From contig NZ_SPQG01000009.1 of assembly GCF_004944975.1 (NCBI RefSeq), positions 62,001 through 126,000 on the forward strand: DNA of 64,000 nt. The letters are read 5' to 3'. The DNA is from Halorhabdus amylolytica (GTDB taxonomy: Archaea; Halobacteriota; Halobacteria; Halobacteriales; Haloarculaceae). Positions 1-64,000 of this stretch are shown here, piece after piece. The translations under genes and the position numbers were made by a program. Within the stretch, counting starts at the first letter, position 1; the number at the start of each line of letters is the position of its first letter. Below the pieces are notes generated by a model. The model was not told the DNA's origin, ran no database searches, and saw only the letters and a list, made by a program, of their open reading frames with translations.

Positions 1-2261
1 CTAGTGGCGGCACGGAGATCGTGTATTTAGGCGAAGAAGACGTCGATCTAGGTGGCCTTTCCGATGCGCCTAGTTCAGGTACAGTCACATTCATCGGTGA
101 CTCCGGAGATGCTGATGGTGACGTCGTTACTATCGGCGACGTCACTAGCGTCGATATCGACGACTTCATGACCGGCGCATACTATGTCGATGGACCTAAC
201 GAAGACATCGATCTCAGCGTCCAGCAACACGAGATCGATGGTCTGACGATTTACTCGGGTAGCGGCACAAGCGGTGCCGAGATCCAGGGTGAATCCATCC
301 CGACCACGCAGAACACCGTCACGGTTGAGGCCGAAGGTAACTTCGAAGAAGCATACCAGAACGTCGGAACCGCTCCGTTCGCGGAACTGACCGTCGAACA
401 GGACGGTCTCGACGTCACGAACGAAGTCCTCGCCAGCGGTGAAGATGCAGTCTTCGCAGGTAGCAGCAGTGATCTCATCGACACGATCGAGCTTGACCTC
501 TCATCGATCGACACCGGTGATGTCACGGTGACTGTCGAAGGGTACGAGTTCGACGGCGAGAACCCGCTCCCTAACGACGACTACAGTGGCGCTTCCAACA
601 CGAAGACGTTCACCATCCGTGACGACGAGAACACCGTCTCGCTGAACAAGGAGGAAGTCACCCGCGGCGAGAACGTTCAGGCGACCGTCGAGGGCGCCCC
701 CGGCGAGTGGACCTGGGTTCGCATCGACACTGGTGACCTCGATGTCCCGTCCGGCACGACTGTCAATGCTGACCAGGTCTTCCGTCGCGCCGGTGACTAC
801 GAGACGATCACGGGCACCAGCAATGACAACTACGTCGGTGCGAGCGTCGACCTCGGTGACGCTGGCTCCGGAACGGTCAGCATCAACACGGAGTATCTCG
901 ACACCGGCACGGTTGACATCGAAATGACCGAGACTGCTGGCTCCGAGAGTGCCACCGACCTTCAGGGCGATGGCGACGTCGCCAGTGCCTCCGTCTCGGT
1001 GAACGAGAAGGCGATCTCGGTCGACTCGTCGCCCAACAGCGTCCGTATCGGTGAGGACTTCACGATCAACGGTACCGCGTCCGAGAGCGATGACGTCAAG
1101 GCGTGGGCCAAGATCGGCGACCGGTACGAACCGCTGTACGAGGATGCCCAAGACGGTGACCTCGCCGAGGACAACGTCGAATCGGATGGCACGTTCGAGA
1201 TTACCGTCGACTCCAGTGACGTGATCGACCTTCCGGACTCCTACCGGATCGCGATCACCGCCGACACGAACCAGGGAGCGACGAACAGCATCGACACGTC
1301 CACCTACAGCGAAGTCGATGTCAAGACATCCATCTCGGTGCGCTCCGTCGAGGGCGACCTCTCGGCGCAGCTGTCCACCGACCGCATCGCTGCGTCCGTT
1401 GGTGACGAAGTGACTCTGTCCGGCGGTGCCTTCGGTCAGGGCGACAACGTCCGGCTGTACGTTATCGGTCCGCGCGGAAGCGTCCAGAACGCCAACGGTG
1501 GAACGATCACGACGGTCGGCGGTGCTGACAAGGTCTCCATCGACGAGAACCAGTTCGAAGAGGACATCTCCGGCTTCAACAACCGGGGCACGTACAACCT
1601 CTTCGTCGTCGGTCAGGGTCGTGACGGTGATTACGGCGTCGAGAGCCCGGGTACCAGCCTCTCTGGCGTGACCCAGCAGCAGGCGCTGGAAGTCATCCGA
1701 GACCAGTACAACCAGGCCGGATCCGACAACCCGATGGTCGAGCTCTCGCTGCAGGCCCAGAACCCGCAGCTGAGTATCGACGACTTCACGACCAACGGTC
1801 AGGTCGGTCAGGGTGAAGTCACCATCACTGGTGAGTCCAACCGTGAAGACGAGACGGTCGTCTTCATCGAGGTTCTCGACGACAGCGATAACGTCATCGC
1901 GAGCACCGAAGCCGAAGTCGACGGCGCAAGCAGCTCGTGGGAGACCACGATCGACATGTCCAATGTTGAGACCGGTTCCTACACGCTGCGTGCCGACGAT
2001 GACGAGGCCACCGACTCGATCGAGTTCGAACTCGTCGAGTCCGTGACCACGCCGACGGAGACGATGACCGAGACGGAGACGATGACCGAGACGGCAACCG
2101 AAACGGCAACCGAGACGGCGACGATGACCGAAACGGCAACCGAGACGGCAACCGAAACGGAAGTCCAGACCACCGAGACCAGCGGACCCGGCTTCACGGC
2201 CGTGCTCGCTGTGCTCGCGCTGATCGGTGCTGCGCTGCTCGCGGTCCGCCGCGACCAGTAA
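1..2261 (+). CDS. S-layer type cell surface glycoprotein, C-terminal part (5' end outside window)
   Basis: The frame is open from the first base, so this is the 3' part of a longer secreted protein. About 750 residues are visible. They are rich in Asp, Gly, Ser and Thr, with beta-sandwich-like repeats typical of haloarchaeal S-layer glycoproteins. Near the end is a Thr/Glu stalk of repeated TETAT-type units (about residues 680-717), then SGPGF, a hydrophobic segment and RRDQ. That is the PGF-CTERM tripartite tail, known to be processed by archaeosortase A and attached to lipid. The Thr-rich stalk is a known kind of O-glycosylation region. The protein would form or join the surface lattice. 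A PGF-CTERM surface protein other than the main S-layer protein is possible. A hairpin followed by a T-rich tract lies directly downstream. Confidence 0.85.
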   Translation, partial: SGGTEIVYLGEEDVDLGGLSDAPSSGTVTFIGDSGDADGDVVTIGDVTSVDIDDFMTGAYYVDGPNEDIDLSVQQHEIDGLTIYSGSGTSGAEIQGESIPTTQNTVTVEAEGNFEEAYQNVGTAPFAELTVEQDGLDVTNEVLASGEDAVFAGSSSDLIDTIELDLSSIDTGDVTVTVEGYEFDGENPLPNDDYSGASNTKTFTIRDDENTVSLNKEEVTRGENVQATVEGAPGEWTWVRIDTGDLDVPSGTTVNADQVFRRAGDYETITGTSNDNYVGASVDLGDAGSGTVSINTEYLDTGTVDIEMTETAGSESATDLQGDGDVASASVSVNEKAISVDSSPNSVRIGEDFTINGTASESDDVKAWAKIGDRYEPLYEDAQDGDLAEDNVESDGTFEITVDSSDVIDLPDSYRIAITADTNQGATNSIDTSTYSEVDVKTSISVRSVEGDLSAQLSTDRIAASVGDEVTLSGGAFGQGDNVRLYVIGPRGSVQNANGGTITTVGGADKVSIDENQFEEDISGFNNRGTYNLFVVGQGRDGDYGVESPGTSLSGVTQQQALEVIRDQYNQAGSDNPMVELSLQAQNPQLSIDDFTTNGQVGQGEVTITGESNREDETVVFIEVLDDSDNVIASTEAEVDGASSSWETTIDMSNVETGSYTLRADDDEATDSIEFELVESVTTPTETMTETETMTETATETATETATMTETATETATETEVQTTETSGPGFTAVLAVLALIGAALLAVRRDQ
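2054..2162 (+). repeat. Short tandem repeats encoding the Thr/Glu stalk
   Basis: The DNA alternates 6- to 12-base units of the type gagacg, gcaacc and gaaacg, coding for TET, TAT and TMT runs. These are near-perfect tandem repeats inside the coding region just before the PGF-CTERM anchor, where copy number can change without breaking the frame. Confidence 0.75.
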
Positions 2262-2298
2262 CGCACTGATTCGCGCTCCGTCAACCAAAACCACGACT

Positions 2299-2340
2299 GA
2301 CCGCCGAAAGCGGTCCTGACGTGCGTTTTTATTTCTTTCA
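2299..2340 (+). terminator. Hairpin plus T-rich tract after the S-layer gene
   Basis: A 6-bp stem (GACCGC at 2299-2304, GCGGTC at 2310-2315) is followed by a T-rich run at about 2326-2339. It lies 38 bases after the stop codon. Oligo-T tracts terminate archaeal transcription, and a strong terminator suits a very highly expressed surface protein gene. Confidence 0.6.
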
Positions 2341-2424
2341 CGTCGAACAGCGGCAGTGCCGTCCATAGCCGGCCGTAACGCCTAATCGTCTGGCCCGAGT
2401 AGCCGCGAGTCGAGGATCGCCGGA

Positions 2425-3291
2425 ATGAGCGAGGACGAACGCAAGTTGATGGACGATCGCGGGCAGTTCCTCCAGGCCGTGCGTGGCGGCCGGGAGGTCC
2501 AGGACGCCGATTGGACGCAGTGTCGGATCGTCCTCACGACGGTACGGATCGTCCTCGTCGCCGAGGGAAAGCGGACGATCCCCCTCGATTCGATCACCGA
2601 CGTCGGCGGCCGCTACGACGTCAACCAGAACGCGGCGGGCGTGGCCAGCTACGTCACGATCCACGTCGAGGGGGAGGACGTCTTGCTTTTGCGGGCGCCC
2701 GAACAGGACGAGTTCGAAACGGATCTCTATCGGGCGTTCGTCGACAACACGATCGTCTACGTCCAGCATCCCGCGGTGAAGGGTGGCGTCGTCCAGAACG
2801 CCGACTGGCAGCGGGCGAAGATCAAACTCACCGACGAGGCGCTGCAACTGGCACTTTCGGACGGCCAGTACGTGACGATCGATCGGGACGACATCGGGGA
2901 CGTCGAGACGGACGAACAGACCGTCGACGGATCCGAGCGGCGCGTTTTCGAGGTCGAACATACTGATGAGGAGGGAACGAGCGTCGAGACAAACCTGACG
3001 GGTGAGGAGGAGCAAGTGACGATCCTAGAGGAGGTCCTCCAGGAGGGGGCCGAGCGTAACCGCGCGAACCTGGACCTTTCGCCCGTCGAACAGCAGATCG
3101 TCATGGCGCTGCACTCGGGCGTCTCGCCGTTCGATCTCCCGGAGTTCGTCGACAGCGACGTCGAGGAGATCGAGGAGATCTTCGATCGGTTGATCGAACT
3201 CGACGTGATCGAGACGATCAGGGAACGGACCGAGGTCGAGATGACCTCCCGCGGTCGGCAGGTCGCCAGCGAGGAGATGGGCAACCAGTAG
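2425..3291 (+). CDS. cheF: Taxis protein CheF (DUF439 family)
   Basis: The 288-residue length and sequence fit the archaeal CheF family, which connects the bacterial-type chemotaxis proteins (CheY, CheC, CheD) to the archaellum motor in Halobacterium. Two similar N-terminal beta-rich segments (about residues 20-95 and 110-170) have the look of PH-like domains. They are followed by a short acidic linker and a C-terminal winged-helix-like segment (about 215-285). No other che or arl genes lie in the window, so this copy stands alone. It might be a paralogue of the one in the main motility cluster. The start is the ATG that gives the family's usual length. Confidence 0.75.
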   Translation: MSEDERKLMDDRGQFLQAVRGGREVQDADWTQCRIVLTTVRIVLVAEGKRTIPLDSITDVGGRYDVNQNAAGVASYVTIHVEGEDVLLLRAPEQDEFETDLYRAFVDNTIVYVQHPAVKGGVVQNADWQRAKIKLTDEALQLALSDGQYVTIDRDDIGDVETDEQTVDGSERRVFEVEHTDEEGTSVETNLTGEEEQVTILEEVLQEGAERNRANLDLSPVEQQIVMALHSGVSPFDLPEFVDSDVEEIEEIFDRLIELDVIETIRERTEVEMTSRGRQVASEEMGNQ

Positions 3292-3361
3292 CGCAGCCGG
3301 GAGGAGGAGGTCAATTTGGGGAACCCAGAACGTTCAAGCGGGCGCCGTTCCTGGCTCCGGC

Positions 3362-4555
3362 ATGAGCATTCAGACGGCAGTCGTCCTCGCCGCGGGCGAG
3401 GGGACCCGACTGCGCCCGCTGACGCGCAACCGGCCCAAGCCCATGCTTCCGGCGGCCAACCGGCCGATCTTGGAGCACGTTCTGGACGCACTCGTCGACA
3501 CCGGTGTCGAGGAACTCGTCCTCGTCGTGGGATACGAGCGCGATCGGGTACAGAACTACTTCGGCCCGTCCTATCGGGACCGGCCGATCACGTACGTCCG
3601 CCAGGACAAGCAACTGGGGACGGGTCACGCCCTGTTCGAAGCCCGCGACGCCGTCGACGGACCGATGCTTGTCGTCAACGGTGATACGCTGATCGACCCG
3701 ACGATCGTCGGCGACGTCGCCGACCGGTTCGCAGAGGGTGACGTGGCGGCCACGCTGGCAGTCCTGGACGGGCCGGATCCCCAGGATTACGGGGTCGTCG
3801 ACGTCGAAGCGGGCGTCGTCACCGACCTCGTCGAGAAGCCGGACGCCGACGACTATCGGTTGATCAACGCTGGTGTCTACGCCTTCGAGGAGTCCATCTT
3901 CGAGACGATCGAGGCGACGCCGCGAGAACGCGGCGAACTCGGCCTGACAGACGCCCTGGACGGATTGATCGCCGATCGTCGGGTGGGGGCTGTCGAGACC
4001 GACGGTACGTGGGTCGATGCGACCTATCCCTGGGACCTTGTCGAGTTAACTCGCGAAGTCCTCGCTGACGGCGTCCCGACCGTCCCGGAGCGCGAGCGGG
4101 GTGTCTGGGTCGCCGAGAGCGCCCGCGTTCACGAGACGGCGACCGTCCAGCGGCCGGCCGTCGTCGGCCCGGACAGCGAGGTGGGGCCGGGAGCGGTCGT
4201 CGGTCCGGACGTCGCGCTCGGACGGAACGTGACCGTCGGTGCGAACGCGACAGTCACCACCGCAGTCCTGGACGACGACACGCGGATCGGGCCGGGATCG
4301 ACGCTCGTCGACGCCGTCACCGGACAGCACGTTCGCGTGGGTGCGGGCAGCGTCGTTCCCGGCGGGCCGGCCGAGGTTCGGGTCGGCAACGAGATCCTCG
4401 AGGGGCGGCCGCTGGGTGCGTTGCTGGCCGATCGGGTGCGTGCCGTGGGGAACGTGACGTTCGCCCCCGGAACGCTGGTCGGTCCGAACGCCAGGCTCGC
4501 CACGGGCGTCCACGCGAGCGGGTACGTCCCGGAAGACGCGGAGGTGCGGCGCTGA
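3362..4555 (+). CDS. Bifunctional sugar-1-phosphate nucleotidylyltransferase/acetyltransferase (GlmU-like)
   Basis: The N-terminal half is a nucleotidyltransferase. It has the loop LAAGEGTRLRPLT followed by RPKPMLP, and VVNGDTLI is the nucleotide/metal site. From about residue 250 there is a left-handed beta-helix of hexapeptide repeats (VGPDSE, VGPGAV, VGPDVA, LGRNVT, VGANAT), as in archaeal enzymes that make UDP-GlcNAc from glucosamine-1-phosphate. The stop overlaps the start of glmS by one base, so the two are translationally coupled, which supports a role in UDP-amino sugar synthesis for glycoproteins. Some archaeal relatives act as glucose-1-phosphate thymidylyl- or uridylyltransferases, so the exact substrate is not certain. 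A glmM is not present in the window. Confidence 0.8.
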   Translation: MSIQTAVVLAAGEGTRLRPLTRNRPKPMLPAANRPILEHVLDALVDTGVEELVLVVGYERDRVQNYFGPSYRDRPITYVRQDKQLGTGHALFEARDAVDGPMLVVNGDTLIDPTIVGDVADRFAEGDVAATLAVLDGPDPQDYGVVDVEAGVVTDLVEKPDADDYRLINAGVYAFEESIFETIEATPRERGELGLTDALDGLIADRRVGAVETDGTWVDATYPWDLVELTREVLADGVPTVPERERGVWVAESARVHETATVQRPAVVGPDSEVGPGAVVGPDVALGRNVTVGANATVTTAVLDDDTRIGPGSTLVDAVTGQHVRVGAGSVVPGGPAEVRVGNEILEGRPLGALLADRVRAVGNVTFAPGTLVGPNARLATGVHASGYVPEDAEVRR

Positions 4556-6360
4556 TGTGTGGTATCATCGGCTGCGTCGGCCACGAGGGCGAGACGACGG
4601 ACGTCCTCGTCGAGGGACTGTCCACCCTGGAGTACCGCGGATACGACTCGGCTGGGGTCGCGCTGGGTAACGGCGACCTCGAAGTAGTCAAACAGTCGGG
4701 AAAGATCGACGATCTCAGGGATACAGTCGCAGCGGCCGGTCCGGAGGGGCACCTCGGCATCGGACACACGCGCTGGAGTACCCACGGCCCGCCGACCGAC
4801 GAGAACGCTCATCCCCACGTGGACTGTACCGGCGAGGTCGCGGTCGTCCACAACGGTATCATAGAGAACTACCAGACGCTGCGGGACGAACTCCGCGAAG
4901 CGGGCCACACCTTCCGGAGCGACACCGATACGGAGGTCGTCCCGCACCTGATCGAGGCGGCGCTGTCGGCGGGGGCGGAGCCCGAAGCGGCGGTCCGGGA
5001 GGCGGTCTCCCGGCTGGACGGGAGTTTCGCCGTTGCCGCCGTGATCGCCGGGTGTGACGCGATCTTCGCCGCCCGCAACGATTCGCCGCTGGTGCTCGGG
5101 ATCGGCGACGAACGCGACGGCGTCGGACAGTATTACCTGGCGAGTGACGTTCCGGCGTTCCGTGAACACACCGACCGCGTGGTCTATCTGGAGGACGGCC
5201 AGTTCGTCAGAGTGTCGGCAAGCGGCTGGGCCGTCACTGACCTCGCGGGCGAGCCAGCCGCTCCCGCAGTCGACACTGTCGAGTGGGACCCCGAGGAGAC
5301 AGGGAAGGCCGGCTACGATCACTTCATGGAGAAGGAGATCAACGAACAGCCCCGGGCGTTGCGGCAGTGTCTCTCCGAACGGGTCGACGAACTCGGAGGC
5401 GAAGTCAACGTCGGTGATCTGGCATACCTCAACCCGCGTGGCGTCCAGTTCGTCGCCTGCGGGACGAGTTATCACGCGGCGCTGTATGGCGCACAGCTGT
5501 TCCGCTTGGCCGGGGTCCCTGCCCAGGCGTTCCTGGCGAGCGAGTACGCCAGTGCGCCGCCACCGATCGGCGATGAACTCGTCATCGGGGTCACTCAGAG
5601 CGGCGAGACCGCCGACACACTCTCGGCGCTGCGAGAGGCGCGCTCGCGGGGCGCTCGGACGCTCGCCGTGACCAACGTCGTCGGTTCGACGGTGGCCCGC
5701 GAGTGCGACGATGCCTTCTACATCAAAGCGGGCCCGGAGATCGGCGTCGCAGCGACCAAGACCTTCGCTTCCCAACTGGCATCGCTGAATCTGCTCTCGA
5801 TCGGGATGGCGCCGAGCAAGGACGACCGGGAGGCTATCGCTTCGTTGCGTGACCTCCCTGCGGACGTCCAGCAGGTGCTCGATGACTCGGCGGCCGAGGA
5901 GATCGCTGAGGCGTACCTCGACAGCGACGCCTACTTCTTCATCGGTCGTGGCCTGCAGTATCCCGTCGCCCTGGAGGGGGCACTGAAGATGAAGGAGATC
6001 ACGTACAAACACGCCGAGGGCTTCGCCGCCGGCGAGTTGAAACACGGCCCGCTCGCCCTGGTGACCGAGCGAACGCCCGTCTTCGCGATGGTGACCGGTG
6101 ATGACGAGCAGGCCAGAAAGACCATCGGCAACGTCAAGGAGGTCGAGGCCCGGGACGCCCCGGTCGTGGCCGTGACCGACGGGCAAAGCGACGTCGAGCG
6201 GTACGCCGATCACGTGCTCTCGATCCCCGAGAGTTCGCCCCGAACGGCCGCGGTACTGGCGAACGTCCAACTCCAGCTGGCAGCCTACCATACCGCCGCG
6301 AAACTCGGTCGACCGATCGACAAACCACGGAACCTCGCAAAGAGCGTCACCGTGGAGTAA
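4555..6360 (+). CDS. glmS: Glutamine--fructose-6-phosphate aminotransferase (isomerizing)
   Basis: This 601-residue enzyme makes glucosamine-6-phosphate from fructose-6-phosphate and glutamine. It begins MCGIIGC, leaving Cys2 as the N-terminal nucleophile of the class-II glutaminase domain (about 1-230). Two SIS sugar-isomerase domains follow (about 280-430 and 450-590), with CGTSYHAALYG and TQSGETADT in the first. The C-terminus LAKSVTVE is typical of the family. It shares one base with the preceding nucleotidyltransferase gene and forms a two-gene operon with it. A T5 run at 6451-6455 follows the gene. Confidence 0.96.
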   Translation: MCGIIGCVGHEGETTDVLVEGLSTLEYRGYDSAGVALGNGDLEVVKQSGKIDDLRDTVAAAGPEGHLGIGHTRWSTHGPPTDENAHPHVDCTGEVAVVHNGIIENYQTLRDELREAGHTFRSDTDTEVVPHLIEAALSAGAEPEAAVREAVSRLDGSFAVAAVIAGCDAIFAARNDSPLVLGIGDERDGVGQYYLASDVPAFREHTDRVVYLEDGQFVRVSASGWAVTDLAGEPAAPAVDTVEWDPEETGKAGYDHFMEKEINEQPRALRQCLSERVDELGGEVNVGDLAYLNPRGVQFVACGTSYHAALYGAQLFRLAGVPAQAFLASEYASAPPPIGDELVIGVTQSGETADTLSALREARSRGARTLAVTNVVGSTVARECDDAFYIKAGPEIGVAATKTFASQLASLNLLSIGMAPSKDDREAIASLRDLPADVQQVLDDSAAEEIAEAYLDSDAYFFIGRGLQYPVALEGALKMKEITYKHAEGFAAGELKHGPLALVTERTPVFAMVTGDDEQARKTIGNVKEVEARDAPVVAVTDGQSDVERYADHVLSIPESSPRTAAVLANVQLQLAAYHTAAKLGRPIDKPRNLAKSVTVE

Positions 6361-6450
6361 CGGAGTTTCCGCCGATCAGTACACCGTCCTGCGATGACGT
6401 CCACGCTGTCGACCGATCGAAGTAGTTGACAGTCTCCCGATCGAGACCTC

Positions 6451-6455
6451 TTTTT
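6451..6455 (+). terminator. Oligo-T run after glmS
   Basis: A T5 run lies 91 bases after the glmS stop in the 206-base gap. Archaeal RNA polymerase stops on such tracts. No stem is obvious, so this is a weak call. Confidence 0.35.
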
Positions 6456-6531
6456 CCGCTGACGTCAGCCAGCTTTCCGTCCTGTTCGTCTCTCGGCGAG
6501 CGATCACGGGCGAACTGTCCCGAACGGAAGA

Positions 6532-6566
6532 CTTATGCAGTTAGTTACTCACGTAGTGAGTAACAC
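6532..6566 (+). promoter_or_regulatory. Promoter and TrmB-type operator of the sulfosugar SDR operon
   Basis: A TATA-like CTTATG lies at 6532-6537, 30 bases before the ATG at 6567, so the mRNA should be nearly leaderless. Between them is a perfect inverted repeat at 6544-6564: arms GTTACTCAC and GTGAGTAAC around GTA. It contains TACT (6546-6549), eight bases, then GAGTA (6558-6562). This is the TACT-N(7-8)-GAGTA arrangement known for the TrmB regulon of Halobacterium salinarum. The site covers the expected transcription start, a position suited to repression. A TrmB-family gene lies at the far end of the operon. Confidence 0.75.
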
Positions 6567-7742
6567 ATGACGATCATCGTCACCGGCGGCGACGGTCACA
6601 TCGGGTGGCCGACCGCGCTCCGCATCGCAACTCGCACCGACGACCGCGTAATTCTCGTGGACAACTTCGCCCGGCGGGAGTGGGTCGAGGAGGTCGGTTC
6701 GGTCAGCGGCGTCCCGATCGCCTCGATCGACGAGCGGATCGAGGCTGCCGAGGAGGTCCACGGCGTGACGAACCTCTCGTTTGTCGAAGGGGATCTCGTC
6801 GAGAAGTCCTTCGTCGACGAACTGCTTGCCGTTCACGAACCCGACACGATCGTCCACACGGCCGCCCAGCCCTCCGCGCCGTATTCCCAGATCAATGGTG
6901 AGCGGGCCAACTACACCCAGCACAACAACATGCAGGCCACGCGGAACCTGCTGTGGGGCCTGGAGGCACACGACCTGACGGACGCCCACTTCATCGAGAC
7001 GACCACGACCGGCGTTTACGGCGCCCCCGAGTTCCCGATTCCGGAGGGCGGTGCGACCATGGAGAATCAGGGCGAGGAAGACGAGGTCCCGTTCCCGGCG
7101 ATGGCAGGGAGCTGGTATCACCTCACCAAGAGCCACGACGCGGCGAACATGCGCCTGGCCCACTCGCAGTTCGACATCCCCATCTCGGACGTACGGACGG
7201 CGATCACCTACGGGACGGGAACCGAGGAGACGGCCGCCGACCCGCGACTCACGACGCGCTTCGATTTCGACTACTACTTCGGCGTCGTCGCTCACCGCTT
7301 CGCCGCCCAGGCGGTTGCTGGCTATCCGATGACGGTCTACGGCAAGGGCGAGCAGCGCAAACCCTTCATCGCGCTGGAGGACGCCGTCGAGGGGCTGGCC
7401 CGTCTGGCCCTCAACGATCCCGACGACCGGCCGGCTGAGCACGTCGTCTACAACCAGGTTACTCGTGCGATCTCCATCGTCGAGGTCGCAGAGACCATCG
7501 CCGACGTCGCCGGCGAGTACGATCTCGACGTCGCGGTCGAGCACTTCGAGAACCCTCGCGACGAGGACGAGACCCACAAGATGGAGATCGAGAACGACCG
7601 CTACGCCGATCTCATCGACGGTCAGGACACGACCTTCGAGGAGGGTGTCCGGTCGATCCTGGGCACGCTGGTCGAGTATCAGGACCGGATCACGGCCCAC
7701 GAGGATCGGTTCCTCCCCGGCGTGCTGACTGACGGCGAGTGA
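6567..7742 (+). CDS. NAD-dependent epimerase/dehydratase, UDP-sulfoquinovose synthase (SQD1/Agl3)-like
   Basis: This 391-residue extended SDR has the dinucleotide loop TGGDGHIGW at the N-terminus. It matches the SQD1 family in several blocks: IASIDERI near residue 51, QPSAPYSQIN then YTQHNN (about 101-121), TTTTGVYG (about 145-152), WYHLTKSHD giving Tyr184-x3-Lys188, and VYGKGEQ. SQD1 enzymes convert UDP-glucose and sulfite to UDP-sulfoquinovose; Sulfolobus Agl3 does so for S-layer N-glycans. It is the first gene of a three-gene operon behind a TrmB-type operator. Family membership is strong, but the actual product here (sulfoquinovose or a related sulfosugar nucleotide) is inferred. Confidence 0.75.
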   Translation: MTIIVTGGDGHIGWPTALRIATRTDDRVILVDNFARREWVEEVGSVSGVPIASIDERIEAAEEVHGVTNLSFVEGDLVEKSFVDELLAVHEPDTIVHTAAQPSAPYSQINGERANYTQHNNMQATRNLLWGLEAHDLTDAHFIETTTTGVYGAPEFPIPEGGATMENQGEEDEVPFPAMAGSWYHLTKSHDAANMRLAHSQFDIPISDVRTAITYGTGTEETAADPRLTTRFDFDYYFGVVAHRFAAQAVAGYPMTVYGKGEQRKPFIALEDAVEGLARLALNDPDDRPAEHVVYNQVTRAISIVEVAETIADVAGEYDLDVAVEHFENPRDEDETHKMEIENDRYADLIDGQDTTFEEGVRSILGTLVEYQDRITAHEDRFLPGVLTDGE

Positions 7743-7748
7743 CCTCCC

Positions 7749-8696
7749 ATGGACGTACTGGTCACTGGCGGAATGGGCTATATCGGCAGCGCCCTATTGG
7801 CCCTGCTCGATGCGGCCGACGACGTCGACCGGATCGTAGTGCTCGACTCGCTCGCGAGTGGATCGCCACGCAACCTGCTGGAGACTCGCGTCGACGACGA
7901 TCTGGACTTCCGACGGGGTGACGTCCGGGAGTACGGCGACGTCGAAAACGCAACCCGTGGCGTCGATAGCGTGATCCACCTGGCGGCGATCACCGGCGCG
8001 GCGAGTACCCACGATCGTCGCGAGGAGACGATGGCAGTCAACCGAGAGGGAACGGAGAACGTCGTCAACGCGGCCCGAAAACTCGATGTCGAGAACCTCG
8101 TGTTCGCCTCTTCGTGTAACAATTACGGTCGCGCAGCGACGACCGATATTGACGAGGATACCGAGCCGGACCCGTTGAATCCCTACGCCGAAGCGAAAGT
8201 GCAGGCCGAGACGGTCGTCGCCGAGTTTGCCGAGGCGACCGGGGCGAACGCGACCGCACTCCGGATGAGTACGAACTACGGTTACGCTCCGGGGGTACGG
8301 TTCAACCTCGTGGTCAATCATTTCGTCTTCCGGGCACTGACCGGCCGACCGCTGACGGTATACGGCGACGGGTCGAACTGGCGGCCGTTCATCCACGTTC
8401 GGGACGCCGCCCGGGCGTTCGCTCACGCCGCCCGCAATCCCGAATCGTGGCCCCAGGGCGTCTACAACGTCGGCAGCGACGCCGGCAACTACCGGATCAG
8501 CGAGATCGCCGAGATCGTCAGCGAGGAGGTCGCCCCCGTCGACGTGACCTACCTCGAAGACGAACACCCCGGCCCCTCCTACCACGTGAACTTCGATCGT
8601 CTCGAAGAGACTGGTTTCGAGACCGAGTGGACCCTCCGGGAGGGCGTCCGTGACCTCGCCGGGACTCTCCGCGATCCACGGGAGATCAACGTATGA
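7749..8696 (+). CDS. NAD-dependent sugar-nucleotide epimerase/dehydratase (extended SDR)
   Basis: 315 residues with TGGMGYIGS at residues 6-14, Asp33 at the end of the second strand (NAD binding), SSCNNYG at 121-127 and the catalytic pair Tyr146-x3-Lys150. VYGDGSNWRPFIHVRD is the family's substrate-domain motif. It is probably a UDP-glucose 4-epimerase-like or dehydratase-like enzyme acting on a nucleotide sugar. It starts 6 bases after the SQD1-like gene and overlaps the next SDR by 4 bases, so all three enzymes are made together. The exact reaction cannot be told from sequence alone. Confidence 0.8.
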   Translation: MDVLVTGGMGYIGSALLALLDAADDVDRIVVLDSLASGSPRNLLETRVDDDLDFRRGDVREYGDVENATRGVDSVIHLAAITGAASTHDRREETMAVNREGTENVVNAARKLDVENLVFASSCNNYGRAATTDIDEDTEPDPLNPYAEAKVQAETVVAEFAEATGANATALRMSTNYGYAPGVRFNLVVNHFVFRALTGRPLTVYGDGSNWRPFIHVRDAARAFAHAARNPESWPQGVYNVGSDAGNYRISEIAEIVSEEVAPVDVTYLEDEHPGPSYHVNFDRLEETGFETEWTLREGVRDLAGTLRDPREINV

Positions 8697-9691
8697 CTGG
8701 AGACGAATCCTTCGACTCCGAAGAACCGCTCTCGATCGCCGTCACCGGCGCGGCCGGGTATATCGGCTCCCGCGTCGTCGACCGCCTGCAGGCGACCCAT
8801 CCCGACTGGGAACTCACGGCGATCGACAACTTCTACCTGGGCGACGTCCGGGAGATCGGCGACGTGACCGTCCAGCACGTCGACGTGCGGGATCGCCGTC
8901 GTCTGGAGGACGCACTGTCCGGCAGCGACGTGGTGATGCATCTGGCGGCGATCAGTGGCGTCGACGACTGCGAGGAACAACCGGATCTGACCTACGAGAC
9001 GAACGTCTACGGGACCGAGAACGTCGCGTGGTTCTGCCGGAAGACCGGTGCGGCGATGATCTTCCCGTTCAGCATGGCTGTCCTCGGCGATCCGTCGTCC
9101 TTCCCGATCACTGCCGACCAGCCCCGGGACCCCATGAACTGGTACGGTCGGACGAAACTGCTCAACGAGCGCGCGATCGAGACATACGCCGACGGCGCGT
9201 TCCCGGCCCACCTCTTCTTGAAGTCGAACCTCTACGGGGACCATCGTATCGGCGATCGGGTCGTCTCGAAAGGGACAGTCATCAACTTCTTCCTCGATCG
9301 GGTGTTCGCGGGCGAGACGCTGACCGTCTACGAACCAGGGACGCAGGCCCGCAATTACGTCCACGTCAAGGATATCGCGCGGGCGTACGTTCGGAGCGCG
9401 GAACGCCTCGCGGGACAACTCGCCGCAGGCGAGACCGGCGTCGAACGTTACGAGCTTGCCAGCGACGAGGACCCGAGCGTTCGGACCGTCGCCGACCGGA
9501 TCCAGTCGATCGCCGGCGAGTTCGACGTCGACGTCGACGTGGAACTCGTCGAGAACCCGCGTGCTGGCGGGGAAACGCTCGTTTCCGAGTTCGCGGTCGA
9601 CACCTCGTCTGCCCGGGAGACGCTCGGGTGGGAGGTCCGACACTCCATCGAGGGGACGGTCCGCGAGCGCCTCGAACGACGGCTAGGTTGA
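8693..9691 (+). CDS. NAD-dependent sugar-nucleotide epimerase/dehydratase (extended SDR)
   Basis: 332 residues with TGAAGYIGS (about 18-26), HLAAISGV (about 83-90), PFSMAVLG with Ser127, and Tyr151-x3-Lys155 (YGRTK). The C-terminal part is VYEPGTQARNYVHVKDIA, a nucleotide-sugar epimerase signature. It is the last gene of the SQD1-like operon, with an ATGA overlap at its start. It is homologous to, but clearly different from, the gene before it. Its partner pathway is probably modification of the sugar nucleotide made by the first enzyme, for example an epimer or 4-keto derivative. The TrmB-family gene follows on the other strand after 20 bases. Confidence 0.8.
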   Translation: MTGDESFDSEEPLSIAVTGAAGYIGSRVVDRLQATHPDWELTAIDNFYLGDVREIGDVTVQHVDVRDRRRLEDALSGSDVVMHLAAISGVDDCEEQPDLTYETNVYGTENVAWFCRKTGAAMIFPFSMAVLGDPSSFPITADQPRDPMNWYGRTKLLNERAIETYADGAFPAHLFLKSNLYGDHRIGDRVVSKGTVINFFLDRVFAGETLTVYEPGTQARNYVHVKDIARAYVRSAERLAGQLAAGETGVERYELASDEDPSVRTVADRIQSIAGEFDVDVDVELVENPRAGGETLVSEFAVDTSSARETLGWEVRHSIEGTVRERLERRLG

Positions 9692-9711
9692 TCGTCCGGA
9701 CCACTACCGCG

Positions 9712-10557
9712 TCACTCGACGGAAGTGCTGTCGTGGTCCCAGATCAACTCGAAGTACCGACCGAGTCCGGCGACGAACGAGCCGTTTTCGGTGACTGCGG
9801 CCTGGCGCATCGACAGTGGGATGTCCGTCTCTTCGACGAGGACGATCGCCTTTCCGGTCTCGTAGTCCATGCTGGGATCGGCGATCGTTCCACGCCAGGG
9901 GAGGCGCTCGTTGCTGAACCGGAGGTCGACCTGCGGGAACGCCTCTCGGAGGGTTTCGATTCGGTCGGCCTGTACCCGACGGTTGTCCGCCGAGAGGTGT
10001 GAGGGGTCAAGCAGCAGGACGCGGATCGCGACGTCACGCTCGTAGGCGTCGGCGAAGGCCGGTCGGACCGACTCGAAGTACTCCAAGGACTTGGTGAGGA
10101 CGGCGATCTCCCGGTCGGCATTACGGTAGAGAGCGCGGGTCTCCGTCTCGCTTGGATCACCGACGTCCACGACGTGAAAGAGGTCTTCGGCCGGCGTGAC
10201 GTCCTCGCTGGCGCGCTCGTAGAGTGGGCCGAACTGCGAGAGGAACTCTTCCCGGACCGACTCGACATCGGCCTGGAACGACTCGAAGGACTGTCGGCGG
10301 TTCTCGATCGCCCGGTCGAGGATCTCTTCCGGGTGTTTGGCCTCGTACTCCTTGGGTCGGCCCGGAATCTCCTTGATGTAGCCCGCGTTCGCGAGCGTCC
10401 CGAGGACGTCGTAGATCCGGGCTCGCGGGATCCCCGTCACCTCAGCGAGGTTCGGCGCCGTTGTCCGCCCGAGCGTGAGTAACTGTGTCAGCGCCGTCGA
10501 CTCGTATTCCCCGAGATCGAGGTGTTCGAGTAGCTCTGCCGCACTGTCGTCGGTCAT
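9712..10557 (-). CDS. TrmB-family transcriptional regulator
   Basis: 281 residues with an N-terminal winged helix (about 12-75; NLAEVTGIPRARIYDVLGTL is the recognition part), a helical linker and a C-terminal phospholipase-D-like sugar-sensing domain. TrmB proteins bind sugars and control sugar transport or metabolism. The chosen ATG has GGAG 6 bases upstream; a start 27 bases earlier is also open. It is convergent with the SDR operon, whose promoter carries a perfect TrmB-type palindrome, so that operon is the likely target. A second such site lies at 11316-11336. It may respond to a sugar or sulfosugar, which is inference. Confidence 0.85.
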   Translation of the reverse strand: MTDDSAAELLEHLDLGEYESTALTQLLTLGRTTAPNLAEVTGIPRARIYDVLGTLANAGYIKEIPGRPKEYEAKHPEEILDRAIENRRQSFESFQADVESVREEFLSQFGPLYERASEDVTPAEDLFHVVDVGDPSETETRALYRNADREIAVLTKSLEYFESVRPAFADAYERDVAIRVLLLDPSHLSADNRRVQADRIETLREAFPQVDLRFSNERLPWRGTIADPSMDYETGKAIVLVEETDIPLSMRQAAVTENGSFVAGLGRYFELIWDHDSTSVE

Positions 10558-10720
10558 TGTCGCTCCTTCACGGCGCCGGTGCATTAACTCTTACAAAGCG
10601 TGTCATAGAACTTCCCACAAGGAATTATTTTCATATGACATTCAGCGAAGCAGTTGTTCGATAGAGCATGCGAATATACGATCAATAAAAATCATAATCG
10701 TCTAACCCATTACGGTACCT

Positions 10721-10912
10721 ATGGCTCTCCAATCGCTCCCAATTTGGCGACTAACACTGGGAAAAGAGGCAGGGGTGATATTCACCGTTTTCGTCGTTGT
10801 CTGGCTTAGTAGTCGGGGAGACCTCAATCCGCTTGGCCTGCTATTCGTCTCCCTCAGTGCAGTGGCTTTCACTGGCCTATACTTTCTCGCAGCATCCGTT
10901 AGGCAACGATAG
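10721..10912 (+). CDS. Small membrane protein, two predicted transmembrane segments
   Basis: 63 residues with two hydrophobic stretches, about 16-30 (GVIFTVFVVVWLSS) and 36-57 (LGLLFVSLSAVAFTGLYFLA), and a positively charged C-terminus (RQR). No family recognised. It lies in a patch that is more AT-rich than the rest of the window, behind an AT-rich sequence (about 10660-10700) that can serve as a promoter. The base composition and lack of relatives suggest a recently acquired or fast-evolving gene. Its reality is likely but not certain. Confidence 0.45.
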   Translation: MALQSLPIWRLTLGKEAGVIFTVFVVVWLSSRGDLNPLGLLFVSLSAVAFTGLYFLAASVRQR

Positions 10913-11315
10913 TCGATCCTCAGCGTCTATCGCTGTGGCGGACATTCGACACCGTGAACGGTTCGTCGTTCTCCTTTCCTACCGAAAAGACACATCCCAC
11001 CGTCTACGGTAATTACGGGTATGGGCACTCTTCAAGCTGTGTACCAGCAATTGGATCATCGAGTGCGTGAACTATCTTGAAACAGCGAGAGAATCCCGCC
11101 GTCGTCGGGCTACGCCCGACTGCTTGAGGGAGCTACGCTCCCTCTCCGTTCACGGCGCGGAGGATGTCACCGGTCTCATGCTACCCTCAAGGAGCGAACC
11201 GCGAAGGCCGTGAGCGAGTAGGGTGGGGTGGTTGACGGATACGCCACGTCGACTCCCGCTCCGTCCAGATGGTCGACACGGTCCCGAAAGATATTTACTG
11301 GCCGCGGATGGTGTA
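10913..11315. other. Gene-poor stretch with a probable IS relic and hairpins
   Basis: No convincing gene. The first part (10913-11070) is featureless. From about 11083 the sequence resembles the right end of a haloarchaeal IS200/IS605-type (TnpB) element and includes two strong hairpins, listed separately. At 11290-11297 an AT-rich box (atatttac) is the likely TATA element for the small gene at 11337. Confidence 0.5.
11083..11225 (+). mobile_element. Possible decayed right end of an IS200/IS605-type (TnpB) element
   Basis: The text resembles what lies at the 3' end of haloarchaeal tnpB genes: a block gagaatcccgccg, then ccgttcacggcg and ggaggatgtcac, then aaggagcgaaccgcgaagg and gagcgagtagggtgg. 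Between the two halves of the cccgccg...cggcg stem sit two extra triloop hairpins: CGGGC-TAC-GCCCG at about 11106-11118 and GAGGGAGC-TAC-GCTCCCTC at about 11126-11144. No transposase frame is left. The likeness is from memory of such ends, so this call is tentative. Confidence 0.35.
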
Positions 11316-11336
11316 GTTACTAAGGATCTGAGTAAC
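11316..11336 (+). promoter_or_regulatory. Second TrmB-type operator, before the small gene at 11337
   Basis: GTTACT (11316-11321), eight bases, then GAGTAAC (11330-11336) gives the same TACT-N8-GAGTA layout as the palindrome before the SQD1-like operon, but with a non-palindromic centre. The site ends one base before the ATG. Two sites with the same outer sequence and the same position flank the TrmB-family gene on both sides, which supports a local regulon. Confidence 0.65.
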
Positions 11337-11471
11337 ATGAGTGAAACGCCGGACGACGACTACGAGCATCTCGAAGATGTCGAGGACGGCTGTGGGTGTG
11401 CGGAGATCTGGGAGGCGATGAGTGAGCAGCGAGGTCGACCAGCGGGAGACCTCGAAACAGGAGAGCGGTGA
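11337..11471 (+). CDS. Small acidic protein of unknown function
   Basis: 44 residues: an acidic N-terminal part, then CGCAEIW with two cysteines, then a basic/polar tail. The ATG follows directly on the TrmB-type operator, so this would be a leaderless mRNA under that control. The last 49 bases of the gene region are duplicated just downstream (11485-11533), and the stop codon lies within the first copy, so the present C-terminus may have been made by the duplication. Small Cys-containing acidic proteins like this are common in haloarchaea. I do not know a function. Confidence 0.5.
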   Translation: MSETPDDDYEHLEDVEDGCGCAEIWEAMSEQRGRPAGDLETGER

Positions 11472-11533
11472 CGAACGGAACCGCGAGCAGCGAGGTCGAC
11501 CAGCGGGAGACCTCGAAACAGGAGAGCGGTGAC
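11424..11533 (+). repeat. 49-bp perfect direct repeat, 61-bp period
   Basis: Copies at 11424-11472 and 11485-11533 are identical, with a 12-base spacer. The first copy holds the last codons and stop of the small gene at 11337. The perfect match shows a recent tandem duplication. Confidence 0.9.
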
Positions 11534-11590
11534 AATCCAGAGCACGAGTGGCCGCGGCTTTATTTCTCCCTGGCTACGTATCCATAGACA

Positions 11591-12328
11591 GTGATCGTCG
11601 TCGCCACCGAGAACTTCGAGCTGTATCACGGTGTAGTCACGGAGTTACGCGACCGCGGCGTGGCGTTCACCACGATCGAACCCGACGATCCGTTCCCCAA
11701 GCGGACCGAGGTGGTCGTCGTGGGTCCCGACGATTCGATCGAGGGCCCCGAGGACGTGACGATCGTCGAGGCCGATCCCGCCGAACCCCGTCGTGCCGTC
11801 GAGAACCTGCTTGCGATCCTGCGGGGAGAGGACGGACGGGTGATCGTCGGGGTCGACCCTGGCGAGAAGCCGGGGATCGCAGTGCTCGCCGGCGACGTGG
11901 TGATCGGCGCCTTCCAGGTCCCGGCCGCGAAGGTAGGCGAGGTGGTCCGCCGGGAGGTCGCCGACGCCGCGGACCCGCTGGTGCGGATCGGGGACGGCGC
12001 CCGCCTGGTCGGTTCACGGATCGTCGACGATCTGGAGGACGTGCCCGTCGAAGTGGTCGACGAGACCGGGACGACACCGTACCTCGGCACCGGTGCGCGG
12101 GGGATGGGCGACGTGCTCGCGGCGGTCAACATCGCCCGGATCGAGGGCGAGCGCGTCGATTCGATCGATGTCGATCCGACCGCGGGTGAACTCCAGCGGA
12201 TCAAGGACCGCTCGCGCGAGGCCGGCGATGACAACCGGGCGATCGACGAACGACTGGCCCGTCGGGTTGCGGCCGGCGAGTTGACGGTCGAGGAGGCGCT
12301 GGCCGAACACCGCGAGCGTACCGAGTGA
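11591..12328 (+). CDS. Conserved archaeal protein with RNase H/RuvC-like fold
   Basis: 245 residues from a GTG start. An N-terminal part of about 75 residues looks like a small Rossmann-like domain. The middle begins VIVGVDPGEKPGIAVL (about 88-103), the Asp-Pro-Gly motif of the first strand in RuvC/YqgF-type RNase-H folds; later acidic positions (DDLEDVPVEVVDE, ARGMGDVLAA with Asp) could complete a metal site. The C-terminus is helical and charged. A nuclease role is possible but unproven. It stands alone, upstream of an ABC exporter operon. Confidence 0.6.
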   Translation: MIVVATENFELYHGVVTELRDRGVAFTTIEPDDPFPKRTEVVVVGPDDSIEGPEDVTIVEADPAEPRRAVENLLAILRGEDGRVIVGVDPGEKPGIAVLAGDVVIGAFQVPAAKVGEVVRREVADAADPLVRIGDGARLVGSRIVDDLEDVPVEVVDETGTTPYLGTGARGMGDVLAAVNIARIEGERVDSIDVDPTAGELQRIKDRSREAGDDNRAIDERLARRVAAGELTVEEALAEHRERTE

Positions 12329-12412
12329 CGTGCGTGGCGAACATCGTCGGACGGAGCGTGCACGCCAGCCGATACCGAAATCCGTTTGCCGGCCCTGTCT
12401 GGACAGTCACAT

Positions 12413-13165
12413 ATGAGCGACGCCCCCGCCATCGAGACCGACTCCCTCCGGAAAGTGTACGGCGAGGCAATCGCCGTCCGGGACCTGGATCTGACCGTCC
12501 CACAGGGTGCCGTCTATGGCTTTCTCGGCCCCAACGGTGCCGGCAAGACCTCGACGATCCAGATACTGACGACGCTCCAGAAGCCGACCGCCGGCACGGC
12601 GACCGTCGCGGACGAGTCGATCGGCCGTCGAGAGCGCGTCACGCCACATATCGGGTATCTGCCCGAGGAACCGCCGGTCTATCCGGAACTGACCGGGCGA
12701 GAGAACCTCGAATACGTCGCCGGATTGCGCGGCATCGAGGCCGACGAGCGTATCGAGTCATTTCTCGACCGATTTGGACTCACGAATGGGGCCGACCGTG
12801 CCGTCTCGGGCTACTCGAAGGGGATGAAACAGAAGCTCGGGCTGATCGGCGCACTGCTGCACGAGCCCGAGGTCCTGTTCCTGGACGAACCGACCGCCGG
12901 CCTGGACCCGCGAGCGGCGCGGGCGGTCAAAGACACGATCGCCGACGTATCCGATCGCGGCGTGACAGTGTTTCTCTCGACGCACATTCTACCCGTCGTC
13001 GAGGAACTGGGCGATCGGGTCGGCGTGCTACAGGACGGCCGTCTCGTCGCCGAGGGACCACCGGACGAACTGGAGGAGACGGCCGGTGAGGACGCAAACC
13101 TCGAAGATGTCTTCCTGAACGTGACCCGCTCGCGTTCCAGCGTCGCCGCGCCAACCGACCAATGA
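12413..13165 (+). CDS. ABC transporter ATP-binding protein
   Basis: 250 residues. Walker A GPNGAGKTS follows YGFL at about residue 40. The signature motif is the variant SGYSKGMKQKLG, and Walker B is LFLDEPTAGLD. This form is typical of drug/natronoA-type exporter ATPases of the ABC-2 class. The C-terminal part ends EDVFLNVT. The ATG at 12413 is preferred over an upstream alternative because it opens the conserved domain. It overlaps the permease gene by 4 bases (ATGA), so the two form one export complex. Substrate unknown. Confidence 0.9.
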   Translation: MSDAPAIETDSLRKVYGEAIAVRDLDLTVPQGAVYGFLGPNGAGKTSTIQILTTLQKPTAGTATVADESIGRRERVTPHIGYLPEEPPVYPELTGRENLEYVAGLRGIEADERIESFLDRFGLTNGADRAVSGYSKGMKQKLGLIGALLHEPEVLFLDEPTAGLDPRAARAVKDTIADVSDRGVTVFLSTHILPVVEELGDRVGVLQDGRLVAEGPPDELEETAGEDANLEDVFLNVTRSRSSVAAPTDQ

Positions 13166-14772
13166 CTCGCGAGCGTAGACAGCTGGCGGCCGCGGCGATG
13201 CTGGTCGCCCGGACGGAGGTGAGACGGACCTGGCGGCGACTGCGGACGAGCGAGTCCAACAAGCTGGTCGCCGGGGTAGCTGTGGGATTATTCTACGGCC
13301 TCATCGGCGGTGTTACGGGGTTCTTCATGGGCTCGGTCGTGGCCGAGGACGGGCTGGCGACGATGACTCAGCCCCGCCTCGGCGCGCTGGCAGTGCTGGT
13401 GTTCGGGACCTTTCTCGTCGCCCAGCGAACCGTCAAGCGAAGCGGATCGCTCGACGCCCCTGGGGCAGTGCTGACCGCGACCTCGCCGGCCGCCGTCGCG
13501 GTGGGCGTGATGGGTGCGGAAGCCGTCCGCGGGCTCCTGTTTGTCGGCCTACCGGCCGCGTTGACGGTCCTGGGGTTCGGTATCGGGACCGGTGACCCAG
13601 TAGCGGCGGCGGTCCTGGCCGCAGTCGCGCTCTGTGTCCTCGCGCTGGTGGTAGTCGTCGGGTTCGCAGTCGGGATGGCGTTCAAATACGTCTCGATGCG
13701 ATCGACGTTCGTCACGCGCAACCGGGGGAAGCTGGGGGTTGTCGGGACATTCCTGGCGTTCGGGGGCTACATGTTCTTTCTGGAGGGCCACGCACTGTCT
13801 CAAGCGATCGTCGAGCCACTGCTCGCGCTGCCGCCCGCCTGGCTTGGTGATCTCACCCTCGCCGGGACGCCGAACGTCTCCCCGCAGTCGATCCACCTGC
13901 TGGGTGCGCTCGGCGTTCTCTGCCTCGGTATGCCGCTCGTCACAAGTATGGGGGTGGGGCTGGCGCGGCGGGTCTGGTTCGGCGAGCGCGTCCGGCCCGC
14001 GGAGCGAGCGGACACGACGGTCGCGGGAACGGATATCCTGGGCTGGCTCCCCGAGGCACGCCTATCGATGGCGGCGCGAGCCGTCGCCCGAAAATCCGTC
14101 CTCCGCGCCAGACGGTCGCCGTTTATGGTCCAGTACGGACTGCTGCCGTACTTCGTGCTGGCAATGTTCGGTGTGCAGTTCGCCATCCAGGACGGGTCGA
14201 TCCCGTCGTGGCTCCCCCACGGGGCCGCGGCCGCCGGCGTCGTCACAACGGGGACGGCCTTCGCGCTGAATCCGATCGGCGGCGAGGAGGGACTGCTCCC
14301 GATCACGGTGACGGCCGGCGTCGACACGCGTTCGTTCCTCGCCGGCCTCGTCATCGCCGGCTGGCTAGTCGGGCTCCCGGCAACTATCGGCGGGACAATC
14401 GTCCTCGGCGCACTGCTTGGGACGCCCCCGGTGACGATCCTCGCCCTGGCGATCGTCGGCAGCGGGATGGCACTTGGCGCGCCGGGGATCGCCCTGGCCG
14501 CCGGCATCGTCTTCCCGTCGGTCGAAACGCAGTCGATCCCCGGCGCATCGGAGACAGTCGAACCAAGTACGTTCGCCTTCGGGCTGTTCGTGATCGTCCT
14601 CGCGATCGCGTCCCTGCCGGTGCTGGCCGCCTGGGTGATGGGAACAGGTCCGATCGAACGCCTTGGAACCGCCACCGCAAGCGTCGGGCTGGCCTGGTTG
14701 TTCGGCTGGGTCGGATTTCGTTACGCCAAGCGGCAGTTCGACGGGTACGTGCCGGACCCCGACCTGCTGTGA
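13162..14772 (+). CDS. ABC transporter permease, multi-spanning membrane protein
   Basis: 536 residues with about 12 hydrophobic segments spread over the whole length, starting with one at about 35-60 (VAGVAVGLFYGLIGGVTGFFMG). A cytoplasmic loop around residues 275-310 is rich in Arg. The gene is coupled by a 4-base overlap to the ATPase. The length suggests a permease with two fused halves or an ABC-2 type with many spans. The substrate cannot be read from the sequence. It is convergent with larC, with 14 bases between the stops. Confidence 0.85.
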   Translation: MTRERRQLAAAAMLVARTEVRRTWRRLRTSESNKLVAGVAVGLFYGLIGGVTGFFMGSVVAEDGLATMTQPRLGALAVLVFGTFLVAQRTVKRSGSLDAPGAVLTATSPAAVAVGVMGAEAVRGLLFVGLPAALTVLGFGIGTGDPVAAAVLAAVALCVLALVVVVGFAVGMAFKYVSMRSTFVTRNRGKLGVVGTFLAFGGYMFFLEGHALSQAIVEPLLALPPAWLGDLTLAGTPNVSPQSIHLLGALGVLCLGMPLVTSMGVGLARRVWFGERVRPAERADTTVAGTDILGWLPEARLSMAARAVARKSVLRARRSPFMVQYGLLPYFVLAMFGVQFAIQDGSIPSWLPHGAAAAGVVTTGTAFALNPIGGEEGLLPITVTAGVDTRSFLAGLVIAGWLVGLPATIGGTIVLGALLGTPPVTILALAIVGSGMALGAPGIALAAGIVFPSVETQSIPGASETVEPSTFAFGLFVIVLAIASLPVLAAWVMGTGPIERLGTATASVGLAWLFGWVGFRYAKRQFDGYVPDPDLL

Positions 14773-14786
14773 ACGCTCAGGAGCAC

Positions 14787-16250
14787 TCAGTCACTGATCG
14801 CCCGCTCGGCACGATCGAGGATTTCCCTGACCGGCCGGTCGGTCTCGCGGGCAACAGCGAGGGCGTCGTCGTACTCGGCACTCGCATCAAGCCAGGTTCC
14901 GTCGCGGTCAGTGGCGACCTTCACGTCGACAGTGTAGGCCTCGCTGTCGATCTCGATCTCGACCGTGCATGTCTCACGATCGGCGACCCATCGGTGTCCG
15001 GCACCGTGCTCGCGGACGCCGAGTGTCCCCGTCTCCTCGGCGAGTTTCCGCGCCACGCGATCGGCGTCTTCCGGCTTGACAATCACCTTGATGAGATTAC
15101 CCGGCCGGGTCTTCTTCATCGTCGCCGGGACGATCGACACGTCCCGGGCACCCACATCGACGAGCGTTTCCTGAAGTCCACCCAGTACTTCGGGCGTCGC
15201 GTCGTCGACGTTCGTTTCCAAGACGGTGATCGCCTCTTTGCGGAGGTTTCCGGCCGTCTCGCCAGCCAGCACCCGGAGCGCATTGGCCCGGCCGCCGGTG
15301 TCGTGATCGCCCGCCCCGTAGCCGGAATCCGCCACGTCCATCGCCGGAAGCGTCTCGACGCCCTCGGCGACTTCGGCGAGAATCGCCGCGCCGGTCGGCG
15401 TCAGGAGTTCCCGCTCGACCGGCCCACCCTGGATCGAATAGTCGGCGTCGGCCGCGATCTCGACGACGGCTGGTGCGGGAACGCTCGTGGTGCCGTGAGC
15501 CATTTGAACCTCGCCGTCGCCGGTCGACAGCGGCGTCGTGACGATCCGGTCCGGATCGAGGTCCGCGAGGAGGAGCGCGGCGCCGACCACGTCCGCGATG
15601 GCGTCGTCGGCCCCTACTTCGTGGAAGTGCGTCTCTTCGAGGTCGGTCCCGTGGACGGTCGCCTCTGCCTCGCCGAGGCGCTTGAAGATCGAGAGTGCCC
15701 GTCTTTCCACTGCCTCGGGCAATCCCATCCCCTCGACGATGCTGAGAACCTCGGCGTAGGTCCGTGTCGGACCGTGCTCTTCGACCGGATGTCCGTCGGA
15801 GAGCCTATCGTCGTCGTGGCCGTGGGAGCTTTCCTCGTTGTGGGCGATAGCGCGGTCGACGTCGTGGCGGTGGGACTGCTCCTCTTCGTGTTCGTGAGTG
15901 TGATCGACGTCGTGGCGGTGGGACTGCTCCTCGTCAGGTTCGTGGGAGTGTGCGTCCCCGTGGTCGTGTCCACGTTCGTCACCACTCTCCTTGGAGCGTG
16001 CGTTTCCGTGACCGTGATAGTCGTGTTCGTCCGTGGGTTCGGTGACGTCGTCGTCCGTCTCGGGGATGTAGCGGACGTCGACGGTCGCCGCCTCAATGCC
16101 GCCCGTTGTCGTCCGTTCGAGGACGTACTCGACGTCCAGTGCGTCCTCGACGGGGTCCAGGACAGTCGGATCGGCCCCGGCGTCGAGCAGGGCCGCAAGG
16201 ATCATGTCCCCGCTGGCGCCCATCCGGCCGTCGAAGGCGAGCGTCTGCAT
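14787..16250 (-). CDS. larC: Nickel pincer cofactor biosynthesis protein LarC
   Basis: 487 residues beginning with DGRMGASGDMILAALLDAG, typical of LarC (former UPF0272). LarC is a CTP-dependent enzyme that puts nickel into the pyridinium bis-thiocarboxylic acid nucleotide used by lactate racemase-like LarA enzymes. Both family halves are here in one unbroken frame. Between residues of about 73 and 165 lies a His/Asp/Glu-rich insert with several HxH runs, probably a nickel store; part of it is duplicated in tandem. The family is usually a little shorter, and the extra length is this insert. No larA, larB or larE lies in the window. Confidence 0.9.
   Translation of the reverse strand: MQTLAFDGRMGASGDMILAALLDAGADPTVLDPVEDALDVEYVLERTTTGGIEAATVDVRYIPETDDDVTEPTDEHDYHGHGNARSKESGDERGHDHGDAHSHEPDEEQSHRHDVDHTHEHEEEQSHRHDVDRAIAHNEESSHGHDDDRLSDGHPVEEHGPTRTYAEVLSIVEGMGLPEAVERRALSIFKRLGEAEATVHGTDLEETHFHEVGADDAIADVVGAALLLADLDPDRIVTTPLSTGDGEVQMAHGTTSVPAPAVVEIAADADYSIQGGPVERELLTPTGAAILAEVAEGVETLPAMDVADSGYGAGDHDTGGRANALRVLAGETAGNLRKEAITVLETNVDDATPEVLGGLQETLVDVGARDVSIVPATMKKTRPGNLIKVIVKPEDADRVARKLAEETGTLGVREHGAGHRWVADRETCTVEIEIDSEAYTVDVKVATDRDGTWLDASAEYDDALAVARETDRPVREILDRAERAISD
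15856..15932 (-). repeat. Tandem duplication in the His-rich part of larC
   Basis: A 29-base unit at 15856-15884 recurs exactly at 15904-15932, a 48-base period. It codes for EEQSHRHDVD twice in the nickel-binding-like insert. Confidence 0.8.
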
Positions 16251-16395
16251 GCCCCCACAGAGACGTTATGGGGACAAAAACGGCCGGTTTTCTCCGGTGA
16301 CATCTCTGACGGCGCCGGAACCTGGCCGGAGACGTCCCGTTCCCGGTAGCAAAAAGCATATCTCCGGGGATGCCCCAGAGTGACATACTCCCCTC

Positions 16396-18624
16396 ATGAA
16401 CGAAGTCCAGCTAGAGGTCGCGAAGGCCTACCCGAACGACTCGGGCCGGGGCATCGCGCGCCTCGACCCCGACACGCTGTTGCACCTGAAGCTCTCTCCA
16501 GGCGACATCATCGAGATCGAGGGTGCCGAGACGACCGCCGCGAAGGTCTGGCGGGCCGACCGGCAGGACTGGAACACCGATACCGTCCGTATCGACGGGT
16601 TCACGCGACAGAACGCCGACGTGGGAATCGGCGAGCGCGTCGAGATACGCAAGGCTGAGGCCGAGAAGGCCGACTCGCTGGTGCTGGCACCGCCCGAGGA
16701 AGCCTCGGTGCAGTTCGGCTCTGACGCTGCCGGCATGGTCAAACGACAGATCCTGAAACGACCGGTCGTCGAGCGTGACATCGTCCCCGTGATGTCCTCG
16801 ACGAACCACCCCTTCATGCGCTCGCCCGGACAGGCGATCCCGCTGATCGCCGTCGAGACCGAACCCGAGGGCGTCGTCCTCGTCACCGAAGACACGGATG
16901 TCGAGTTGCGCGAGGAACCCATCTCGGGCTACGAGAAGACCGGCGGCGGCATCACCTACGAGGACATCGGCGGCTTAGAGAAGGAGATCCAGCGCGTCCG
17001 CGAGATGGTCGAGTTGCCGATGAAACATCCCCAGATCTTCAAGAAACTGGGGATCGAACCACCCTCCGGCGTCCTGCTACACGGCCCGCCGGGGACGGGC
17101 AAGACGTTACTGGCGAAAGCCGTCGCCAACGAGACTTCTGCGAGTTTCTTCTCGATCGCCGGCCCGGAGATCATCTCGAAGTACTACGGCGAGTCCGAAC
17201 AGCAACTGCGGGAGATCTTCGAGGATGCCACCGAGGAGGCACCCTCGATCATCTTCATCGACGAACTCGACTCGATCGCACCCAAACGGGAGGACGTCAC
17301 TGGCGAGGTCGAGCGCCGGGTCGTCGCCCAGTTACTGACCATGATGGACGGCCTGGAGTCGCGCGGACAGGTGGTCGTCATCGCCGCGACTAACCGCGTC
17401 GACAGCGTCGACCCCGCTCTCCGTCGCCCGGGTCGATTCGATCGCGAGATCGAGATCGGTGTCCCGGACGAGACTGGTCGCGAGGAGATCCTCCAGATCC
17501 ACACTCGCGGGATGCCCCTCTCCGACGATGTCGACCTCGGTCGGATGGCCGAGGACACTCACGGTTTCGTCGGCGCCGACATCGAGAGCCTCACCAAGGA
17601 GGCAGCGATGAAGGCCCTTCGGCGGTACCTCCCCGAGATCGATTTAGACGAGAAGGAAGTCCCGCCGAGCCTGATCGACCGGATGATCATCAAGCGTGAG
17701 GACTTCAAGGGGGCGCTGAACGAGGTCTCCCCGTCGGCGATGCGGGAGGTCCTCGTCGAACTGCCGAAAGTCTCCTGGGACGATGTCGGCGGCCTCCAGA
17801 CGGCCAAAAGCGAAGTCCAGGAGTCCGTCGAGTGGCCCATGTCCAGCCCCGAGAAGTTCACGCGCATGGGTGTCACCCCACCGAGTGGCGTCCTCCTGTA
17901 CGGGCCGCCGGGCACGGGTAAGACGCTGATGGCCAAGGCCGTCGCCAACGAGACCGACGCCAACTTCATCTCCGTGCGCGGCCCCCAGCTGCTCAGCAAG
18001 TGGGTCGGGGAGAGCGAAAAGGCCATCCGCCAGACCTTCCGGAAGGCCAAGCAGGTCGCCCCGACGGTCGTGTTCTTCGACGAACTCGACTCCCTGGCCC
18101 CCGGCCGTGGCGGGCAGGGGACAGGCTCGAACGTCTCCGAACGCGTCGTCAACCAGTTGCTGACCGAGATGGACGGTCTAGAGGACATGGAGGACGTCAT
18201 GATCATCGGCGCGACTAACCGACCGGACATGATCGACCCCGCCTTGATCCGCTCAGGTCGGTTCGATCGGCTCGTCTACATCGGCGAACCCGACGTCGAG
18301 GGCCGTGAGGAGATCCTGAAGATCCACACCGGCGACTCGCCGCTCTCACCGGATGTCTCGTTGCGCGAACTCGCCGAGGTGACCGAGGGCTACGTCGGTA
18401 GCGACCTGGAGTCGATCAGCCGGGAGGCGGCGATCCGCGCGCTCCGGGAGAACGAGGACGCCGAGGAGATCGGCATGAGTCACTTCCGGACCGCCCTCGA
18501 GGACGTCCGCCCGACCATCGACGAAGACATCCGCGAGTACTTCGAACAGATGGAAGACGAGTTCAAAGGCGGCGCCCCCGAACCTGATCGCCGCCGGGGC
18601 TCGGGCCGTATCGGCTTCCAGTAG
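16396..18624 (+). CDS. cdc48: AAA+ ATPase Cdc48/VCP-like
   Basis: 742 residues. The N-domain (about 1-185, double-psi barrel: [21 protein letters not shown]) is followed by two AAA modules, each with Walker A GPPGTGKT (D1 at about 231, D2 at about 502) and Walker [10 protein letters not shown] or VVFFDELDS. Archaeal Cdc48 unfolds proteins for degradation by the proteasome. The divergent gap to larC carries an A/T-rich box at 16350-16360 fitting a promoter. The C-terminal tail is short and basic-rich. Paralogues are common in haloarchaea. Confidence 0.95.
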
Positions 18625-19218
18625 GAGACGACCTTTTTTCGCCTCGGGTTCGCCTTCGGCGAACCGCTCGGCCAAAAAATCTCGACCAAAAAAGCCGCCG
18701 TCGCGTTTTCGAGACGCTCCCGTCGGTCGCGTCTCGCTTCGCTCCGGCGGGGAACCGGCGCGCTGGCTCGCGGTTTCTTCTCGCGGGGGCTACGCGCCCG
18801 CTTGAATGGTCCGCGGAACTTCGTTCCGCGCTATCACCGCTCGCCGTATCGAGATCGCGAGGCGATCTCGCTCCGCGCGCCGGACGCTGTCGATCCTCTA
18901 TCTTGACGAACATACGGTTAGATGTCTGCACGTCGCGCGATCGTGTCGTGTAGAGTTCGTTTAATAATATTGTATTAGGACTATCGACAGATATGTCCAC
19001 AAGCGTTAATATACCGATGCTATTCGATAGCGAGTGTATGTGAACAATGCACACGATAATCGCGGTTCGGTCGGCTGTCCGGGCCAGTAATCGAGCGGCT
19101 CGACTCGAAGGCGGGCATCGTCTGAGTCGTGAGAGGGGTCTCCTAAAGCGTTCATCGGGTCGAGAGAGGAGGGGCTCTCTCGATCGGCAAGTGAGTCGTC
19201 GTGGGAGAGCCTCCGAGA
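18625..19218. other. 594-base non-coding gap: terminator, triloop hairpins, promoter
   Basis: After the cdc48 stop there is a T6 run at 18634-18639, then a perfect 8-bp hairpin GGTTCGCC-TTC-GGCGAACC (18647-18665). Further hairpins follow, for example GCGGAAC-TTC-GTTCCGC at about 18811-18827. From 18900 to 19060 the sequence becomes AT-rich (ttaataatattg, ttaatatacc), probably promoter DNA for the ligase gene or a spacer of foreign origin. No credible gene on either strand. Confidence 0.6.
18634..18665 (+). terminator. Oligo-T run and hairpin after cdc48
   Basis: A T6 run begins 10 bases after the stop codon, followed by a perfect stem of 8 bp with a TTC loop. The T-run is the expected archaeal termination signal; the hairpin may be a separate repeat element. 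Confidence 0.55.
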
Positions 19219-20382
19219 ATGTCTGACCGGATCGATCCCGGGGAGTCCTCGGATCGAGACGCACTGGGCAACAGTGGAGCGGATTCAGTCCCGCTCCGTC
19301 GTAGCATCGAGGTGGAGTACTGGGTGATCGACGGACAGGGCCGCTTGACAGATCCAGGATCCCTTACCGACGCGGGCGAAGGGGTCGAACGGGAGTTCGT
19401 CGAGCCACTGCTGGAGATCAAGACGACACCGTGTGAGTCCACGGCGGAACTTCGATCGGAGTTCTACGAACGGCTGAATCGGGTGCTCCAGCGGGCAGCG
19501 GGCCTGGACAAGCGCCTCGTTCCGCTCGGAACGCCGATGTACGACGGCACGATCGAAGACCGTCCTGGCGAACGGACGAGAATCCAGGATCGGGTCGTCG
19601 GATCGAATTTCGAGTACGTCCGTCACTGTGCGGGGACGCACATCCACGTCGAACAACAGCCGGGGCACGTCATCGACCAGTTGAACACGCTGATCGCCCT
19701 CGATCCTGCCCTGGCGCTGGTCAACTCCTCGCCGTACTTCGGCCATGAGCGGTTGACGACCGGCGCGCGGTCACAGCTCTACCGTCGGATGGCCTACGAA
19801 ACGCTGCCACACCAGGGTCGATTGTGGTCGTACGCCGAGGATCGCGAGGAGTGGGCCAAGCGGCTCGAACACCGCTACGGCGAGTTCGTCACGCAATCGA
19901 TCATCACCGGGTTCGATCGGGAGCGCGTCGAGTCCTATTTCGGCCCGGAGAGTGCCGTTTGGACGCCGGTGCAACTCCGCGAGCGGTTCTCGACTGTCGA
20001 ATGGCGATCCCCGGACACTGCGCTCCCGAGCCAGGTCCTCCGGCTGGCCGACGAACTCGTCGCGATCGTCGATCTCCTGACGGAGGTCCCGGTCCGGATC
20101 GAGGGTGAGACGGGACAACTCACCGCGGAGGAAATCGTCCTCCCGGAGTTCGACGTCGTCGGGCAGTACGTCGACGCTGCGATCCGTGAGGGACTCTCCT
20201 CGGAAGCCGTCCGGGAGTACCTTGGCCGGATGGGGTTCGACGTCGACGCCTACGAACCACTGACTCACGAAATGGACGTGACCGCGGAGATCACCGAATC
20301 TGAAGCTCGTGAACGCCGTCTGAGGTACGCGGATCGCCTCGAAGCTGACGTCCGTCGCGTCAGTTCGCTCACTGCCGACTGA
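19219..20382 (+). CDS. GCS2-family carboxylate-amine ligase (glutamate--cysteine ligase-like)
   Basis: 387 residues from the ATG at 19219 (a GTG 18 bases upstream is also open). The start RRSIEVEYWVID is the Glu-rich substrate and metal strand of the GCS2 fold, and FVEPLLEIKTTPCES plus HCAGTHIHVEQQ are the family's metal-binding strands. Members join glutamate (or another carboxylate) to an amine using ATP; haloarchaea make gamma-glutamylcysteine as their main thiol. This sequence is distant from the GshA I know of from Haloferax, so the substrate may differ. A class-I glutamine amidotransferase follows after 71 bases, and the two may work on gamma-glutamyl compounds. Confidence 0.7.
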   Translation: MSDRIDPGESSDRDALGNSGADSVPLRRSIEVEYWVIDGQGRLTDPGSLTDAGEGVEREFVEPLLEIKTTPCESTAELRSEFYERLNRVLQRAAGLDKRLVPLGTPMYDGTIEDRPGERTRIQDRVVGSNFEYVRHCAGTHIHVEQQPGHVIDQLNTLIALDPALALVNSSPYFGHERLTTGARSQLYRRMAYETLPHQGRLWSYAEDREEWAKRLEHRYGEFVTQSIITGFDRERVESYFGPESAVWTPVQLRERFSTVEWRSPDTALPSQVLRLADELVAIVDLLTEVPVRIEGETGQLTAEEIVLPEFDVVGQYVDAAIREGLSSEAVREYLGRMGFDVDAYEPLTHEMDVTAEITESEARERRLRYADRLEADVRRVSSLTAD

Positions 20383-20453
20383 CTATCGACGAGTGGTGGC
20401 AAAAGATGACGAGACGAAACCGTATTTCTCTTTGGGCGGATAGATGTGCACAA

Positions 20454-21170
20454 ATGGACTGTCCACGTCTCGCTTTGTTGAACGCAGCCCACGAAGCGGC
20501 GGATACCCGGCGGAACTTCGAGCGGGAACTGGACGCCGATCTGGAGGTCTTTCACTCTCCGTCGGGGGAGCTTCCGTCGGGGTTCCAGTACGACGGGTTC
20601 GTGATCACCGGGTCGAGCGCGTCAGTGTACTGGGACCGGGAGTGGATCGGCGAGTTGAAGGTCTGGGTCGGTGACGCGATCCGGGCGGGGCTGCCCGCGC
20701 TGGGGGTCTGTTTCGGCCATCAGTTACTGGCTGACGTCATGGGCGGGAGCGTCAAGAGCATGGGCGAGTACGAACTCGGGTACCGGACGGTCGAACACGA
20801 CGACAACAGTCGCCTGTTCGAGGGGATCGACGAGACGATGACGGTGTTCATGAGCCATTCCGATCACGTCACTGAGGCACCCCCCGGAGCGACGGTGGCC
20901 GCGAAAAACGAGTACGGGATTCAGAGCTTCCAGAAAGGCCGTGTGTTCGCTGTCCAGTTCCACCCGGAGTACGATATGGAGACGGCTGAGATGATCACAC
21001 GGGGGAAGTCGGATGAACTCCCTTCGGAGCGAATCGACAGCGTCTTCGACGGGATCCATGAGGGCAACTACGACGAGGCCCGGCAGGCAAAGACGCTGTT
21101 CGATAATTTCACCGGGTTCGTCGAAGCGATACAGCACGACCGGCTCGAACGAGCGGAATCACAGCCCTAA
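20454..21170 (+). CDS. Class-I glutamine amidotransferase (GMP synthase subunit A-like)
   Basis: 238 residues. The triad is visible: Cys86 in GVCFGHQ, His170 and Glu172 in QFHPEYD. It lacks a synthetase domain, so it acts alone or with a partner. Relatives include GuaA subunit A paralogues and gamma-glutamyl peptide hydrolases. The ATG at 20454 lies about 25 bases behind an AT-rich box (cgtatttctc, about 20430), giving a nearly leaderless mRNA with its own promoter. A start 48 bases upstream would add a basic, atypical extension. The neighbouring GCS2 ligase suggests making or breaking of gamma-glutamyl bonds, but this is inference. Confidence 0.8.
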   Translation: MDCPRLALLNAAHEAADTRRNFERELDADLEVFHSPSGELPSGFQYDGFVITGSSASVYWDREWIGELKVWVGDAIRAGLPALGVCFGHQLLADVMGGSVKSMGEYELGYRTVEHDDNSRLFEGIDETMTVFMSHSDHVTEAPPGATVAAKNEYGIQSFQKGRVFAVQFHPEYDMETAEMITRGKSDELPSERIDSVFDGIHEGNYDEARQAKTLFDNFTGFVEAIQHDRLERAESQP

Positions 21171-21341
21171 CGTCTTCTACTGTCTGAAAGTGACGGGATC
21201 GAGAGTCAAGCAAAACACGAGACCAGCCAGACACGTCGAAGTCCCGAGACAGAGGGCGAATCGGGGGGCGGAGTCTCTCGGCGTTTTCGCCGGGCGTCGG
21301 CGACCGTTCCGCGAGCGGTATCGACGGACGATGCCCCTCCG

Positions 21342-23663
21342 TCACTCTGTGACGGGAATCTTGACGACGAAGACCGCCCCCCTGGGTTCGTTATCTTCGA
21401 CGTGAACCTGGCCGTTATACCGGTCGAGGAGCGTTTCGACGAGGTACAGCCCGAGACCCGTCCCATCGTTGTCGAGTCTGGTCTCTCCCTGTTCGAAGAT
21501 CCTGGCCTTGTGTGCGTCGGGGATACCGGGGCCGTCGTCGGCGACGCGGATCACGGCGTCGCCGTCTTCGACGGTCGCCGAGACACTCACCTCGGGACGG
21601 TCGTTGTCGTTGTGGCGGACCGCATTGTTTAGGAGGTTCCGAAATACCGCTTCCAGCATATCGTCGGCCAATACGTCGACGGTGGGGATCGGGCCGTCCG
21701 TCGTCACTCGCGCGTGCTCGTGTTTGGATCCGACATCCGAGATTTCGGCTTCGAGTACGCGACGGAGCCCTACCGGATGGAGATCAGTGTCGGACTGGAG
21801 CATGATCTCGGTCACTTCTCTCGCCATGTCGGTTATCTCGACAGCGTCCCGGGTAGCGTCGAGGATCCGTTCGGCGTCCCGTCCGTGGTTGTTGCCTGCC
21901 TGCAATGATTCCGCGTATCTAGTCACGACCTGCAATTCGTTGCGGATGTCGTGGCGGACGATCTGATTGAGCACCGTCAGGTTGTCCCGCTGGGACTCGA
22001 GTCGGCGCTCGTACTCCTTGCGTGCGGTGATGTCTATCGCCGTCAGATATACTCTCGAATGGTTCTCCGCGTATATCTCGGGCACTTTCACGTCGAGAAT
22101 CTCGTCTATCCGATCGCCATCGAGCGTTTCGGCGACGGTCTGGACTCGAAAGTGAGTCTCGCCGTTCGCGAGTCGAGCCCAGATTTCCGCGTTCGCCTCG
22201 TAGGCTTCCGCCGTGAAGATCCCGTCGAGGTTGTCTATCAGTTCCGCCTTTGACGCCGCCCCGTACCGTTCGAGACTCTCCTTCGAGACGTCGATCACTT
22301 CGATCTTCTCCAGGATCGTCTGCATTTCCTCCGGGTGTTCTTTGAGGTACGTCTCGACGTCCTCGTCACCGACCGGGAACGATTTGATGTGCGCCGTGAC
22401 GGCGGAGAAGTCCTCGACCCAGATGACCGCCGGGTTCGATTCGAAGAGCGAGCGATATCGTTGTTCGCTCTCTTCGAGTGCCCGCTCACGTCGCTTGCGT
22501 TCGTCGATGTCGATATGGATACCCGCCGCACGGATTGGCTCCTGGTCTTCGTCACGTTCGACGACCCGCCCGATACTCCGCATCCACTTGTAGCTCCCGT
22601 CGGCGGTCCGCAACCGATATTCGACATCCTGGTACCCGGCGTTGTCCCTGACCTGCGTTTCGAACTCTGCCCTGACTTTCTGGCGGTCGTCGGGATGGAC
22701 GCGTCGCTTCCACGCTTCGTAGCGCTGGTCGATCTCGTCGAGCGGATGACCGATCATCTCAGCCCACTGTTCGTTGAACTCCACCTCGTCCGTCCGAAGG
22801 TTCCAGTCCCACACCCCCAGGTTCGCTCCCTCGACCGCGAGTTCGAGTCGTTCGGAGAGGCGTTGCAGCCGCCGTTCGTGTTCTCTGCGTTCGGTGATAT
22901 CCCGTGTGACGCCGACAACCCCGTGGACGGATCCATCGATCGCCACGGGAGTGAGACGATATTCCAGGACTGCGTGGCCGTGGTCCGGAAACTCGGCCTC
23001 GATCTCGCCGTGTATCGTCTCCCGTTCGCCGTCGAGCAACGCCTGATACGGGTCGCCGTCGTGCTGCCCACGGACGAGCGAAACGAGCGTGCTCGGTTCT
23101 CCCTCGAGTTCGTTTGTCGTCGTCCCATACCATTCGGCCACGCGGTCGTTGACGACGTCGAAGTGGCCGTTCTCGTCGTAGATACACGCACCCTCCAGCA
23201 TCGAGTCGATGACGTGCTCGTAGCGTCGCAACGTCTCGGTACGTTCTCCCAGTGTCTGCTGCGATCGATGTGACTCGACGGCGTTCGTGATGTGGTTGGC
23301 CAGTACGGCGTACTGCTCGGTCCCGGCCTCCTTCCGGAGGTAGGTGGTCACGCCCGCTTCGATCGCCTCGCTGGCAACCTTCTCGGAGCCCTTCCCTGTG
23401 AAAAGAACGAACGGGAGATCGGGGTACTCCTCCCGTACCGTCTCGAGAAACGCGATGCCGTCCTGTCCAGGCAGCGCGTAGTCGGAGACGATACAGTCGA
23501 TGTCGGCGTCGTCGAGCACCTCCTGCGCCTCGCTTGCACTCCTCGCGGACCGGACGGAGAGGCGCTCGTCCTCACGTTCCAGGTACTCACCGACTAACTC
23601 AGTCAGGGCCGGGTCGTCGTCAACGTGGAGGACGGAGATCCCGTCTCGCTCTCTCCGAACCAT
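21342..23663 (-). CDS. Hybrid sensor histidine kinase (REC-PAS-PAS-PAS-HisKA-HATPase)
   Basis: 773 residues, soluble, no membrane segment. A receiver domain (about 10-125; phospho-acceptor Asp61 in IVSDYALPG) is followed by three PAS domains with PAC ends (about 140-255, 265-395, 400-545). Then come the HisKA helix with His571 (RHDIRNEL) and the HATPase with DDGPGIP and GTGLGLYL. This order is common in haloarchaeal kinases thought to sense redox, light or small molecules. There is no partner response regulator nearby. The amidotransferase gene is convergent with it, with a 170-base gap that shows nothing notable. Confidence 0.92.
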   Translation of the reverse strand: MVRRERDGISVLHVDDDPALTELVGEYLEREDERLSVRSARSASEAQEVLDDADIDCIVSDYALPGQDGIAFLETVREEYPDLPFVLFTGKGSEKVASEAIEAGVTTYLRKEAGTEQYAVLANHITNAVESHRSQQTLGERTETLRRYEHVIDSMLEGACIYDENGHFDVVNDRVAEWYGTTTNELEGEPSTLVSLVRGQHDGDPYQALLDGERETIHGEIEAEFPDHGHAVLEYRLTPVAIDGSVHGVVGVTRDITERREHERRLQRLSERLELAVEGANLGVWDWNLRTDEVEFNEQWAEMIGHPLDEIDQRYEAWKRRVHPDDRQKVRAEFETQVRDNAGYQDVEYRLRTADGSYKWMRSIGRVVERDEDQEPIRAAGIHIDIDERKRRERALEESEQRYRSLFESNPAVIWVEDFSAVTAHIKSFPVGDEDVETYLKEHPEEMQTILEKIEVIDVSKESLERYGAASKAELIDNLDGIFTAEAYEANAEIWARLANGETHFRVQTVAETLDGDRIDEILDVKVPEIYAENHSRVYLTAIDITARKEYERRLESQRDNLTVLNQIVRHDIRNELQVVTRYAESLQAGNNHGRDAERILDATRDAVEITDMAREVTEIMLQSDTDLHPVGLRRVLEAEISDVGSKHEHARVTTDGPIPTVDVLADDMLEAVFRNLLNNAVRHNDNDRPEVSVSATVEDGDAVIRVADDGPGIPDAHKARIFEQGETRLDNDGTGLGLYLVETLLDRYNGQVHVEDNEPRGAVFVVKIPVTE

Positions 23664-23775
23664 ACGTAGCTCTGTCGGTGCCGATGTTTATATTTGAGTG
23701 TCTTCCTCGGCGGGCTCACTGTTCGCGCCCTGGCTGTCCGTCTCTCGCGCGATGCCCAAACGAAACAGAAGGGGT

Positions 23776-24918
23776 CTAGAGCTCGCCGAGTTTCCGGAGC
23801 AACTGTCCGCGGTACTCCTCGTCGCTTTCGACGCCTTTCAGTTCGAGGACGTTACGCTGGAGCTTGTCCAGGGCGACGTTGAACGCGGTCTTGGCGCCGT
23901 AGCCCTCGCCGCTGCCGGCGACCTGGCCTTTGTTCGTCCGGAGGCGGATCTTGCAACTGATCAGGGGCGTCCCGCGGAGTTTCTCCTTGTGTTCCTGGAA
24001 GCGGACGTGGGCGTGCTGGACCTGCATCGCCTGGTACTTGTCGGCGGCCCCCTCGATCTCGACGCGGACGTCCTGGCGGGAGATCGTGTCCAGCAGGTTG
24101 ATGTTGGTGATCTGGACGTCCATGTGCTCCTCCTCGGTGAAAGTGAGTGCCCGGAGGACGTCCGTCTTGGTGACGATGCCGGCCACCAGCGAGTCGTCCC
24201 GTTCGGGCGTGACCACGAGGCCGGCGTAGTCGTTCTCCAGCATGCGTCGGACAGCCGACTCGACGCTCTCCTCGACGGTCGTGGTCTCGACGGGACTGGA
24301 CATCACGTCGTAGACAGGGAGGTCGAGGATGCGGTCGACGTCCCCGGCCCGCTCACCCCGCGTCGCCTTGTTCATGTCCCGGACGACAACGTCGACGATA
24401 TCGTGGCGGGTCACCATGCCAGTGAGGTTACCGTCCTCGTCGAGGACGGGCAGCCTGGAGATGCCATGTTCGCGCAACTGGTTGATCGTCTGGCCGACTT
24501 CGGTGTCCTCGGTCGCGCTGATCACGTCGGCCGTGTAGATGTCGCCGACGGAGAGGGCATCGAGGTTGTCCAAAACAGCCCGGAGGATGTCGTCGTCGGT
24601 GATGACCCCCCAGAGCTTGTTGGCCTCGAAGACGGGTGCGATCTTGGTCCCGCTCTCGACGAGGACGCGGGCGGTCTCACGAACGTCAGCCGTCCGCTCG
24701 ACTTTGGGGGCGTGTTGCATCAAGGCAGACGCCTTCGCTCGGTCCTCGACGTGGGACTGGACCAGTTGTTTCTGCGTAATCACGCCAGCGTAGCTCCCGT
24801 CTTCGGTGACGATTACCCCCTTGGGGTTCTTGCGCTCGAAGATGGACCGGACTTTCCCCAGGCGTTCGTCGGCGTCGACTTCCACGTACTCGCGGGTAGC
24901 TATATCGGCAATATCCAT
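23776..24918 (-). CDS. Four-CBS protein with C-terminal HPF/RaiA-like ribosome-binding domain
   Basis: 380 residues from the ATG at 24918. Four CBS repeats (about 1-60, 63-118, 122-180, 202-262) would bind adenine nucleotides. The last 110 residues read like a hibernation factor: ITNINLLD, then HAHVRFQEHKEKLRG, KIRLRTNKGQVAGSGEG, and AFNVALDKLQRNVLELK, matching the HPF/RaiA pattern of EG...A...DKL. HPF proteins dimerise or silence ribosomes at low energy. An energy-sensing ribosome factor is therefore a reasonable reading; the domain call is mine by eye. The promoter lies in the 144-base divergent gap shared with the gene at 25063. Confidence 0.65.
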   Translation of the reverse strand: MDIADIATREYVEVDADERLGKVRSIFERKNPKGVIVTEDGSYAGVITQKQLVQSHVEDRAKASALMQHAPKVERTADVRETARVLVESGTKIAPVFEANKLWGVITDDDILRAVLDNLDALSVGDIYTADVISATEDTEVGQTINQLREHGISRLPVLDEDGNLTGMVTRHDIVDVVVRDMNKATRGERAGDVDRILDLPVYDVMSSPVETTTVEESVESAVRRMLENDYAGLVVTPERDDSLVAGIVTKTDVLRALTFTEEEHMDVQITNINLLDTISRQDVRVEIEGAADKYQAMQVQHAHVRFQEHKEKLRGTPLISCKIRLRTNKGQVAGSGEGYGAKTAFNVALDKLQRNVLELKGVESDEEYRGQLLRKLGEL

Positions 24919-25062
24919 CGTACCAGTGGTAGTTGGATGGGAAGGGTTATCAAACTTGGTTTGTTTTCGATCGATCGACGTGTGGCCCGGCCCGCACACA
25001 CCGCCCCAGACAATGGGTTCCGGAGGCGACGCGCCCTTGTGAGGTGGCGCCAAAGAGATACC

Positions 25063-25479
25063 ATGCTCGGAGACATCGACCCGGCTGATCACACTGTCGA
25101 GTCGTTACGGCGAGCCTACCTAGAGACGCTTCGTGAGGCGATCGAGACCGTCGGTTGTGCCGACGTGGCGACGTCAAGTGGCATCGACCGAGAGACTGTC
25201 GACGCGATCGCCACCGGTGGGAGAGACGCGATCACGTTGACCGAGGCGACAGCGATCCTCGCCACCGTCGAGGATCAGGATGCCGATGCCATTTCCGCCG
25301 ACGCCCGCGATCGACTGTTGCTCTCGATGTCGAACGCCGTTCTGGATGTCGACGCACTCGCCAGGCGTCTCGACGGGGACTATCTGGCCAAGGAACTCCA
25401 GGCGAAGATCGAGGGGCGCCACCCCATGACAGTCGCGGAGTACGCCCGCGTACAGACGGCGATCGCGGAGGAATCGTGA
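25063..25479 (+). CDS. Conserved haloarchaeal protein (DUF5791-like)
   Basis: 138 residues, acidic and mostly helical, with short blocks resembling HTH helices: VESLRRAYLETLREAIETVG and AITLTEATAILATVED. I recognise it as a haloarchaea-only family likely to be DUF5791, with no known role. The ATG is 145 bases from the divergent CBS gene. Its stop overlaps the GTG of the following SDR gene, so the two form an operon and may be functionally linked. Confidence 0.65.
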   Translation: MLGDIDPADHTVESLRRAYLETLREAIETVGCADVATSSGIDRETVDAIATGGRDAITLTEATAILATVEDQDADAISADARDRLLLSMSNAVLDVDALARRLDGDYLAKELQAKIEGRHPMTVAEYARVQTAIAEES

Positions 25480-26363
25480 CCCGCGTCGTCGTCCTCGGCT
25501 GTGGATACGTGGGCTGTGAGCTGGTCCGACAGCTCGAGGACCACCACGTCGTCGGCGTGCGTCGCTCCGAGGACGGACTGGCGGCCGTCGAGGCAGCAGG
25601 TGCCGAGGCCGTCCGGGCCGACGTGACGGACCCGGATTCACTGGAAAGCGTGCCGGACGCCGACTGGCTCGTCTTCGCGGCCAGCGCCGGTGGGCGGGAC
25701 GTAGCGGCCGCCCGCGAGACGTACGTCGAGGGGCTCCGGACGGCGATCGAGCACTTCGCCGGACGTGGCTCTACACCCGAACGGCTCGTCTACACCTCCA
25801 GTACGGGCGTCTACGGTGACCACGACGGCGCGTGGGTCGACGAGGAGACGCCCCTCTCGCCCGCCACCGAGAAGGCACAGGTGCTGGCCGAGGCCGAACG
25901 GATCGCTCTGGACGCCCCGAGCGGGATTGACGGCACAGTCGCGCGCTTCGGCGGACTTTACGGCCCGGACCGCTATCGATTGAAGCGCTATCTCGAGGGG
26001 CCCGTCACTGCGGGGTACCTGAACATGGTTCACCGGGACGACGCCGCGGGCGCGATCGCGTTCCTGCTGGCGTCGGACGCGGGACGGAACGCCGTCGTCA
26101 ACGTCGTCGACGACGAACCGGTCGAGAAGTGGGGGTTTGCCGACTGGCTGGCCGAGCAATGCGACGAGCCGTTCCCGCCGAAACGAACCATCGAGGAACG
26201 CCTCGCGGACGAGGACGGCGAATCGAACCGCCGCGTCCAGGCGAACAAGCGCGTCAGCAACGACCGGCTTCGGCGGCTAGGCTATGAGTTCGCGTATCCG
26301 ACCTATCGCGAGGGATACCGATCGGCGATCGACGAACACAGATCGGGCGAGCGGGCGGATTGA
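25476..26363 (+). CDS. NAD-dependent epimerase/SDR-family protein (YeeZ-like)
   Basis: 295 residues from a GTG overlapping the previous stop. The nucleotide loop is atypical, VVVLGCGYVGCELVRQL, as in the YeeZ/DUF1731-like subgroup of extended SDRs rather than classical sugar epimerases. YTSSTGVYGDH holds the active Ser and Tyr region, and MVHRDDAAGAI fits the family's C-terminal part. A classical YxxxK is not obvious (the region reads SPATEKAQ), so catalysis may be altered. Substrate unknown. Confidence 0.7.
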   Translation: MTRVVVLGCGYVGCELVRQLEDHHVVGVRRSEDGLAAVEAAGAEAVRADVTDPDSLESVPDADWLVFAASAGGRDVAAARETYVEGLRTAIEHFAGRGSTPERLVYTSSTGVYGDHDGAWVDEETPLSPATEKAQVLAEAERIALDAPSGIDGTVARFGGLYGPDRYRLKRYLEGPVTAGYLNMVHRDDAAGAIAFLLASDAGRNAVVNVVDDEPVEKWGFADWLAEQCDEPFPPKRTIEERLADEDGESNRRVQANKRVSNDRLRRLGYEFAYPTYREGYRSAIDEHRSGERAD

Positions 26364-26427
26364 GGTGGCAGCGTCTGCCGTTTCGCTTGCCGAACCTTCT
26401 TAACAGATCGGGGAGACAGTCATCCCT

Positions 26428-27615
26428 ATGTCGGTACCGGGCCCCGCTGGCGGCGTGGCGCAGGCGGGTGTAGGGGGACTCGTCGATCGCCTCGCCGCCA
26501 ACCCGCTGCTCGTTGCGGGCGTGGTCGCCGCTGTTCTCGTCGTGTTCGTCACACTCGTCTTCGTCATCCGCCGGGCCAGTCGATCGTCCGGGGAGCGACT
26601 CCGGCGCGTTCTGGCGGAGTACGACCGCATTAGTGTCCTGATGCATCCGAATCCTGATCCCGACGCGATGGCGGCCGCCCAGGGGGTGGCCGAACTCGCC
26701 GCGACGGTGGACACGGAGGCGAATCTCCAGCATCCCGGGCTTGTTCGCCATCAGGAGAACCGCGCGTTCGAGACTGTTCTCGACCTGAATCTCGATCGGA
26801 TCGGGGCCGCGGCCGGACTTGACGGCGAGGCCGTTGTGCTCGTCGATCACAACGAGCCACGCGGGTTCACGGGCCACGAGCAAGTCTCGCCCGTCGCGGT
26901 CGTCGACCATCACCCGGGCGACGGGACCGGATCGTCGTTCACCGACGTCCGACCCGATTACGGGGCCTGTGCGACGATCGTCGCGGAGTATGTCGAGGAC
27001 ATCGGCCTCGATCCGGTCGGTCCGGAGGGCGAGGACTCGAACGGGGCCGATGAGACCCTTCCGCCCGACGTTTCGACGGGATTGCTCTACGGGATACAGG
27101 CTGACACGAAACACCTGACGAAGGGGTGTTCGCCGGCCGAGTTCGACGCCGCCGAGTACCTCTATTGTGGCATCGACGAGGAGGCTCTCGATCGGATCGC
27201 CAACCCGGAGGTCGACACCGAGGTACTGGAGGTCAAAGCGCGCGCGATCACCGATCGGGACGTTCGCGGCGCGTTCGTTTACAGCGACGTCGGCACCATC
27301 TCGAACGTCGACGCCGTCCCGCAGGCGGCCGACGAACTCCTCCGGCTGGAAGGCGTGACGGCGGTCGTCGTCCTGGGGGAGACAGACGGTACCTTGCACC
27401 TCTCGGGGCGATCGCGTGACGACCGGGTTCACATGGGAAAGGCGTTGCAGGCGGCCGTCGGGGACATCCCGATGGCCGAGGCGGGCGGTCACGCCCGGAT
27501 GGGTGGGGGACAGGTACAGAAAGACCACATGGAGGGGCTGGGTCCGGGGGAGGGCGTCAGCCGCGAGCAGCTACGCGAACGCCTGTTCGACGCGATGACT
27601 GGCGACAGACAGTGA
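26428..27615 (+). CDS. Membrane-anchored DHH-family phosphoesterase (NrnA/RecJ-like)
   Basis: 395 residues. One N-terminal membrane helix (about 28-48, LLVAGVVAAVLVVFVTLVFVI) is followed by a complete DHH domain: HPNPDPDAMAAAQG (motif I), VLVDHNEPRG (II), AVVDHHPGDG (the DHH motif). A DHHA1 domain ends with GGHARMGGGQ. Such enzymes cut short RNAs/nanoRNA, pAp or cyclic dinucleotides. The membrane anchor is like that of GdpP-type cyclic-di-AMP phosphodiesterases, but there is no PAS or GGDEF part. A TATA-like ttcttaac lies at about 26397, so the mRNA is nearly leaderless. Confidence 0.85.
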   Translation: MSVPGPAGGVAQAGVGGLVDRLAANPLLVAGVVAAVLVVFVTLVFVIRRASRSSGERLRRVLAEYDRISVLMHPNPDPDAMAAAQGVAELAATVDTEANLQHPGLVRHQENRAFETVLDLNLDRIGAAAGLDGEAVVLVDHNEPRGFTGHEQVSPVAVVDHHPGDGTGSSFTDVRPDYGACATIVAEYVEDIGLDPVGPEGEDSNGADETLPPDVSTGLLYGIQADTKHLTKGCSPAEFDAAEYLYCGIDEEALDRIANPEVDTEVLEVKARAITDRDVRGAFVYSDVGTISNVDAVPQAADELLRLEGVTAVVVLGETDGTLHLSGRSRDDRVHMGKALQAAVGDIPMAEAGGHARMGGGQVQKDHMEGLGPGEGVSREQLRERLFDAMTGDRQ

Positions 27616-27712
27616 CCACCCTCACAGCGAGAAGAGATCTCCCGAATCGACGACGATCCGTCTTCCTCCTTGAACCGTGTCGCGTGCTGTTCTCGATCGA
27701 GTGTCGTCCCGA

Positions 27713-27883
27713 TCACCCGACCTGTTTCCACTTGCCCCCACACTCCGGACAGACGCGCACCGACCCCACTTCGTCGGGGTCGTTCTCGGTCCGCAACTCC
27801 TCACCGCAGGCGGTACAGCGAAGCCGCTCGTAGGTGTCCTTCTCCAGGTCGCCCGACCGGAGCCCCTTCCTGACGGATTGCAT
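27713..27883 (-). CDS. HVO_0758-family zinc-finger microprotein
   Basis: 56 residues with two zinc knuckles, CTACG and CPECG, around TENDPDEV. The sequence RKGLR.GDLEKDTYERL...C is that of the HVO_0758 family of small CPxCG proteins found across haloarchaea. Such proteins are thought to regulate or bind nucleic acids or proteins. The ATG at 27883 matches the family's start; an upstream start would add an uncharacteristic extension. It is divergent from the MFS gene with about 80 bases between. Confidence 0.85.
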   Translation of the reverse strand: MQSVRKGLRSGDLEKDTYERLRCTACGEELRTENDPDEVGSVRVCPECGGKWKQVG

Positions 27884-27963
27884 ACCTGGTGATATGCGAC
27901 CATCTGACAAAAAGCCCGCGCCCGATCCGCAATCGTCTCGGTTCCCCCGGGCGAATCCCCACC

Positions 27964-29136
27964 GTGTCCCGCCGATCGGTGTTCGGATCCCTCTGTGGGA
28001 TGGTGTTGCTGGTCAACCTGGCACGCGTCGTGTTCGCGCCGCTGCTCGATCCGCTGCAGGGGACCTTCGGCACCTCGACGGCTGCCGTGGGCCTCCTGGC
28101 GACGCTTGCCTGGCTGGGTAGCGCCCTCTCGCGACTGCCGACGGGGTATCTACTGACGCGGTACTCACGGGAGCGGGTCATCCTGGGGACGGGCGTGTTG
28201 CTCGCCGGCGCCGCGACGGTCGCTGCCACTGCCGTCGACGTGGGGATGCTCATGGTCGGGGCGTTCCTGCTCGGCCTCGCGAGCGGGACGTATTTCATCG
28301 CGGCCAACCCGCTGGTCAGCGAGCTGTTCCCCGACCGGGTCGGGCTCGCGCTCGGCGTCCACGGGACTGCGAGCCAGCTGGCGGCCGTGGGCGCACCCCT
28401 GCTCGTGACGGCCACGCTCGCGCTGGGCCGTTGGCGGCGGACCTTCCAGTTGCTGGCGGTGGCTGCCGTGATCGCGACGATCGCGTTCGTGATTGCGGCC
28501 CGCCGCAACGAACTCCCGGCCGCCGGAACGGACGATCGGGATCTGCCGAACGCTGTCGTCCATCAGTGGCGGATCGTCCTCGTGGGCGTCGTCGTGGTCG
28601 GACTCGCCGGCTTCGTCTGGCAGGGCGTGTTCAACTTCTACGTGACCTTCCTGAAGGCCCAGGGATACAGCGGCGACACCGCACGGTTGCTGTTGACCGT
28701 CGTCTTCGCGGCCGGGCTCCCGGCGTTCACGTTTACAGGCTGGCTGGCCGACCGTATCTCCCCGCTCCGGCTGGTGGTGGGCATCGTCGGTGCCTTCGGG
28801 GTCAGTCTCCTCGCGCTGACCGCACCCCTCGGGCCGGCCTGGCTCGTCGGGACGAGCGTCCTCACGGGCTACGTGATCCACTCGTTGTTCCCCGCGGCCG
28901 ACACCTATCTCCTCGGGTCGCTACCGGATCGTCACCGGGCGAGTGCCTACGCAGCCTACAGCGCCACGATGATGATCGTCCAGGCGGCCGGCAGTTGGGT
29001 CGTCGGTCTCTTGCGACACGGCGGGATCGACTTCGTGATCATCTACCGCTCATTCGCGGCCGCGTTGCTCGTCCTCACCACCGTGTTGGTGGTGCTGTAT
29101 CGACTGGGGCGACTGCCCGCTGGCGCCCGAGCCTGA
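27964..29136 (+). CDS. Major facilitator superfamily transporter
   Basis: 390 residues and about 12 hydrophobic segments. The first begins right after the basic start SRRSVFGSL; the loop RLPTGYLLTRYSRERV between helices 2 and 3 is the MFS motif-A region, repeated in the second half as GWLADRISPLR. A GTG at 27964 is chosen because it gives a short N-terminus before helix 1. An ATG 75 bases upstream is in frame but would add a charged, Pro/Arg-rich leader. Substrate unknown; the proteins most like it are put among metabolite or drug exporters. Confidence 0.85.
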   Translation: MSRRSVFGSLCGMVLLVNLARVVFAPLLDPLQGTFGTSTAAVGLLATLAWLGSALSRLPTGYLLTRYSRERVILGTGVLLAGAATVAATAVDVGMLMVGAFLLGLASGTYFIAANPLVSELFPDRVGLALGVHGTASQLAAVGAPLLVTATLALGRWRRTFQLLAVAAVIATIAFVIAARRNELPAAGTDDRDLPNAVVHQWRIVLVGVVVVGLAGFVWQGVFNFYVTFLKAQGYSGDTARLLLTVVFAAGLPAFTFTGWLADRISPLRLVVGIVGAFGVSLLALTAPLGPAWLVGTSVLTGYVIHSLFPAADTYLLGSLPDRHRASAYAAYSATMMIVQAAGSWVVGLLRHGGIDFVIIYRSFAAALLVLTTVLVVLYRLGRLPAGARA

Positions 29137-29269
29137 TCCCGATGCGAGAGCGTCACGCCACCCTCGAAACTGCGGGAACGATGATGTCCACGCGCCTTCG
29201 GTTTACGGACAGTCGACAGGATGACCGGGGGCGTAACCTTTCTGGCTGTCCCGTCCGGAGAACGAGCGA

Positions 29270-30367
29270 ATGGAGTACGTTCAAGAGCGGATCGCGACCC
29301 TCCACGACTTCGGCGACGCCGATCCGCCGGCCCCGACCGATCGTGCGGCTGTGATCGTGCCCATGACGGAACGCGACGGGGCCAGTCTGGCGGCCGAGCG
29401 TGTGTTCTCGAAACTGGCTGCGGTCGACCCTCGCGAGGTGATCGTCGCCCTGCGAGCCACGCCCGACCGACTCCCGGCGGTTACGGACTGGCTGTCGACG
29501 TTCGACCTGCCCCTCTCGACGTTGTGGTGTTCGACACCCGAAGTCGAGTCCGTTCTCGGCGAGGCGGGTCTCGACGGCCCGGGCGGGAAGGGTCGGGACG
29601 TCTGGCTCGCCCTGGGACTGGCCGCTTCCCGCGCGGAGTACGTCGTCGTCCACGACGCCGACGCGCGGAGTTACGCCGAGACGCACGTCCCGCGACTGCT
29701 GTTCCCGCTCGAAAACGGCTACTCCTTCACGAAGGGCTACTACGCACGCGTCGAGAACGAGCGGCTGTACGGCCGGCTCTTCCGGCTGCTTTATGCTCCG
29801 CTGATCCGGACGTTCGCAGACGCTCACGACGTCCCGATCCTCGAGTACCTGGGGGCGTTCCGGTACGCCCTGGCCGGCGAGTTCGCCGCGACGGCGGGGG
29901 TCGCCCGACAGTTGGCCGCTCCCCGCGGTTGGGGCCTCGAAATCGGGACGCTCGGAGATGCCTACTACGCCGCTGGCTTCGAGGGGTCGGCTCAGGTCGA
30001 TCTCGGTGTCCACGAACACGACCACCGGGCGGTCGGTGGGCCCGCAGGGCTGGGGGAGATGGCCAGGGAGGTCTCAGCGGCCGTCTGTCGTGCAGTCGAG
30101 AGCGAGGGGGTCACGCCGGCGTACGACACGCTCGCGGACCGCTACCGGCAGACAGCGTCGTCGTTCGTCGATCGATACGCCGCCGACGCGGCGTTCAACG
30201 GTCTCGACTACGACCGGGCAGACGAACACGACCAGATCGGGACCTACGCCCAGGCCGTGGAACCGCCGGAGTCCGACAACCGGTTGCCGTCCTGGGACCG
30301 GGTCGACCTGGATCCCGAACGGATCGCATCGGTCGCAACCGACGCCCTCGAGACGGCCCTGGAGTAA
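29270..30367 (+). CDS. Glucosyl-3-phosphoglycerate synthase-like glycosyltransferase (GT81/GT2-type)
   Basis: 365 residues with the GT-A fold. VIVPMTERDG starts the first strand, GGKGRDVWLALGLA is the family loop, VVVHDADARSY carries the DxD metal site, and LEYLGAFRYALAGEFA resembles the acceptor loop (PLxGE) of GpgS. GpgS/MpgS enzymes make glucosyl- or mannosyl-3-phosphoglycerate, which are compatible-solute or polysaccharide precursors. A dedicated phosphatase is not adjacent, so whether a free glyceric acid solute is made is open. It sits alone behind a 133-base gap. Confidence 0.75.
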   Translation: MEYVQERIATLHDFGDADPPAPTDRAAVIVPMTERDGASLAAERVFSKLAAVDPREVIVALRATPDRLPAVTDWLSTFDLPLSTLWCSTPEVESVLGEAGLDGPGGKGRDVWLALGLAASRAEYVVVHDADARSYAETHVPRLLFPLENGYSFTKGYYARVENERLYGRLFRLLYAPLIRTFADAHDVPILEYLGAFRYALAGEFAATAGVARQLAAPRGWGLEIGTLGDAYYAAGFEGSAQVDLGVHEHDHRAVGGPAGLGEMAREVSAAVCRAVESEGVTPAYDTLADRYRQTASSFVDRYAADAAFNGLDYDRADEHDQIGTYAQAVEPPESDNRLPSWDRVDLDPERIASVATDALETALE

Positions 30368-30447
30368 TCCGTCGAGTCCGACGGGCGAAACGGAGCCGTC
30401 TGTTGGAGGGTCGACGGTTAAAGGGGCGTGGACGTGGACGGTGACGT

Positions 30448-30927
30448 ATGAACTTCACTCCCGACGAACTCGCCGGCGTCGTAGACCTCTTTGGCGCGCT
30501 TCCGCCGGTCACGCACCGGCAGGCGCTCGCCGAACTCGCCTACAAACGCGGCGAAGACCGTGATCCGGCGTCGTTCGCGGACGCAATCGATGACGCGATC
30601 GACTCGTATCACCTGATCGAACTTCCGGGGGATGGGGAGTCCCTCCTCGTCGTGGGACCGGTCGCCTTCCCGTCGACCCCTGAGGGTGCCCGCGATCTGC
30701 CGCACATCCTCGACGTCGAGGAGCGCTCGGTCGATCGCGAGCGACTGGCGACCGCCGCCGAACGCCGGTTCCGTCGAGATGCCGGTCGAGCCGTCGCCGC
30801 CGACGATCGCGAACGGATCGAGCGCCTCCTCGACGTCAGCTACGAACTCGAGGCCTGGGCGCCGGTCGAACTCGCGGAGACGCGCGAACGACTCGACGAT
30901 GCCCTCGAAGGCACCACTTCGGGGTGA
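30448..30927 (+). CDS. Conserved haloarchaeal protein of unknown function
   Basis: 159 residues, acidic, largely helical. The first 75 residues look like a winged-helix-like fold (TPDELAGVVDLFGALPPVTHRQALAELAYKRG), followed by a beta hairpin (LLVVGPVAFPSTP) and a long helical tail. I recall this as a haloarchaea-wide hypothetical family without assigned role. It stands in line between the glycosyltransferase and the Nudix gene, with 43 bases to the latter. Confidence 0.65.
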   Translation: MNFTPDELAGVVDLFGALPPVTHRQALAELAYKRGEDRDPASFADAIDDAIDSYHLIELPGDGESLLVVGPVAFPSTPEGARDLPHILDVEERSVDRERLATAAERRFRRDAGRAVAADDRERIERLLDVSYELEAWAPVELAETRERLDDALEGTTSG

Positions 30928-30969
30928 GGTCCCGAGTGAGTTAAGGGTCGGGGCGGCCTGGCTTTGAAC

Positions 30970-31560
30970 ATGGATCTCGGGCCGGTCGCCGAGTACGACC
31001 CAGTGACCGTGACCGGCGAGCGGGAAGCAGCGGTGCTGGCGGGCGTCGTCGATCGACCGTCCGGTCCGCACATCCTGTTCACGAAGCGCTCGGAGGACCT
31101 CGAGGATCACCCGGGCCAGATGAGTTTCCCGGGCGGCGGGCGCGAGCCGATCGACGCCGATCTGTGCGAGACGGCACTACGAGAGGCCCGCGAAGAGGTC
31201 GGACTCTCTCCGCTTGAGACGACCGTCGTCGGTCGGCTTGACGACATCCGGACAGTCACCGACTACTCGATCCGACCGTTCGTCGGCCGGGTCCCGGATC
31301 GTCTCTACGAACCGACGGATGGCGAAGTGGCGGAGGTTGCTGTCCTCCCGGTTGCGGGGTTAATTGACCTCGAGAACTACGAGACGGAGTGTCGTGAGCA
31401 TCCAGCCCACGGATCCGTCCGCTTGCACTACTTTCACGTCGGTGGGTACACCGTCTGGGGGGCGACCGCCCGGATGCTCGTCCAGTTGCTGGAACTCGCG
31501 ACCGACTGGGAACGACCGCCTGGGCCGGAATGTCAGGCAGGGACGAACTCGCCGGCCTGA
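30970..31560 (+). CDS. Nudix hydrolase, CoA-pyrophosphatase-like
   Basis: 196 residues with a Nudix box at about 55-77: GGGREPIDADLCETALREAREEVGL, which fits G-x5-E-x7-REUxEExGU (here with the spacing of the CoA-diphosphatase branch). Upstream, KRSEDLEDHPGQMSFPGG matches the NUDT7/YeaB signature preceding the box, so CoA or a derivative is the likely substrate. The ATG at 30970 is used; a TTG two codons upstream is possible. It is convergent with hsp20, and the gap holds a 24-base tandem repeat. Confidence 0.85.
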   Translation: MDLGPVAEYDPVTVTGEREAAVLAGVVDRPSGPHILFTKRSEDLEDHPGQMSFPGGGREPIDADLCETALREAREEVGLSPLETTVVGRLDDIRTVTDYSIRPFVGRVPDRLYEPTDGEVAEVAVLPVAGLIDLENYETECREHPAHGSVRLHYFHVGGYTVWGATARMLVQLLELATDWERPPGPECQAGTNSPA

Positions 31561-31570
31561 GACGACTCAC

Positions 31571-31632
31571 TCGTCACCGCCGGTCTAGTCGTCCTCGTCA
31601 CTGCCGGTCTAGTCGTCCTCGTCACCGCCGAC
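31571..31632 (-). repeat. 24-bp tandem repeat at the 3' end of hsp20
   Basis: Units at 31571-31594 and 31595-31618 differ by one base, and a third partial copy follows to 31632. On the minus strand the unit carries the last codons and the TAG stop of the Hsp20 gene, so the stop with its DEDD ending is present twice. Confidence 0.85.
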
Positions 31633-32052
31633 CTCGTCGTCTACGCTCTCAGCGACGTCGACAGTCGTGTCGTCGTCGCTCTTGGGGATCCGGACGTGTA
31701 GTGTCCCGTTCTCCTGCAGGGTTGCGCTCGCAGCGTCGCCCTCGACGGTCGCCTCCGCGGGCAACGTCACGCGGCCGTCGAGACTCTGGCCGCGCCCCGG
31801 GAACCGCATTTCGAAGCCCTCCCGGTACTCCCGGAAGCGGTCGATACGGACCTCGACGGTCCGGCCGTCAAGACGTACCTGGACATCGCTGCCCTGTGCG
31901 CCCGGCGTATCGAACACCGCCAGGTAGGCCTCCTCGCTCTCGAGCAGGTCGACCGGCAACGGCGTGTGTTCCTGGGCGCGGCCGACCGCCCGACCGACGT
32001 TCTCAAGGACACTCTCGCCGATCGTCTCGGTGAACTCCCGGAGTTGATTCAT
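31609..32052 (-). CDS. Hsp20/alpha-crystallin family small heat-shock protein
   Basis: 147 residues. The N-terminal helix (MNQLREFTETIGESVLENVGRAVG) precedes the alpha-crystallin beta-sandwich (about 40-125: LLESEEAYLAVFDTPG ... NGTLHVRIPK). The tail is very acidic, ending GGDEDD. It holds unfolding proteins and is active in the cytoplasm. The ATG at 32052 is chosen since the sequence from MNQLREF is typical of haloarchaeal Hsp20; a GTG at 32127 would make a longer, unlikely form, though it lies close behind a TATATA box. Confidence 0.88.
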   Translation of the reverse strand: MNQLREFTETIGESVLENVGRAVGRAQEHTPLPVDLLESEEAYLAVFDTPGAQGSDVQVRLDGRTVEVRIDRFREYREGFEMRFPGRGQSLDGRVTLPAEATVEGDAASATLQENGTLHVRIPKSDDDTTVDVAESVDDEVGGDEDD

Positions 32053-32375
32053 GTGCCCCGGTTCGGTCGGCGCGACCTTAGCCGTTGTGCCCGCGGCGAG
32101 CCGACAGAAACGATCGCCTACTGGCACCCGAGTCGACTCACTTTCATCGATCCGAGATCTCTATATAGCGCTCGGTATCCCTCTGTGTGGTACGTGCCCC
32201 CGGGGTCTTTCTGTGCGACACCCCCCGATGTGGCTCGCCGGCCGAAGAAACTGCGTCCTCTGTGAGAGTTGCGATAGCGGTCCTGCGCGTACCGATATCC
32301 GCCTCTATGAAGTTCTCGACTGATCGATGGTATCCGACCACAAGCCTTTTTGTGGGACTGCAGGTTGCCAGTCCC
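32053..32375. other. 323-base divergent control region of hsp20 and the PHP gene
   Basis: A TATATA at about 32162-32167 is the strongest box and reads on both strands; for hsp20 it gives a leader of about 85 bases. Near the other end there is an inverted repeat, CCACAA (32338-32343) and TTGTGG (32350-32355), around a T-rich core, 20 bases before the PHP-domain gene's ATG. No gene seen in between. Confidence 0.5.
32338..32355 (+). promoter_or_regulatory. Inverted repeat at the promoter of the PHP-domain gene
   Basis: Arms CCACAA and TTGTGG are perfect, with GCCTTT between. The T-rich centre lies where the TATA box or start of a nearly leaderless mRNA should be, so it may be an operator. Only 6-bp arms, so chance is possible. 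Confidence 0.35.
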
Positions 32376-33488
32376 ATGGGATTCGTTCATCCGTACGAAG
32401 CGGTAGAGTGGGCCGAACACAGTAGGCATCTGGCCCAACTCCATACCCACGAGCCGCGGAACACGATTCGGGCCGATACGAACGACCACGAACCCGCTAT
32501 CGACGTCGAACGGGTCCCGATCGACGACCTCGGGAAGAACAATCTCTCTCCGGCATCACGTCCCGAAGTCCTCGCCAGGAAGTACCGCAATGCCGGATAC
32601 ACTGTCTTCGCGTTGACGGAACACGAGTACTACGTCGATCGCACGAAGCACAAGGACGTGCCCTACGAGGAGATGCCGGACGTACTGGCCGAAACCAGTT
32701 GGCCATGGGGCGACCGGGATGGCGATCCAACGGAACAACCCGGCACCGAACCATTAGACGGGACGGAGTTCGACCCGGCACAACGAGACATGCTCGCACT
32801 CCAGGGAACCGAACTACGCGGCCGCTTTCAGGGGACGCTACAGGACCTCATCGGTCTCGACACGGACATCGGACACGGGCGTCAGGAGTCGATGGGGACC
32901 CTCCTCGAACGGATCGCTGCCCAGGACGGCATCGCCCTGCTTCCCCATCCGAGCAAATATCGCGACACGGTGAGCGTCGGAGATTACCGATCGTTGTTCG
33001 AGTCCTTCGACGTGCTTCGAGGACTCGAAATATTCAACGCACACGACCGCTATCCGGGTCGAACGCTCTGGGATCGACTGCTGACGGAACTGGGTGCCGA
33101 CCGACCGATATGGGCGGTCGCCGGCGATGATTATCACGGACGCGCCCGGCCGTCCGACGGCAAACGGTTCGATCGCTCCCGGCTGGTGTTGTTACTCCCG
33201 GCCCTCACGAGAGAAGCCGTCAGCGACGCACTGCGTCACGGCCGAAGTTACGTCCAGTACAACGGTGACGCCCACGCGCCGTTCGTCGAGTCCATCCAGG
33301 TCACGGAGCGAGCAATCACGGTCGACGCTCCCGCGGCGACCCGGATCGAGTGGATCGCGGCCGGCGAGACCATCAAAACTGGCGATAACGTCGAGTACGA
33401 ACACGTCGCTGACGAGCCCTACGTCAGGGCGGCGATACACGGCGACGGCGACGCCCTCACCTGTACGCAACCGTTCTATGTGGAGTGA
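32376..33488 (+). CDS. PHP-domain metal-dependent phosphoesterase-like protein
   Basis: 370 residues. The PHP metal motifs are recognisable: QLHTHEPRN near residue 25 (HxH), LTEHEYY near 88, LPHPSKYR in the middle and VAGDDYHGRARP near 250. The C-terminal 100 residues form a beta-rich domain (VTERAITVDAPAATRIEWIAAG), as in PHP proteins with an attached Ig-like domain. PHP proteins hydrolyse phosphoesters, for example of sugars, histidinol phosphate or nucleotides. An insert with PTEQPGTEPLDGTEFD separates the first and second metal sites. Substrate unknown. Confidence 0.75.
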   Translation: MGFVHPYEAVEWAEHSRHLAQLHTHEPRNTIRADTNDHEPAIDVERVPIDDLGKNNLSPASRPEVLARKYRNAGYTVFALTEHEYYVDRTKHKDVPYEEMPDVLAETSWPWGDRDGDPTEQPGTEPLDGTEFDPAQRDMLALQGTELRGRFQGTLQDLIGLDTDIGHGRQESMGTLLERIAAQDGIALLPHPSKYRDTVSVGDYRSLFESFDVLRGLEIFNAHDRYPGRTLWDRLLTELGADRPIWAVAGDDYHGRARPSDGKRFDRSRLVLLLPALTREAVSDALRHGRSYVQYNGDAHAPFVESIQVTERAITVDAPAATRIEWIAAGETIKTGDNVEYEHVADEPYVRAAIHGDGDALTCTQPFYVE

Positions 33489-33580
33489 TTTACCGGTCAC
33501 CGAAAACGGCTATCGAGTCCTCCACAGTGGTCTATAGACCTCATAGCAATGTCGTTGTTGTCGGATACGGATGACGACCT

Positions 33581-34357
33581 ATGGAACGATACCCGCATCT
33601 GTGGGCGGCGTTGTTGGCCGTGCGTCGCGGGACAGAAGTGCTTGCGGCCCGGCCCCCGCAGGCGGCAACTTCCGATTCGTCGAGGTCGACGACCACAGCC
33701 GAGTACGAACGCCCCATCGAGGAGGCGATCCTGACGGAACTCGACCGACACTTCCCCGAACAGACGATCATTTCCGAGGGGCTGTCCCCCGAGTTCGCCA
33801 CCGAACCGCGATGGATCGTCGACCCGCTTGACGGGGCCGTCAACTACCGCAACGGCGTCCCGCATTACTCGATCTCCATCGCCTTCGAGGGTCGGCAGGC
33901 CCGAGACGTCGGCGTCGTCTATTACGGACCCACTGATACGGTGTTCACGGCAGTCGAAGGCGAGGGGGCGTTCGCGGACGGGACAGCGCTGTCGGTCTCG
34001 GAGACGCGGTCGGTCTCGAACGCGCTGGTCGCGACCGGGTTCGATCCGATGACCATGGCAGCACAGGATCTGGCGCAGTTCCGGACCTTCATCGACCGAA
34101 CCCAGGGGGTCAGACGGTTCGGATCGGCCGCGGCCGAACTGTCGATGGTCGCCGCCGGCTACTTCGACGTCTTCTTCGAACGGATGCTTCGCGTCTGGGA
34201 CACCGCTGCGGGAACGTTGCTCGTCGAGGAGGCCGGCGGCGAAGTGACCCGGATCGAGCGGCTGGACGGGGACAACAGCGAGATGGTCCTGGCTTCCAAT
34301 CCACACATCCACCAGGAACTCGTCTCGCTCGTCTCTGGCGGCTCCGTGAGTGGGTAA
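33581..34357 (+). CDS. Inositol monophosphatase-family protein (SuhB-like)
   Basis: 258 residues. WIVDPLDGAVNY is the family's metal site (usually DPxDGTxN) and RVWDTAAGTLLVEEAGG is the C-terminal motif with its Asp. The usual GEE of the first metal site is replaced by SEGL (IISEGLSPEF), so one metal ligand is missing or moved; activity may be altered. Relatives act on inositol phosphates, fructose-1,6-bisphosphate or PAP. It stands alone between the PHP gene and the ECF transporter. Confidence 0.78.
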   Translation: MERYPHLWAALLAVRRGTEVLAARPPQAATSDSSRSTTTAEYERPIEEAILTELDRHFPEQTIISEGLSPEFATEPRWIVDPLDGAVNYRNGVPHYSISIAFEGRQARDVGVVYYGPTDTVFTAVEGEGAFADGTALSVSETRSVSNALVATGFDPMTMAAQDLAQFRTFIDRTQGVRRFGSAAAELSMVAAGYFDVFFERMLRVWDTAAGTLLVEEAGGEVTRIERLDGDNSEMVLASNPHIHQELVSLVSGGSVSG

Positions 34358-34553
34358 GCTGCATCGTTTCCGGCGGTGCCAGAACCGTCGGTATCGGACC
34401 AAGAGCAAGATTCCACCGTTTGCGTCTCGTCTTCGCCTTTATAAGGGCCCCAATTGCCCCTATATATCCGAATTCATCTCCCGGTATCCCACAAGAGGGC
34501 TATTATAAGAGCCTTTTACCCCGTTTCGGGAAGTCGCTATCACCGATCCGCCA
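34358..34553 (+). promoter_or_regulatory. Control region of the ECF transporter with two TATA-centred inverted repeats
   Basis: An AT-rich gap in a GC-rich surrounding. Two short inverted repeats each enclose ATAAG: one at about 34434-34447 (GCC...GGC arms around tttataag) and one at about 34499-34516 (GGCT...AGCC arms around attataag). The second lies about 45 bases before the ATG, in the place of the TATA box. Both could be sites for a repressor of the transporter. No riboswitch of a kind known to me is visible. Confidence 0.4.
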
Positions 34554-35468
34554 ATGAACATCACCACGTCACTCACATCGAACGTGACAGCCTCGTCGAA
34601 CAAGCGGATGATGGTCTTCATTCTCGTGTTGACCCTCTCCGGGCTCGAGAACACCATCGCTGAACTCATTCCTGAACCGACGCTCGGCCCGATCGAACTC
34701 GGGATTTCGAGTTTCATTTTCCTCCCCCTCGCGCTCGTCTTCCTCTTTCCTTATATCGAGGCCGCACTCGCCGTCCCGCTCGGTGAAATCGTGTTCACCG
34801 AATTCCTCCTCGGCGAGTTCGGCGGACTCAGTGAATTCAGTGAGGTCCTCATCATCACGGCATTCGTCTTCGTCGCTGCCCAGATGGTCCACGACCTCAC
34901 CAACACCCGGCAAGTGTTCCTCGCGGCCGTCTTCGCGAAGATTGGCTCCCAGATCCCTGCTGCGCTGCTCGACATGGGTGTTATCTGGGTCGGTGCGGGG
35001 GAGTTTGAGGCAGTCGCCGGTCTCCCGGAGAGCGTCGTCATCATCGAAGTCGTCGACATGATCCCCGAGGCGATCATCACTGGCCTCATCTTCGGCGCGA
35101 TCCCCGTGATGTACCTCGCTCCCGCACTCTACGGAAAGATCGAACCACTCCTCGGAATCAATCCGCGGCCACGATCGGATGCGAGTATGCTCGCCGATGT
35201 CGGTCTCGCACACCTTCTCGTCCTCGTCGGTGCGTCCGTCCTCGCATTCTTCCTGGCGACCGCCGGCTTCTTCCTCGGGATCCCGATGATGGAGACCGAG
35301 ACACTCCCGAACTTCGGGGCACTGGTGGGCCTCAGCGCCGAAGACGGCGGTTCCGGCATCTTCGTCTCGATCATCGTCGCATTCCTCCTCCTACTGGCGG
35401 TCATCGCGTTGGGACGCTCGGATGGGGCGACCGAACACGAACCTGAAACACTGACGAGTCGCGAGTGA
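34554..35468 (+). CDS. Polytopic membrane protein, probable ECF transporter S component
   Basis: 304 residues with about seven hydrophobic segments (about 20-36, 50-68, 95-112, 160-180, 190-205, 220-245, 262-285). No soluble domain. It is followed after 3 bases by a fused ECF-type ATPase and then the T component, so its position is that of the substrate-binding S protein. It is longer than common S components (usually near 180-200 residues) and does not look like BioY, ThiT, CbiM or the other ones I know. The substrate is thus unknown. The Gly/Glu-rich loops (EFLLGEFGGLSEF) are unusual. Confidence 0.6.
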   Translation: MNITTSLTSNVTASSNKRMMVFILVLTLSGLENTIAELIPEPTLGPIELGISSFIFLPLALVFLFPYIEAALAVPLGEIVFTEFLLGEFGGLSEFSEVLIITAFVFVAAQMVHDLTNTRQVFLAAVFAKIGSQIPAALLDMGVIWVGAGEFEAVAGLPESVVIIEVVDMIPEAIITGLIFGAIPVMYLAPALYGKIEPLLGINPRPRSDASMLADVGLAHLLVLVGASVLAFFLATAGFFLGIPMMETETLPNFGALVGLSAEDGGSGIFVSIIVAFLLLLAVIALGRSDGATEHEPETLTSRE

Positions 35469-35471
35469 CCG

Positions 35472-37169
35472 ATGGCAGACGAGCCTCTCATCCGCGTCGA
35501 GGACTACTCCTTTCGGTATCCCGGAAGCGACGAGTCCGTCCTCGACGGTGCCAGCCTGACCGTCGAAACCGACGAGTTCCTCGCCGTCCTCGGCGGGAAC
35601 GGCAGCGGGAAAACGACTCTCTGCAAGACGTTCAACGGCCTGATCCCGCACTTCTTCGAGGGCAAACGCGATGGCAGTGTCCGCGTCAAGGGCACGGATA
35701 CGGAAACAGTCGACGTCGGGACACTTGCGGCCCACGTCGGGTACGTCTACCAGGATTTCGAGAACCAACTCGTCCAGCCGACCGTCAGGCGCGACGTCGA
35801 GTTCGGCCCGCTGAACTACGGGTTCGAGGACTACCACGAACGCGCCCAGCGAGCGATCGAACGACTCGACATCGGACACATTGCCGACGATCTCATCTGG
35901 GAGTTGAGTGGTGGCCAGAAGCATCTCGCCGCGATCGCGGGCGTGCTCGCGCTCGACCCGGACGCCCTCGTCGTCGACGAGCCGGCGGCACAACTCGACC
36001 CACACAACGCCGCGCACGTCTATGAGCAACTCGCCGGGCTCGTTGCAGACGGGCACACTGTCGTCGTCATCGAACACGACACGGAACTCGTCGCTGAGTA
36101 CGCCGACCGCGTCGTTCTCGTCGAGGACGGCCGGGTCCGCTGGTCGAAGCCGACAGCGGCGGCACTGAATCGTCTCGACGATCTCCGTGAGCGCGACATC
36201 CACCCGCCCCAGGTGACCGAACTCGCCGATCGGCTGGATCTGCGAACGCCCGACCACTCACAGCGACCGGTGACCGTCGAGGAGTTCGTCGCTGCCTGTG
36301 ATACACCGCGTCCGACGGTCTCCGATGGCGGTCGGGACGATTCGGCGTGCTCGGGCGAGTCGATCGTCTCGGTCGAAGCCGTGACCTACCGGTATCAGAC
36401 GATGGATACCGGGGGAGGGCCGGTCTTTGATGGGTTCTCGCTCTCGGTCAACGCGGGCGAGAACGTCGCGCTCGTGGGCGCAAACGGCTCCGGGAAGTCG
36501 ACGCTGCTGAAGCTCCTCACCGGACTCATTCGTCCGGATAGCGGGACGGTCTCGGTCGTGGGCCGTGACACCGCCGAGACGTCGCCCGAGACGCTCGCCG
36601 ACGAGGTCGTCTACGTCCACCAGCAGCCCGAACAGATGTTCATCGAGGACTCGATCGAGGGCGACGTTGCCTACTACCTCCGTCAGCGTGACGCCCCGGA
36701 TGCCGATGCGATCGTCGACGACGTATTGACCTACCTCGACCTCGATCACCTCCGGAAACGGGACGGTCGGCTGCTCTCGATCGGTCAACAGCGCCGGGCG
36801 TCGCTCGCGATCGCACTCGCGATGCAGCCATCCCTCGTGCTGCTCGACGAGCCGACGGGCTGTCTCGACATGGAGAGTCGTCGCGAGGTGACACGGATGC
36901 TCGACCGCGTCGACGGCCGCGTCGAGGCTGTCGTCGTCGCCACGCACGACCTCCAGTTCGTCGCCTCCTGGGCCGACCGCGTCGTCGTCCTCGATCAGGG
37001 TGCCATCGTCGCCGACGGGCGTCCCGGCGACGTCCTAACAGATCAATCACTGTCAGACACGACGGCGTTGCGGCCACCCCAGCCAGTGTCAGTGAGTCGC
37101 CGCCTCGATATCGACCCGCCCGCGACGACTGTCTCGGAACTCGCCGCCCGACTCGGAGGCCAACGATGA
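35472..37169 (+). CDS. ECF transporter energy-coupling ATPase, two ATPase domains fused
   Basis: 565 residues with two full ABC ATPase domains. First: Walker A GGNGSGKTT (about 37), signature LSGGQKHLAAIAG, Walker B ALVVDEPAAQLD. Second (from about residue 300): Walker A GANGSGKST, signature LSIGQQRRASLA, Walker B LVLLDEPTGCLD. Such fused pairs stand for EcfA and EcfA' in archaeal ECF transporters for vitamins or metals. It overlaps the T component gene by 4 bases. The first domain lacks nothing essential, so both ATP sites may work. Confidence 0.92.
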   Translation: MADEPLIRVEDYSFRYPGSDESVLDGASLTVETDEFLAVLGGNGSGKTTLCKTFNGLIPHFFEGKRDGSVRVKGTDTETVDVGTLAAHVGYVYQDFENQLVQPTVRRDVEFGPLNYGFEDYHERAQRAIERLDIGHIADDLIWELSGGQKHLAAIAGVLALDPDALVVDEPAAQLDPHNAAHVYEQLAGLVADGHTVVVIEHDTELVAEYADRVVLVEDGRVRWSKPTAAALNRLDDLRERDIHPPQVTELADRLDLRTPDHSQRPVTVEEFVAACDTPRPTVSDGGRDDSACSGESIVSVEAVTYRYQTMDTGGGPVFDGFSLSVNAGENVALVGANGSGKSTLLKLLTGLIRPDSGTVSVVGRDTAETSPETLADEVVYVHQQPEQMFIEDSIEGDVAYYLRQRDAPDADAIVDDVLTYLDLDHLRKRDGRLLSIGQQRRASLAIALAMQPSLVLLDEPTGCLDMESRREVTRMLDRVDGRVEAVVVATHDLQFVASWADRVVVLDQGAIVADGRPGDVLTDQSLSDTTALRPPQPVSVSRRLDIDPPATTVSELAARLGGQR

Positions 37170-37996
37170 GTACACAGAACGGCTGGCTCTCGATCGATCG
37201 CGTCCGCGTCGAACTGATGCGGATCGCCCACAGCGACGACGACGCGTTCCTCAACACCCTCGACCCGCGAGTCCTCCTCGGGTGGTACGTGGTCTTCGTC
37301 TCCGTCCCATGGATGTTCTACGACACGCTCGTCCTGGGCGCGCTCCTCGCGTTCATGGGGGTACTCGTCGTCGTCTCTCGCGTGAATCGTATTCTGCTCG
37401 CAGTGCTCGTCTTCGGCATGGTCTCGAACCTCGCGTTCTTCGGCGTCGTCGTCTGGGCGACGGGCGGCGACGCGGTCGGTGCCGTCCGGGCCCTGGTGCC
37501 CTACAACCTCAAACTCGCGAGTATCTCGCTGGCAAGTGTCGCTGTCTTCACCACGATGACCCCCTCGCGTCTGAGTAAAGGGCTGTTGAGCCTCGGTGTG
37601 CCCCGTAAATTCACGTTCTCACTCGCGTACGGGTATCGCATGCTACCGGTGCTCTTAGAGGAATACCGGGACATCGTTCACGCGATCCGACTCCGCAGCC
37701 GTGGCCCCGCCCGCGATGGCGTGTTGCGGTGGCGCCACTGGTGGCATCTCCTTTGGATCGGTGTGCGAGCGTTCTACCCGCTCATCTTTGACGTCGCAAA
37801 ACGGAGTCGGGTGACCGTCGAAGCGATGGAGACGAGAGGATTCTCCCGTTCGCTGGGAGATCCGTCGAGTCGTCGACTCCGTTTCGAGACGCTCGGGACA
37901 GGAACGCGGGACTGGGCGTTCCTCGGTCTTTCGGCTGTCTTCCTGCTCGGTCTCTTCTGGCTCCGAGCCACGACATTTCTCCCGGGTCTACGCTGA
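37166..37996 (+). CDS. ECF transporter transmembrane (T) component
   Basis: 276 residues with four or five hydrophobic segments and two short Arg-containing motifs in the cytoplasmic coupling helices: SLGVPRKFTFSLAYGYRMLPV then AIRLRSRGPARDG, and VAKRSRVTVEAMETRGF. The latter resembles the conserved A-R-G motifs of EcfT/CbiQ proteins, which hold the ATPases. It completes the three-gene transporter with a 4-base overlap at the start. The stop is followed by a 107-base gap, convergent with the small zinc-finger gene. Confidence 0.88.
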   Translation: MSTQNGWLSIDRVRVELMRIAHSDDDAFLNTLDPRVLLGWYVVFVSVPWMFYDTLVLGALLAFMGVLVVVSRVNRILLAVLVFGMVSNLAFFGVVVWATGGDAVGAVRALVPYNLKLASISLASVAVFTTMTPSRLSKGLLSLGVPRKFTFSLAYGYRMLPVLLEEYRDIVHAIRLRSRGPARDGVLRWRHWWHLLWIGVRAFYPLIFDVAKRSRVTVEAMETRGFSRSLGDPSSRRLRFETLGTGTRDWAFLGLSAVFLLGLFWLRATTFLPGLR

Positions 37997-38103
37997 GCTG
38001 GGCGGAAATTCTCGCCGTTGTTGTATCCGATGAGTGCTGTAGACGGATATCGAGCGAACTGGAGAGCGGTCGACCTGCTCGGACTGGGCGAGTTGCGAGG
38101 GGA

Positions 38104-38259
38104 CTACAACTCGATCGCTTCCAGCGCCGACCCGCCACAGACCGGACATTGGAGGTCCTCGACGCCGTGATCGTCGGGTAGATCGTAGGTGTAGTGGACT
38201 TCGAACATGTCGAGGAAACACTCATCGGCCGTGCAGCGGACTTCTTCGGTCGCGGGCAT
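38104..38259 (-). CDS. Small zinc-finger protein (DUF7559-like)
   Basis: 51 residues with two cysteine pairs: VRCTADEC (CxxxxC) and CPVCGG, likely to bind one zinc ion, and a conserved middle MFEVHYTYDLPDD. I recognise it as a haloarchaea-wide family. The ATG at 38259 fits relatives; longer starts would add Arg-rich residues. It is divergent from the radical SAM gene with 107 bases between. Function unknown. Confidence 0.8.
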   Translation of the reverse strand: MPATEEVRCTADECFLDMFEVHYTYDLPDDHGVEDLQCPVCGGSALEAIEL

Positions 38260-38366
38260 GGTCGACCGTTGGCGCGGGCGACGGATACCGGTTACGCCGC
38301 CGGGATCTGAACGGCGGCGAACGCGTGGAGACACGGTTTTAGGCCTCGGGCGACTATCTGATTCTG

Positions 38367-40139
38367 ATGACTCACCCTGCGGATCTCTCGGTGACGATCG
38401 TCGACGGGTACGTCGACGAGCCGGCCCACTTCGGGGTCCCCCCCTACATCTCTACGTACCCCCGGTACGTCGCCGGGGCACTGGTCGACGCGGGTGTCCC
38501 TCACGACGCGATCACGTACCACACGATCGACAGCCTTCGCGAGGAGAAGCGCCGCTGGCAAGTGGTCGAGGACGCCGATCTGACGATCTACGTCGGCGGG
38601 ATGACCGTCCCCGGCAACTACGTCGGCGGGACCCCGGCCGAACCCGACGAAGTCCGGCGCATCGCCTGGACGGCCGACGGCACGAGCCTCATGGGCGGGC
38701 CCGTCCGCTTCGGCGTCGGCGACGAGAACGAGGGTGCGAGTGAACCCGAACGCGACGATCTGGACTTCGACTTCCTGGCTGGCGCGGACGTCGAGGCCGC
38801 CACTTTCGATCTCGTCGAGAACGGCCTGGAGGGATTCGACCCCCGCTATCGCACGATGGAAGAATCCTCACGGTGGGCCAGAGAGGGCGCGTTCATCGTC
38901 GAACAGCACCCCAACCACCCCGAGTATCTCATCTGCGAGATCGAGACCGGGCGTGGCTGTGCCTACCGGTGTTCCTTTTGCACCGAACCGCTGTACGGCG
39001 ATGCCTCGTTCCGGGAACCCGAGGCCGTCGTCGGCGAGGTCGACGCACTGGCCGACCATGGCGTCGCCAACTTCCGACTGGGCCGACAGGCCGACATCCT
39101 CGCTTACGGCGGGGACGGCGAGGCCCCGAACCCCGCTGCTCTCCGGGAACTGTACGGCGGGATCCGCGAGGTCGCGCCCGATCTGGAGACGCTGCACCTC
39201 GACAATATGAACCCGATCACGGTCGTAAAGTGGCCCGAAAAGGCCCGGGAGGGCATCCGGATCATCGCCGAGCACAACACGCCCGGCGACACCGCCGCCT
39301 TCGGCGTCGAGTCGGCCGACCCCGCCGTCCAGAGCGATAACAACCTCAACGTCACCGCCGAGGAGGCCATCGAGGCGGTCCGGATCGTCAACGAGGAGGG
39401 TGGATTCCGTCCGGGGGCCCGGAGCGAAGTGACGGGCTCCAAACGAGCGAGCGGCGATTGCCGCGAGCCAGGCGGAGACAGGGAGAACGCCCCGAATTTC
39501 GGCGAGGACGCCGCCCGTCGCCTGCCGAAGCTCTTGCCCGGGATCAATCTCGTCCACGGGCTGAAAGGCGAGACCGCGGAGACGTTCGAGCACAACAAGC
39601 GGTTCCTCCAACGCATCCTCGACGAGGGACTGATGATCCGGCGGGTGAACATCCGCCAGGTCATGGCCTTCCCCGGGACCGAGATGGACGAGACTGGCGC
39701 GGAGATCGCCCACGATCACAAGCGGCAGTTCAAGGAGTACAAGCGGGAGGTCAGGGAGACCATCGACAACCCGATGTTAAAGCGCGTCGCCCCGCCGGGG
39801 ACAATCCTGCCGGATGTTCATCTGGAGTACCACCAGGACGGCAAGACTTTCGGGCGACAACTGGGGACCTACCCCTTGCTCGTGGGCATTCCGGGAGAAC
39901 GGTCACTCGGGAAGACGATCGACGTGGCGATCACCGACCACGGCTATCGCTCCGTGACGGGCGTGCCGTATCCGCTGGATCTCAACGCGGCGTCGATGGA
40001 CGAACTGCAAGCTATTCCCGGTATCGGCTCCCAGACCGCGGGAAACATTGTCGTCGAGCAACCTTACGAGTCACTGCCGAACGTCGAAGGCGTCGACCTC
40101 GACGCGTTCACGACAGTCGAACGGGAATCGCCAAGTTGA
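38367..40139 (+). CDS. Radical SAM protein with C-terminal helix-hairpin-helix
   Basis: 590 residues. The iron-sulfur motif is Cys198-x3-Cys202-x2-Cys205 in GRGCAYRCSFC. An N-terminal Rossmann-like part (about 1-110; VGGMTVPGNY) resembles the B12-type domains found before some radical SAM cores. The end is an HhH motif, LNAASMDELQAIPGIGSQTAGNIV, as in archaeal radical SAM proteins of unknown role that may act on nucleic acids. Between about residues 350 and 372 an Arg/Ser/Gly-rich stretch breaks a conserved block (GGFRPG...ENAPNFGEDAARRLPKLLPG) and looks like an in-frame insertion. A TATA-like gttttagg is at 38336. Confidence 0.88.
   Translation: MTHPADLSVTIVDGYVDEPAHFGVPPYISTYPRYVAGALVDAGVPHDAITYHTIDSLREEKRRWQVVEDADLTIYVGGMTVPGNYVGGTPAEPDEVRRIAWTADGTSLMGGPVRFGVGDENEGASEPERDDLDFDFLAGADVEAATFDLVENGLEGFDPRYRTMEESSRWAREGAFIVEQHPNHPEYLICEIETGRGCAYRCSFCTEPLYGDASFREPEAVVGEVDALADHGVANFRLGRQADILAYGGDGEAPNPAALRELYGGIREVAPDLETLHLDNMNPITVVKWPEKAREGIRIIAEHNTPGDTAAFGVESADPAVQSDNNLNVTAEEAIEAVRIVNEEGGFRPGARSEVTGSKRASGDCREPGGDRENAPNFGEDAARRLPKLLPGINLVHGLKGETAETFEHNKRFLQRILDEGLMIRRVNIRQVMAFPGTEMDETGAEIAHDHKRQFKEYKREVRETIDNPMLKRVAPPGTILPDVHLEYHQDGKTFGRQLGTYPLLVGIPGERSLGKTIDVAITDHGYRSVTGVPYPLDLNAASMDELQAIPGIGSQTAGNIVVEQPYESLPNVEGVDLDAFTTVERESPS
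39415..39483 (+). repeat. In-frame palindrome-rich insertion in the radical SAM gene
   Basis: This stretch of about 69 bases has a texture (gagcgaag, gagcgagcggc, GCGGC-gatt-GCCGC) quite unlike the flanking codons but like intergenic palindromic DNA of the window. It keeps the frame. Its limits are only estimated from where the protein looks conserved again. Confidence 0.5.
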
Positions 40140-40379
40140 GCGCAGCGAACGAGCACGTTCACGCCACGAAGACTGTGGCGAAGACACTCCTCGTCGAAGA
40201 ACGCCGACTGCGAGCATCCCGCTCGGCACCACATTTGCCGGTTGGTGGAGCTGTGATCGGGTTAGGGATTGCCAGTCATGCTCCGGTGGGAACATCCTCG
40301 ACCGGTTCCGGGGTATTGGAGTGCTGGCCGACCTATCGTATCAGAAGGTTCTTGGGCCGTGCTGGCCGACGAACTATCG
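40140..40379 (+). promoter_or_regulatory. 240-base gap and promoter of the AglD-like gene, with a duplicated segment
   Basis: No gene seen. A near-repeat of gtgctggccgac...ctatcg occurs at 40321-40339 and 40359-40379 (period 38), the second one covering the possible GTG and ATG starts of the next gene. The AT-rich ctatcgtatcag at 40332-40343 may be the TATA element. Confidence 0.4.
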
Positions 40380-42197
40380 ATGGAGTCGGACGTCGCGGTC
40401 AGCGTCGTCCTCCCGGCGTACAACGAGGAGGACACCATCGAGCGGACCGTCGCCGAGACGCTCGAACGCCTCGAAACGTTCCTTCCTGCGGGAAGCTTCG
40501 AGGTGATCGTCGCCGAGGACGGCTGTGAGGATCGCACGCCGGAGATCGCCTCCCGCCTTGCGGCGGAAGACGACCGCGTCAGACACGTCCACAGCGACGA
40601 ACGTCTCGGCCGTGGTGCCGCCTTAGAGTACGCATTTCGCCGGGCCGAGGGCGAGACACTCGTCTACTTCGACACTGACCTCGCCACGGACATGGCCCAT
40701 CTCGAAGAACTCATCGAGAGCGTCCGCACGGAGGGATACGACGTGGCGACAGGCTCGCGGTGGCTGCCCGACAGCGACGCCGACCGACCGAAAAAGCGTG
40801 GGATCCCCAGTCTGGGATACAACACCCTGGTCCGTGTGTTCCTCCGATCGGATCTGGCCGACCACCAGTGCGGGTTCAAGGCGATCGACCGCGAAGCCTT
40901 CGAGGCGCTGGCCGACGAGGTCGAAGACGATCACTGGTTCTGGGACACGGAACTGCTCGTGCGCGCCCAGCGTCGCGGATTCGCCGTCACGGAGTTTCCC
41001 GTCTCATGGACGCCCAAGGGAGACTCGAAGGTCGACCTGGTCCGGGACGTCTTCGGGATGGGTAGCCAGATCCTGCGGACGTTCTGGCAACTGTCAGTCA
41101 GTTCGCGGATCACGCGCACCCGGAGCATGGCTGCGGGGACGGCCCTGGTCCTCGTCGCGCTGGCGCTGATGACGCTGTACCTCGATCCTTCGACGGTTCT
41201 CGAGGAGATGCGTGAGGCCGATCCCCTGTTGATCGTGCTGTCCGGACTCGTCTATCTGATCTCCTGGCCGCTTCGGGGGTATCGGTATCGGGACATCTTC
41301 GAGGAACTCGGGTTTTCTACGGACGTGGGCTTCCTGACGGGAGCGATCTTCATCAGCCAGACGGGCAATCTAGTGTTCCCGGCCAGGCTGGGCGACGGCA
41401 TCCGGGCGTACGTGATGAAGGCTCGTCGGTCGGTCCCCTATCCGTCCGGGTTCGCCTCTCTTGCGGTCGAGCGTGTCTTCGACCTGCTGACGATCGCCAT
41501 CCTCGCGGGCGTCGTCCTCGTCGGACTCGCCGTCGGCGATCCCGCCCGTCTGGCGGGATTGGGCGCCGAGTTGACCAACGGCCGAGAGAGTGGGCGAATA
41601 GCCCTGTTGGTCGCCGCGGCGGTCGGCGTGGCTGCTATCGGCGTGACCGTCCTGATCGTCCTGACAGCGCGTTCGGAGCGCAATTACGTTCGGGAGGTCG
41701 TCACGCGTCTCAGCGACGACGCCTACGCCGAGTACGTGGCGGGCGTCGTCGGGCGCTTCGCGGGGGATGTCCAGCGGGTCGCGAGCGACTCGCGAGCCTT
41801 CGCCCGCGTCGCGGTCTCCAGCGTCCTGATCTGGACCATCGACGTACTGACGGCGATCGTCGTCTTCGCCGCCTTCAACGTCTCGCTGTCGCTGGTCACG
41901 CTCGGCGTCGTCTGTTTCTTCGCCGTCAGCGTCGGTAATCTCGCGAAGGTGCTCCCGCTGTCGCCGGGTGGCGTCGGACTCTACGAAGGGGCGTTCACTC
42001 TCATTGTCGTTGGACTCACGCCCATTGGGGCAGCCGTCGCGCTGGGCGTCGCCATCGTCGACCACGCGGTGAAAAACGCCGTCACGATCGCCGGCGGCCT
42101 CGCCTCGATGGCCTGGCTCAACGTCTCGCTGACGACCGCCGTCGAGGAGAGCGTCGAGGCCGAAGAGAACGTCGAGCCCGCCACGGTCCAGGAGTGA
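40380..42197 (+). CDS. aglD: AglD-like glycosyltransferase: GT2 domain plus multi-spanning C-terminal domain
   Basis: 605 residues. The N-terminal GT2 domain (about 1-235) has VSVVLPAYNEEDTIERT, VIVAEDGCEDRTPEI and VYFDTDLATDM with the DxD. From about residue 250 there are about eight hydrophobic segments of the UPF0104/flippase-like type (LAVERVFDLLTIAIL, SPGGVGLYEGAFTL). This two-part build is that of Haloferax AglD, the dolichol-phosphate mannose synthase adding the last hexose to the S-layer N-glycan. ATG 40380 opens the conserved part; GTG 40359 is an alternative. Other dolichol-P-sugar synthases share the layout, so the symbol is probable, not certain. Confidence 0.7.
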   Translation: MESDVAVSVVLPAYNEEDTIERTVAETLERLETFLPAGSFEVIVAEDGCEDRTPEIASRLAAEDDRVRHVHSDERLGRGAALEYAFRRAEGETLVYFDTDLATDMAHLEELIESVRTEGYDVATGSRWLPDSDADRPKKRGIPSLGYNTLVRVFLRSDLADHQCGFKAIDREAFEALADEVEDDHWFWDTELLVRAQRRGFAVTEFPVSWTPKGDSKVDLVRDVFGMGSQILRTFWQLSVSSRITRTRSMAAGTALVLVALALMTLYLDPSTVLEEMREADPLLIVLSGLVYLISWPLRGYRYRDIFEELGFSTDVGFLTGAIFISQTGNLVFPARLGDGIRAYVMKARRSVPYPSGFASLAVERVFDLLTIAILAGVVLVGLAVGDPARLAGLGAELTNGRESGRIALLVAAAVGVAAIGVTVLIVLTARSERNYVREVVTRLSDDAYAEYVAGVVGRFAGDVQRVASDSRAFARVAVSSVLIWTIDVLTAIVVFAAFNVSLSLVTLGVVCFFAVSVGNLAKVLPLSPGGVGLYEGAFTLIVVGLTPIGAAVALGVAIVDHAVKNAVTIAGGLASMAWLNVSLTTAVEESVEAEENVEPATVQE

Positions 42198-42547
42198 ATC
42201 TCCCGTTCCTGTTGAACGCTCGTCGGCACTCTATTCGACAGTCCCGTTTTCGAGCTCGGAGCAGGACGCGTTCCTGTAGAACGCTCGACGGCACTCCCGT
42301 TCGAGAAGGGGAAGAATGCTTCCTCGATCTGAAGTGACGTTCGTCTGCTCTCGTCGCTCACCAGTTGGACTGTCACGCACTTTAATGGGAGTGTTAATAG
42401 TTGCCAAACAGTGTGCAGGAGCGCCAGAACGCCGGGACTTCATGGGGTACCAAAACACTTTTACAGTTTTCGGAATAACCTATTGTTCACCGATCGAACG
42501 CCCGGGTTTTCCGTCGCCCCACCCGGTTAGCATTCGTCTTCACACTC
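42198..42547. other. 350-base gap between aglD and tfb: repeat, AT-rich promoter
   Basis: The first 100 bases hold a 27-base direct repeat (next entry). The part from 42380 to 42490 is AT-rich (tttaatgggagtgttaatag; aacacttttacag) and holds the likely TATA box of tfb at about 42455-42465, giving a leader of some 60-70 bases. No gene seen. Confidence 0.55.
42205..42296 (+). repeat. 27-bp direct repeat after the AglD-like gene
   Basis: Copies at 42205-42231 and 42270-42296 share 25 of 27 bases (offset 65). They begin 8 bases after the stop codon. Confidence 0.8.
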
Positions 42548-43519
42548 ATGAGCGAAACAAACACGCGAACGCGACTCGACAAATCGTCGGCAGTGACCGA
42601 AGAGGAAGAGGAATCGACGGACGTGACCTGTCCGGAATGTGATGGCAACCTCGTCTCTGACACCGAGCGTGGCGAGACCGTCTGTGTCGACTGTGGCTTG
42701 GTCGTCGAAGAGGACGAGATCGACCCCGGTCCGGAGTGGCGTGCCTTCGACGCCAAGGAGAAAGACCAGAAGTCCCGCGTCGGCGCCCCGACCACCAACA
42801 TGATGCACGATAAGGGGCTCTCGACCAACATCGATTGGCGGGACAAGGACGCATACGGCAACTCCCTGGGTGCCCGCCAGCGCGAGAAGATGCAGCGTCT
42901 CCGGAAGTGGAACGAGCGCTTCCGCACTCGCGACAGCAAGGAACGCAACCTCAAGCAGGCGTTGGGCGAGATCGACCGCATGGCGAGCGCCTTGGGCCTC
43001 CCCGAGAGCGTCCGTGAAACCGCCTCCGTCATCTATCGCCGGGCGCTGGACGAAGATCTCCTTCCCGGCCGCTCCATCGAGGGCGTCTCGACGGCCTCTG
43101 TGTACGCTGCCGCCCGCCAGGCAGGCGTCCCCCGGAGTCTCGACGAGTTGACCGAAGTCTCCCGCGTCGAGAAAGACGAGATCGCCCGGACGTATCGGTA
43201 CGTGGTCCGGGAACTCGGCCTCGAGGTCAAGCCCGCCGACCCCGAGAGCTACGTCCCACGGTTTACCTCTGATCTCGAACTCAGCGAGGAGGCCGAGCGT
43301 CGCGCCCGCGAGCTTCTCCAGAACGCCAAAGAGGAGGGCGTCCACTCCGGAAAGAGTCCCGTCGGCCTCGCTGCAGCGGCCATCTACGCTGCCTCGCTTT
43401 TGACCAACGAGAAGACCACGCAGGCCGCGGTCAGCGAGGTCGCTGACATCTCCGAGGTCACCATCCGCAACCGCTATCACGAACTCCTGGAAGCCGAGCA
43501 GTCGATCCCTGCCGCCTGA
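42548..43519 (+). CDS. tfb: Transcription initiation factor IIB (TFB)
   Basis: 323 residues with all TFB parts: zinc ribbon (CPECD ... CVDCG, about 28-50), B-finger/reader (PEWRAFD, about 60-80) and two cyclin repeats (about 130-215 and 225-315), the second with AAAAIYAASLL and ISEVTIRNRYHELL. It recruits RNA polymerase to TBP-bound promoters. Haloarchaea have several tfb genes, and this complete form is likely one of the general ones. It lies between aglD and an htr gene; a second, very divergent TFB-like protein is 5 kb downstream. Confidence 0.95.
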   Translation: MSETNTRTRLDKSSAVTEEEEESTDVTCPECDGNLVSDTERGETVCVDCGLVVEEDEIDPGPEWRAFDAKEKDQKSRVGAPTTNMMHDKGLSTNIDWRDKDAYGNSLGARQREKMQRLRKWNERFRTRDSKERNLKQALGEIDRMASALGLPESVRETASVIYRRALDEDLLPGRSIEGVSTASVYAAARQAGVPRSLDELTEVSRVEKDEIARTYRYVVRELGLEVKPADPESYVPRFTSDLELSEEAERRARELLQNAKEEGVHSGKSPVGLAAAAIYAASLLTNEKTTQAAVSEVADISEVTIRNRYHELLEAEQSIPAA

Positions 43520-43621
43520 TCCCGGCCGTCGACCGTCCGCCCGACGGACACCGAACGATCCTATCAGACCTGATAACCGGGGAGTCACGTTTAATCCGCC
43601 CGCGCGAGCCCCACTAGATAT

Positions 43622-44506
43622 ATGGCATCAGACTCGGGTAACGTGGGCGTGGATATGGACGGCGTCGCGGCCTCCTCTTCGGAACTGGGGAGCGCGATCG
43701 ACGAGCTGTTGCGGACCTCGGAGAACGTCTCGCGGAGTTCCCAGCAGATCACTGAACTCGCGAACGAACAGTCCTCGAACATGCAGGAGGTCGCCGGCGA
43801 GGTGTCGAACCTCTCGGCGACGGTCGAGGAGGTCGCTTCCAGCGCCAACGAGGTCAAGGCCGTCAGCCAGCAGGCCAGTCAGTTGGCCGATCAGGGCCGG
43901 GAGGTCGCCGACGACGCGATCGACGCCATGGAAGCCGTCGACGACGCCAACGAGGACGTCTCGGCAGATGTCGAGCAGCTCCGCGAGCGCATCGACGAGA
44001 TCGACGAGATCGTCGAGGTGATCAACGACATCGCCGACCAGACGAACATGCTGGCGTTGAACGCCTCGATCGAGGCCGCCCGCGCCGGGGAGGCCGGCGA
44101 GGGGTTCGCCGTCGTCGCCGACGAGGTCAAGAGTCTCGCCGAGGAGTCCCAACAGAACGCCACCGAGATCGAGGCGATGGTTGCGGACATCAAGGCCGAC
44201 ACCGAGAGCACTGTCGGGAGCATTCAGGAGGCCAACGATCAGGTCGAGTCGGGCATCGATCAGGTCGGTGAGACTGTCGACATCCTCCGGAAGATCGACC
44301 AGGCCGTCACTGAAGCCGCCGAGGGGGCCCAGGAAGTCGCCGAGGCCACTGACGACCAGGCCGCTTCCACCGAGGAGGTCGCCAGTATGGTCGATCGGAC
44401 CGCCGAGACCGCCGAGGAGGTCGCCGACGAGATCGAGGAGATCGCCGCCGCCAACCAGCAACAGTCCGCCAAGGTCAACGAACTGCAGTCGATGCTGAAC
44501 CGGTGA
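43622..44506 (+). CDS. Soluble Htr transducer consisting of the signalling domain only
   Basis: 294 residues, no membrane segment. The hairpin tip INDIADQTNMLALNASIEAA, followed by RAGEAGEGFAVVADEVKSLA, is the strongly conserved contact site for CheA/CheW. The rest is a long antiparallel coiled coil with Glu/Ala/Val heptads and possible methylation sites (EE/QE pairs). There is no N-terminal sensor domain at all: the protein starts about 15 residues before the coiled coil. It may take its signal from another protein, or act as a cytosolic sensor through the coil itself. Confidence 0.9.
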   Translation: MASDSGNVGVDMDGVAASSSELGSAIDELLRTSENVSRSSQQITELANEQSSNMQEVAGEVSNLSATVEEVASSANEVKAVSQQASQLADQGREVADDAIDAMEAVDDANEDVSADVEQLRERIDEIDEIVEVINDIADQTNMLALNASIEAARAGEAGEGFAVVADEVKSLAEESQQNATEIEAMVADIKADTESTVGSIQEANDQVESGIDQVGETVDILRKIDQAVTEAAEGAQEVAEATDDQAASTEEVASMVDRTAETAEEVADEIEEIAAANQQQSAKVNELQSMLNR

Positions 44507-44660
44507 ACGTCGCCATCTACCGATCGTACCCCGTTGACTACATTCTCTTCTGGACTCGACCCCGTGCGATCACGTCACCTTGTCGTCGATCCCAGTCACT
44601 GTCGATCCCGCCGTCGGTTCGGACCACAAACCACGTCACTCCCCGGGACGACATCCGGCT

Positions 44661-45695
44661 ATGGAATCCACCCACGCGGTCGTCACGGGGGACGCCCGCG
44701 ATCTGGACCTCCCGTCGGATGCGGTCGAACTCGTCGTCACGTCCCCGCCCTATCCGATGATCGAGATGTGGGACGACGCCTTCGCCGCCCAGGACTCTGC
44801 GATCGGCGACGCGCTCGCCGCCGAGGACGGCGATCGGGCCTTCGAGTTGATGCACGACCTTCTCGAAACGGTCTGGACCGAACTGCGACGCGTCCTCGTC
44901 GAGGGCGGTATCGCCGCGATCAACGTCGGCGACGCCACCCGCTCGCTGGATCGCTTCCGGCAGTACCCAAACGCCGCCGAGATCACGAGTCGGATGCGTA
45001 ACCAGGGGTTCGACGTGTTGCCGGACATCATCTGGCGGAAACCCGCCAACAGCGCCGCGAAGTTCATGGGCTCGGGCATGGTTCCGCCGAACGCCTATCC
45101 CACGCTCGAACACGAGTCGATCCTGCTTTTTCGCAACGGAGGGCGTCGCTCGTTCCCGCCCGGCGACGAGGCCCGCTACGAGAGCGCGTACTTCTGGGAG
45201 GAACGCAACCGCTGGTTCTCGGACCTGTGGGACGTTCGGGGCACCGATCAGGACCTCGCCGAGAGCGTCCGCGACCGCTCGGGGGCGTTCCCGGTCGAGA
45301 TCCCGCTTCGACTGATCCGGATGTTCTCCGTCCACGGCGACACCGTAATCGATCCTTTCTGGGGGACTGGGACGACCTCGCTGGCCGCAATGCTGGCCGG
45401 GCGGAACTCGGTCGGCTACGAACGAGATTCGGATCTCCTGGCGACGTTCGACGACCGTCTCGAGGGGCTGCCCGCACGCTCCCGTGAGCGGGCTCGTGAC
45501 CGCCTGGAACGCCACCGCGAGTGGGTCAGAGAGCAGGCGGCCGATGGGCCAGACCTGGCCTACGAGAACGAGCACTACGGGACGCCGGTTCGGACGAAAC
45601 AGGAACGACAGTTGCGGCTGTACGCCGTCGAGTCGGTGCGGGAGACCGACGAGGGCTACGCGGCGACGCACGCGCCGGTCGAGACCCTCTCGTGA
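44661..45695 (+). CDS. Orphan DNA methyltransferase, N4-cytosine type (probable CTAG methylase)
   Basis: 344 residues. The catalytic motif IV is TSPPYPM (residues 28-34), as in N4-cytosine methylases, and the SAM site motif I comes later as DPFWGTGTTSLAA (about 233-245): the beta-type order. There is no restriction endonuclease gene nearby, so this is an orphan enzyme. The gene is close to an AglD-like gene, as is the orphan CTAG methylase of Haloferax (HVO_0794, recalled, not checked), which suggests the same target. The ATG at 44661 is used. Asp-Pro-Phe-Trp instead of DPFxG is a slight variant. Confidence 0.75.
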   Translation: MESTHAVVTGDARDLDLPSDAVELVVTSPPYPMIEMWDDAFAAQDSAIGDALAAEDGDRAFELMHDLLETVWTELRRVLVEGGIAAINVGDATRSLDRFRQYPNAAEITSRMRNQGFDVLPDIIWRKPANSAAKFMGSGMVPPNAYPTLEHESILLFRNGGRRSFPPGDEARYESAYFWEERNRWFSDLWDVRGTDQDLAESVRDRSGAFPVEIPLRLIRMFSVHGDTVIDPFWGTGTTSLAAMLAGRNSVGYERDSDLLATFDDRLEGLPARSRERARDRLERHREWVREQAADGPDLAYENEHYGTPVRTKQERQLRLYAVESVRETDEGYAATHAPVETLS

Positions 45696-45804
45696 ATGCG
45701 TACATTCCGGTCGAGGGCCTGTCGGGACGGTCCCGGACGGGTGCGGTTCCCCAACCGCCGTCTGCCGGCGGGGCGCTTTTGTCCCGCGCTCCCCCAGAGC
45801 CGGT

Positions 45805-46479
45805 ATGGACTTCGAGTCGTTCCGACTGGTGGCCGCCACGGCGGATCTGGATGACGAGCCAGCGGCCCGCGAGCACGCCGATCTGGTCGAGTTGCGGATG
45901 GATATGGCCGAGGAGCCGCTTTCCCAGCTGTCGGCCTACGACGGCGAGTTGCCGCTGTTGGTGACCAACCGTCCGAGCTGGGAGGGCGGCGAGGCCGACG
46001 ACGACGGCCGGTTGGCGGCTCTGGAAGCGGCTGTCACCGACGACGCCGTCGCTGCCGTCGACGTGGAACTCCCTAGCGCACGCGACGGTGACGCCGACGG
46101 CGTGATCGAAACGGCCCACGACCACGACGCCAGCGTGATAGTCTCCACACACGACTTCGAGGCGACGCCGCCGATGGGCGAGCTACAGGAAACCCTGCGG
46201 TCGGCCGCCCAGTACGGTGACGTGGGAAAATTAGCTGTCACGGCCGAGACGCCAGACGACGTGCTGGACCTCCTGGTGGCGACGCGGGCAGCGACCGTCG
46301 AGGGTGAGACTGTCGCGACGATGGCGATGGGCGAGGCTGGCCGGCACTCCCGGGCGGTCGCGCCGCTGTACGGCTCGCGGATCGGCTACGCGCCAGTCGA
46401 TCCTGCCGAGGCGACAGCACCCGGGCAGTACGATCTCGCGACTCTCGCCGAACTCCTCACACAGCTGGACGGCGCCTGA
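45805..46479 (+). CDS. aroD: 3-dehydroquinate dehydratase, type I
   Basis: 224 residues. The type-I barrel shows ELRMDM (substrate Arg), STHDFEATP (the catalytic His), GKLAVTAETPDD (the Lys forming the Schiff base) and MGEAGRHSRAVAPLYGS (binding of the carboxylate). It turns 3-dehydroquinate into dehydroshikimate. The ATG at 45805 gives the family length. The enzyme that makes its substrate, DHQ synthase II, is 640 bases downstream on the other strand, beyond a small zinc-ribbon gene. Confidence 0.92.
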   Translation: MDFESFRLVAATADLDDEPAAREHADLVELRMDMAEEPLSQLSAYDGELPLLVTNRPSWEGGEADDDGRLAALEAAVTDDAVAAVDVELPSARDGDADGVIETAHDHDASVIVSTHDFEATPPMGELQETLRSAAQYGDVGKLAVTAETPDDVLDLLVATRAATVEGETVATMAMGEAGRHSRAVAPLYGSRIGYAPVDPAEATAPGQYDLATLAELLTQLDGA

Positions 46480-46577
46480 TCGCAGTCGAGACGGTCGATT
46501 GTGGGTCCGGATCGACCGCCCGGGAGTCTGGCAGGACTTGGAAAGGTTAACGTCCACGGACGGCGCCTAGTCGGACA

Positions 46578-47012
46578 GTGAGTGAGACACACAAGAGTCG
46601 ACGACCGTGGGTTGCGGCTGCGCTTTCGGTGCTCTTCCCGGGGCTTGGCCACGCCTACCTTCGAGAGTGGCTCCGCATGGCGACGTGGCTCGTGCTCATG
46701 TTCGCGACCGTCTCTTTTCTGGTCCCGCCGGACATCCTTCCCCAGGAACTCACGTTCGACGCGGTGATGGAAGCCAGCCGGAGTTTGCCGACGGACCTCT
46801 CGCTTCTCATTCTCGCGCTCCGGACGCTGAACGTCATCGACGCCTACATCGTCGCCCGCCGGACCCAACATCAGGAGGCGGTCGACGCTGGCCGACAGTG
46901 CCCGAACTGCGGACACGAACTCCAAGATCCGGATCTCTCCTTCTGTCCGTGGTGTGCCGCCGAACTTGAGGCCGCGACCGTCGAGGAGAACGATCCCCGG
47001 TTCGAACTGTGA
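46578..47012 (+). CDS. Zinc-ribbon membrane protein
   Basis: 144 residues from a GTG start. Two or three hydrophobic segments (about 10-28, 33-50, 70-90) with a Pro/Gly-rich VLFPGLGHAYL motif at about 18-28 (as in DUF5683/TM2-like proteins) are followed by a C-terminal zinc ribbon, CPNCG then CPWCA (about 110-130), and an acidic end. The role is unknown; such proteins are widespread in haloarchaea. It lies between aroD and aroB' but on the strand opposite to aroB', with tandem repeats at its 3' side. Confidence 0.75.
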   Translation: MSETHKSRRPWVAAALSVLFPGLGHAYLREWLRMATWLVLMFATVSFLVPPDILPQELTFDAVMEASRSLPTDLSLLILALRTLNVIDAYIVARRTQHQEAVDAGRQCPNCGHELQDPDLSFCPWCAAELEAATVEENDPRFEL

Positions 47013-47030
47013 GCAAGAGACGGTTCGATG

Positions 47031-47122
47031 GGTTGCTCAGCAGCGGTCCGGATGGATACTCGGCAGCGGTTCGACGGGTTGCTCAGCAGCGGTCCGATGG
47101 GTACTCGGCAGCGGTTCGACGG
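47031..47122 (+). repeat. Tandem repeats of about 45 bp between convergent genes
   Basis: Two near-identical units (47031-47066+ and 47067-47111) and the first 11 bases of a third (47112-47122) fill nearly all of the gap between the zinc-ribbon gene and aroB'. The unit holds cagcggt inverted and direct motifs. Confidence 0.85.
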
Positions 47123-47123
47123 A

Positions 47124-48287
47124 TCACTTCTCGATGATGGACTCTTCGACGGCCTCGCCGAAGTGCCGGGCGGTCGCTTCGTGATAGATCAAGATCTCGT
47201 CGCCGACGTCCAGATCTGTCACCGCCGTCCGCCCGTCGGGTGTGGCAACCTTGATCGTCTCGGCGTTCTGTAGTAGTGTCTCGATCGTATCCCCGTCCTC
47301 TGTCTCGGCCTGGACTCGGAACATGGGTCGCTGTTCGATCTTCGCGCGGCCGACGATCGCCTCGCGAGTGTTGCCGTCGGTGTCGACGACCTGAACCTCG
47401 TCGCCGCTCGCCAGTTCCGAGAGGTACTTCGTCTCGCCGCCGGGCGTGCGGACGTAGGCGTGGACTGCGCCGGCGTTGACTCGGAACGGTCGTGAGGCGA
47501 CGTACGGCGACTCGGCGGTCTCGGCGTGGACGAAGAACAGACCGCGGGCCATCGATCCTACCAGCATCCCTTCGTCGTGGTTCATGATCGACCCCGTGTC
47601 GACGCAGACGCGGTCGGCCGAGCCGGTCTGTTCGATCGCCGTGATCTCGGCGTACTGCAGATCGAGGGTCTCCCGTCCTACGGCATCTCTGACTTCGCAC
47701 GTCTCGCGGATCTCGTCGGGGTCGTCAGTGTCCAGCAGAACGGCGTCAGCACCGATTTCCAGGGTTTCGTAGGCCGTGCGGGCGTCTTCGGCCGTCTGGA
47801 CCCCGGCGATCAGCGTCGTCTCCTCGCCGACGCGAGCGATCAGGTTCTCCAGAGGGATAATCTGCCAGTCCTCGGCGACCACGAGCGTGTATTCGGCCTC
47901 TGTGGCGACCGCCTCGGCGAAGGCCTCGTAGGACTGATCGAAGATGCGGACGTATCCGCCGTCGGCACCGTCGCTCCGGAGCGCCGAGAGATCAGCCGAA
48001 CCCGAGAAATCCGATGGCAGGTCGACCGTGCCGTCGCCCTCGCCGTCCTTGCCGACGATCATCGCATCGGCCGCCGGCGCGTCGTTGGCCTCGGCTTCCA
48101 TGACGTGGACGTCGTCGCCGACGAAGGCGGCGACGTTGACCTCGCCGAGCTCCCGGACGCGTTCGACGTCGCGTTCGTCGACCAGCACCCAGTCGACGCC
48201 GGCCTCTAGTCCCGCGGTGATTCGTCGCTTGCGCGCCTCCCAGTCGCCGACGGCGTCGTCGGCCTTGAGCCACACGGAGCGTGTCAT
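47124..48287 (-). CDS. aroB': 3-dehydroquinate synthase II (archaeal type)
   Basis: 387 residues matching the archaeal DHQ synthase II family, including KADDAVGDWEARK at the start, AVLLDTDDPDEI, and VDTGSIMNHDEGMLVGSMA followed by PYVASRPFRVNAGAVHAY. The enzyme oxidatively deaminates and closes ADH (2-amino-3,7-dideoxy-heptulosonate) to 3-dehydroquinate with NAD. Its substrate comes from the aroA' product at 51552-52346. The C-terminal half is rich in beta strands, as in the family. It is monocistronic here, and the divergent partner is the TFB-like gene. Confidence 0.95.
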   Translation of the reverse strand: MTRSVWLKADDAVGDWEARKRRITAGLEAGVDWVLVDERDVERVRELGEVNVAAFVGDDVHVMEAEANDAPAADAMIVGKDGEGDGTVDLPSDFSGSADLSALRSDGADGGYVRIFDQSYEAFAEAVATEAEYTLVVAEDWQIIPLENLIARVGEETTLIAGVQTAEDARTAYETLEIGADAVLLDTDDPDEIRETCEVRDAVGRETLDLQYAEITAIEQTGSADRVCVDTGSIMNHDEGMLVGSMARGLFFVHAETAESPYVASRPFRVNAGAVHAYVRTPGGETKYLSELASGDEVQVVDTDGNTREAIVGRAKIEQRPMFRVQAETEDGDTIETLLQNAETIKVATPDGRTAVTDLDVGDEILIYHEATARHFGEAVEESIIEK

Positions 48288-48426
48288 GTCTCGACACTTG
48301 CGGGGGGCCGGCTTGAACGTGGCGGATCACGCGATCGAGTTACCACGTCCGAACCAACGATCCGTGCCGTCGGTTTTCCGTTCCGTTCATCCAACAATTA
48401 AGAGCGTGGACGTAGAACTCCCCTGC

Positions 48427-50196
48427 ATGGCAGGAAAAGAGTCCAACGAGTCCTACGAGAGTCGCCTCTACGACGTAGCCGAGCGGTTACAGATTCCGGA
48501 CAGTACACTCCAGATCACCCGTGTTCGCCTCGATCGTCTCAGTGGCGAGTCGGAGGTCGACACGGCCCAACTCGATCGGATCGCGCCCGCGGTCCTGGCG
48601 CTGTCCTGTCGGGAGGACGGCCTCCCGATCACCGATCGGGACATCGTCGAGCCGTGGGTAGCACTGCTCGCGGATCCCGAGAATTCGGGTCTCGACCCCG
48701 GACACCTGCCGGAGCAGATCGAGGCAGTCGCGGACCGACTGGACATTGATCATCCCCCTGAGCGACCCGATGTCCTGGTCGGGCGCTACGCCGACGCACT
48801 GGACATGCCCGACGCAGTCGGAACGGTCGCGGGACGGATTCTCCGGGACACGTTCCAGAAGGCGCCGAAGATCGTCGCCGAGGCTTCTTCGCCGGGGGAG
48901 ACCGCCGGCGCGGCGCTCGTCCTCGCGGCGGAGGCCAACGGCGCCGAGGGGTTCGGTCCGAGTGACGTCGCCGACGTCAGCGCGGCCGGTGGCGTCACGA
49001 TCAAGAACCGGTACAACGCCTTCCGGGACGAGCTGGGCGAAGAGGCCCTGAACGCTGAGCGGTATCAGGCGGCTGCCGTCGAGGCGACCTCCGACGCGGA
49101 TGCCAGGGAACCTGATGCGCAACCGCCGGCCACGGACGTCGACGCGGACGGCGAGTCGGGTGACGCGACCGCGACTGACGGGGCCGAAACGGACACTTCC
49201 GACGCCGCGGAGGCGAACGGTGACGGCGAGGCTGATTCCGCTGTCTCGGCTGGGGAGTGTATGGACGCCGTCCACGAGATGTTTCCGGACGAACTCCCGA
49301 CGACGGCGACCGTCGCTGAGGCACTCGACGCACCCGAGGAACCCGTCGGGAATCGACTGGAGACGCTCGCGGACGACGGCGAGCTAGCGGCCAGACGAGC
49401 CGGCGAAACCGTCGCCTGGATCCCGGGCGACCGGGAGGAACTCGATGCGAACCTGACGATCGACGCCGTCCAGGGCGAGGTCGACGCGCTGGCGGAAACC
49501 CTCGGGGTCGACGCGTCCCTGCGGCTGTTCGCCCGTGGTCTGGTCAGCGACGCCGTCGAGGACGTTCCCGTCGAGGACGGAGCCGAGTTCGCCGGGGCCG
49601 CCCTGGTCGCCAGTAGCCGACTCAACGACGGCGACCTCGATCCCGCGACTGTCGCGACCGAACGCGACTTCGAGCCACGTGCACTCTATACCTGGATCGG
49701 CCGTCTCGGAGAGACCGCCGATGTCGATATCCCCCAACGGGGCCCCTCGGACGTTGTCGAGTCCCTCGCCGAAGACCTGGCCCTCTCCGATCGGGTTCGC
49801 GAAGAGAGCCTTCGGACGCTCGATCACTACCGCCCGGAAGAGAACGGCTCATTCGCTCCGCCTGAACTGGCCGCCGGTGCCGTCTTCTTCGCGGCGACGA
49901 CTGTCCGAGAACCGATCGATGTCGACGAACTCGCCGACAGTATCGGCTTCGAGACGAGTCACGTCTCCGACGCGATGAACAGCGTCTTCGTCTCACTGTG
50001 TCGGCGTCTGATCCGCGGCGAGATCGACTACGGGGAGTCGCCCTGGACGGCCGAACTGCTGGAGTCCGACCACATCGCCGAGATCGGTGATCCCCACACC
50101 GGCCGCGTCGTCGCCGCCGCCAAGACCTATATCGCCGGCCGCGAGGACGAACACGTCGACGAAGGGACGCTGGACGTCCTGCTCGCCGAAGACTGA
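48427..50196 (+). CDS. Multi-cyclin-fold TFB-like protein without zinc ribbon
   Basis: 589 residues. Residues 115-203 closely resemble a TFB cyclin repeat: SPGETAGAALVLAAEAN, then DVSAAGGVTIKNRYNAFRDEL (compare ISEVTIRNRYHELL of the TFB at 42548). Residues 343-433 (AEFAGAALVASSRLN ... PRALYTWIGRL) and 439-527 (PPELAAGAVFFAATT ... TSHVSDAMNSVF) repeat the pattern more weakly, and 12-86 may be a fourth. An acidic linker (215-277) and a winged-helix-like segment (279-335) sit between the pairs. There are no zinc-ribbon cysteines and no B-finger. It may be a transcription factor related to TFB that does not contact polymerase in the usual way. TATA-like caattaag at about 48393. Confidence 0.65.
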   Translation: MAGKESNESYESRLYDVAERLQIPDSTLQITRVRLDRLSGESEVDTAQLDRIAPAVLALSCREDGLPITDRDIVEPWVALLADPENSGLDPGHLPEQIEAVADRLDIDHPPERPDVLVGRYADALDMPDAVGTVAGRILRDTFQKAPKIVAEASSPGETAGAALVLAAEANGAEGFGPSDVADVSAAGGVTIKNRYNAFRDELGEEALNAERYQAAAVEATSDADAREPDAQPPATDVDADGESGDATATDGAETDTSDAAEANGDGEADSAVSAGECMDAVHEMFPDELPTTATVAEALDAPEEPVGNRLETLADDGELAARRAGETVAWIPGDREELDANLTIDAVQGEVDALAETLGVDASLRLFARGLVSDAVEDVPVEDGAEFAGAALVASSRLNDGDLDPATVATERDFEPRALYTWIGRLGETADVDIPQRGPSDVVESLAEDLALSDRVREESLRTLDHYRPEENGSFAPPELAAGAVFFAATTVREPIDVDELADSIGFETSHVSDAMNSVFVSLCRRLIRGEIDYGESPWTAELLESDHIAEIGDPHTGRVVAAAKTYIAGREDEHVDEGTLDVLLAED

Positions 50197-50229
50197 TCGA
50201 CGCCGGGCGTCGAGCCGTCGATTTTGCTG

Positions 50230-50811
50230 TCACGCGACGACTCGAAACTCGACCGCGACCACGGGATCGGGGATCTCGTCGTCGAACTGACCGGGTTCGA
50301 CCAGACCGTGATAGACGAACCGGTACTCGCCCGGTGGTAGCGATCCACAGGGCGCGTACCCCCACCGAGAGAGGCCCGCTTCGTCGAGCGTGACGTTCCA
50401 GGTGTAGCCTTCGCCGGGGTCGTGCATCACGAGCGTCGCGTTCCACCCGGCTCGGCCCTCGCGCGCGCCGAGAACGGTTCGCCACTCGCCGTCGACGTGT
50501 CGCTGGAGGACGATCATCCGCTCCGTGCCCGTCCCCCGTGGTTCGTCGGCGACGTTCCGGAGCGTCACCTGGAGAGGCGCTCCACGCTGTAGCGTCGTCC
50601 GGTCGGCATCGATCGCGAAGCCGGCGTCCCGGGCTGGCAGCGATCCGTCCGTGACGCCGACGTCGAGTCGCTCGACGTCGGCCGGACACGCGCCGACGGG
50701 CTCGATCGAGGGTGCTGCGGGCGTTTCTGTCGTCGTATCGGTCGCGGCCAGGCAGCCGGCCGTCGCGGCCGCGAGCAGGAGGGCGATCGTCAGCAGGTAG
50801 CGATCGGACAT
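50230..50811 (-). CDS. Lipoprotein with beta-sandwich, haloarchaeal
   Basis: 193 residues. A signal peptide (LLTIALLLAAATAGC) ends in a lipobox with Cys19-20, followed by a Thr-rich linker. The rest looks like an Ig-like fold with two Cys (ACPAD and PCGSLPPGEYRF), perhaps a disulphide; phrases such as LQRGAPLQVTLRN and PGEYRFVYHG occur in secreted haloarchaeal proteins. Role unknown. It is divergent from the HTH membrane gene at 50935. Confidence 0.78.
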   Translation of the reverse strand: MSDRYLLTIALLLAAATAGCLAATDTTTETPAAPSIEPVGACPADVERLDVGVTDGSLPARDAGFAIDADRTTLQRGAPLQVTLRNVADEPRGTGTERMIVLQRHVDGEWRTVLGAREGRAGWNATLVMHDPGEGYTWNVTLDEAGLSRWGYAPCGSLPPGEYRFVYHGLVEPGQFDDEIPDPVVAVEFRVVA

Positions 50812-50934
50812 GTCCGGACGTCCGGGGCGGTCCTGTCTCAACGTATCGAGCACACAAACGGGCGTTTGACCGGGGAGAGCACTCAAGGGAGTGGCAGGCC
50901 TGCTGGCGGGTATGCACCACTGCGGAGGGAGGCG

Positions 50935-51543
50935 ATGAGCCGGCTGTTGCCGGGCCGGCCCGATTCCGCGCCCGACGACCGCGAGCCGGCGGTGCTCGCC
51001 CTGGACGACGACCGCGCCGATGGGGTGTTCGACGCCCTGGGGTCGGAGACGGCCCGGACGATCCTCCAGTCGTTGCACGCCGAGCCGAGGCCCGCCTCGG
51101 AGTTGACCGACGAGGTGGGGACGACGCTGCAGAACGTCCAGTACCACCTGACGAAGCTCCGTGCGGCCGATCTCGTCGCAGTGGTCGACACCTGGTACGG
51201 CGAAAACGGCGCCGAGATGGACGTCTACGCGCCCACCGACGAGGCGCTGGTCCTGTTCGCCGGGGAAAACCCCGCGTCGTCGCTACGAGGCCTCATGGAG
51301 AAACTGTTGGGCGTGGTCGCCGTCCTCGCGATCGGGGCGTTCGCGATCGCCGTTGCCGTCGGCGGGCTCGGGTCGCGTGGCTCCCCGTCACCAGCAGTGA
51401 ACGCCTCGGTCTCCAACGGTGACTACACGGTCGCCGTCGAACCGGCCGCGAGCGATCCACTCCTCGTCGCGGGCGCCTTCGTCGCCGGTGGACTGGTCGC
51501 CGTCGGCGTGTTGCTGACGATCTCTCGACTCCGAGAAATGTGA
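50935..51543 (+). CDS. Membrane-anchored winged-helix (ArsR-like) regulator
   Basis: 202 residues. The HTH part (about 20-90) has DALGSETARTILQSLHAEPRPASELTDEVGTTLQNVQYHLTKLRAADLV, typical of HTH_20/ArsR-like regulators in haloarchaea. Two hydrophobic segments follow (about 125-145 and 178-197) with a loop of about 30 residues between, so the protein is held in the membrane with the DNA-binding part inside. Possibly it senses something at the envelope. The divergent lipoprotein gene at 50230 shares its promoter region and may be a target; this is inference. Confidence 0.75.
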   Translation: MSRLLPGRPDSAPDDREPAVLALDDDRADGVFDALGSETARTILQSLHAEPRPASELTDEVGTTLQNVQYHLTKLRAADLVAVVDTWYGENGAEMDVYAPTDEALVLFAGENPASSLRGLMEKLLGVVAVLAIGAFAIAVAVGGLGSRGSPSPAVNASVSNGDYTVAVEPAASDPLLVAGAFVAGGLVAVGVLLTISRLREM

Positions 51544-51551
51544 ACGCGCCC

Positions 51552-52346
51552 TCAGACGTCGATCGCGAGGCCGCCCCGCTCGGCCGCGGCGTCGGCGCTC
51601 GCGTCGTCGTGGACGACCGCCGAGACCGCCCGCGTGATCGCTTCAGGGTCCTCGTGCTGGAATATCGACCGTCCCATCGAGACGCCGGCTGCGCCGCCGT
51701 CCATCGCCCCCCGGACCATCGCCAGGGTCTCGCGGTCGGTCCCGCGCGAGCCGCCCGCGATCAGGACCGGTTTGTCCGCGGCCGCCGCGACGGTCTCGAA
51801 ACTCTCTGCATCACCGCTGTAACCCGTCTTGATCAGGTCGGCGCCGACCTCCTCGGCCAGCCTGACGGCGTGGGAAAGCGCTGCCGAATCGGACTCGTCG
51901 ATCCCGGGACCGCGGGCGTAGGCCATCGCCAGGACCGGCATGCCCAGTCGTTCGGCCGCACTCGTCACGTCGGACAGCTGGGTCAGCTGGTCGGGTTCGT
52001 GCGTGCTGCCGACGTTGATGTGAAAGGAGACGGCGTCAGCGCCCGCCCGCACGGCGTCCTCGACGGTGCCCGTGGGGCGCTTGTCGTTCTCGTCTGGCCC
52101 GATCGTGGTCGAGCCGTTCAGATGGACAACGTAGCCCGCGTCGTTGAGGTTACCGTGGACGCGATCGGCGACGCCCTTCTGGGTGAGAACGGCGTCCGCG
52201 CCACCGCGCGTGATCGATGCGACAGTCGATTCTACGTCGACGAGACCCGTCACCGGACCCATCGTGAGGCCGTGATCCATCGGGACGACGAGGTGTCGCC
52301 CCCCTGTAGCGATACGTTCGAGACGTGCGTGCTTGCCGGCAGTCAT
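51552..52346 (-). CDS. aroA': 2-amino-3,7-dideoxy-D-threo-hept-6-ulosonate (ADH) synthase
   Basis: 264 residues of the fructose-bisphosphate aldolase class-I (DhnA) family: HLVVPMDHGLTMGP at the start, LIKTGYSGD with the Schiff-base Lys, and VLIAGGSRG binding the phosphate. Archaeal ADH synthase joins aspartate semialdehyde with 6-deoxy-5-ketofructose-1-phosphate. With DHQ synthase II (47124) it makes 3-dehydroquinate without erythrose-4-phosphate. A true class-I FBP aldolase is a related possibility, but the neighbouring aro genes favour ADH synthase. ATG 52346 gives the family's size. Confidence 0.85.
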   Translation of the reverse strand: MTAGKHARLERIATGGRHLVVPMDHGLTMGPVTGLVDVESTVASITRGGADAVLTQKGVADRVHGNLNDAGYVVHLNGSTTIGPDENDKRPTGTVEDAVRAGADAVSFHINVGSTHEPDQLTQLSDVTSAAERLGMPVLAMAYARGPGIDESDSAALSHAVRLAEEVGADLIKTGYSGDAESFETVAAAADKPVLIAGGSRGTDRETLAMVRGAMDGGAAGVSMGRSIFQHEDPEAITRAVSAVVHDDASADAAAERGGLAIDV

Positions 52347-52462
52347 TGTGTGATGGTGTGGCAAGTGACGGTAATGTGCGTTCCGGTCCCGGCGTCGCTT
52401 GGCCGCCTGTCGCACGGAGGGAACGAAATGCCTATGTGATGCTGGAGTGCCATTTCGAGCGT

Positions 52463-53227
52463 ATGCACCGCGCAGTCCCCGTTACCCTCCTGGTTGCCCT
52501 GATCGCCCTCGCGGGGTGTGGCATGCTCGGCGACGACCAGCCCCCGAGCGACGACCGCGCCCTTGAGGTTAGAAACGAGACGGTCGACGCGCTTGCCGAC
52601 GTCGATTCCTACCGGATGTCGATGGACGTCGACGTTTCGGCCTCGGGTGACGGCCAGTCTCGATCGATCACGCTCGACGGCGACGGTGTGGTCAACCGGA
52701 CGAGCAAGCTAATGCGGATGAAAACCACTGTCGAGGATCGGAGCACGACCAGCTATCTCGACAGTCGGACCACTTACACGAAGTATTCGGATCTCTGGAC
52801 CGGATGGGAGCGACAGAACCAGTCGACCGACGTTGACTGGCTGGCACTGACGCCGCTGGGTCGCCAGGCCGAACTCTTCGAGCGCACGAACGTTTACTGG
52901 AACGGGACGGCGACGATCGAGGGCCGGGAGACGTCAGTCATCGTCGCTTACCCCGACGAGGAGACGGTGTCCTCGCTCCCCGGCCAGAGCCAGACCGATC
53001 TCGCGAACGCGGACGCCAACGTCGAGAACATTACCGCCAAACTCTGGGTCGATCAGGAAACTGCCCGTCCGGTCCGGTCGCTGCTGGCGATCCAGGTTTC
53101 GGGGAACGGCGGGGAGGCGACGGCGAACCTGATGATCGACTACGAGGACTACAACGAACCGGTCCAGGTCGAACTGCCGGAGATAGCTGACGACGAGATC
53201 CGCGAAGGGGGGTGTCCGCGCAGGTAA
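52463..53227 (+). CDS. Lipoprotein of LolA-like/DUF6612-like type
   Basis: 254 residues. A short signal (TLLVALIALAGC) ends with a lipobox Cys. The mature part starts with a low-complexity Asp-rich linker, then a beta-rich domain with many Thr, Tyr and Asp, as in LolA/LppX-like lipid-binding folds (VDALADVDSYRMSMDVDVSASG; TTSYLDSRTTYTKYSD). It could hold hydrophobic compounds at the cell surface. It is divergent from aroA' and convergent with trpA. Role unknown. Confidence 0.72.
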   Translation: MHRAVPVTLLVALIALAGCGMLGDDQPPSDDRALEVRNETVDALADVDSYRMSMDVDVSASGDGQSRSITLDGDGVVNRTSKLMRMKTTVEDRSTTSYLDSRTTYTKYSDLWTGWERQNQSTDVDWLALTPLGRQAELFERTNVYWNGTATIEGRETSVIVAYPDEETVSSLPGQSQTDLANADANVENITAKLWVDQETARPVRSLLAIQVSGNGGEATANLMIDYEDYNEPVQVELPEIADDEIREGGCPRR

Positions 53228-53242
53228 AAACCCCCGCGACGG

Positions 53243-54082
53243 TCACTCGACGGACTCGGCCGCCGCGAGACCGGCCCCGGCGAGCGCGCCGTCCTTGAGT
53301 TCCCTGGCCTTGGCCTCCAGGCGATCAGCGACTGCCTCGGTCGGGTCGTCGCTATCCGCGCCATCAGCGACAATGTCGACCAGCGCGGAGCCGACGATGA
53401 TCCCGTCGGCACCGGCCGAGACGATCCGTTCGGCGTGGTCGCCCGTCTTGATCCCGAAGCCGACAGCCTTCGGAACCGACCACTCGGCGAGTCGGGCAAG
53501 ACTCTCGTCAGTCTGGTCGCTGACGTCGTCGCGCGCGCCGGTCGTCCCCAGTCGCGCCTGGACGTAGACGTACCCCGAAACGTGCTCCATCATCCGCTCT
53601 AAGCGCTCGCCCTTTGTCGTCGGCGCGACGATGAAGATCAGATCCAGCCCGAACTCGTCACAGGCTGCCCGAAGCGGGTCGGCCTCCTCGGCCGGCAGAT
53701 CGGGGACGACCAGGCCCGCGATGCCCGCCGCCGCGGCCCGCTCGACGAACGCCCGGGGCCCCTGGTCGGGACCGTACTGGTAGATCAGGTTGTAGTAGGT
53801 CATACAGACCAGCGGCACGTCCACATCCAGATCCTCGACGAAGTCGAAGTACTGCTCGGGGGTCATCCCCGCCTCGAGCGATCGGACGATCGCGTCCTGG
53901 ATGGTAGAGCCCTCGGCGATCGGTTCCGAGAAGGGCAGGCCGAGTTCGATCACGTCGGCACCACCGCGTTCGATGGCCTCGACGTATTCGATCGAGGCCT
54001 CGTAGTCGGGATCGCCGGCGACAAGGTACGGAATGAACGCGGGTTCTCCGGACTCGAAGACTGCGTCGACGGCATCGCTCAT
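53243..54082 (-). CDS. trpA: Tryptophan synthase alpha chain
   Basis: 279 residues: [10 protein letters not shown] near the start, [13 protein letters not shown] with the catalytic Glu, [15 protein letters not shown] with the second acidic residue, and [13 protein letters not shown]. It splits indole-3-glycerol phosphate to indole and glyceraldehyde-3-phosphate. It is the last gene of trpCBA, overlapping trpB by 4 bases. Confidence 0.97.
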
Positions 54083-55371
54083 CGTTCAGCCTCCCTGAAC
54101 ACGCTCATGTCCACGTCCACGTCGAGATCTCGTTTCTCGGTCTCCTCGACGACGGTCTCGAGGTCCTTGTCTCCGCGTCCCGAGAGGTTGACGACCGTCA
54201 CGTCGCCGACTTCCTCGGGGTTCTCCTCTAGATACCCGAAGGCGTGGGCGCTCTCCAGGGCGGGGATGATCCCTTCCAGTCGCGAGAGGCGGTGGAACGC
54301 TTCCAGGGCGGCCTCGTCGTCAACGTTGACGGCATCGACGCGGCCAGAATCGACGAGGTGGGCGAGTTCCGGGCCGACGCCCGAATAGTCGAGTCCCGCC
54401 GAGACGCTGTGAGATTCCATGATCTGGCCGTCGGAATCCTGCAGGAGCTTCGTCCGGGCGCCGTGAAGGACGCCCTCCTCGCCGGTCGACAGTGTCGCGG
54501 AGTTGGGCGCGACGCCCGCCTTCTCGTCGACGTCGAGGCTGGAGCCCCCGGCCTCGACCGCGATCAGGTCGACGCGGTCTCGCGGGTGCTGCCCGCTCGA
54601 TTTGTCCGCGGAACTGGGGTCCGCGCTATCGACGAACTCGTGGAAGGCACCCATCGTGTTCGAACCCCCGCCCGCACAGGCGACCACGGAGTCCGGGAGG
54701 CGCCCTGTCTTGGCCTTGATCTGCTCGCGGGCCTCCCGGCCAATGACCGACTGGAAGTCCCGGACCATCCGCGGGAAGGGATCGGGACCGACGATCGAGC
54801 CGATGACGTAGTGGGTGTCCTCGACGTTCGTCGCCCAGTCGCGCATCGTCTCGCTGATGGCCTCCTTGAGCGTCCCACGGCCGGTCGTCACCGGATTCAC
54901 CTCCGCGCCGTTCAACCGCATCCGGAAGACGTTGGGCCGTTGCCGCGTGATGTCCGTCGATCCCATAAAGATCTCACAGGGCATGTCGAGGTGTGCGGCG
55001 GCCATCGCGGTCGCGGTGCCGTGCTGGCCGGCTCCTGTCTCGGCGATGATCCGCTCTTTGCCCATGTACTTCGCCAGCAGGACCTGCCCCAGGGCGTTGT
55101 TGAGTTTGTGTGCACCGCCGTGGAGCAGGTCCTCGCGCTTGAGATAGACCGCAGTGTCGTAGCGTTCGCTCAACTGCTCGGCGTGCTGTAGCGGCGTGGG
55201 TCGGCCGCCGAAGTCCGCGAGACGTTCGCGGAACTCGTCCATGAACCCGTCCTCGTTTTCGAGAACGTAGCGTTCGTACGCATCGCGCAACTCCTCGATC
55301 GCGGGCATCAGCGCCTCGGGGACGTACTGGCCGCCGTAGGCGCCGAACTTGCCGTCTGAATCAGTGCTCAT
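54079..55371 (-). CDS. trpB: Tryptophan synthase beta chain
   Basis: 430 residues. [19 protein letters not shown] has the PLP-binding Lys, and [13 protein letters not shown] binds the phosphate of PLP. It joins indole with serine, as TrpB1 (the form with a TrpA partner; gene order agrees). A polar stretch [18 protein letters not shown] (DNA about 54575-54635) replaces a short loop before LIAVEAGG. The DNA there contains small inverted repeats like gtccgcgg/ccgcgc, so it may be an inserted element kept in frame. 4-base overlaps on both sides. Confidence 0.97.
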
Positions 55372-56150
55372 TCTGTGTTCTCCGGTGGTGTCGTGAGTCG
55401 TTCGGTGTTCGCGCGCACGTCGCCGTCCATGATCGCCGAGCCGACGAGTTGCCCGTCCGCGCCGCCTGCTCGCATCCGGGCTACGTCCGTCGGCGTCTCG
55501 ATCCCACTCTCGGCGATCAACGTCACGTCATCAGGGACCGCGGGGGCCACGTCCTCGAACGTCGAGAGATCGAGTTCCAGGGCCCCCAGGTCACGGTTGT
55601 TCACGCCGACGATTTCGGCGCCCGCCTCGATCGCCTGGCGGACCTCCGCGCGGGAGTGAGCCTCGACGAGTACCTGAAAACCCCGGTCGCGGGCCGCTGC
55701 GAGCAGGTCGGCGAGATCGTCGGTCCCGTCTTCCTGGAGAAATCGGACGATCAACAGGACGAGGTCGGCCTCGACCACGTCGAGTTGCTCCTCGTACAGC
55801 AGGAAGTCCTTCCGGAGGATCGGGACGTCGACAGCTTCCCGGACGCGCCGAAGAATCTCGGGCGACCCGCCGAAGTGTTCGGGTTCGGTCAGGACCGACA
55901 GTGCGGCCGCGCCGCCCGCGACCATCTCCTCGGCGAGTTCGACAGGGTCGTCCTCGCGGGTCCCGTCGGTCGTCGGACTCGTCGGCTTCACCTCGGCGAT
56001 TGTGGGCACCCGCTCATCGGCCCTCGCCCGGTCGAACGCCTCGGGCAACGAGCGCGCCCGCACCTCGACCCGGCCGTCGGCCCCGCCGCGCTCCCGGGCG
56101 GCGTCGATGATCGACCGCACCTCCGGCGCGATCTTCTCATTAGCGTCCAT
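55368..56150 (-). CDS. trpC: Indole-3-glycerol phosphate synthase
   Basis: 260 residues: [14 protein letters not shown] (substrate Lys and Ser), [13 protein letters not shown] with the catalytic Lys, [17 protein letters not shown], and [12 protein letters not shown]. It closes the ring of the indole from carboxyphenylaminodeoxyribulose phosphate. It is first in the trpCBA operon; the 5' side carries a TATA-like box and the two TGTACG repeats described next. The trpD, E, F and G genes are not in the window. Confidence 0.96.
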
Positions 56151-56183
56151 TACCGTACACTAACGTACAGACATGGACATAAG
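56151..56183 (-). promoter_or_regulatory. trp promoter with two TGTACG boxes 10 bp apart
   Basis: Read on the minus strand, TGTACG occurs at 56169-56164 and again at 56159-56154, exactly one helical turn apart and between a TATA-like CTTATG (about 56182-56177) and the trpC ATG at 56150. TGTACA is the TRP box bound by TrpY in Methanothermobacter; these boxes differ in one base. The layout fits a repressor that blocks the start of a nearly leaderless mRNA when tryptophan is plentiful. Confidence 0.6.
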
Positions 56184-56258
56184 GCTTGCGTCACGTGCCC
56201 GAGTCAACAGCCGGAAGTTTCACCTGACGGGTCGCGCAATACCAGTGCGATTTGTGTC

Positions 56259-57239
56259 ATGACGGGAACCGACCGGACATCCGACGGCGACAGCCAGGGG
56301 CGACAGAGCAACGACGGGCCCCGCGAGCCCAGGCCGGTAGTGTTCGCGACCGATATCGGGACCGACGTCGACGATACCTGGGCGCTGGCCCAGTTGTTCG
56401 GCAGGCCGGAACTCGATCTCCGACTCGTCGTGACGGAGACGGGCGACCCGACCTACCGGGCGAGCATCGCCGCAAAACTGCTCGAACGGGCCGATCGATT
56501 CGACGTGCCACTCGCCCTCGGTAACGGGGACTCCCAGATGGACGAAGCGGCGCGTACACAGGCCCCGTGGATCGAGGGATACGACCTCGGGGACTACCCG
56601 GGTGAGGTGCACGAAGACGGTATCGACGCGCTGGCAGAGACCGTCGCCGCGGCCAGTCAACCGGTGACGGTGCTCTCGGTTGCTCCGACGCCGACCATCG
56701 CAGCAGCGATCGATCGTGACCCCGAACTGGCCCGACAGTGTCGGTTCGTCGGGATGCACGGCAGCTTCCAACGGGGCTACGACGGTGGCGATCCGGATGC
56801 CGAAACGAACGTTCGCGTCGACCCGGACGCGTTCCGGACCGTCCTCTCGGCCCCCTGGCAGGACGTGCTGTTGACGCCGCTGGACACCTGCGGGCAGGTG
56901 CGGCTGACGGGCAAGGCGTACCACCGGGTCTGGTCAGCAACGAGTGACCCCGTACTCCGAGGTGTCATCGAGAACAACTGCCTGTTCGCGTCCCGGGTCC
57001 CATGGATGGCCTACGAGGACTTCACCCGGCGATCTTCGACGCTGTTCGACACGGCGGCCGTCGCCCTGGCCCACGAGGAGTCGTGGTTCGAAATCGAGCG
57101 TCGGTCCTTCGACGTCACTGACGACGGGTTCACCATCCCGGACTCGAACGGGGCTTACGAGGCGCGGATCGCACTCGAGTGGGCGGACCGTGAAGGATTC
57201 GAGACGGCACTCCTCGATGCGCTGTCGAGCCGGGGGTGA
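56259..57239 (+). CDS. Nucleoside hydrolase (inosine/uridine-preferring family)
   Basis: 326 residues. ATDIGTDVDDTWALAQLF is the DxDxGxDD-type calcium site at about 31-40. VTVLSVAPTPTIAAAI and GMHGSFQRG fit the family's middle motifs, and the typical late Asp is found in IPDSNGAYEARIALEW. It splits nucleosides into base and ribose. A charged N-terminal tail of some 25 residues is not typical. It is divergent from trpC with 108 bases between and has no salvage partners nearby. Confidence 0.8.
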   Translation: MTGTDRTSDGDSQGRQSNDGPREPRPVVFATDIGTDVDDTWALAQLFGRPELDLRLVVTETGDPTYRASIAAKLLERADRFDVPLALGNGDSQMDEAARTQAPWIEGYDLGDYPGEVHEDGIDALAETVAAASQPVTVLSVAPTPTIAAAIDRDPELARQCRFVGMHGSFQRGYDGGDPDAETNVRVDPDAFRTVLSAPWQDVLLTPLDTCGQVRLTGKAYHRVWSATSDPVLRGVIENNCLFASRVPWMAYEDFTRRSSTLFDTAAVALAHEESWFEIERRSFDVTDDGFTIPDSNGAYEARIALEWADREGFETALLDALSSRG

Positions 57240-57246
57240 CGCCGAC

Positions 57247-57495
57247 TCAGAACGTATAGCCTTCGTCCGGGTCGTCGTCCTGGATCGCGGGATCCTGTTG
57301 ATCCTCGACAGTCTGGGAGAACATGTCCTCCTCGGCGGGCGTCTCGGTCGGCTCGTCGGTCGTCTCGTAGGCGGAAACGCCCATCGTCAGCAGTTCCTCG
57401 ACGGCCTGATCGCGGTTGACGAACTCGCCCTGTTCGACGAGGCGGTCGATGTCGTTCTCGATACGGTCTGGCAACGAGATCGATATCTTCGGCAT
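57247..57495 (-). CDS. Ribbon-helix-helix protein (DUF7120/CopG-like)
   Basis: 82 residues. The beginning MPKISISLPDRIENDIDRL is the strand and first helix of an RHH domain, with GEFVNRDQAVEELLTMGV as the second helix. The rest is an acidic tail of about 40 residues (DEPTETPAEED ... DDPDEGYTF). Haloarchaea have many such small regulators. ATG 57495 fits the RHH start. It is convergent with the nucleoside hydrolase gene, 8 bases apart. Confidence 0.82.
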   Translation of the reverse strand: MPKISISLPDRIENDIDRLVEQGEFVNRDQAVEELLTMGVSAYETTDEPTETPAEEDMFSQTVEDQQDPAIQDDDPDEGYTF

Positions 57496-57596
57496 GTGCG
57501 GGGGTGAGAGGTCCATCCGGATGAATCTATCCCTCGGTGTCGGGTGTGGGTGTGTTCAGGACGATCGGGGACAGTCGAACGCCGAAACGATCCGAT

Positions 57597-59867
57597 TTAG
57601 GATTCGAACTGGCGTTCGATCGTCACTTCGGCCGAGTCCCCACAGCACGATAGCGTGATGGTCCCGGGTTCCGCGCGGCGATCGCCGGACTCCGCCACGA
57701 CGCCCAGATCAGCGATCTCGACCTCGAACGTCACTTCGGTTCGTTCCCCGACCGCCAGTTCGACCCGCCGGAACCCGACCAGTTCCCGTACCGGCGTCAC
57801 CCGGGAGCTGAACTCGTCGGTCGCATAGAGGTGTATGGCCGTCGACCCGGGACGGTCGCCGACGTTTTCGACCTCGACGGTCGCCGTGAGGCGTCCCTCT
57901 CGGCCGACGCGCTCCGGTGACGCCGCCAGCTCGCCGGTTTCGAAGTCCGTGTAACTCAGGCCGTGGCCGAAGGGGAACAGTGGATCGTACGTCTCGGGAT
58001 GCTCCGGTGGGCGGGGGTTCTCCTCGCGGGGACTTCCCTCGATCGGATGAGGATGCGGACGGTAGTCGAAGTGGGTCGGGAGGTGCCCCGTCGACCGCGG
58101 GATCGACACCGGCAGGGACCCGCCCGGATCGACGTCGCCGAAGAGGACGTCTGCGACCGCGTTCCCGCCTTCCGAACCCGGCAGGTAGGCGAACAGGATT
58201 GCGGGGACGTGGTCGGCAGTCCACTCCATGGCGAGCGGGCGACCGGCGACGAACACGGCGACGGTCGGCGTCCCAGTCTTCCGAACCGCCGCGAGCAACT
58301 CCCGCTGTGCCTCTGGGAGTTCGAGTTGTGAACGCGTCGGGAACTCGCCTCGGTCGGTCTCGCTGCGGTGGAACTCGTGGCGATACCCCGTCTCGCCGAC
58401 GACGACCACGGCCGCTTCGCTCACCGTTGCCGCCTCGCGCGCGGCGTCGACATCGATGGGTTCGGTCATCTCCGTCCCCTGCTCGTAGCGCACGTCGGTG
58501 TCCGACGGGACGGCCGCTTCGATCCCCTCGCGGACGGTCGTTCCCGGTGGTTCGGGCTCCGAGATGGTGCTCCATCCACCGAACTGGTTGCGGAGATCGT
58601 CGGCGTTCGGACCGAGGACGGCGATCGAATCGAGGTCAGTATCGAGCGGGAGAACGTCGTCATCGTTCTGCAGTAGCGTTAGCGACTCGCGGGCGGCTTC
58701 GCGGGCGACTGCGCGGTGGTCGTCGGTCCCGACTCCTTCGACCCGGTCCTCGTCAACGTAGGGGTCCTCGAAAAGACCGAGCCGGAACTTCGCTTCGAGC
58801 ACGCGCCGGACGCTCTCGTCGATGCGGGACTCGGAGAGTTCCCCGGCTTCGAAGAGATTGAGCAGGCGCTGGGCGTGTTCGACGCCACCGACGCTCGCGA
58901 CGTCGACGCCGGCGGTCGCCGCCTGCCAGACTGCCTCGTCCATCGATCGCGCGGTCCGGTGGTCGTGGTGGAGCATGTTGACGCCGTTCCAGTCCGAGAC
59001 CACGTAGCCCGAAAAGCCGAGTTCCTCGCGGAGCCAGCCCGTCAGGTACTCCCTCGATCCGTGAACGGGATAGCCGTTCAGTTCGTTGTAGGCGGGCATG
59101 ATCGAGCCCGCGCCGGCGTCGACGGCGGCCGCAAAGGGCGGGCGGAACACCCGCCTGAGGGTGTACTCGGAGACGTCGACAGGCGAGCCGTCCTCGCCAC
59201 GGACCGGCTGACTGTACGCGGGGAAGTGTTTCGGGGTGGCGATCACGCTTCCGGCGTCGCCCACGTCCTCGCCTTGATACCCACGGACGGCCGCCGCACT
59301 CATTGCCGAACAGAGGTGTGGACTCTCGCCGAACGTCTCGTAGATGCGCCCCCAGCGTGCCTCCCGGCCCACGTCAGCGACCGGGTTGAGGTTCTGGTGT
59401 GCGCCGGTCGCCGCGACTTCCGTCGCCGTAACGTTCGCTGCGCGCTCTATGAGTTCCGGATCGCGGGTCGCAGCCATACCGAGATTGTGGGGAAAGACGG
59501 TGGCTCCTTTCACGAACCCGTGGCCGTGGTCGGCGTCGACGTACAACAGGACGGGGATGCCCAGACGGGTGTTCTCGACGGCTTCCCGCTGGATCGCGTT
59601 GGCAATGTCGAGGCACTCCTCGGGGGTCTCCCAGGGGGAGCCGCCGTGACCGAACGGCGAGACTGCACCGAGGTGGTGTTCGGTGACGGCTTCGGCGATA
59701 CCGTCGACTGTTTCACGATCCGGTCGGAGCGTCGGTGCCGTCCCGACGAGTTGGCCGACCTTCTCCGCAGGCGTCATTCGCGAGAGGAGATCGTCGAGGC
59801 GGGTCTCGATGGATCGGTCCGGATGTTTATACGGTGGATCGTCGTCCACTGACGGGTTTTCGTCCAT
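57597..59867 (-). CDS. Glycoside hydrolase family 3 beta-glucosidase-like
   Basis: 756 residues. The GH3 barrel (about 25-345) shows TPAEKVGQL, HQNLNPVADVGREARWGR, VIATPKHFPAY and GYVVSDWNGV with the nucleophile Asp. The second domain (about 395-600) and the FnIII-like end (about 650-750; TAIHLYATDEFSSRVTPVRELVGF) are complete. There is no signal peptide or Tat motif, so it probably acts in the cytoplasm on imported cello-oligosaccharides or xylo-oligosaccharides, or on glucosides. The ATG at 59867 is chosen as the region upstream reads poorly. A TATA-like agaaaagttaac lies at about 59893-59905. Confidence 0.92.
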   Translation of the reverse strand: MDENPSVDDDPPYKHPDRSIETRLDDLLSRMTPAEKVGQLVGTAPTLRPDRETVDGIAEAVTEHHLGAVSPFGHGGSPWETPEECLDIANAIQREAVENTRLGIPVLLYVDADHGHGFVKGATVFPHNLGMAATRDPELIERAANVTATEVAATGAHQNLNPVADVGREARWGRIYETFGESPHLCSAMSAAAVRGYQGEDVGDAGSVIATPKHFPAYSQPVRGEDGSPVDVSEYTLRRVFRPPFAAAVDAGAGSIMPAYNELNGYPVHGSREYLTGWLREELGFSGYVVSDWNGVNMLHHDHRTARSMDEAVWQAATAGVDVASVGGVEHAQRLLNLFEAGELSESRIDESVRRVLEAKFRLGLFEDPYVDEDRVEGVGTDDHRAVAREAARESLTLLQNDDDVLPLDTDLDSIAVLGPNADDLRNQFGGWSTISEPEPPGTTVREGIEAAVPSDTDVRYEQGTEMTEPIDVDAAREAATVSEAAVVVVGETGYRHEFHRSETDRGEFPTRSQLELPEAQRELLAAVRKTGTPTVAVFVAGRPLAMEWTADHVPAILFAYLPGSEGGNAVADVLFGDVDPGGSLPVSIPRSTGHLPTHFDYRPHPHPIEGSPREENPRPPEHPETYDPLFPFGHGLSYTDFETGELAASPERVGREGRLTATVEVENVGDRPGSTAIHLYATDEFSSRVTPVRELVGFRRVELAVGERTEVTFEVEIADLGVVAESGDRRAEPGTITLSCCGDSAEVTIERQFES

Positions 59868-60020
59868 GGCCCGACCTTCATCCGCCGGGGAGTTAACTTT
59901 TCTACCGGGGTGATGTTTCGACCGAACGGCGTTCGTCTCCCTTCCGGTTTTCCCCGGACGTTCCCATTGTTTTAGGCTAGCCAAAACACATATGACTACC
60001 CGGTCACTTACAAGGTGTCA

Positions 60021-60161
60021 ATGCCACGTGCCGACGACCTGGACGGCGAGACCCGCGAGGTCCAGTCATTCCAGTCTTCCCCCGATCGGACGGTCTTCAC
60101 CGAAGAGGGTAACCCCGATGGGTGGATCGCCACGGATCTGGCGGTCGAACCACCGCAGTGA
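60021..60161 (+). CDS. Small acidic haloarchaeal protein
   Basis: 46 residues: MPRADDLDGETREVQSFQSS, then a middle with FTEEGNPDGWIATDLAVE. The sequence NPDGWIATD recurs in small haloarchaeal proteins of unknown role. The ATG lies downstream of an AT-rich stretch (about 59972-59995), and codon use is that of a real gene in this frame (G/C at third positions). pepF follows after about 50 bases. Confidence 0.6.
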   Translation: MPRADDLDGETREVQSFQSSPDRTVFTEEGNPDGWIATDLAVEPPQ

Positions 60162-60212
60162 GGGACACCCGCAGCCGAACGTTTTAGCGCCCGCCAATCC
60201 TACGCAGGGAGC

Positions 60213-62003
60213 ATGAGTTCAGTCCCGGAACGAAGCGAAGTCGACGAGGAGTACACGTGGGCGCTGGAGTCGCTGTACGCTGACAGCGACGAGTGGGAGA
60301 CAGCCTATGAGGAAGCCGAAGAATTGACAGAGCTCGTCGCGAGTTACGAGGGACGATCCACGGCGGACGCCGAAACGTTGCTCTCGGTGCTGGAGGACTA
60401 CGAGAACCTGATGCGGACGGTCTCGAACGTCGTCTCCTACGCGCGGATGCGCCGCGACGAGGACACCCGACGCGACGAAGCTCAGGCGATGTTGACCCGC
60501 GCCCAGTCGCTCTCGGCCGAGGCTTCGAGCGCGGCGAGTTTCCTCGACCCGGAGATCCAGGACCTCGACCGTGAGGACGTCGAGGCGATGATCGAATCCG
60601 AACCCGCCCTCGCGGAGTACGACCACTACTTCGACGACGTGTTGCGGATGAAACCCCACACGCGCTCGACGGAGGTCGAGTCGCTGCTGGCGGACTTGAG
60701 CGAGGTCACCGGCGCGCCGGGTGAGGTCTACGACATGCTGACCAACGCCGACATGACCTTCCCCACTGTCGAAGATCCCGAGGGAGAAGCGACCGAGATC
60801 ACGCTCAACAACTTCACGACCCTCCAGAAGCGCCACGATCGGGCGTTTCGTCAGGATGTCTACGAGGCCTTCTACGACGAGTGGGAGACCGTCCACAACA
60901 CCGTGGGGACGGCCTACGCCAAGGCCGTCAAGACCGACTCGAAGATGGCGGCGGCCCGCAATTACGACAGTGCCCGCGAGGCGTCCCTGAACGGCCCGAA
61001 CGTCCCCGTCGAGGTTTACGACACTCTCGTCGAGACTGTCCGGGACAACCTGGGGACGCTGCACCGCCACGCCGAACTCAAACGCGCACACACTGACGGC
61101 GACGACCTGCGGATGTGGGACCTCTACGTCCCGCTGACCGAAACAGAGAGCCCGGAGATCGAATACGAGGAAGCCTGCGAGCACGTCGTCGACGCGCTCG
61201 CGCCGCTGGGGACCGAGTACCAGTCACGCGTCGCCGACGGGCTAGACTCGCGGTGGGTCGACGTCTACGAGACCCGGGGCAAGCAGTCGGGTGCCTACTC
61301 CGGCGGGACCTACGATTCTCAGCCGTACATTTTGATGAACTTCCAGGACGACGTCGACTCGATGTACACGCTGGCCCACGAACTCGGCCACTCGCTGCAC
61401 AGCGAGTACACCAGCGAGACCCAGCCATACGTCTACTCGGGCTACGAGATCTTCGTCGCCGAGGTCGCCTCGACGGTCAACGAGGCACTCCTGACTCGCC
61501 ACCTGCTCGAGACCGTCGAGGACGACCGGTTCCGCCGGCACGTCCTCGATCAGTACCTCGAACGCTTCCGCTCGACGCTGTTCCGCCAGACCATGTTCGC
61601 GGAGTTCGAGCACCGCACTCACGAGATGAGTGAGGCCGGCGAGCCCCTGACGCCCGACCGCTTGAACGACCTCTATCGGGAACTCAAGGCCGATTACTAC
61701 GAGCCGGGCGAGATCGACGACCGGATCGCCCGCGAGTGGATGCGCATCCCACACTTCTATCGCTCCTTTTATGTCTACCAGTACGCGACGGGCATCTCCG
61801 CGGCGGTCGCGATCGCCCAGTCGATCGACGAGGAGGGTGAACCGGCCGCTTCGCGCTATCGGAAGTTCCTCGAAAGCGGGTCCAGCGACTACCCGCTGGA
61901 ACTGCTCCGGACGGCCGGCGTCGACATGGCCGACTCCGACCCCATCGAGAACGCCATCGAGGAGTACGACGACGCGCTTGAGCACATGGAGAACCTGATC
62001 TGA
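60213..62003 (+). CDS. pepF: Oligoendopeptidase F (M3B metallopeptidase)
   Basis: 596 residues. The zinc site is His389-Glu390-x2-His393 in LAHELGHSLHSEY, with the third ligand in FVAEVASTVNEALL. The N-terminal helical domain begins with EYTWALESLYADSDEWETAYEEA, the PepF type. It breaks small peptides in the cytoplasm. A TATA-like gttttagc is at about 60180, 32 bases upstream of the ATG. It is convergent with kae1-bud32, 20 bases apart. Confidence 0.95.
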   Translation: MSSVPERSEVDEEYTWALESLYADSDEWETAYEEAEELTELVASYEGRSTADAETLLSVLEDYENLMRTVSNVVSYARMRRDEDTRRDEAQAMLTRAQSLSAEASSAASFLDPEIQDLDREDVEAMIESEPALAEYDHYFDDVLRMKPHTRSTEVESLLADLSEVTGAPGEVYDMLTNADMTFPTVEDPEGEATEITLNNFTTLQKRHDRAFRQDVYEAFYDEWETVHNTVGTAYAKAVKTDSKMAAARNYDSAREASLNGPNVPVEVYDTLVETVRDNLGTLHRHAELKRAHTDGDDLRMWDLYVPLTETESPEIEYEEACEHVVDALAPLGTEYQSRVADGLDSRWVDVYETRGKQSGAYSGGTYDSQPYILMNFQDDVDSMYTLAHELGHSLHSEYTSETQPYVYSGYEIFVAEVASTVNEALLTRHLLETVEDDRFRRHVLDQYLERFRSTLFRQTMFAEFEHRTHEMSEAGEPLTPDRLNDLYRELKADYYEPGEIDDRIAREWMRIPHFYRSFYVYQYATGISAAVAIAQSIDEEGEPAASRYRKFLESGSSDYPLELLRTAGVDMADSDPIENAIEEYDDALEHMENLI

Positions 62004-62023
62004 GACGGACGGCTGTCGCCCGA

Positions 62024-63727
62024 CTACTGGTATCGGCCGCGGCCCTCGATCTCCCGGAGGCGATCCAGAACGGTTCCGCCACGCTCGCTTTCATCGCGGT
62101 AGGCGCCCTCGGCAGCCGTCCGGAGGCGATCCGCGTCGTCGGCCGTCCCCGTCAGTGATTGCTCGAAGACGTGGAGATCCATCGCGTGGTCCTCGGCGTG
62201 ATCGGTGTAGTACCCGAGGCCGAAGTCGATGAGATACGTCCGTTCCTCACCAGTTCTGACGTTCCGCGTCGTCGGATCCCCGTGGACGAACCCCCCGTCG
62301 TGGATCGTCGCCAGATGGCGTCCCACGTCCCGCACGCGATCAACGGTGAGGTTTGCCCGGAGGTCACGATCGCCAACGTGTTCGAAGACGAGGACCCCCT
62401 CCCGAGGATCGACGTCGAAGACGACCGGTGTCGGAACGCCGACGCCCCGAGCCTCGCTGGTGAGCCGGGCTTCTTGACGCGTTCGCTCGGTCCGGAGTCG
62501 CTCGTCGAGCGTGGGATGACGATACGTCCGCGGGTTGCGCCGTTTGCGAACGCGCCCGTTCTCGACGGTGACAGTCGCCTCGGCACCCTGGACCGTCTCG
62601 CCGTCCCTCGATCCAGCCCACGAACCGACGGACTCGCCCGAGCGCCAGGTGACGGGCACCTCGTCGGGCCGGAAGTCCGGCCGGACCGTCGAGTCCTCGA
62701 CGGCGATGGTGTCGCCCGCGGCGTACATCTTCGCGCCGAGGACGGCGATCATGCCGGCGTTGTCCCGCAGGAATCGCGGTTCGGGGGCGTAGAAGTCCGC
62801 GCCGCGTTGGTCGCACATCGCTTCGAGCATCGCCCGGAGGCGCTCGTTCTGCCCGACGCCACCGCCAAGCACGAGTTCGTCGGCGTCTGTCAACGAAAGG
62901 GCACGCTCGCTCACCTCCGTCAGCATCGCGAAGATATTCTCCTGCAGCGAGTAACAGACGTCTTCGACTGTCTCCCCACTGTCGGACTGACGGGCCGACC
63001 CGCTCCCGCTCGCTTCGCTCGCGGGAACACCGTCCACCGCCTGCTTTGCGGCGCTCATGATCCCCGAAAAGGAGAAGTCCATCCCCTTGACGACGTATGG
63101 CATGTCGATGTACGCGCCGTCCTTGGCGTGTTCCTCGACCTTCGGGCCGCCGGGATGGGACCAGCCCAGGTGGCGGGTGAACTTGTCGATGGCGTTGCCG
63201 ACGCCGGTGTCCATCGTCTCGCCAAGGACGCGATACCGCCCGTTGCGATACCCCAGGACGTGAGCGTTCGCACCCGAGGCGTTCAGACAGACCGGCGAGT
63301 CGAATCCGGAGCGGTGGCGACCGATCTCCAGGTGAGCAACCATGTGGTTGACGCCGACCAGCGGCACGTCCAGCCGCTGAGCGATCGCGCGCGCGGCCGT
63401 CGCGACGATCCGCAGACAGGGGCCGAGCCCGGGGCCCCGCGAGAAAGCGACCGCGTCGACCGGCGCCCCGTCCGGATCGTCGCCAGCCTCGTCGGCCTGC
63501 TCGCGGGCGTCTTCGAGGGCGTCCTCGACGACTGCCGGGATGGCTTCTCGCATGTGTTCGGCGGCTTCCCGCGGGTGAATGCCGCCGCTATCGGGCTGGT
63601 AAGCGTCAGTCTCGATGATGACGTCGTCGGCCTCGACGTCGTAGACTGCCGCGCTAGCGGCCCAGGCTGTCCCCTCGATGCCGAGGATCCGTCGTGCCGG
63701 CGCGTCGTCGCTCGCGGTCGATACCAT
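62024..63727 (-). CDS. kae1-bud32: Bifunctional tRNA threonylcarbamoyladenosine synthase Kae1 / kinase Bud32
   Basis: 567 residues. The Kae1 part (about 1-345) has FSRGPGLGPCLR, the metal site HMVAHLEIGRH and LGGGVGQNERL. The Bud32 part (about 365-567) has GVLVFEHVGD, the catalytic loop FVHGDPTTRN and IDFGLGYY. As in many Euryarchaea the two KEOPS subunits are one protein, making t6A at position 37 of tRNAs reading ANN codons. Between them is a Ser/Gly-rich in-frame stretch (ASEASGSGSARQSDSGET) inside Kae1. It follows rps24e and rps27ae on the same strand, a known haloarchaeal order. Confidence 0.96.
   Translation of the reverse strand: MVSTASDDAPARRILGIEGTAWAASAAVYDVEADDVIIETDAYQPDSGGIHPREAAEHMREAIPAVVEDALEDAREQADEAGDDPDGAPVDAVAFSRGPGLGPCLRIVATAARAIAQRLDVPLVGVNHMVAHLEIGRHRSGFDSPVCLNASGANAHVLGYRNGRYRVLGETMDTGVGNAIDKFTRHLGWSHPGGPKVEEHAKDGAYIDMPYVVKGMDFSFSGIMSAAKQAVDGVPASEASGSGSARQSDSGETVEDVCYSLQENIFAMLTEVSERALSLTDADELVLGGGVGQNERLRAMLEAMCDQRGADFYAPEPRFLRDNAGMIAVLGAKMYAAGDTIAVEDSTVRPDFRPDEVPVTWRSGESVGSWAGSRDGETVQGAEATVTVENGRVRKRRNPRTYRHPTLDERLRTERTRQEARLTSEARGVGVPTPVVFDVDPREGVLVFEHVGDRDLRANLTVDRVRDVGRHLATIHDGGFVHGDPTTRNVRTGEERTYLIDFGLGYYTDHAEDHAMDLHVFEQSLTGTADDADRLRTAAEGAYRDESERGGTVLDRLREIEGRGRYQ
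62975..63035 (-). repeat. In-frame low-complexity insertion in kae1
   Basis: The DNA reads cccgctcgcttcgctcgcggg-like with gacggg/cccgct elements, of the same kind as the intergenic gagcgaagcgag DNA common in haloarchaea. It codes for a Ser/Gly-rich loop between conserved parts of Kae1. The limits are estimates. Confidence 0.5.
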
Positions 63728-63799
63728 TCAGTCTGTCCGAGTTGCGTGATCGACGGAAAAGACGACTTCGGTCTCGACCGCGGCTGCGGTCGCGACCCG

Positions 63800-63934
63800 T
63801 CAGTTCCACTCGGTGTAGCCACAGCGACCGCAGTGCGTCCGATCACTGTGTTCGGCGAGGAACGCGTCGCCACAGCGAGGACACTGTTCGCGTTCGGTGG
63901 TGCCGTCGTCGTCGTAGAGTTCGTACCGGGCCAT
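63800..63934 (-). CDS. rps27ae: Small ribosomal subunit protein eS31 (S27ae)
   Basis: 44 residues: [11 protein letters not shown], then CPRCG and CGRCG with WN at the end. Four cysteines bind zinc, as in archaeal S27ae. The length is normal for haloarchaea. It starts 2 bases after the stop of rps24e and lies 72 bases before kae1-bud32, all on one strand. Confidence 0.95.
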
Positions 63935-63936
63935 CG

Positions 63937-64000
63937 TCAGGCCTCCTCAGCCTCGGCATCGCCCTCTTCGCCGAGGATCTTGTTGCGTTCGAGCATGTGC
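63937..64000 (-). CDS. rps24e: Small ribosomal subunit protein eS24, C-terminal end (cut by the window)
   Basis: Only the last 20 residues are visible: [13 protein letters not shown] and an acidic end. MLERNKI is typical of the C-terminus of archaeal S24e, and the gene order with S27ae and kae1 supports it. The start lies outside the window. Confidence 0.8.

Follow-up and report, generated by a model that had tools for sequence, protein, structure and literature searches.

In the window analysed here (the whole stretch of 64,000 nucleotides from Halorhabdus amylolytica), UDP-sulfoquinovose synthesis and a sulfite-linked microprotein are probably both repressed by a dedicated regulator that belongs to the TrmB family without being TrmB, with binding, effector and sign of control being inferred. 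The observed basis of this regulon consists of the conservation of two operator sites, their near-uniqueness in the genome, their co-occurrence with the regulator gene and the gene neighbourhood. We assign a probability of roughly 0.8 to the account as a whole, namely, a two-target regulon of the regulator encoded at 9712-10557, in which the dimer, its binding to DNA, the sign, the ligand, the enzyme product and the function of the microprotein are all inferences (Table 1).

Table 1. Positions in the window of the elements of the proposed regulon.
Feature	Position	Strand	Basis or remark
TATA-like element, SQD1 operon promoter	6532-6537	+	By eye; in 38 relatives, AT-rich columns precede the site
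Operator 1	6544-6564	.	GTTACTCAC-GTA-GTGAGTAAC; kept at the SQD1 start in relatives
SQD1-like UDP-sulfoquinovose synthase homologue (P0003)	6567-7742	+	Profile and structure homology
Second SDR, NAD-dependent epimerase/dehydratase (P0004)	7749-8696	+	Adjoins SQD1 homologues at many fetched loci
Third SDR of the operon (P0005)	8693-9691	+	Profile match; fetched loci
TrmB-family regulator, TrmBL2-like architecture (P0001), proposed reader of both operators	9712-10557	-	Profile, structure, co-occurrence
TATA-like element, microprotein promoter	11291-11297	+	By eye; preceded by BRE-like CCGAAAG
Operator 2	11316-11336	.	GTTACT-AAGGATCT-GAGTAAC; touches the microprotein start
44-residue microprotein	11337-11471	+	Core HLEDVEDGCGCAEIWEAMSEQR; relatives and paralogue loci

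Two proposed operators and their conservation in Halobacteriales

The preliminary description of this DNA placed a palindrome 2 bases before the SQD1-like operon, and it is indeed found there, with the outer blocks as described. The second site likewise has these outer blocks, but it abuts the ATG of the microprotein gene with 0 bases between them rather than the single base that had been given. Operator 1 lies between the ATG and a TATA-like element that was recognized by eye; the AT profile upstream of SQD1 covers 38 genomes only, and in relatives an AT-rich block is present at the matching distance upstream of the microprotein site as well. At SQD1, the site is probably mostly upstream of the transcription start, whereas transcription of the microprotein gene probably starts within operator 2, and the resulting mRNA may have a short leader and is not necessarily strictly leaderless.

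Allowing up to two mismatches, the window contains 4 matches to the motif versus 0.30 expected from shuffled sequences. In the whole 3.46 Mb genome, GTTACT-N8-GAGTAAC occurs exactly at two loci only, both in the window, all rows with 0-1 mismatch fall at the same two loci, and a reversed control pattern has no match; with up to two mismatches, 26 rows were obtained for the motif versus 35 for the control pattern. Together, the window and genome counts put both sites far above what chance would yield and make them nearly unique. Considering also that the reversed pattern is matched once in just 2 of 146 genomes, the possibility that the motif is random genomic sequence could be ruled out.

The comparative set comprised 146 genomes of the order Halobacteriales, with some motif positions in the scan taken from fetched loci. 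The motif and an orthologue of the regulator are both present in 42 genomes and both absent in 96, with the motif alone in 2 and the regulator alone in 6; in other words, 42 of the 44 genomes with the motif encode the orthologue (Fisher p about 1e-27). All six genomes that have the regulator without an exact motif carry a site with one mismatch at SQD1. A site abuts the start of the SQD1-like gene in 47/47 assessable genomes with the regulator and in 0/8 without it. This count covers 55 of 56 genomes, as G121 was left out because its SQD1 homologue lacks the first 48 residues; G070, which has no regulator, contains a sequence with three mismatches 1 base from the SQD1 start and was scored as lacking the site. 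Similarly, 42 of 44 microproteins (31-55 residues) start 0-2 bp after the site or inside it. In four genomes with the regulator (G011, G026, G041 and G130), the stretches examined contain no microprotein at a site; in G038, a microprotein at a site is located elsewhere (locus L362) and had been missed in the stretches examined first. At 80 named regulator loci, which overlap partly with the 146-genome set, 82 sites have 0-1 mismatch, and 74 of these are at the start of the microprotein or SQD1 gene. Both co-occurrence and position across the 146 genomes thus lend strong support to the earlier suggestion that the two operators are read by the product of the local gene and control the SDR operon and the microprotein.

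Relatives usually have the second site between the regulator and microprotein genes, and 31 of 48 regulator genes have a site within 200 bp. Neither the window regulator nor its three orthologues from the same genus have a site within 400 bp of the regulator gene, so autoregulation is not general.

The SQD1-like operon and the microprotein

The SQD1-like protein matches the structure 1qrr with an E-value of 1.5e-68 over residues 3-377, satisfying both whole-chain homology and the presence of the catalytic Thr, Tyr and Lys. Residues were checked in 46 of 56 haloarchaeal homologues, all of which have the YHxxK and TTTTG motifs. The protein thus resembles SQD1 and Agl3 in belonging to the SDR family and in keeping the catalytic Thr and Y-x3-K, but differs from them in two respects. 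Its score against the NCBIfam equivalog NF041015, 348.6 bits, is below the cut-off of 575, and Thr replaces Met beside the catalytic Thr, as it does in 46/46 homologues, the window protein included. According to the available part of the source, Sulfolobus Agl3 cannot do without the corresponding residue, Met145 (PMC4388408), so the exact reaction of the haloarchaeal homologues may differ. The same partial text includes Huta_1116 of Halorhabdus utahensis in a tree of UDP-sulfoquinovose synthases, where halophiles form a separate cluster, and states that plant SQD1 was isolated together with ferredoxin-dependent glutamate synthase (PMC4388408). The Haloquadratum walsbyi operon of SqdB and two GalE homologues has a matching three-gene SDR plan, but neither a regulator nor an operator nor a microprotein is mentioned in the accessible portion of that paper (PMC1544339).

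Members of the microprotein family share the core HL-x-D-V-x-D-G-[CA]-G-C-x-E-I-W-E with one invariant Cys. No convincing Pfam or NCBIfam family was found for it at E-values up to 1; the best match (E = 0.028, 3/43 members, a sactipeptide model) was judged to be due to chance. The predicted structure, two short helices with a mean pLDDT of 71.9, is too uncertain for use. The 3′ end of the gene carries a 49-base direct repeat, where Tandem Repeats Finder detected nothing. Two TrmB-activated proteins of Haloarcula hispanica with fewer than 50 residues, HAH_2805 and HAH_0188, were compared by gene context using related Haloarcula loci. Membership of HAH_2805 in the family was not supported, because the copy at locus L346 has no ribC next to it among the ORFs examined.

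Of 60 sampled loci of microprotein paralogues, 47 have an adjoining siroheme sulfite/nitrite reductase, compared with 0/80 and 0/56 in controls. The sample was not random: 20 loci were picked by hand and 40 were taken roughly in listing order, with some skipped, mostly on short contigs. The denominator retains both the regulon copy L362, with a site at its start, and L370, which does not match the short-protein pattern. Since most reductase-linked paralogues are orthologous loci, they represent few independent events. It is unlikely, though it cannot be discounted, that the microprotein acts on the regulator as an adaptor or anti-repressor rather than being a component of the sulfur pathway. 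Its divergent pairing with the regulator gene, within 400 bp at 32 of 48 regulator loci, would suit such a role, but the reductase-linked paralogues have no operator, and in two genomes where neither regulator nor motif was found (G031 and G090) the microprotein is coupled to SQD1 instead, its stop codon overlapping the SQD1 start as ATGA.

Identity of the regulator and sign of control

A TrmB-family gene does lie between the two sites, on the minus strand, yet its product is not TrmB itself, contrary to the heading of the preliminary description. The TrmB winged helix-turn-helix (PF01978) is matched over residues 10-77 with 65 bits (cut-off 25.6), which establishes family membership, whereas the score against the haloarchaeal sugar-sensing TrmB equivalog (NF047392) is only 44.5 bits, far short of the cut-off of 500. 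PF01978 was the only domain retrieved in a Pfam scan at E-values up to 0.001, the C-terminal sugar-binding domain PF11495 not being among the hits; the structural model can be aligned with residues 110-242 of 2f5t, a structure of the sugar-binding domain of TrmB. The best full-length match in fold and sequence is TrmBL2 (PDB 5bpd and 5box). The model combines a winged helix, a long helix and a PLD-like domain in one chain, as expected for TrmBL2 architecture, and is similar to 5bpd (Foldseek E = 6e-18) and 5box_A (Z = 17.8 over 257 residues), although the rmsd of 21.8 to the latter indicates that the domain orientation differs. The score against the TrmBL2 equivalog (NF041141) is below its cut-off as well (52.6 bits, cut-off 530). 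Moreover, TrmBL2 is an archaeal chromatin protein according to the PDB titles, whereas the window regulator has two specific operators per genome.

The sign of control is most likely repression, an inference from site position only, without binding or expression data. The TrmB family also includes activating members, and in divergent regulator promoters the site is mostly about 65-110 bp upstream of the regulator start, so one might envisage activation of both targets, with the regulator bound when the supply of sulfite or sugar calls for sulfosugar synthesis. We consider this improbable, because at both targets the site is at the start codon and downstream of a TATA-like block in nearly all genomes, and, as reported in the part of the source available, TrmB-family proteins bound downstream of TATA inhibit the recruitment of polymerase (PMC10817205).

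Canonical haloarchaeal TrmB (Halobacterium VNG_1451C, Haloarcula HAH_1548) resembles the window regulator in its TrmB-type winged helix and in having an operator that is partly palindromic. It differs in its sugar-binding domain; the window regulator scores far below the equivalog of canonical TrmB, and its genome contains two sites. The half-sites of both operators fit TACT-N(7-8)-GAGTA, the form cited for Halobacterium TrmB in the preliminary description, which would be expected if both sites were operators of the global sugar-responsive TrmB and the local gene were irrelevant. This is very hard to uphold: no canonical TrmB scores above the family cut-off in the own genome or in three genomes of the same genus, which nevertheless keep both sites, and across the 146 genomes the motif is not associated with canonical TrmB (33/110 versus 11/36, p = 1). 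The absence in the own genus and the lack of association largely refute canonical TrmB as the reader of the sites. As far as the available text goes, canonical TrmB has 15 binding sites in Haloarcula and more than 100 regulated genes in Halobacterium, largely gluconeogenic or metabolic, and no SQD1 gene is among the 15 ChIP peaks of Haloarcula hispanica (PMC10817205). Finally, a palindrome working in RNA as a 5′ hairpin that governs translation, which the pairing capacity of the arms and the probable inclusion of the microprotein site in the transcript would permit, is very unlikely, because the arm positions are nearly invariant with compensating exchanges only at pair 8/14, genomes with the motif tend to encode a DNA-binding protein that goes with it and the SQD1 site is probably mostly upstream of the transcription start.

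A putative sulfosugar regulon

According to the scenario favoured here, a dimer of the regulator would bind GTTACTC-N7-GAGTAAC through its winged helix-turn-helix domains; both the dimer and the binding are inferred. Given that the sites are downstream of the TATA boxes of both targets, the bound regulator would most likely block initiation, until an unidentified ligand, or some state of the PLD-like domain at its C-terminus, relieves the block. From sulfite and a UDP-sugar, the operon enzymes would then form UDP-sulfoquinovose or a similar sulfosugar nucleotide, product and catalysis being inferred, and the microprotein, coming from a wider haloarchaeal family that adjoins reductases, would most likely assist the pathway in handling sulfite or a different sulfur intermediate. 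More tentatively, and with less than even confidence, the microprotein might be a regulated member of a haloarchaeal family of tiny proteins that handle sulfite. These may bind sulfite (or bound sulfur) or hand it on, one branch of the family supplying siroheme sulfite reductase and the other UDP-sulfoquinovose synthase, and the TrmB-family repressor would then set the share of sulfite that goes to sulfosugars versus sulfide.

Our literature search found no paper joining the TrmB family with sulfoquinovose, nor one on sulfoquinovosamine in Haloarcula. For haloarchaeal sulfosugar synthesis, the literature found gives enzymes and no control; the proposed regulon provides the pathway with a named regulator, operator and partner protein. 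The cellular source of sulfite for SQD1-type enzymes is not fully settled, and a co-regulated microprotein with paralogues adjoining reductases is a direct candidate. With two sites, the regulon is small enough for complete testing in one genetically tractable haloarchaeon.

Position and rarity of the operators

Both palindromes that the preliminary description placed on either side of a TrmB gene are present; the spacing it gave holds for the first, but the second leaves no 1-base gap before its gene.

Operators and associated genes in the window
Feature	Position	Strand	Description	Context
Operator 1	6544-6564		21 bp, blocks GTTACT-N8-GAGTAAC	2 bases ahead of the SQD1-like gene, the first gene of the three-SDR operon
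TrmB-family gene	9712-10557	-		between both operators, convergent to the three-SDR operon
Operator 2	11316-11336		21 bp, blocks GTTACT-N8-GAGTAAC	touches the ATG of the 44-codon (microprotein) gene

The proposed whole-genome pattern search (3.46 Mb) retrieved the exact motif at these two loci only, without random genome-wide scatter, and the reversed control pattern had no match in the same sequence. Allowing up to 2 mismatches gave 26 rows in total versus 35 for the control, the extra rows thus being at control level only. Across the order, the exact motif is found in 44 of 146 genomes, mostly as two sites each, and the control pattern matches once in each of two genomes. We conclude that the regulon is real, conserved and very specific. 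Two other features of the region are a 49-base exact direct repeat (11424-11472 and 11485-11533), the first copy of which runs across the microprotein gene's 3′ end with the second just beyond, and a hydrophobic 63-residue ORF between regulator and microprotein (10721-10912), for which no Pfam match was found.

The SQD1 start could be read in 55 of 56 homologues, one truncated sequence being left out. All 47 from regulator-bearing genomes have a site (at most 1 mismatch) ending between 1 base inside and 4 bases before the start, whereas none of the 8 from genomes without the regulator does. Positions 2, 4, 6, 7 and 15-20 of these 47 sites are invariant, and the centre is variable. Microprotein starts lie inside the site or 0-2 bases past it in 42 of 44 cases; in 11 of the 42 the right arm, (A/G)TGAGTAAC, itself forms the start, encoding Met-Ser-Asn where it is ATG. 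The two exceptions have 2-mismatch sites, 40 bases (G060) and 1 base (G134) from the start. The sites are preceded by a TATA-like AT-rich block, and TrmB-family proteins are reported to inhibit when bound downstream of TATA and to activate when bound upstream (PMC10817205). Repression of the targets is therefore the favoured reading, with both binding and its sign inferred.

A site lies within 200 bp of 31 of the 48 regulator genes, and 32 of the 48 are paired with a divergent microprotein within 400 bp; no site occurs within 400 bp of the window's own regulator or its three same-genus orthologues. Additional operator-like sites lie 4 bases before a PF01663 gene (type I phosphodiesterase/nucleotide pyrophosphatase), a possible third target, in G093 (locus L159, near 3324) and G139 (L168, near 179). 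In two regulator genomes, G041 and G130, paired sites about 250 bp apart lie upstream of SQD1 (L141, 4846 and 5095; L142, 5650 and 5902), and no microprotein was found at these pairs.

The protein proposed to read the motif

Of the 146 genomes, 48 carry an orthologue of the local regulator, 56 have an SQD1 homologue, and 110 encode a canonical haloarchaeal TrmB that scores above the cut-off. Canonical TrmB shows no association with the motif (33/110 genomes with it, 11/36 without; p = 1), and both sites are kept in the absence of TrmB above cut-off in the window's own genome and three same-genus genomes. The local regulator, by contrast, tracks the motif: 42 genomes have both, 2 the motif only, 6 the regulator only and 96 neither (p about 1e-27). 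The motif-only genomes (G017 and G124) contain single one-strand matches, and no regulator was found in them. Among SQD1-bearing genomes, 41 of the 47 that have the regulator also contain the exact motif, against 0 of the 9 lacking the regulator. Because related genomes are counted individually here, the p-values overstate independence, although presence and absence alternate within families. A second set, drawn from a different collection of genomes, comprises 80 named regulator loci; it partly shares genomes with the first and is not fully independent. Of these loci, 65 carry one or more sites with 0-1 mismatch within the stretch examined, and 74 of 82 such sites lie at a microprotein or SQD1 start.

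The closest named relative of the regulator is from Halorhabdus salina (77 percent), which makes Halorhabdus the probable genus of the haloarchaeal source. The best match is TrmBL2, and Pfam recognises only the TrmB winged helix. In the AlphaFold2 model the domains are good but their mutual placement is uncertain (mean pLDDT 88.5, pTM 0.56); the C-terminal part is predicted to adopt a phospholipase-D-like fold, also present in the TrmB sugar-binding domain. The proposal of a TrmB regulon was right in outline, but the regulator belongs to a separate TrmB-family group and is not TrmB itself. Its binding to the operators is inferred.

The SDR operon and the microprotein family

The first SDR aligns with Arabidopsis SQD1 across residues 3-377. 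The catalytic Thr and Y-x3-K are conserved in 46/46 homologues checked, yet in all 46 the next residue after Thr is Thr instead of the Met that is essential in Agl3 (PMC4388408). In 2006, SqdB of Haloquadratum walsbyi was described as part of an operon with two GalE homologues (PMC1544339). Given this combination, the product is fairly labelled 'UDP-sulfoquinovose or a related sulfosugar nucleotide', the biochemical role being inferred.

The 43 microprotein sequences share invariant His, Gly, Gly, Cys, Glu, Trp, Glu and Arg, and a profile search detected relatives in 126 of 146 genomes, including four in the window's own genome. A siroheme reductase (NIR_SIR domain) is encoded at 47 of 60 sampled paralogue loci, compared with 0/80 and 0/56 comparison loci; the majority of these reductase-linked loci share a single ancestral arrangement, in which a DUF7119 protein and a 113-residue protein are also encoded. 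The unnamed 113-residue protein (e.g. L347, 2774-3115) is found at 44/60 and the DUF7119 protein (L347, 1550-2248) at 42/60 loci. In Halorhabdus loci L337 (2624-5364) and L343, the paralogue comes immediately after the reductase and an FrhB-like F420 subunit, a gene pair resembling a split F420-dependent sulfite reductase, and L341 combines a rhodanese-reductase fusion and a PAPS-reductase-like gene with the paralogue. The Pfam matches do not distinguish sulfite from nitrite reductase. An NCBIfam nitrite reductase model outscores the sulfite models, yet stays under its own cut-off; we favour a sulfite reductase on the basis of the FrhB and PAPS neighbours.

Among regulated microproteins, a family 2 glycosyltransferase gene follows that in L162 (near 3578), with a similar-looking ORF in L154. 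In Haloarcula hispanica, canonical TrmB activates HAH_0188 and HAH_2805, two proteins of <50 residues (PMC10817205); the comparison made did not settle whether they belong to the family.

In G031 (L199, upstream of 2803) and G090 (L201, upstream of 1764, - strand), both lacking regulator and motif, the microprotein gene directly precedes SQD1 with an ATGA overlap, which gives the two a second link that does not involve the regulator. Of the components of the regulon, the microprotein is the most novel, with its biochemical role inferred.

Follow-up and report, generated by a model that had tools for sequence, protein, structure and literature searches.

The open reading frame at 48427-50196 of the window (the whole stretch of 64,000 nucleotides analysed here) encodes a real protein of 589 amino acids, and the gene is under purifying selection (dN/dS 0.15-0.22 in seven pairs). 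The frame stays open 5' of the ATG at 48427, back to position 47944; relatives from other genera start at the equivalent place (MSN.. or MSS..), in support of this ATG. The gene is divergent from a 3-dehydroquinate synthase II gene, and the downstream gene faces it on the other strand. A TATA-like AATTAA about 26-31 nt upstream of the ATG would fit a leaderless haloarchaeal mRNA. An ordinary TFB gene in the same window lies outside the system and served as comparator. The features are as follows, with residue numbers of the protein where applicable.

48396-48401, forward strand: AATTAA, TATA-like, recognized by eye only
48427-50196, forward strand: whole gene, stand-alone, 589 aa (ATG at 48427, stop at 50196)
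48454-48744, forward strand: cyclin repeat 1 of the N-core, residues 10-106 (profiles, AlphaFold2)
48751-49044, forward strand: cyclin repeat 2 of the N-core, residues 109-206 (PF00382, profiles, AlphaFold2)
48991-49029, forward strand: remains of the BRE recognition helix, residues 189-201, GVTIKNRYNAFRD (alignment)
49093-49242, forward strand: acidic linker, residues 223-272, disordered in the AlphaFold2 model; its length and sequence differ among relatives
49249-49425, forward strand: winged-helix-like piece, residues 275-333 (AlphaFold2), present in most relatives
49447-49725, forward strand: cyclin repeat 1 of the C-core, residues 341-433 (profiles, hhalign, AlphaFold2)
49726-50022, forward strand: cyclin repeat 2 of the C-core, residues 434-532 (profiles, hhalign, AlphaFold2)
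50023-50193, forward strand: private C-terminal segment, residues 533-589, with the highest conservation in the protein
42548-43519, forward strand: ordinary TFB with zinc ribbon, B-reader region and core (comparator)

The genome holds about 11 other TFB loci, some of which are partial or broken, and one TBP gene. One locus (L104, C25:34112-34587) is a broken TFB copy with repeat 1 out of frame. Another (L105:1153-2094, on C11) encodes a TFB that has diverged strongly; it has a zinc ribbon but no recognisable B-reader region, and its branch length in the core tree is 2.0.

Within its 589 residues the protein holds two TFB-type double cyclin cores, both of them complete (residues 10-206 and 339-532). 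A sequence-only reading of the locus had proposed an acidic linker and a winged-helix-like piece between two pairs of repeats, and both are seen in the AlphaFold2 model, with residues 223-270 disordered and the winged-helix-like piece predicted as helices 275-285, 293-299 and 304-316 followed by strands 320-325 and 328-333. The latter piece gives weak GntR/TrmB/HTH matches and is absent from the Halomicrobium (g21) members and from genomes G049, G061 and G074; Halapricum sp. CBA1109 is likewise listed without it. In one relative (L080:6472-8334, genome G345) a long Gly-Ser repeat (SSGSSG) makes up some of the linker.

The assignment of the N-terminal half is based on sequence profiles and on the model of the whole protein. 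Pfam recognized a single region in the window protein, the TFIIB repeat PF00382 at residues 114-200 (E 2.8e-7, exceeding the curated cut-off), and the NCBIfam TFB model matched two stretches (E 1.8e-10). The earlier reading had aligned residues 115-203 by eye with a TFB repeat and had named profile searches and structure prediction as checks; the former returned TFB for this region, and the latter predicted TFB/TFIIB-like cyclin folds. Seventeen full-length sequences were aligned, with identities to the window protein from 80% down to about 41%. Every one of the 17 relatives has PF00382 (best E 4.4e-23), and several show two TFIIB stretches by Pfam. The N-terminal half of the full-length profile aligned to haloarchaeal TFBs over repeats 1 and 2, with per-genome values of 1e-16 to 1e-21, and a profile of residues 8-214 matched PDB entries of TF(II)B from Pyrococcus (6.5e-14) and human (about 2e-11). 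Residues 12-86, previously offered as a possible fourth repeat, are accordingly repeat 1 of the N-core. Relative to TFB this repeat is longer by about 11 residues, inserted behind helix D and including a conserved Trp.

The C-terminal core gave no Pfam match from single sequences, so that a check by Pfam alone would falsely refute the second pair of repeats. Nevertheless, a profile of the C-terminal half alone (residues 339-589) matched ordinary TFBs across repeats 1 and 2, with a best per-genome value of 4e-11, and reached 0.0018 against the PDB entry of Pyrococcus TFB. When independently made alignments were compared by hhalign, the N-terminal half matched TFB cores with a probability of 99.6% (E 5e-24), the C-terminal half matched them with 98.0% (E 3e-13, 162 columns), and the two halves matched each other with 96.8% (E 2e-10); the controls, 20 column-shuffled and two reversed alignments, all stayed at or below 0.85%. 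AlphaFold2 gave a pLDDT of 88.7 and a pTM of 0.83 for the C-terminal half, for which a separate fold search was made. The model aligned with 1d3u_B and 7egb_R at Z 15.4 over 193-204 residues (rmsd 5.7-6.5), and TFIIB cores (Pyrococcus TFB and human TFIIB, Z about 15) ranked above cyclins, which share a similar fold and reached a Z of about 13 for one repeat; the profiles likewise indicate TFB. The suggestion that 343-433 and 439-527 are cyclin repeats is thereby confirmed. For the whole protein the pLDDT was 81.9 and the pTM 0.50, the latter too low to settle how the halves lie relative to each other. In the core tree the N- and C-terminal halves were joined weakly and with a long-branch warning, and the second core could therefore have arisen by internal duplication or by fusion.

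A TFB zinc ribbon (CxxC...CxxC) recruits RNA polymerase. CxxC is absent from all 17 relatives, which shows that the ribbon is missing, and Pfam gave no Zn_Ribbon_TF match in the window protein. Since the N-core starts at about residue 10, there is no room for a B-reader or B-linker either. The picture of a duplicated cyclin array devoid of polymerase-contacting parts, drawn before from the letters, thus stands, with four repeats supported by profiles and structure prediction.

The basic residues on the DNA and TBP side of the TFB core were assessed in 15 conserved columns, defined by Lys or Arg in at least 80% of the rows of 31 haloarchaeal TFB cores. TFBs keep 97% of these positions, the N-terminal halves 31% and the C-terminal halves 15%. 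Two loops have been lost, GRS in repeat 1 and GKSP in repeat 2, the former being a DNA-contacting loop in TFIIB. TFB R217 is replaced by Asp or Glu in 16 of 17 N-terminal halves. Net charge per 100 residues is -2.3 in TFB cores (sd 1.6, n=32), and averages about -11 to -12.0 in the N-core and -16.1 in the C-core. Acidity is a general trait of haloarchaeal proteins and by itself proves little, and some haloarchaeal DNA-binding proteins may need few basic residues to function when salt is high. Taken together, the loss of most basic residues and the strong acidity of the cores make promoter binding in the manner of TFB unlikely.

Remnants of DNA recognition are confined to the N-core, whose recognition helix has a near-invariant V190 and invariant N194 and R195; position 193 varies between K, R, E and Q (K or R in 13 of 17). 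In the C-core the basic helix is replaced by V-S/T-D/E-A-M/T-N. The conserved N-core residues could be read as belonging to a sequence-specific regulator that would bind operator DNA by its recognition helix and winged helix, with the second core as dimerisation or effector part. The weak GntR/TrmB/HTH matches of the winged-helix piece speak for such a role, as does the retention of the recognition helix in the nearest zinc-ribbon-less relatives, which belong to another haloarchaeal family. Nevertheless, we regard it as unlikely given the strong net negative charge, the missing GRS and GKSP loop residues, the absence of the winged helix from several relatives and the E at position 193 in Halomicrobium-type members.

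In repeat 1 of the N-core, charges are reversed in the D1-E1 region, where the insertion also lies; we take this region to be associated with TBP contact in TFB. This bears on the idea, raised in the sequence-only reading, of a competitor. Such a protein would act as a dominant-negative TFB, taking the place of TFB on TBP or activators, recruiting no RNA polymerase and so damping initiation. What stands of it is the core fold that touches TBP in TFB, combined with the absence of the zinc ribbon, and with some 11 TFB loci against one TBP gene competition for TBP would matter. What has weakened it is the altered D1-E1 region together with the general loss of basic residues; moreover, one degraded core would suffice for this purpose, which explains neither why there is a second core nor why the C-terminal segment is conserved. 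On balance such competition appears unlikely.

The C-terminal segment (residues 533-589) escaped the earlier reading, although it is the most conserved part of the protein. In the 17-sequence alignment its mean majority is 74%, 18 of its 57 positions are invariant, and it follows the pattern WTxDLLES...GDSxTGR..A.AKTY.AGRE..VD..T.D. Searched alone, it turned up in single copy in those 19 haloarchaeal genomes, out of 391, that have the full-length protein, and among 247 genomes sampled throughout the phylum it returned family members plus three weak matches (E 0.002-0.009).

The full-length protein occurs once in each of these 19 genomes (of 391 from the class), which belong to six genera of one family: six in Halorhabdus (g1), five in Halapricum (g3), three each in Halomicrobium (g21) and g5, and one each in g18 and Halorientalis (g20). 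An additional member lies on a plasmid of Haloarcula rara. With the single protein as query, a search of GTDB contigs for close relatives gave no match; the alignment as query did find relatives. Phage records and IMG/VR viral contigs yielded no relative, and the top matches of a BFVD fold search were solely viral TFIIB-like proteins and cyclins. One apparent relative (G087:C38) turned out to be an ordinary TFB. In Halorhabdus the gene adjoins the 3-dehydroquinate synthase II gene, and in a Halorhabdus genome without it (G036) about 105 bp separate that gene from the next conserved, aldolase-type gene. Between genera the neighbours differ and no gene neighbourhood is conserved, suggesting a trans-acting role rather than part of a fixed operon.

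Two TFB-type cores in one chain might invite the interpretation, likewise put forward from the letters, that the protein is a general initiation factor of a new kind or forms a bridge from one promoter to another. A general factor is disfavoured by the distribution, the gene being missing from 372 of the 391 haloarchaeal genomes, among them the Halorhabdus relative with its clean empty site. A bridge is disfavoured by the loss of most DNA-contact residues: neither core keeps the basic set of TFB, and the C-core has lost nearly all of it. Both roles are very improbable.

With regard to known systems, each half is like archaeal TFB and eukaryotic TFIIB in being a double cyclin core (PF00382) by profile and predicted fold. 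Unlike them, the family has no zinc ribbon or B-reader/linker, carries two cores per chain, has lost most of the basic surface and possesses a private C-terminal segment. As it departs from TFB in three defining features (zinc ribbon, B-reader/B-linker and basic core residues), it should not be called a TFB but a derived relative. Brf1/Brf2 and Rrn7/TAF1B comprise a zinc ribbon and one cyclin pair. The likeness to these lies in the TFIIB-type cyclin pair with lineage-specific C-terminal additions, and Brf2 aligned with the C-terminal half at a Z of about 14.

Sulfolobus TFB3 keeps its zinc ribbon, has a lost or shortened rather than a doubled core, and is DNA-damage inducible. Compared by description only, it has lost other parts than the present family, in which the zinc ribbon is gone and the cores are complete and doubled. 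Like the family, TFB3 is a TFB paralogue off the canonical plan; it cannot substitute for TFB, yet activates transcription alongside TFB (PMC7289017). By analogy, the window protein could be a trans-activator assisting a canonical TFB. TFB paralogues acting in trans have this precedent (PMC7289017), and the patchy distribution is what one would see for an accessory stress or niche factor. However, TFB3 is truncated differently and a shared part other than TFB descent is not demonstrable here, and we consider such a role unlikely.

Other haloarchaea have TFB cores that also lack a zinc ribbon (L076, L078 and L077; L129, L130 and L134). They differ from it in having a single core, other C-terminal parts or none, and 47-51% of the basic residues kept. 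L076, L078 and L077 are the best profile matches outside the family (1e-34 to 1e-37), and they share the Trp-bearing repeat-1 insertion with the window protein; they come from another haloarchaeal family. The first two (L076:6515-7765 and L078:6652-7944; family f4, genus g40) are single cores with a long tail that by eye has the look of ribbon-helix-helix repeats and gave no Pfam match, and L077 (ORF ending at 7088) is seemingly the core alone. The other three (L129:1318-1959, L130:768-1376 and L134:1423-2079; family f7, genus g36) are stand-alone cores of about 200 residues that start near MDIEALRE or MDIDALRE, keep the GR, GKSP and TIRNRYQ elements and form a separate branch in the core tree. 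A further TFB (L131:1057-2046, genome G054) has linker and core intact and has lost all zinc-ribbon cysteines, with Zn_Ribbon_TF only below the cut-off.

We favour the reading, with a probability of roughly one half, that the window protein is a TFB-derived accessory regulator acting mostly via protein contact, as a scaffold or co-regulator. Stripped of most basic residues and acidic, both cores would keep the protein off the TBP/TATA/BRE promoters that TFB occupies, and the cyclin folds and the C-terminal segment would instead bind protein partners. Candidate partners are activators whose usual contact is TFB, regulators of other kinds, or components of the initiation machinery. Any DNA contact would be auxiliary at most, made by what is left of the recognition helix in the N-core and by the winged helix where present, and the protein would act in trans. 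Judged from its sequence, a factor of basal transcription has apparently become what is probably a protein-binding factor.

Retinoblastoma (pocket) proteins have two cyclin-fold pairs per chain, used for protein binding. The likeness is an analogy of architecture only, with no sequence relation seen; no Rb chain was among the fold matches listed and Pfam gave no Rb match, an absence that is uninformative. It is a doubtful but conceivable extension of the protein-contact reading that the family represents archaeal "pocket-like" co-regulators, whose doubled cores, devoid of promoter and polymerase contacts, would now bind sequence-specific activators or repressors in parallel to Rb-type proteins.

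The expansion of TFBs in haloarchaea is well known (PMC4230888), and the literature treats the paralogues as full-length initiation factors that are deployed in combination (PMC4230888, PMC7289017). In the open-licence literature we found no published description of a doubled TFB core, or of a TFB core without zinc ribbon, in haloarchaea. A conserved protein with two TFB cores that is unable to recruit polymerase would mean that in at least one archaeal clade the TFB fold has come to serve another purpose, and further zinc-ribbon-less TFB cores occur nearby in haloarchaea. As the gene is naturally dispensable and found in the culturable genera Halorhabdus, Halapricum, Halomicrobium and Halorientalis, it may offer a test of whether the cores of a basal factor can become regulators.
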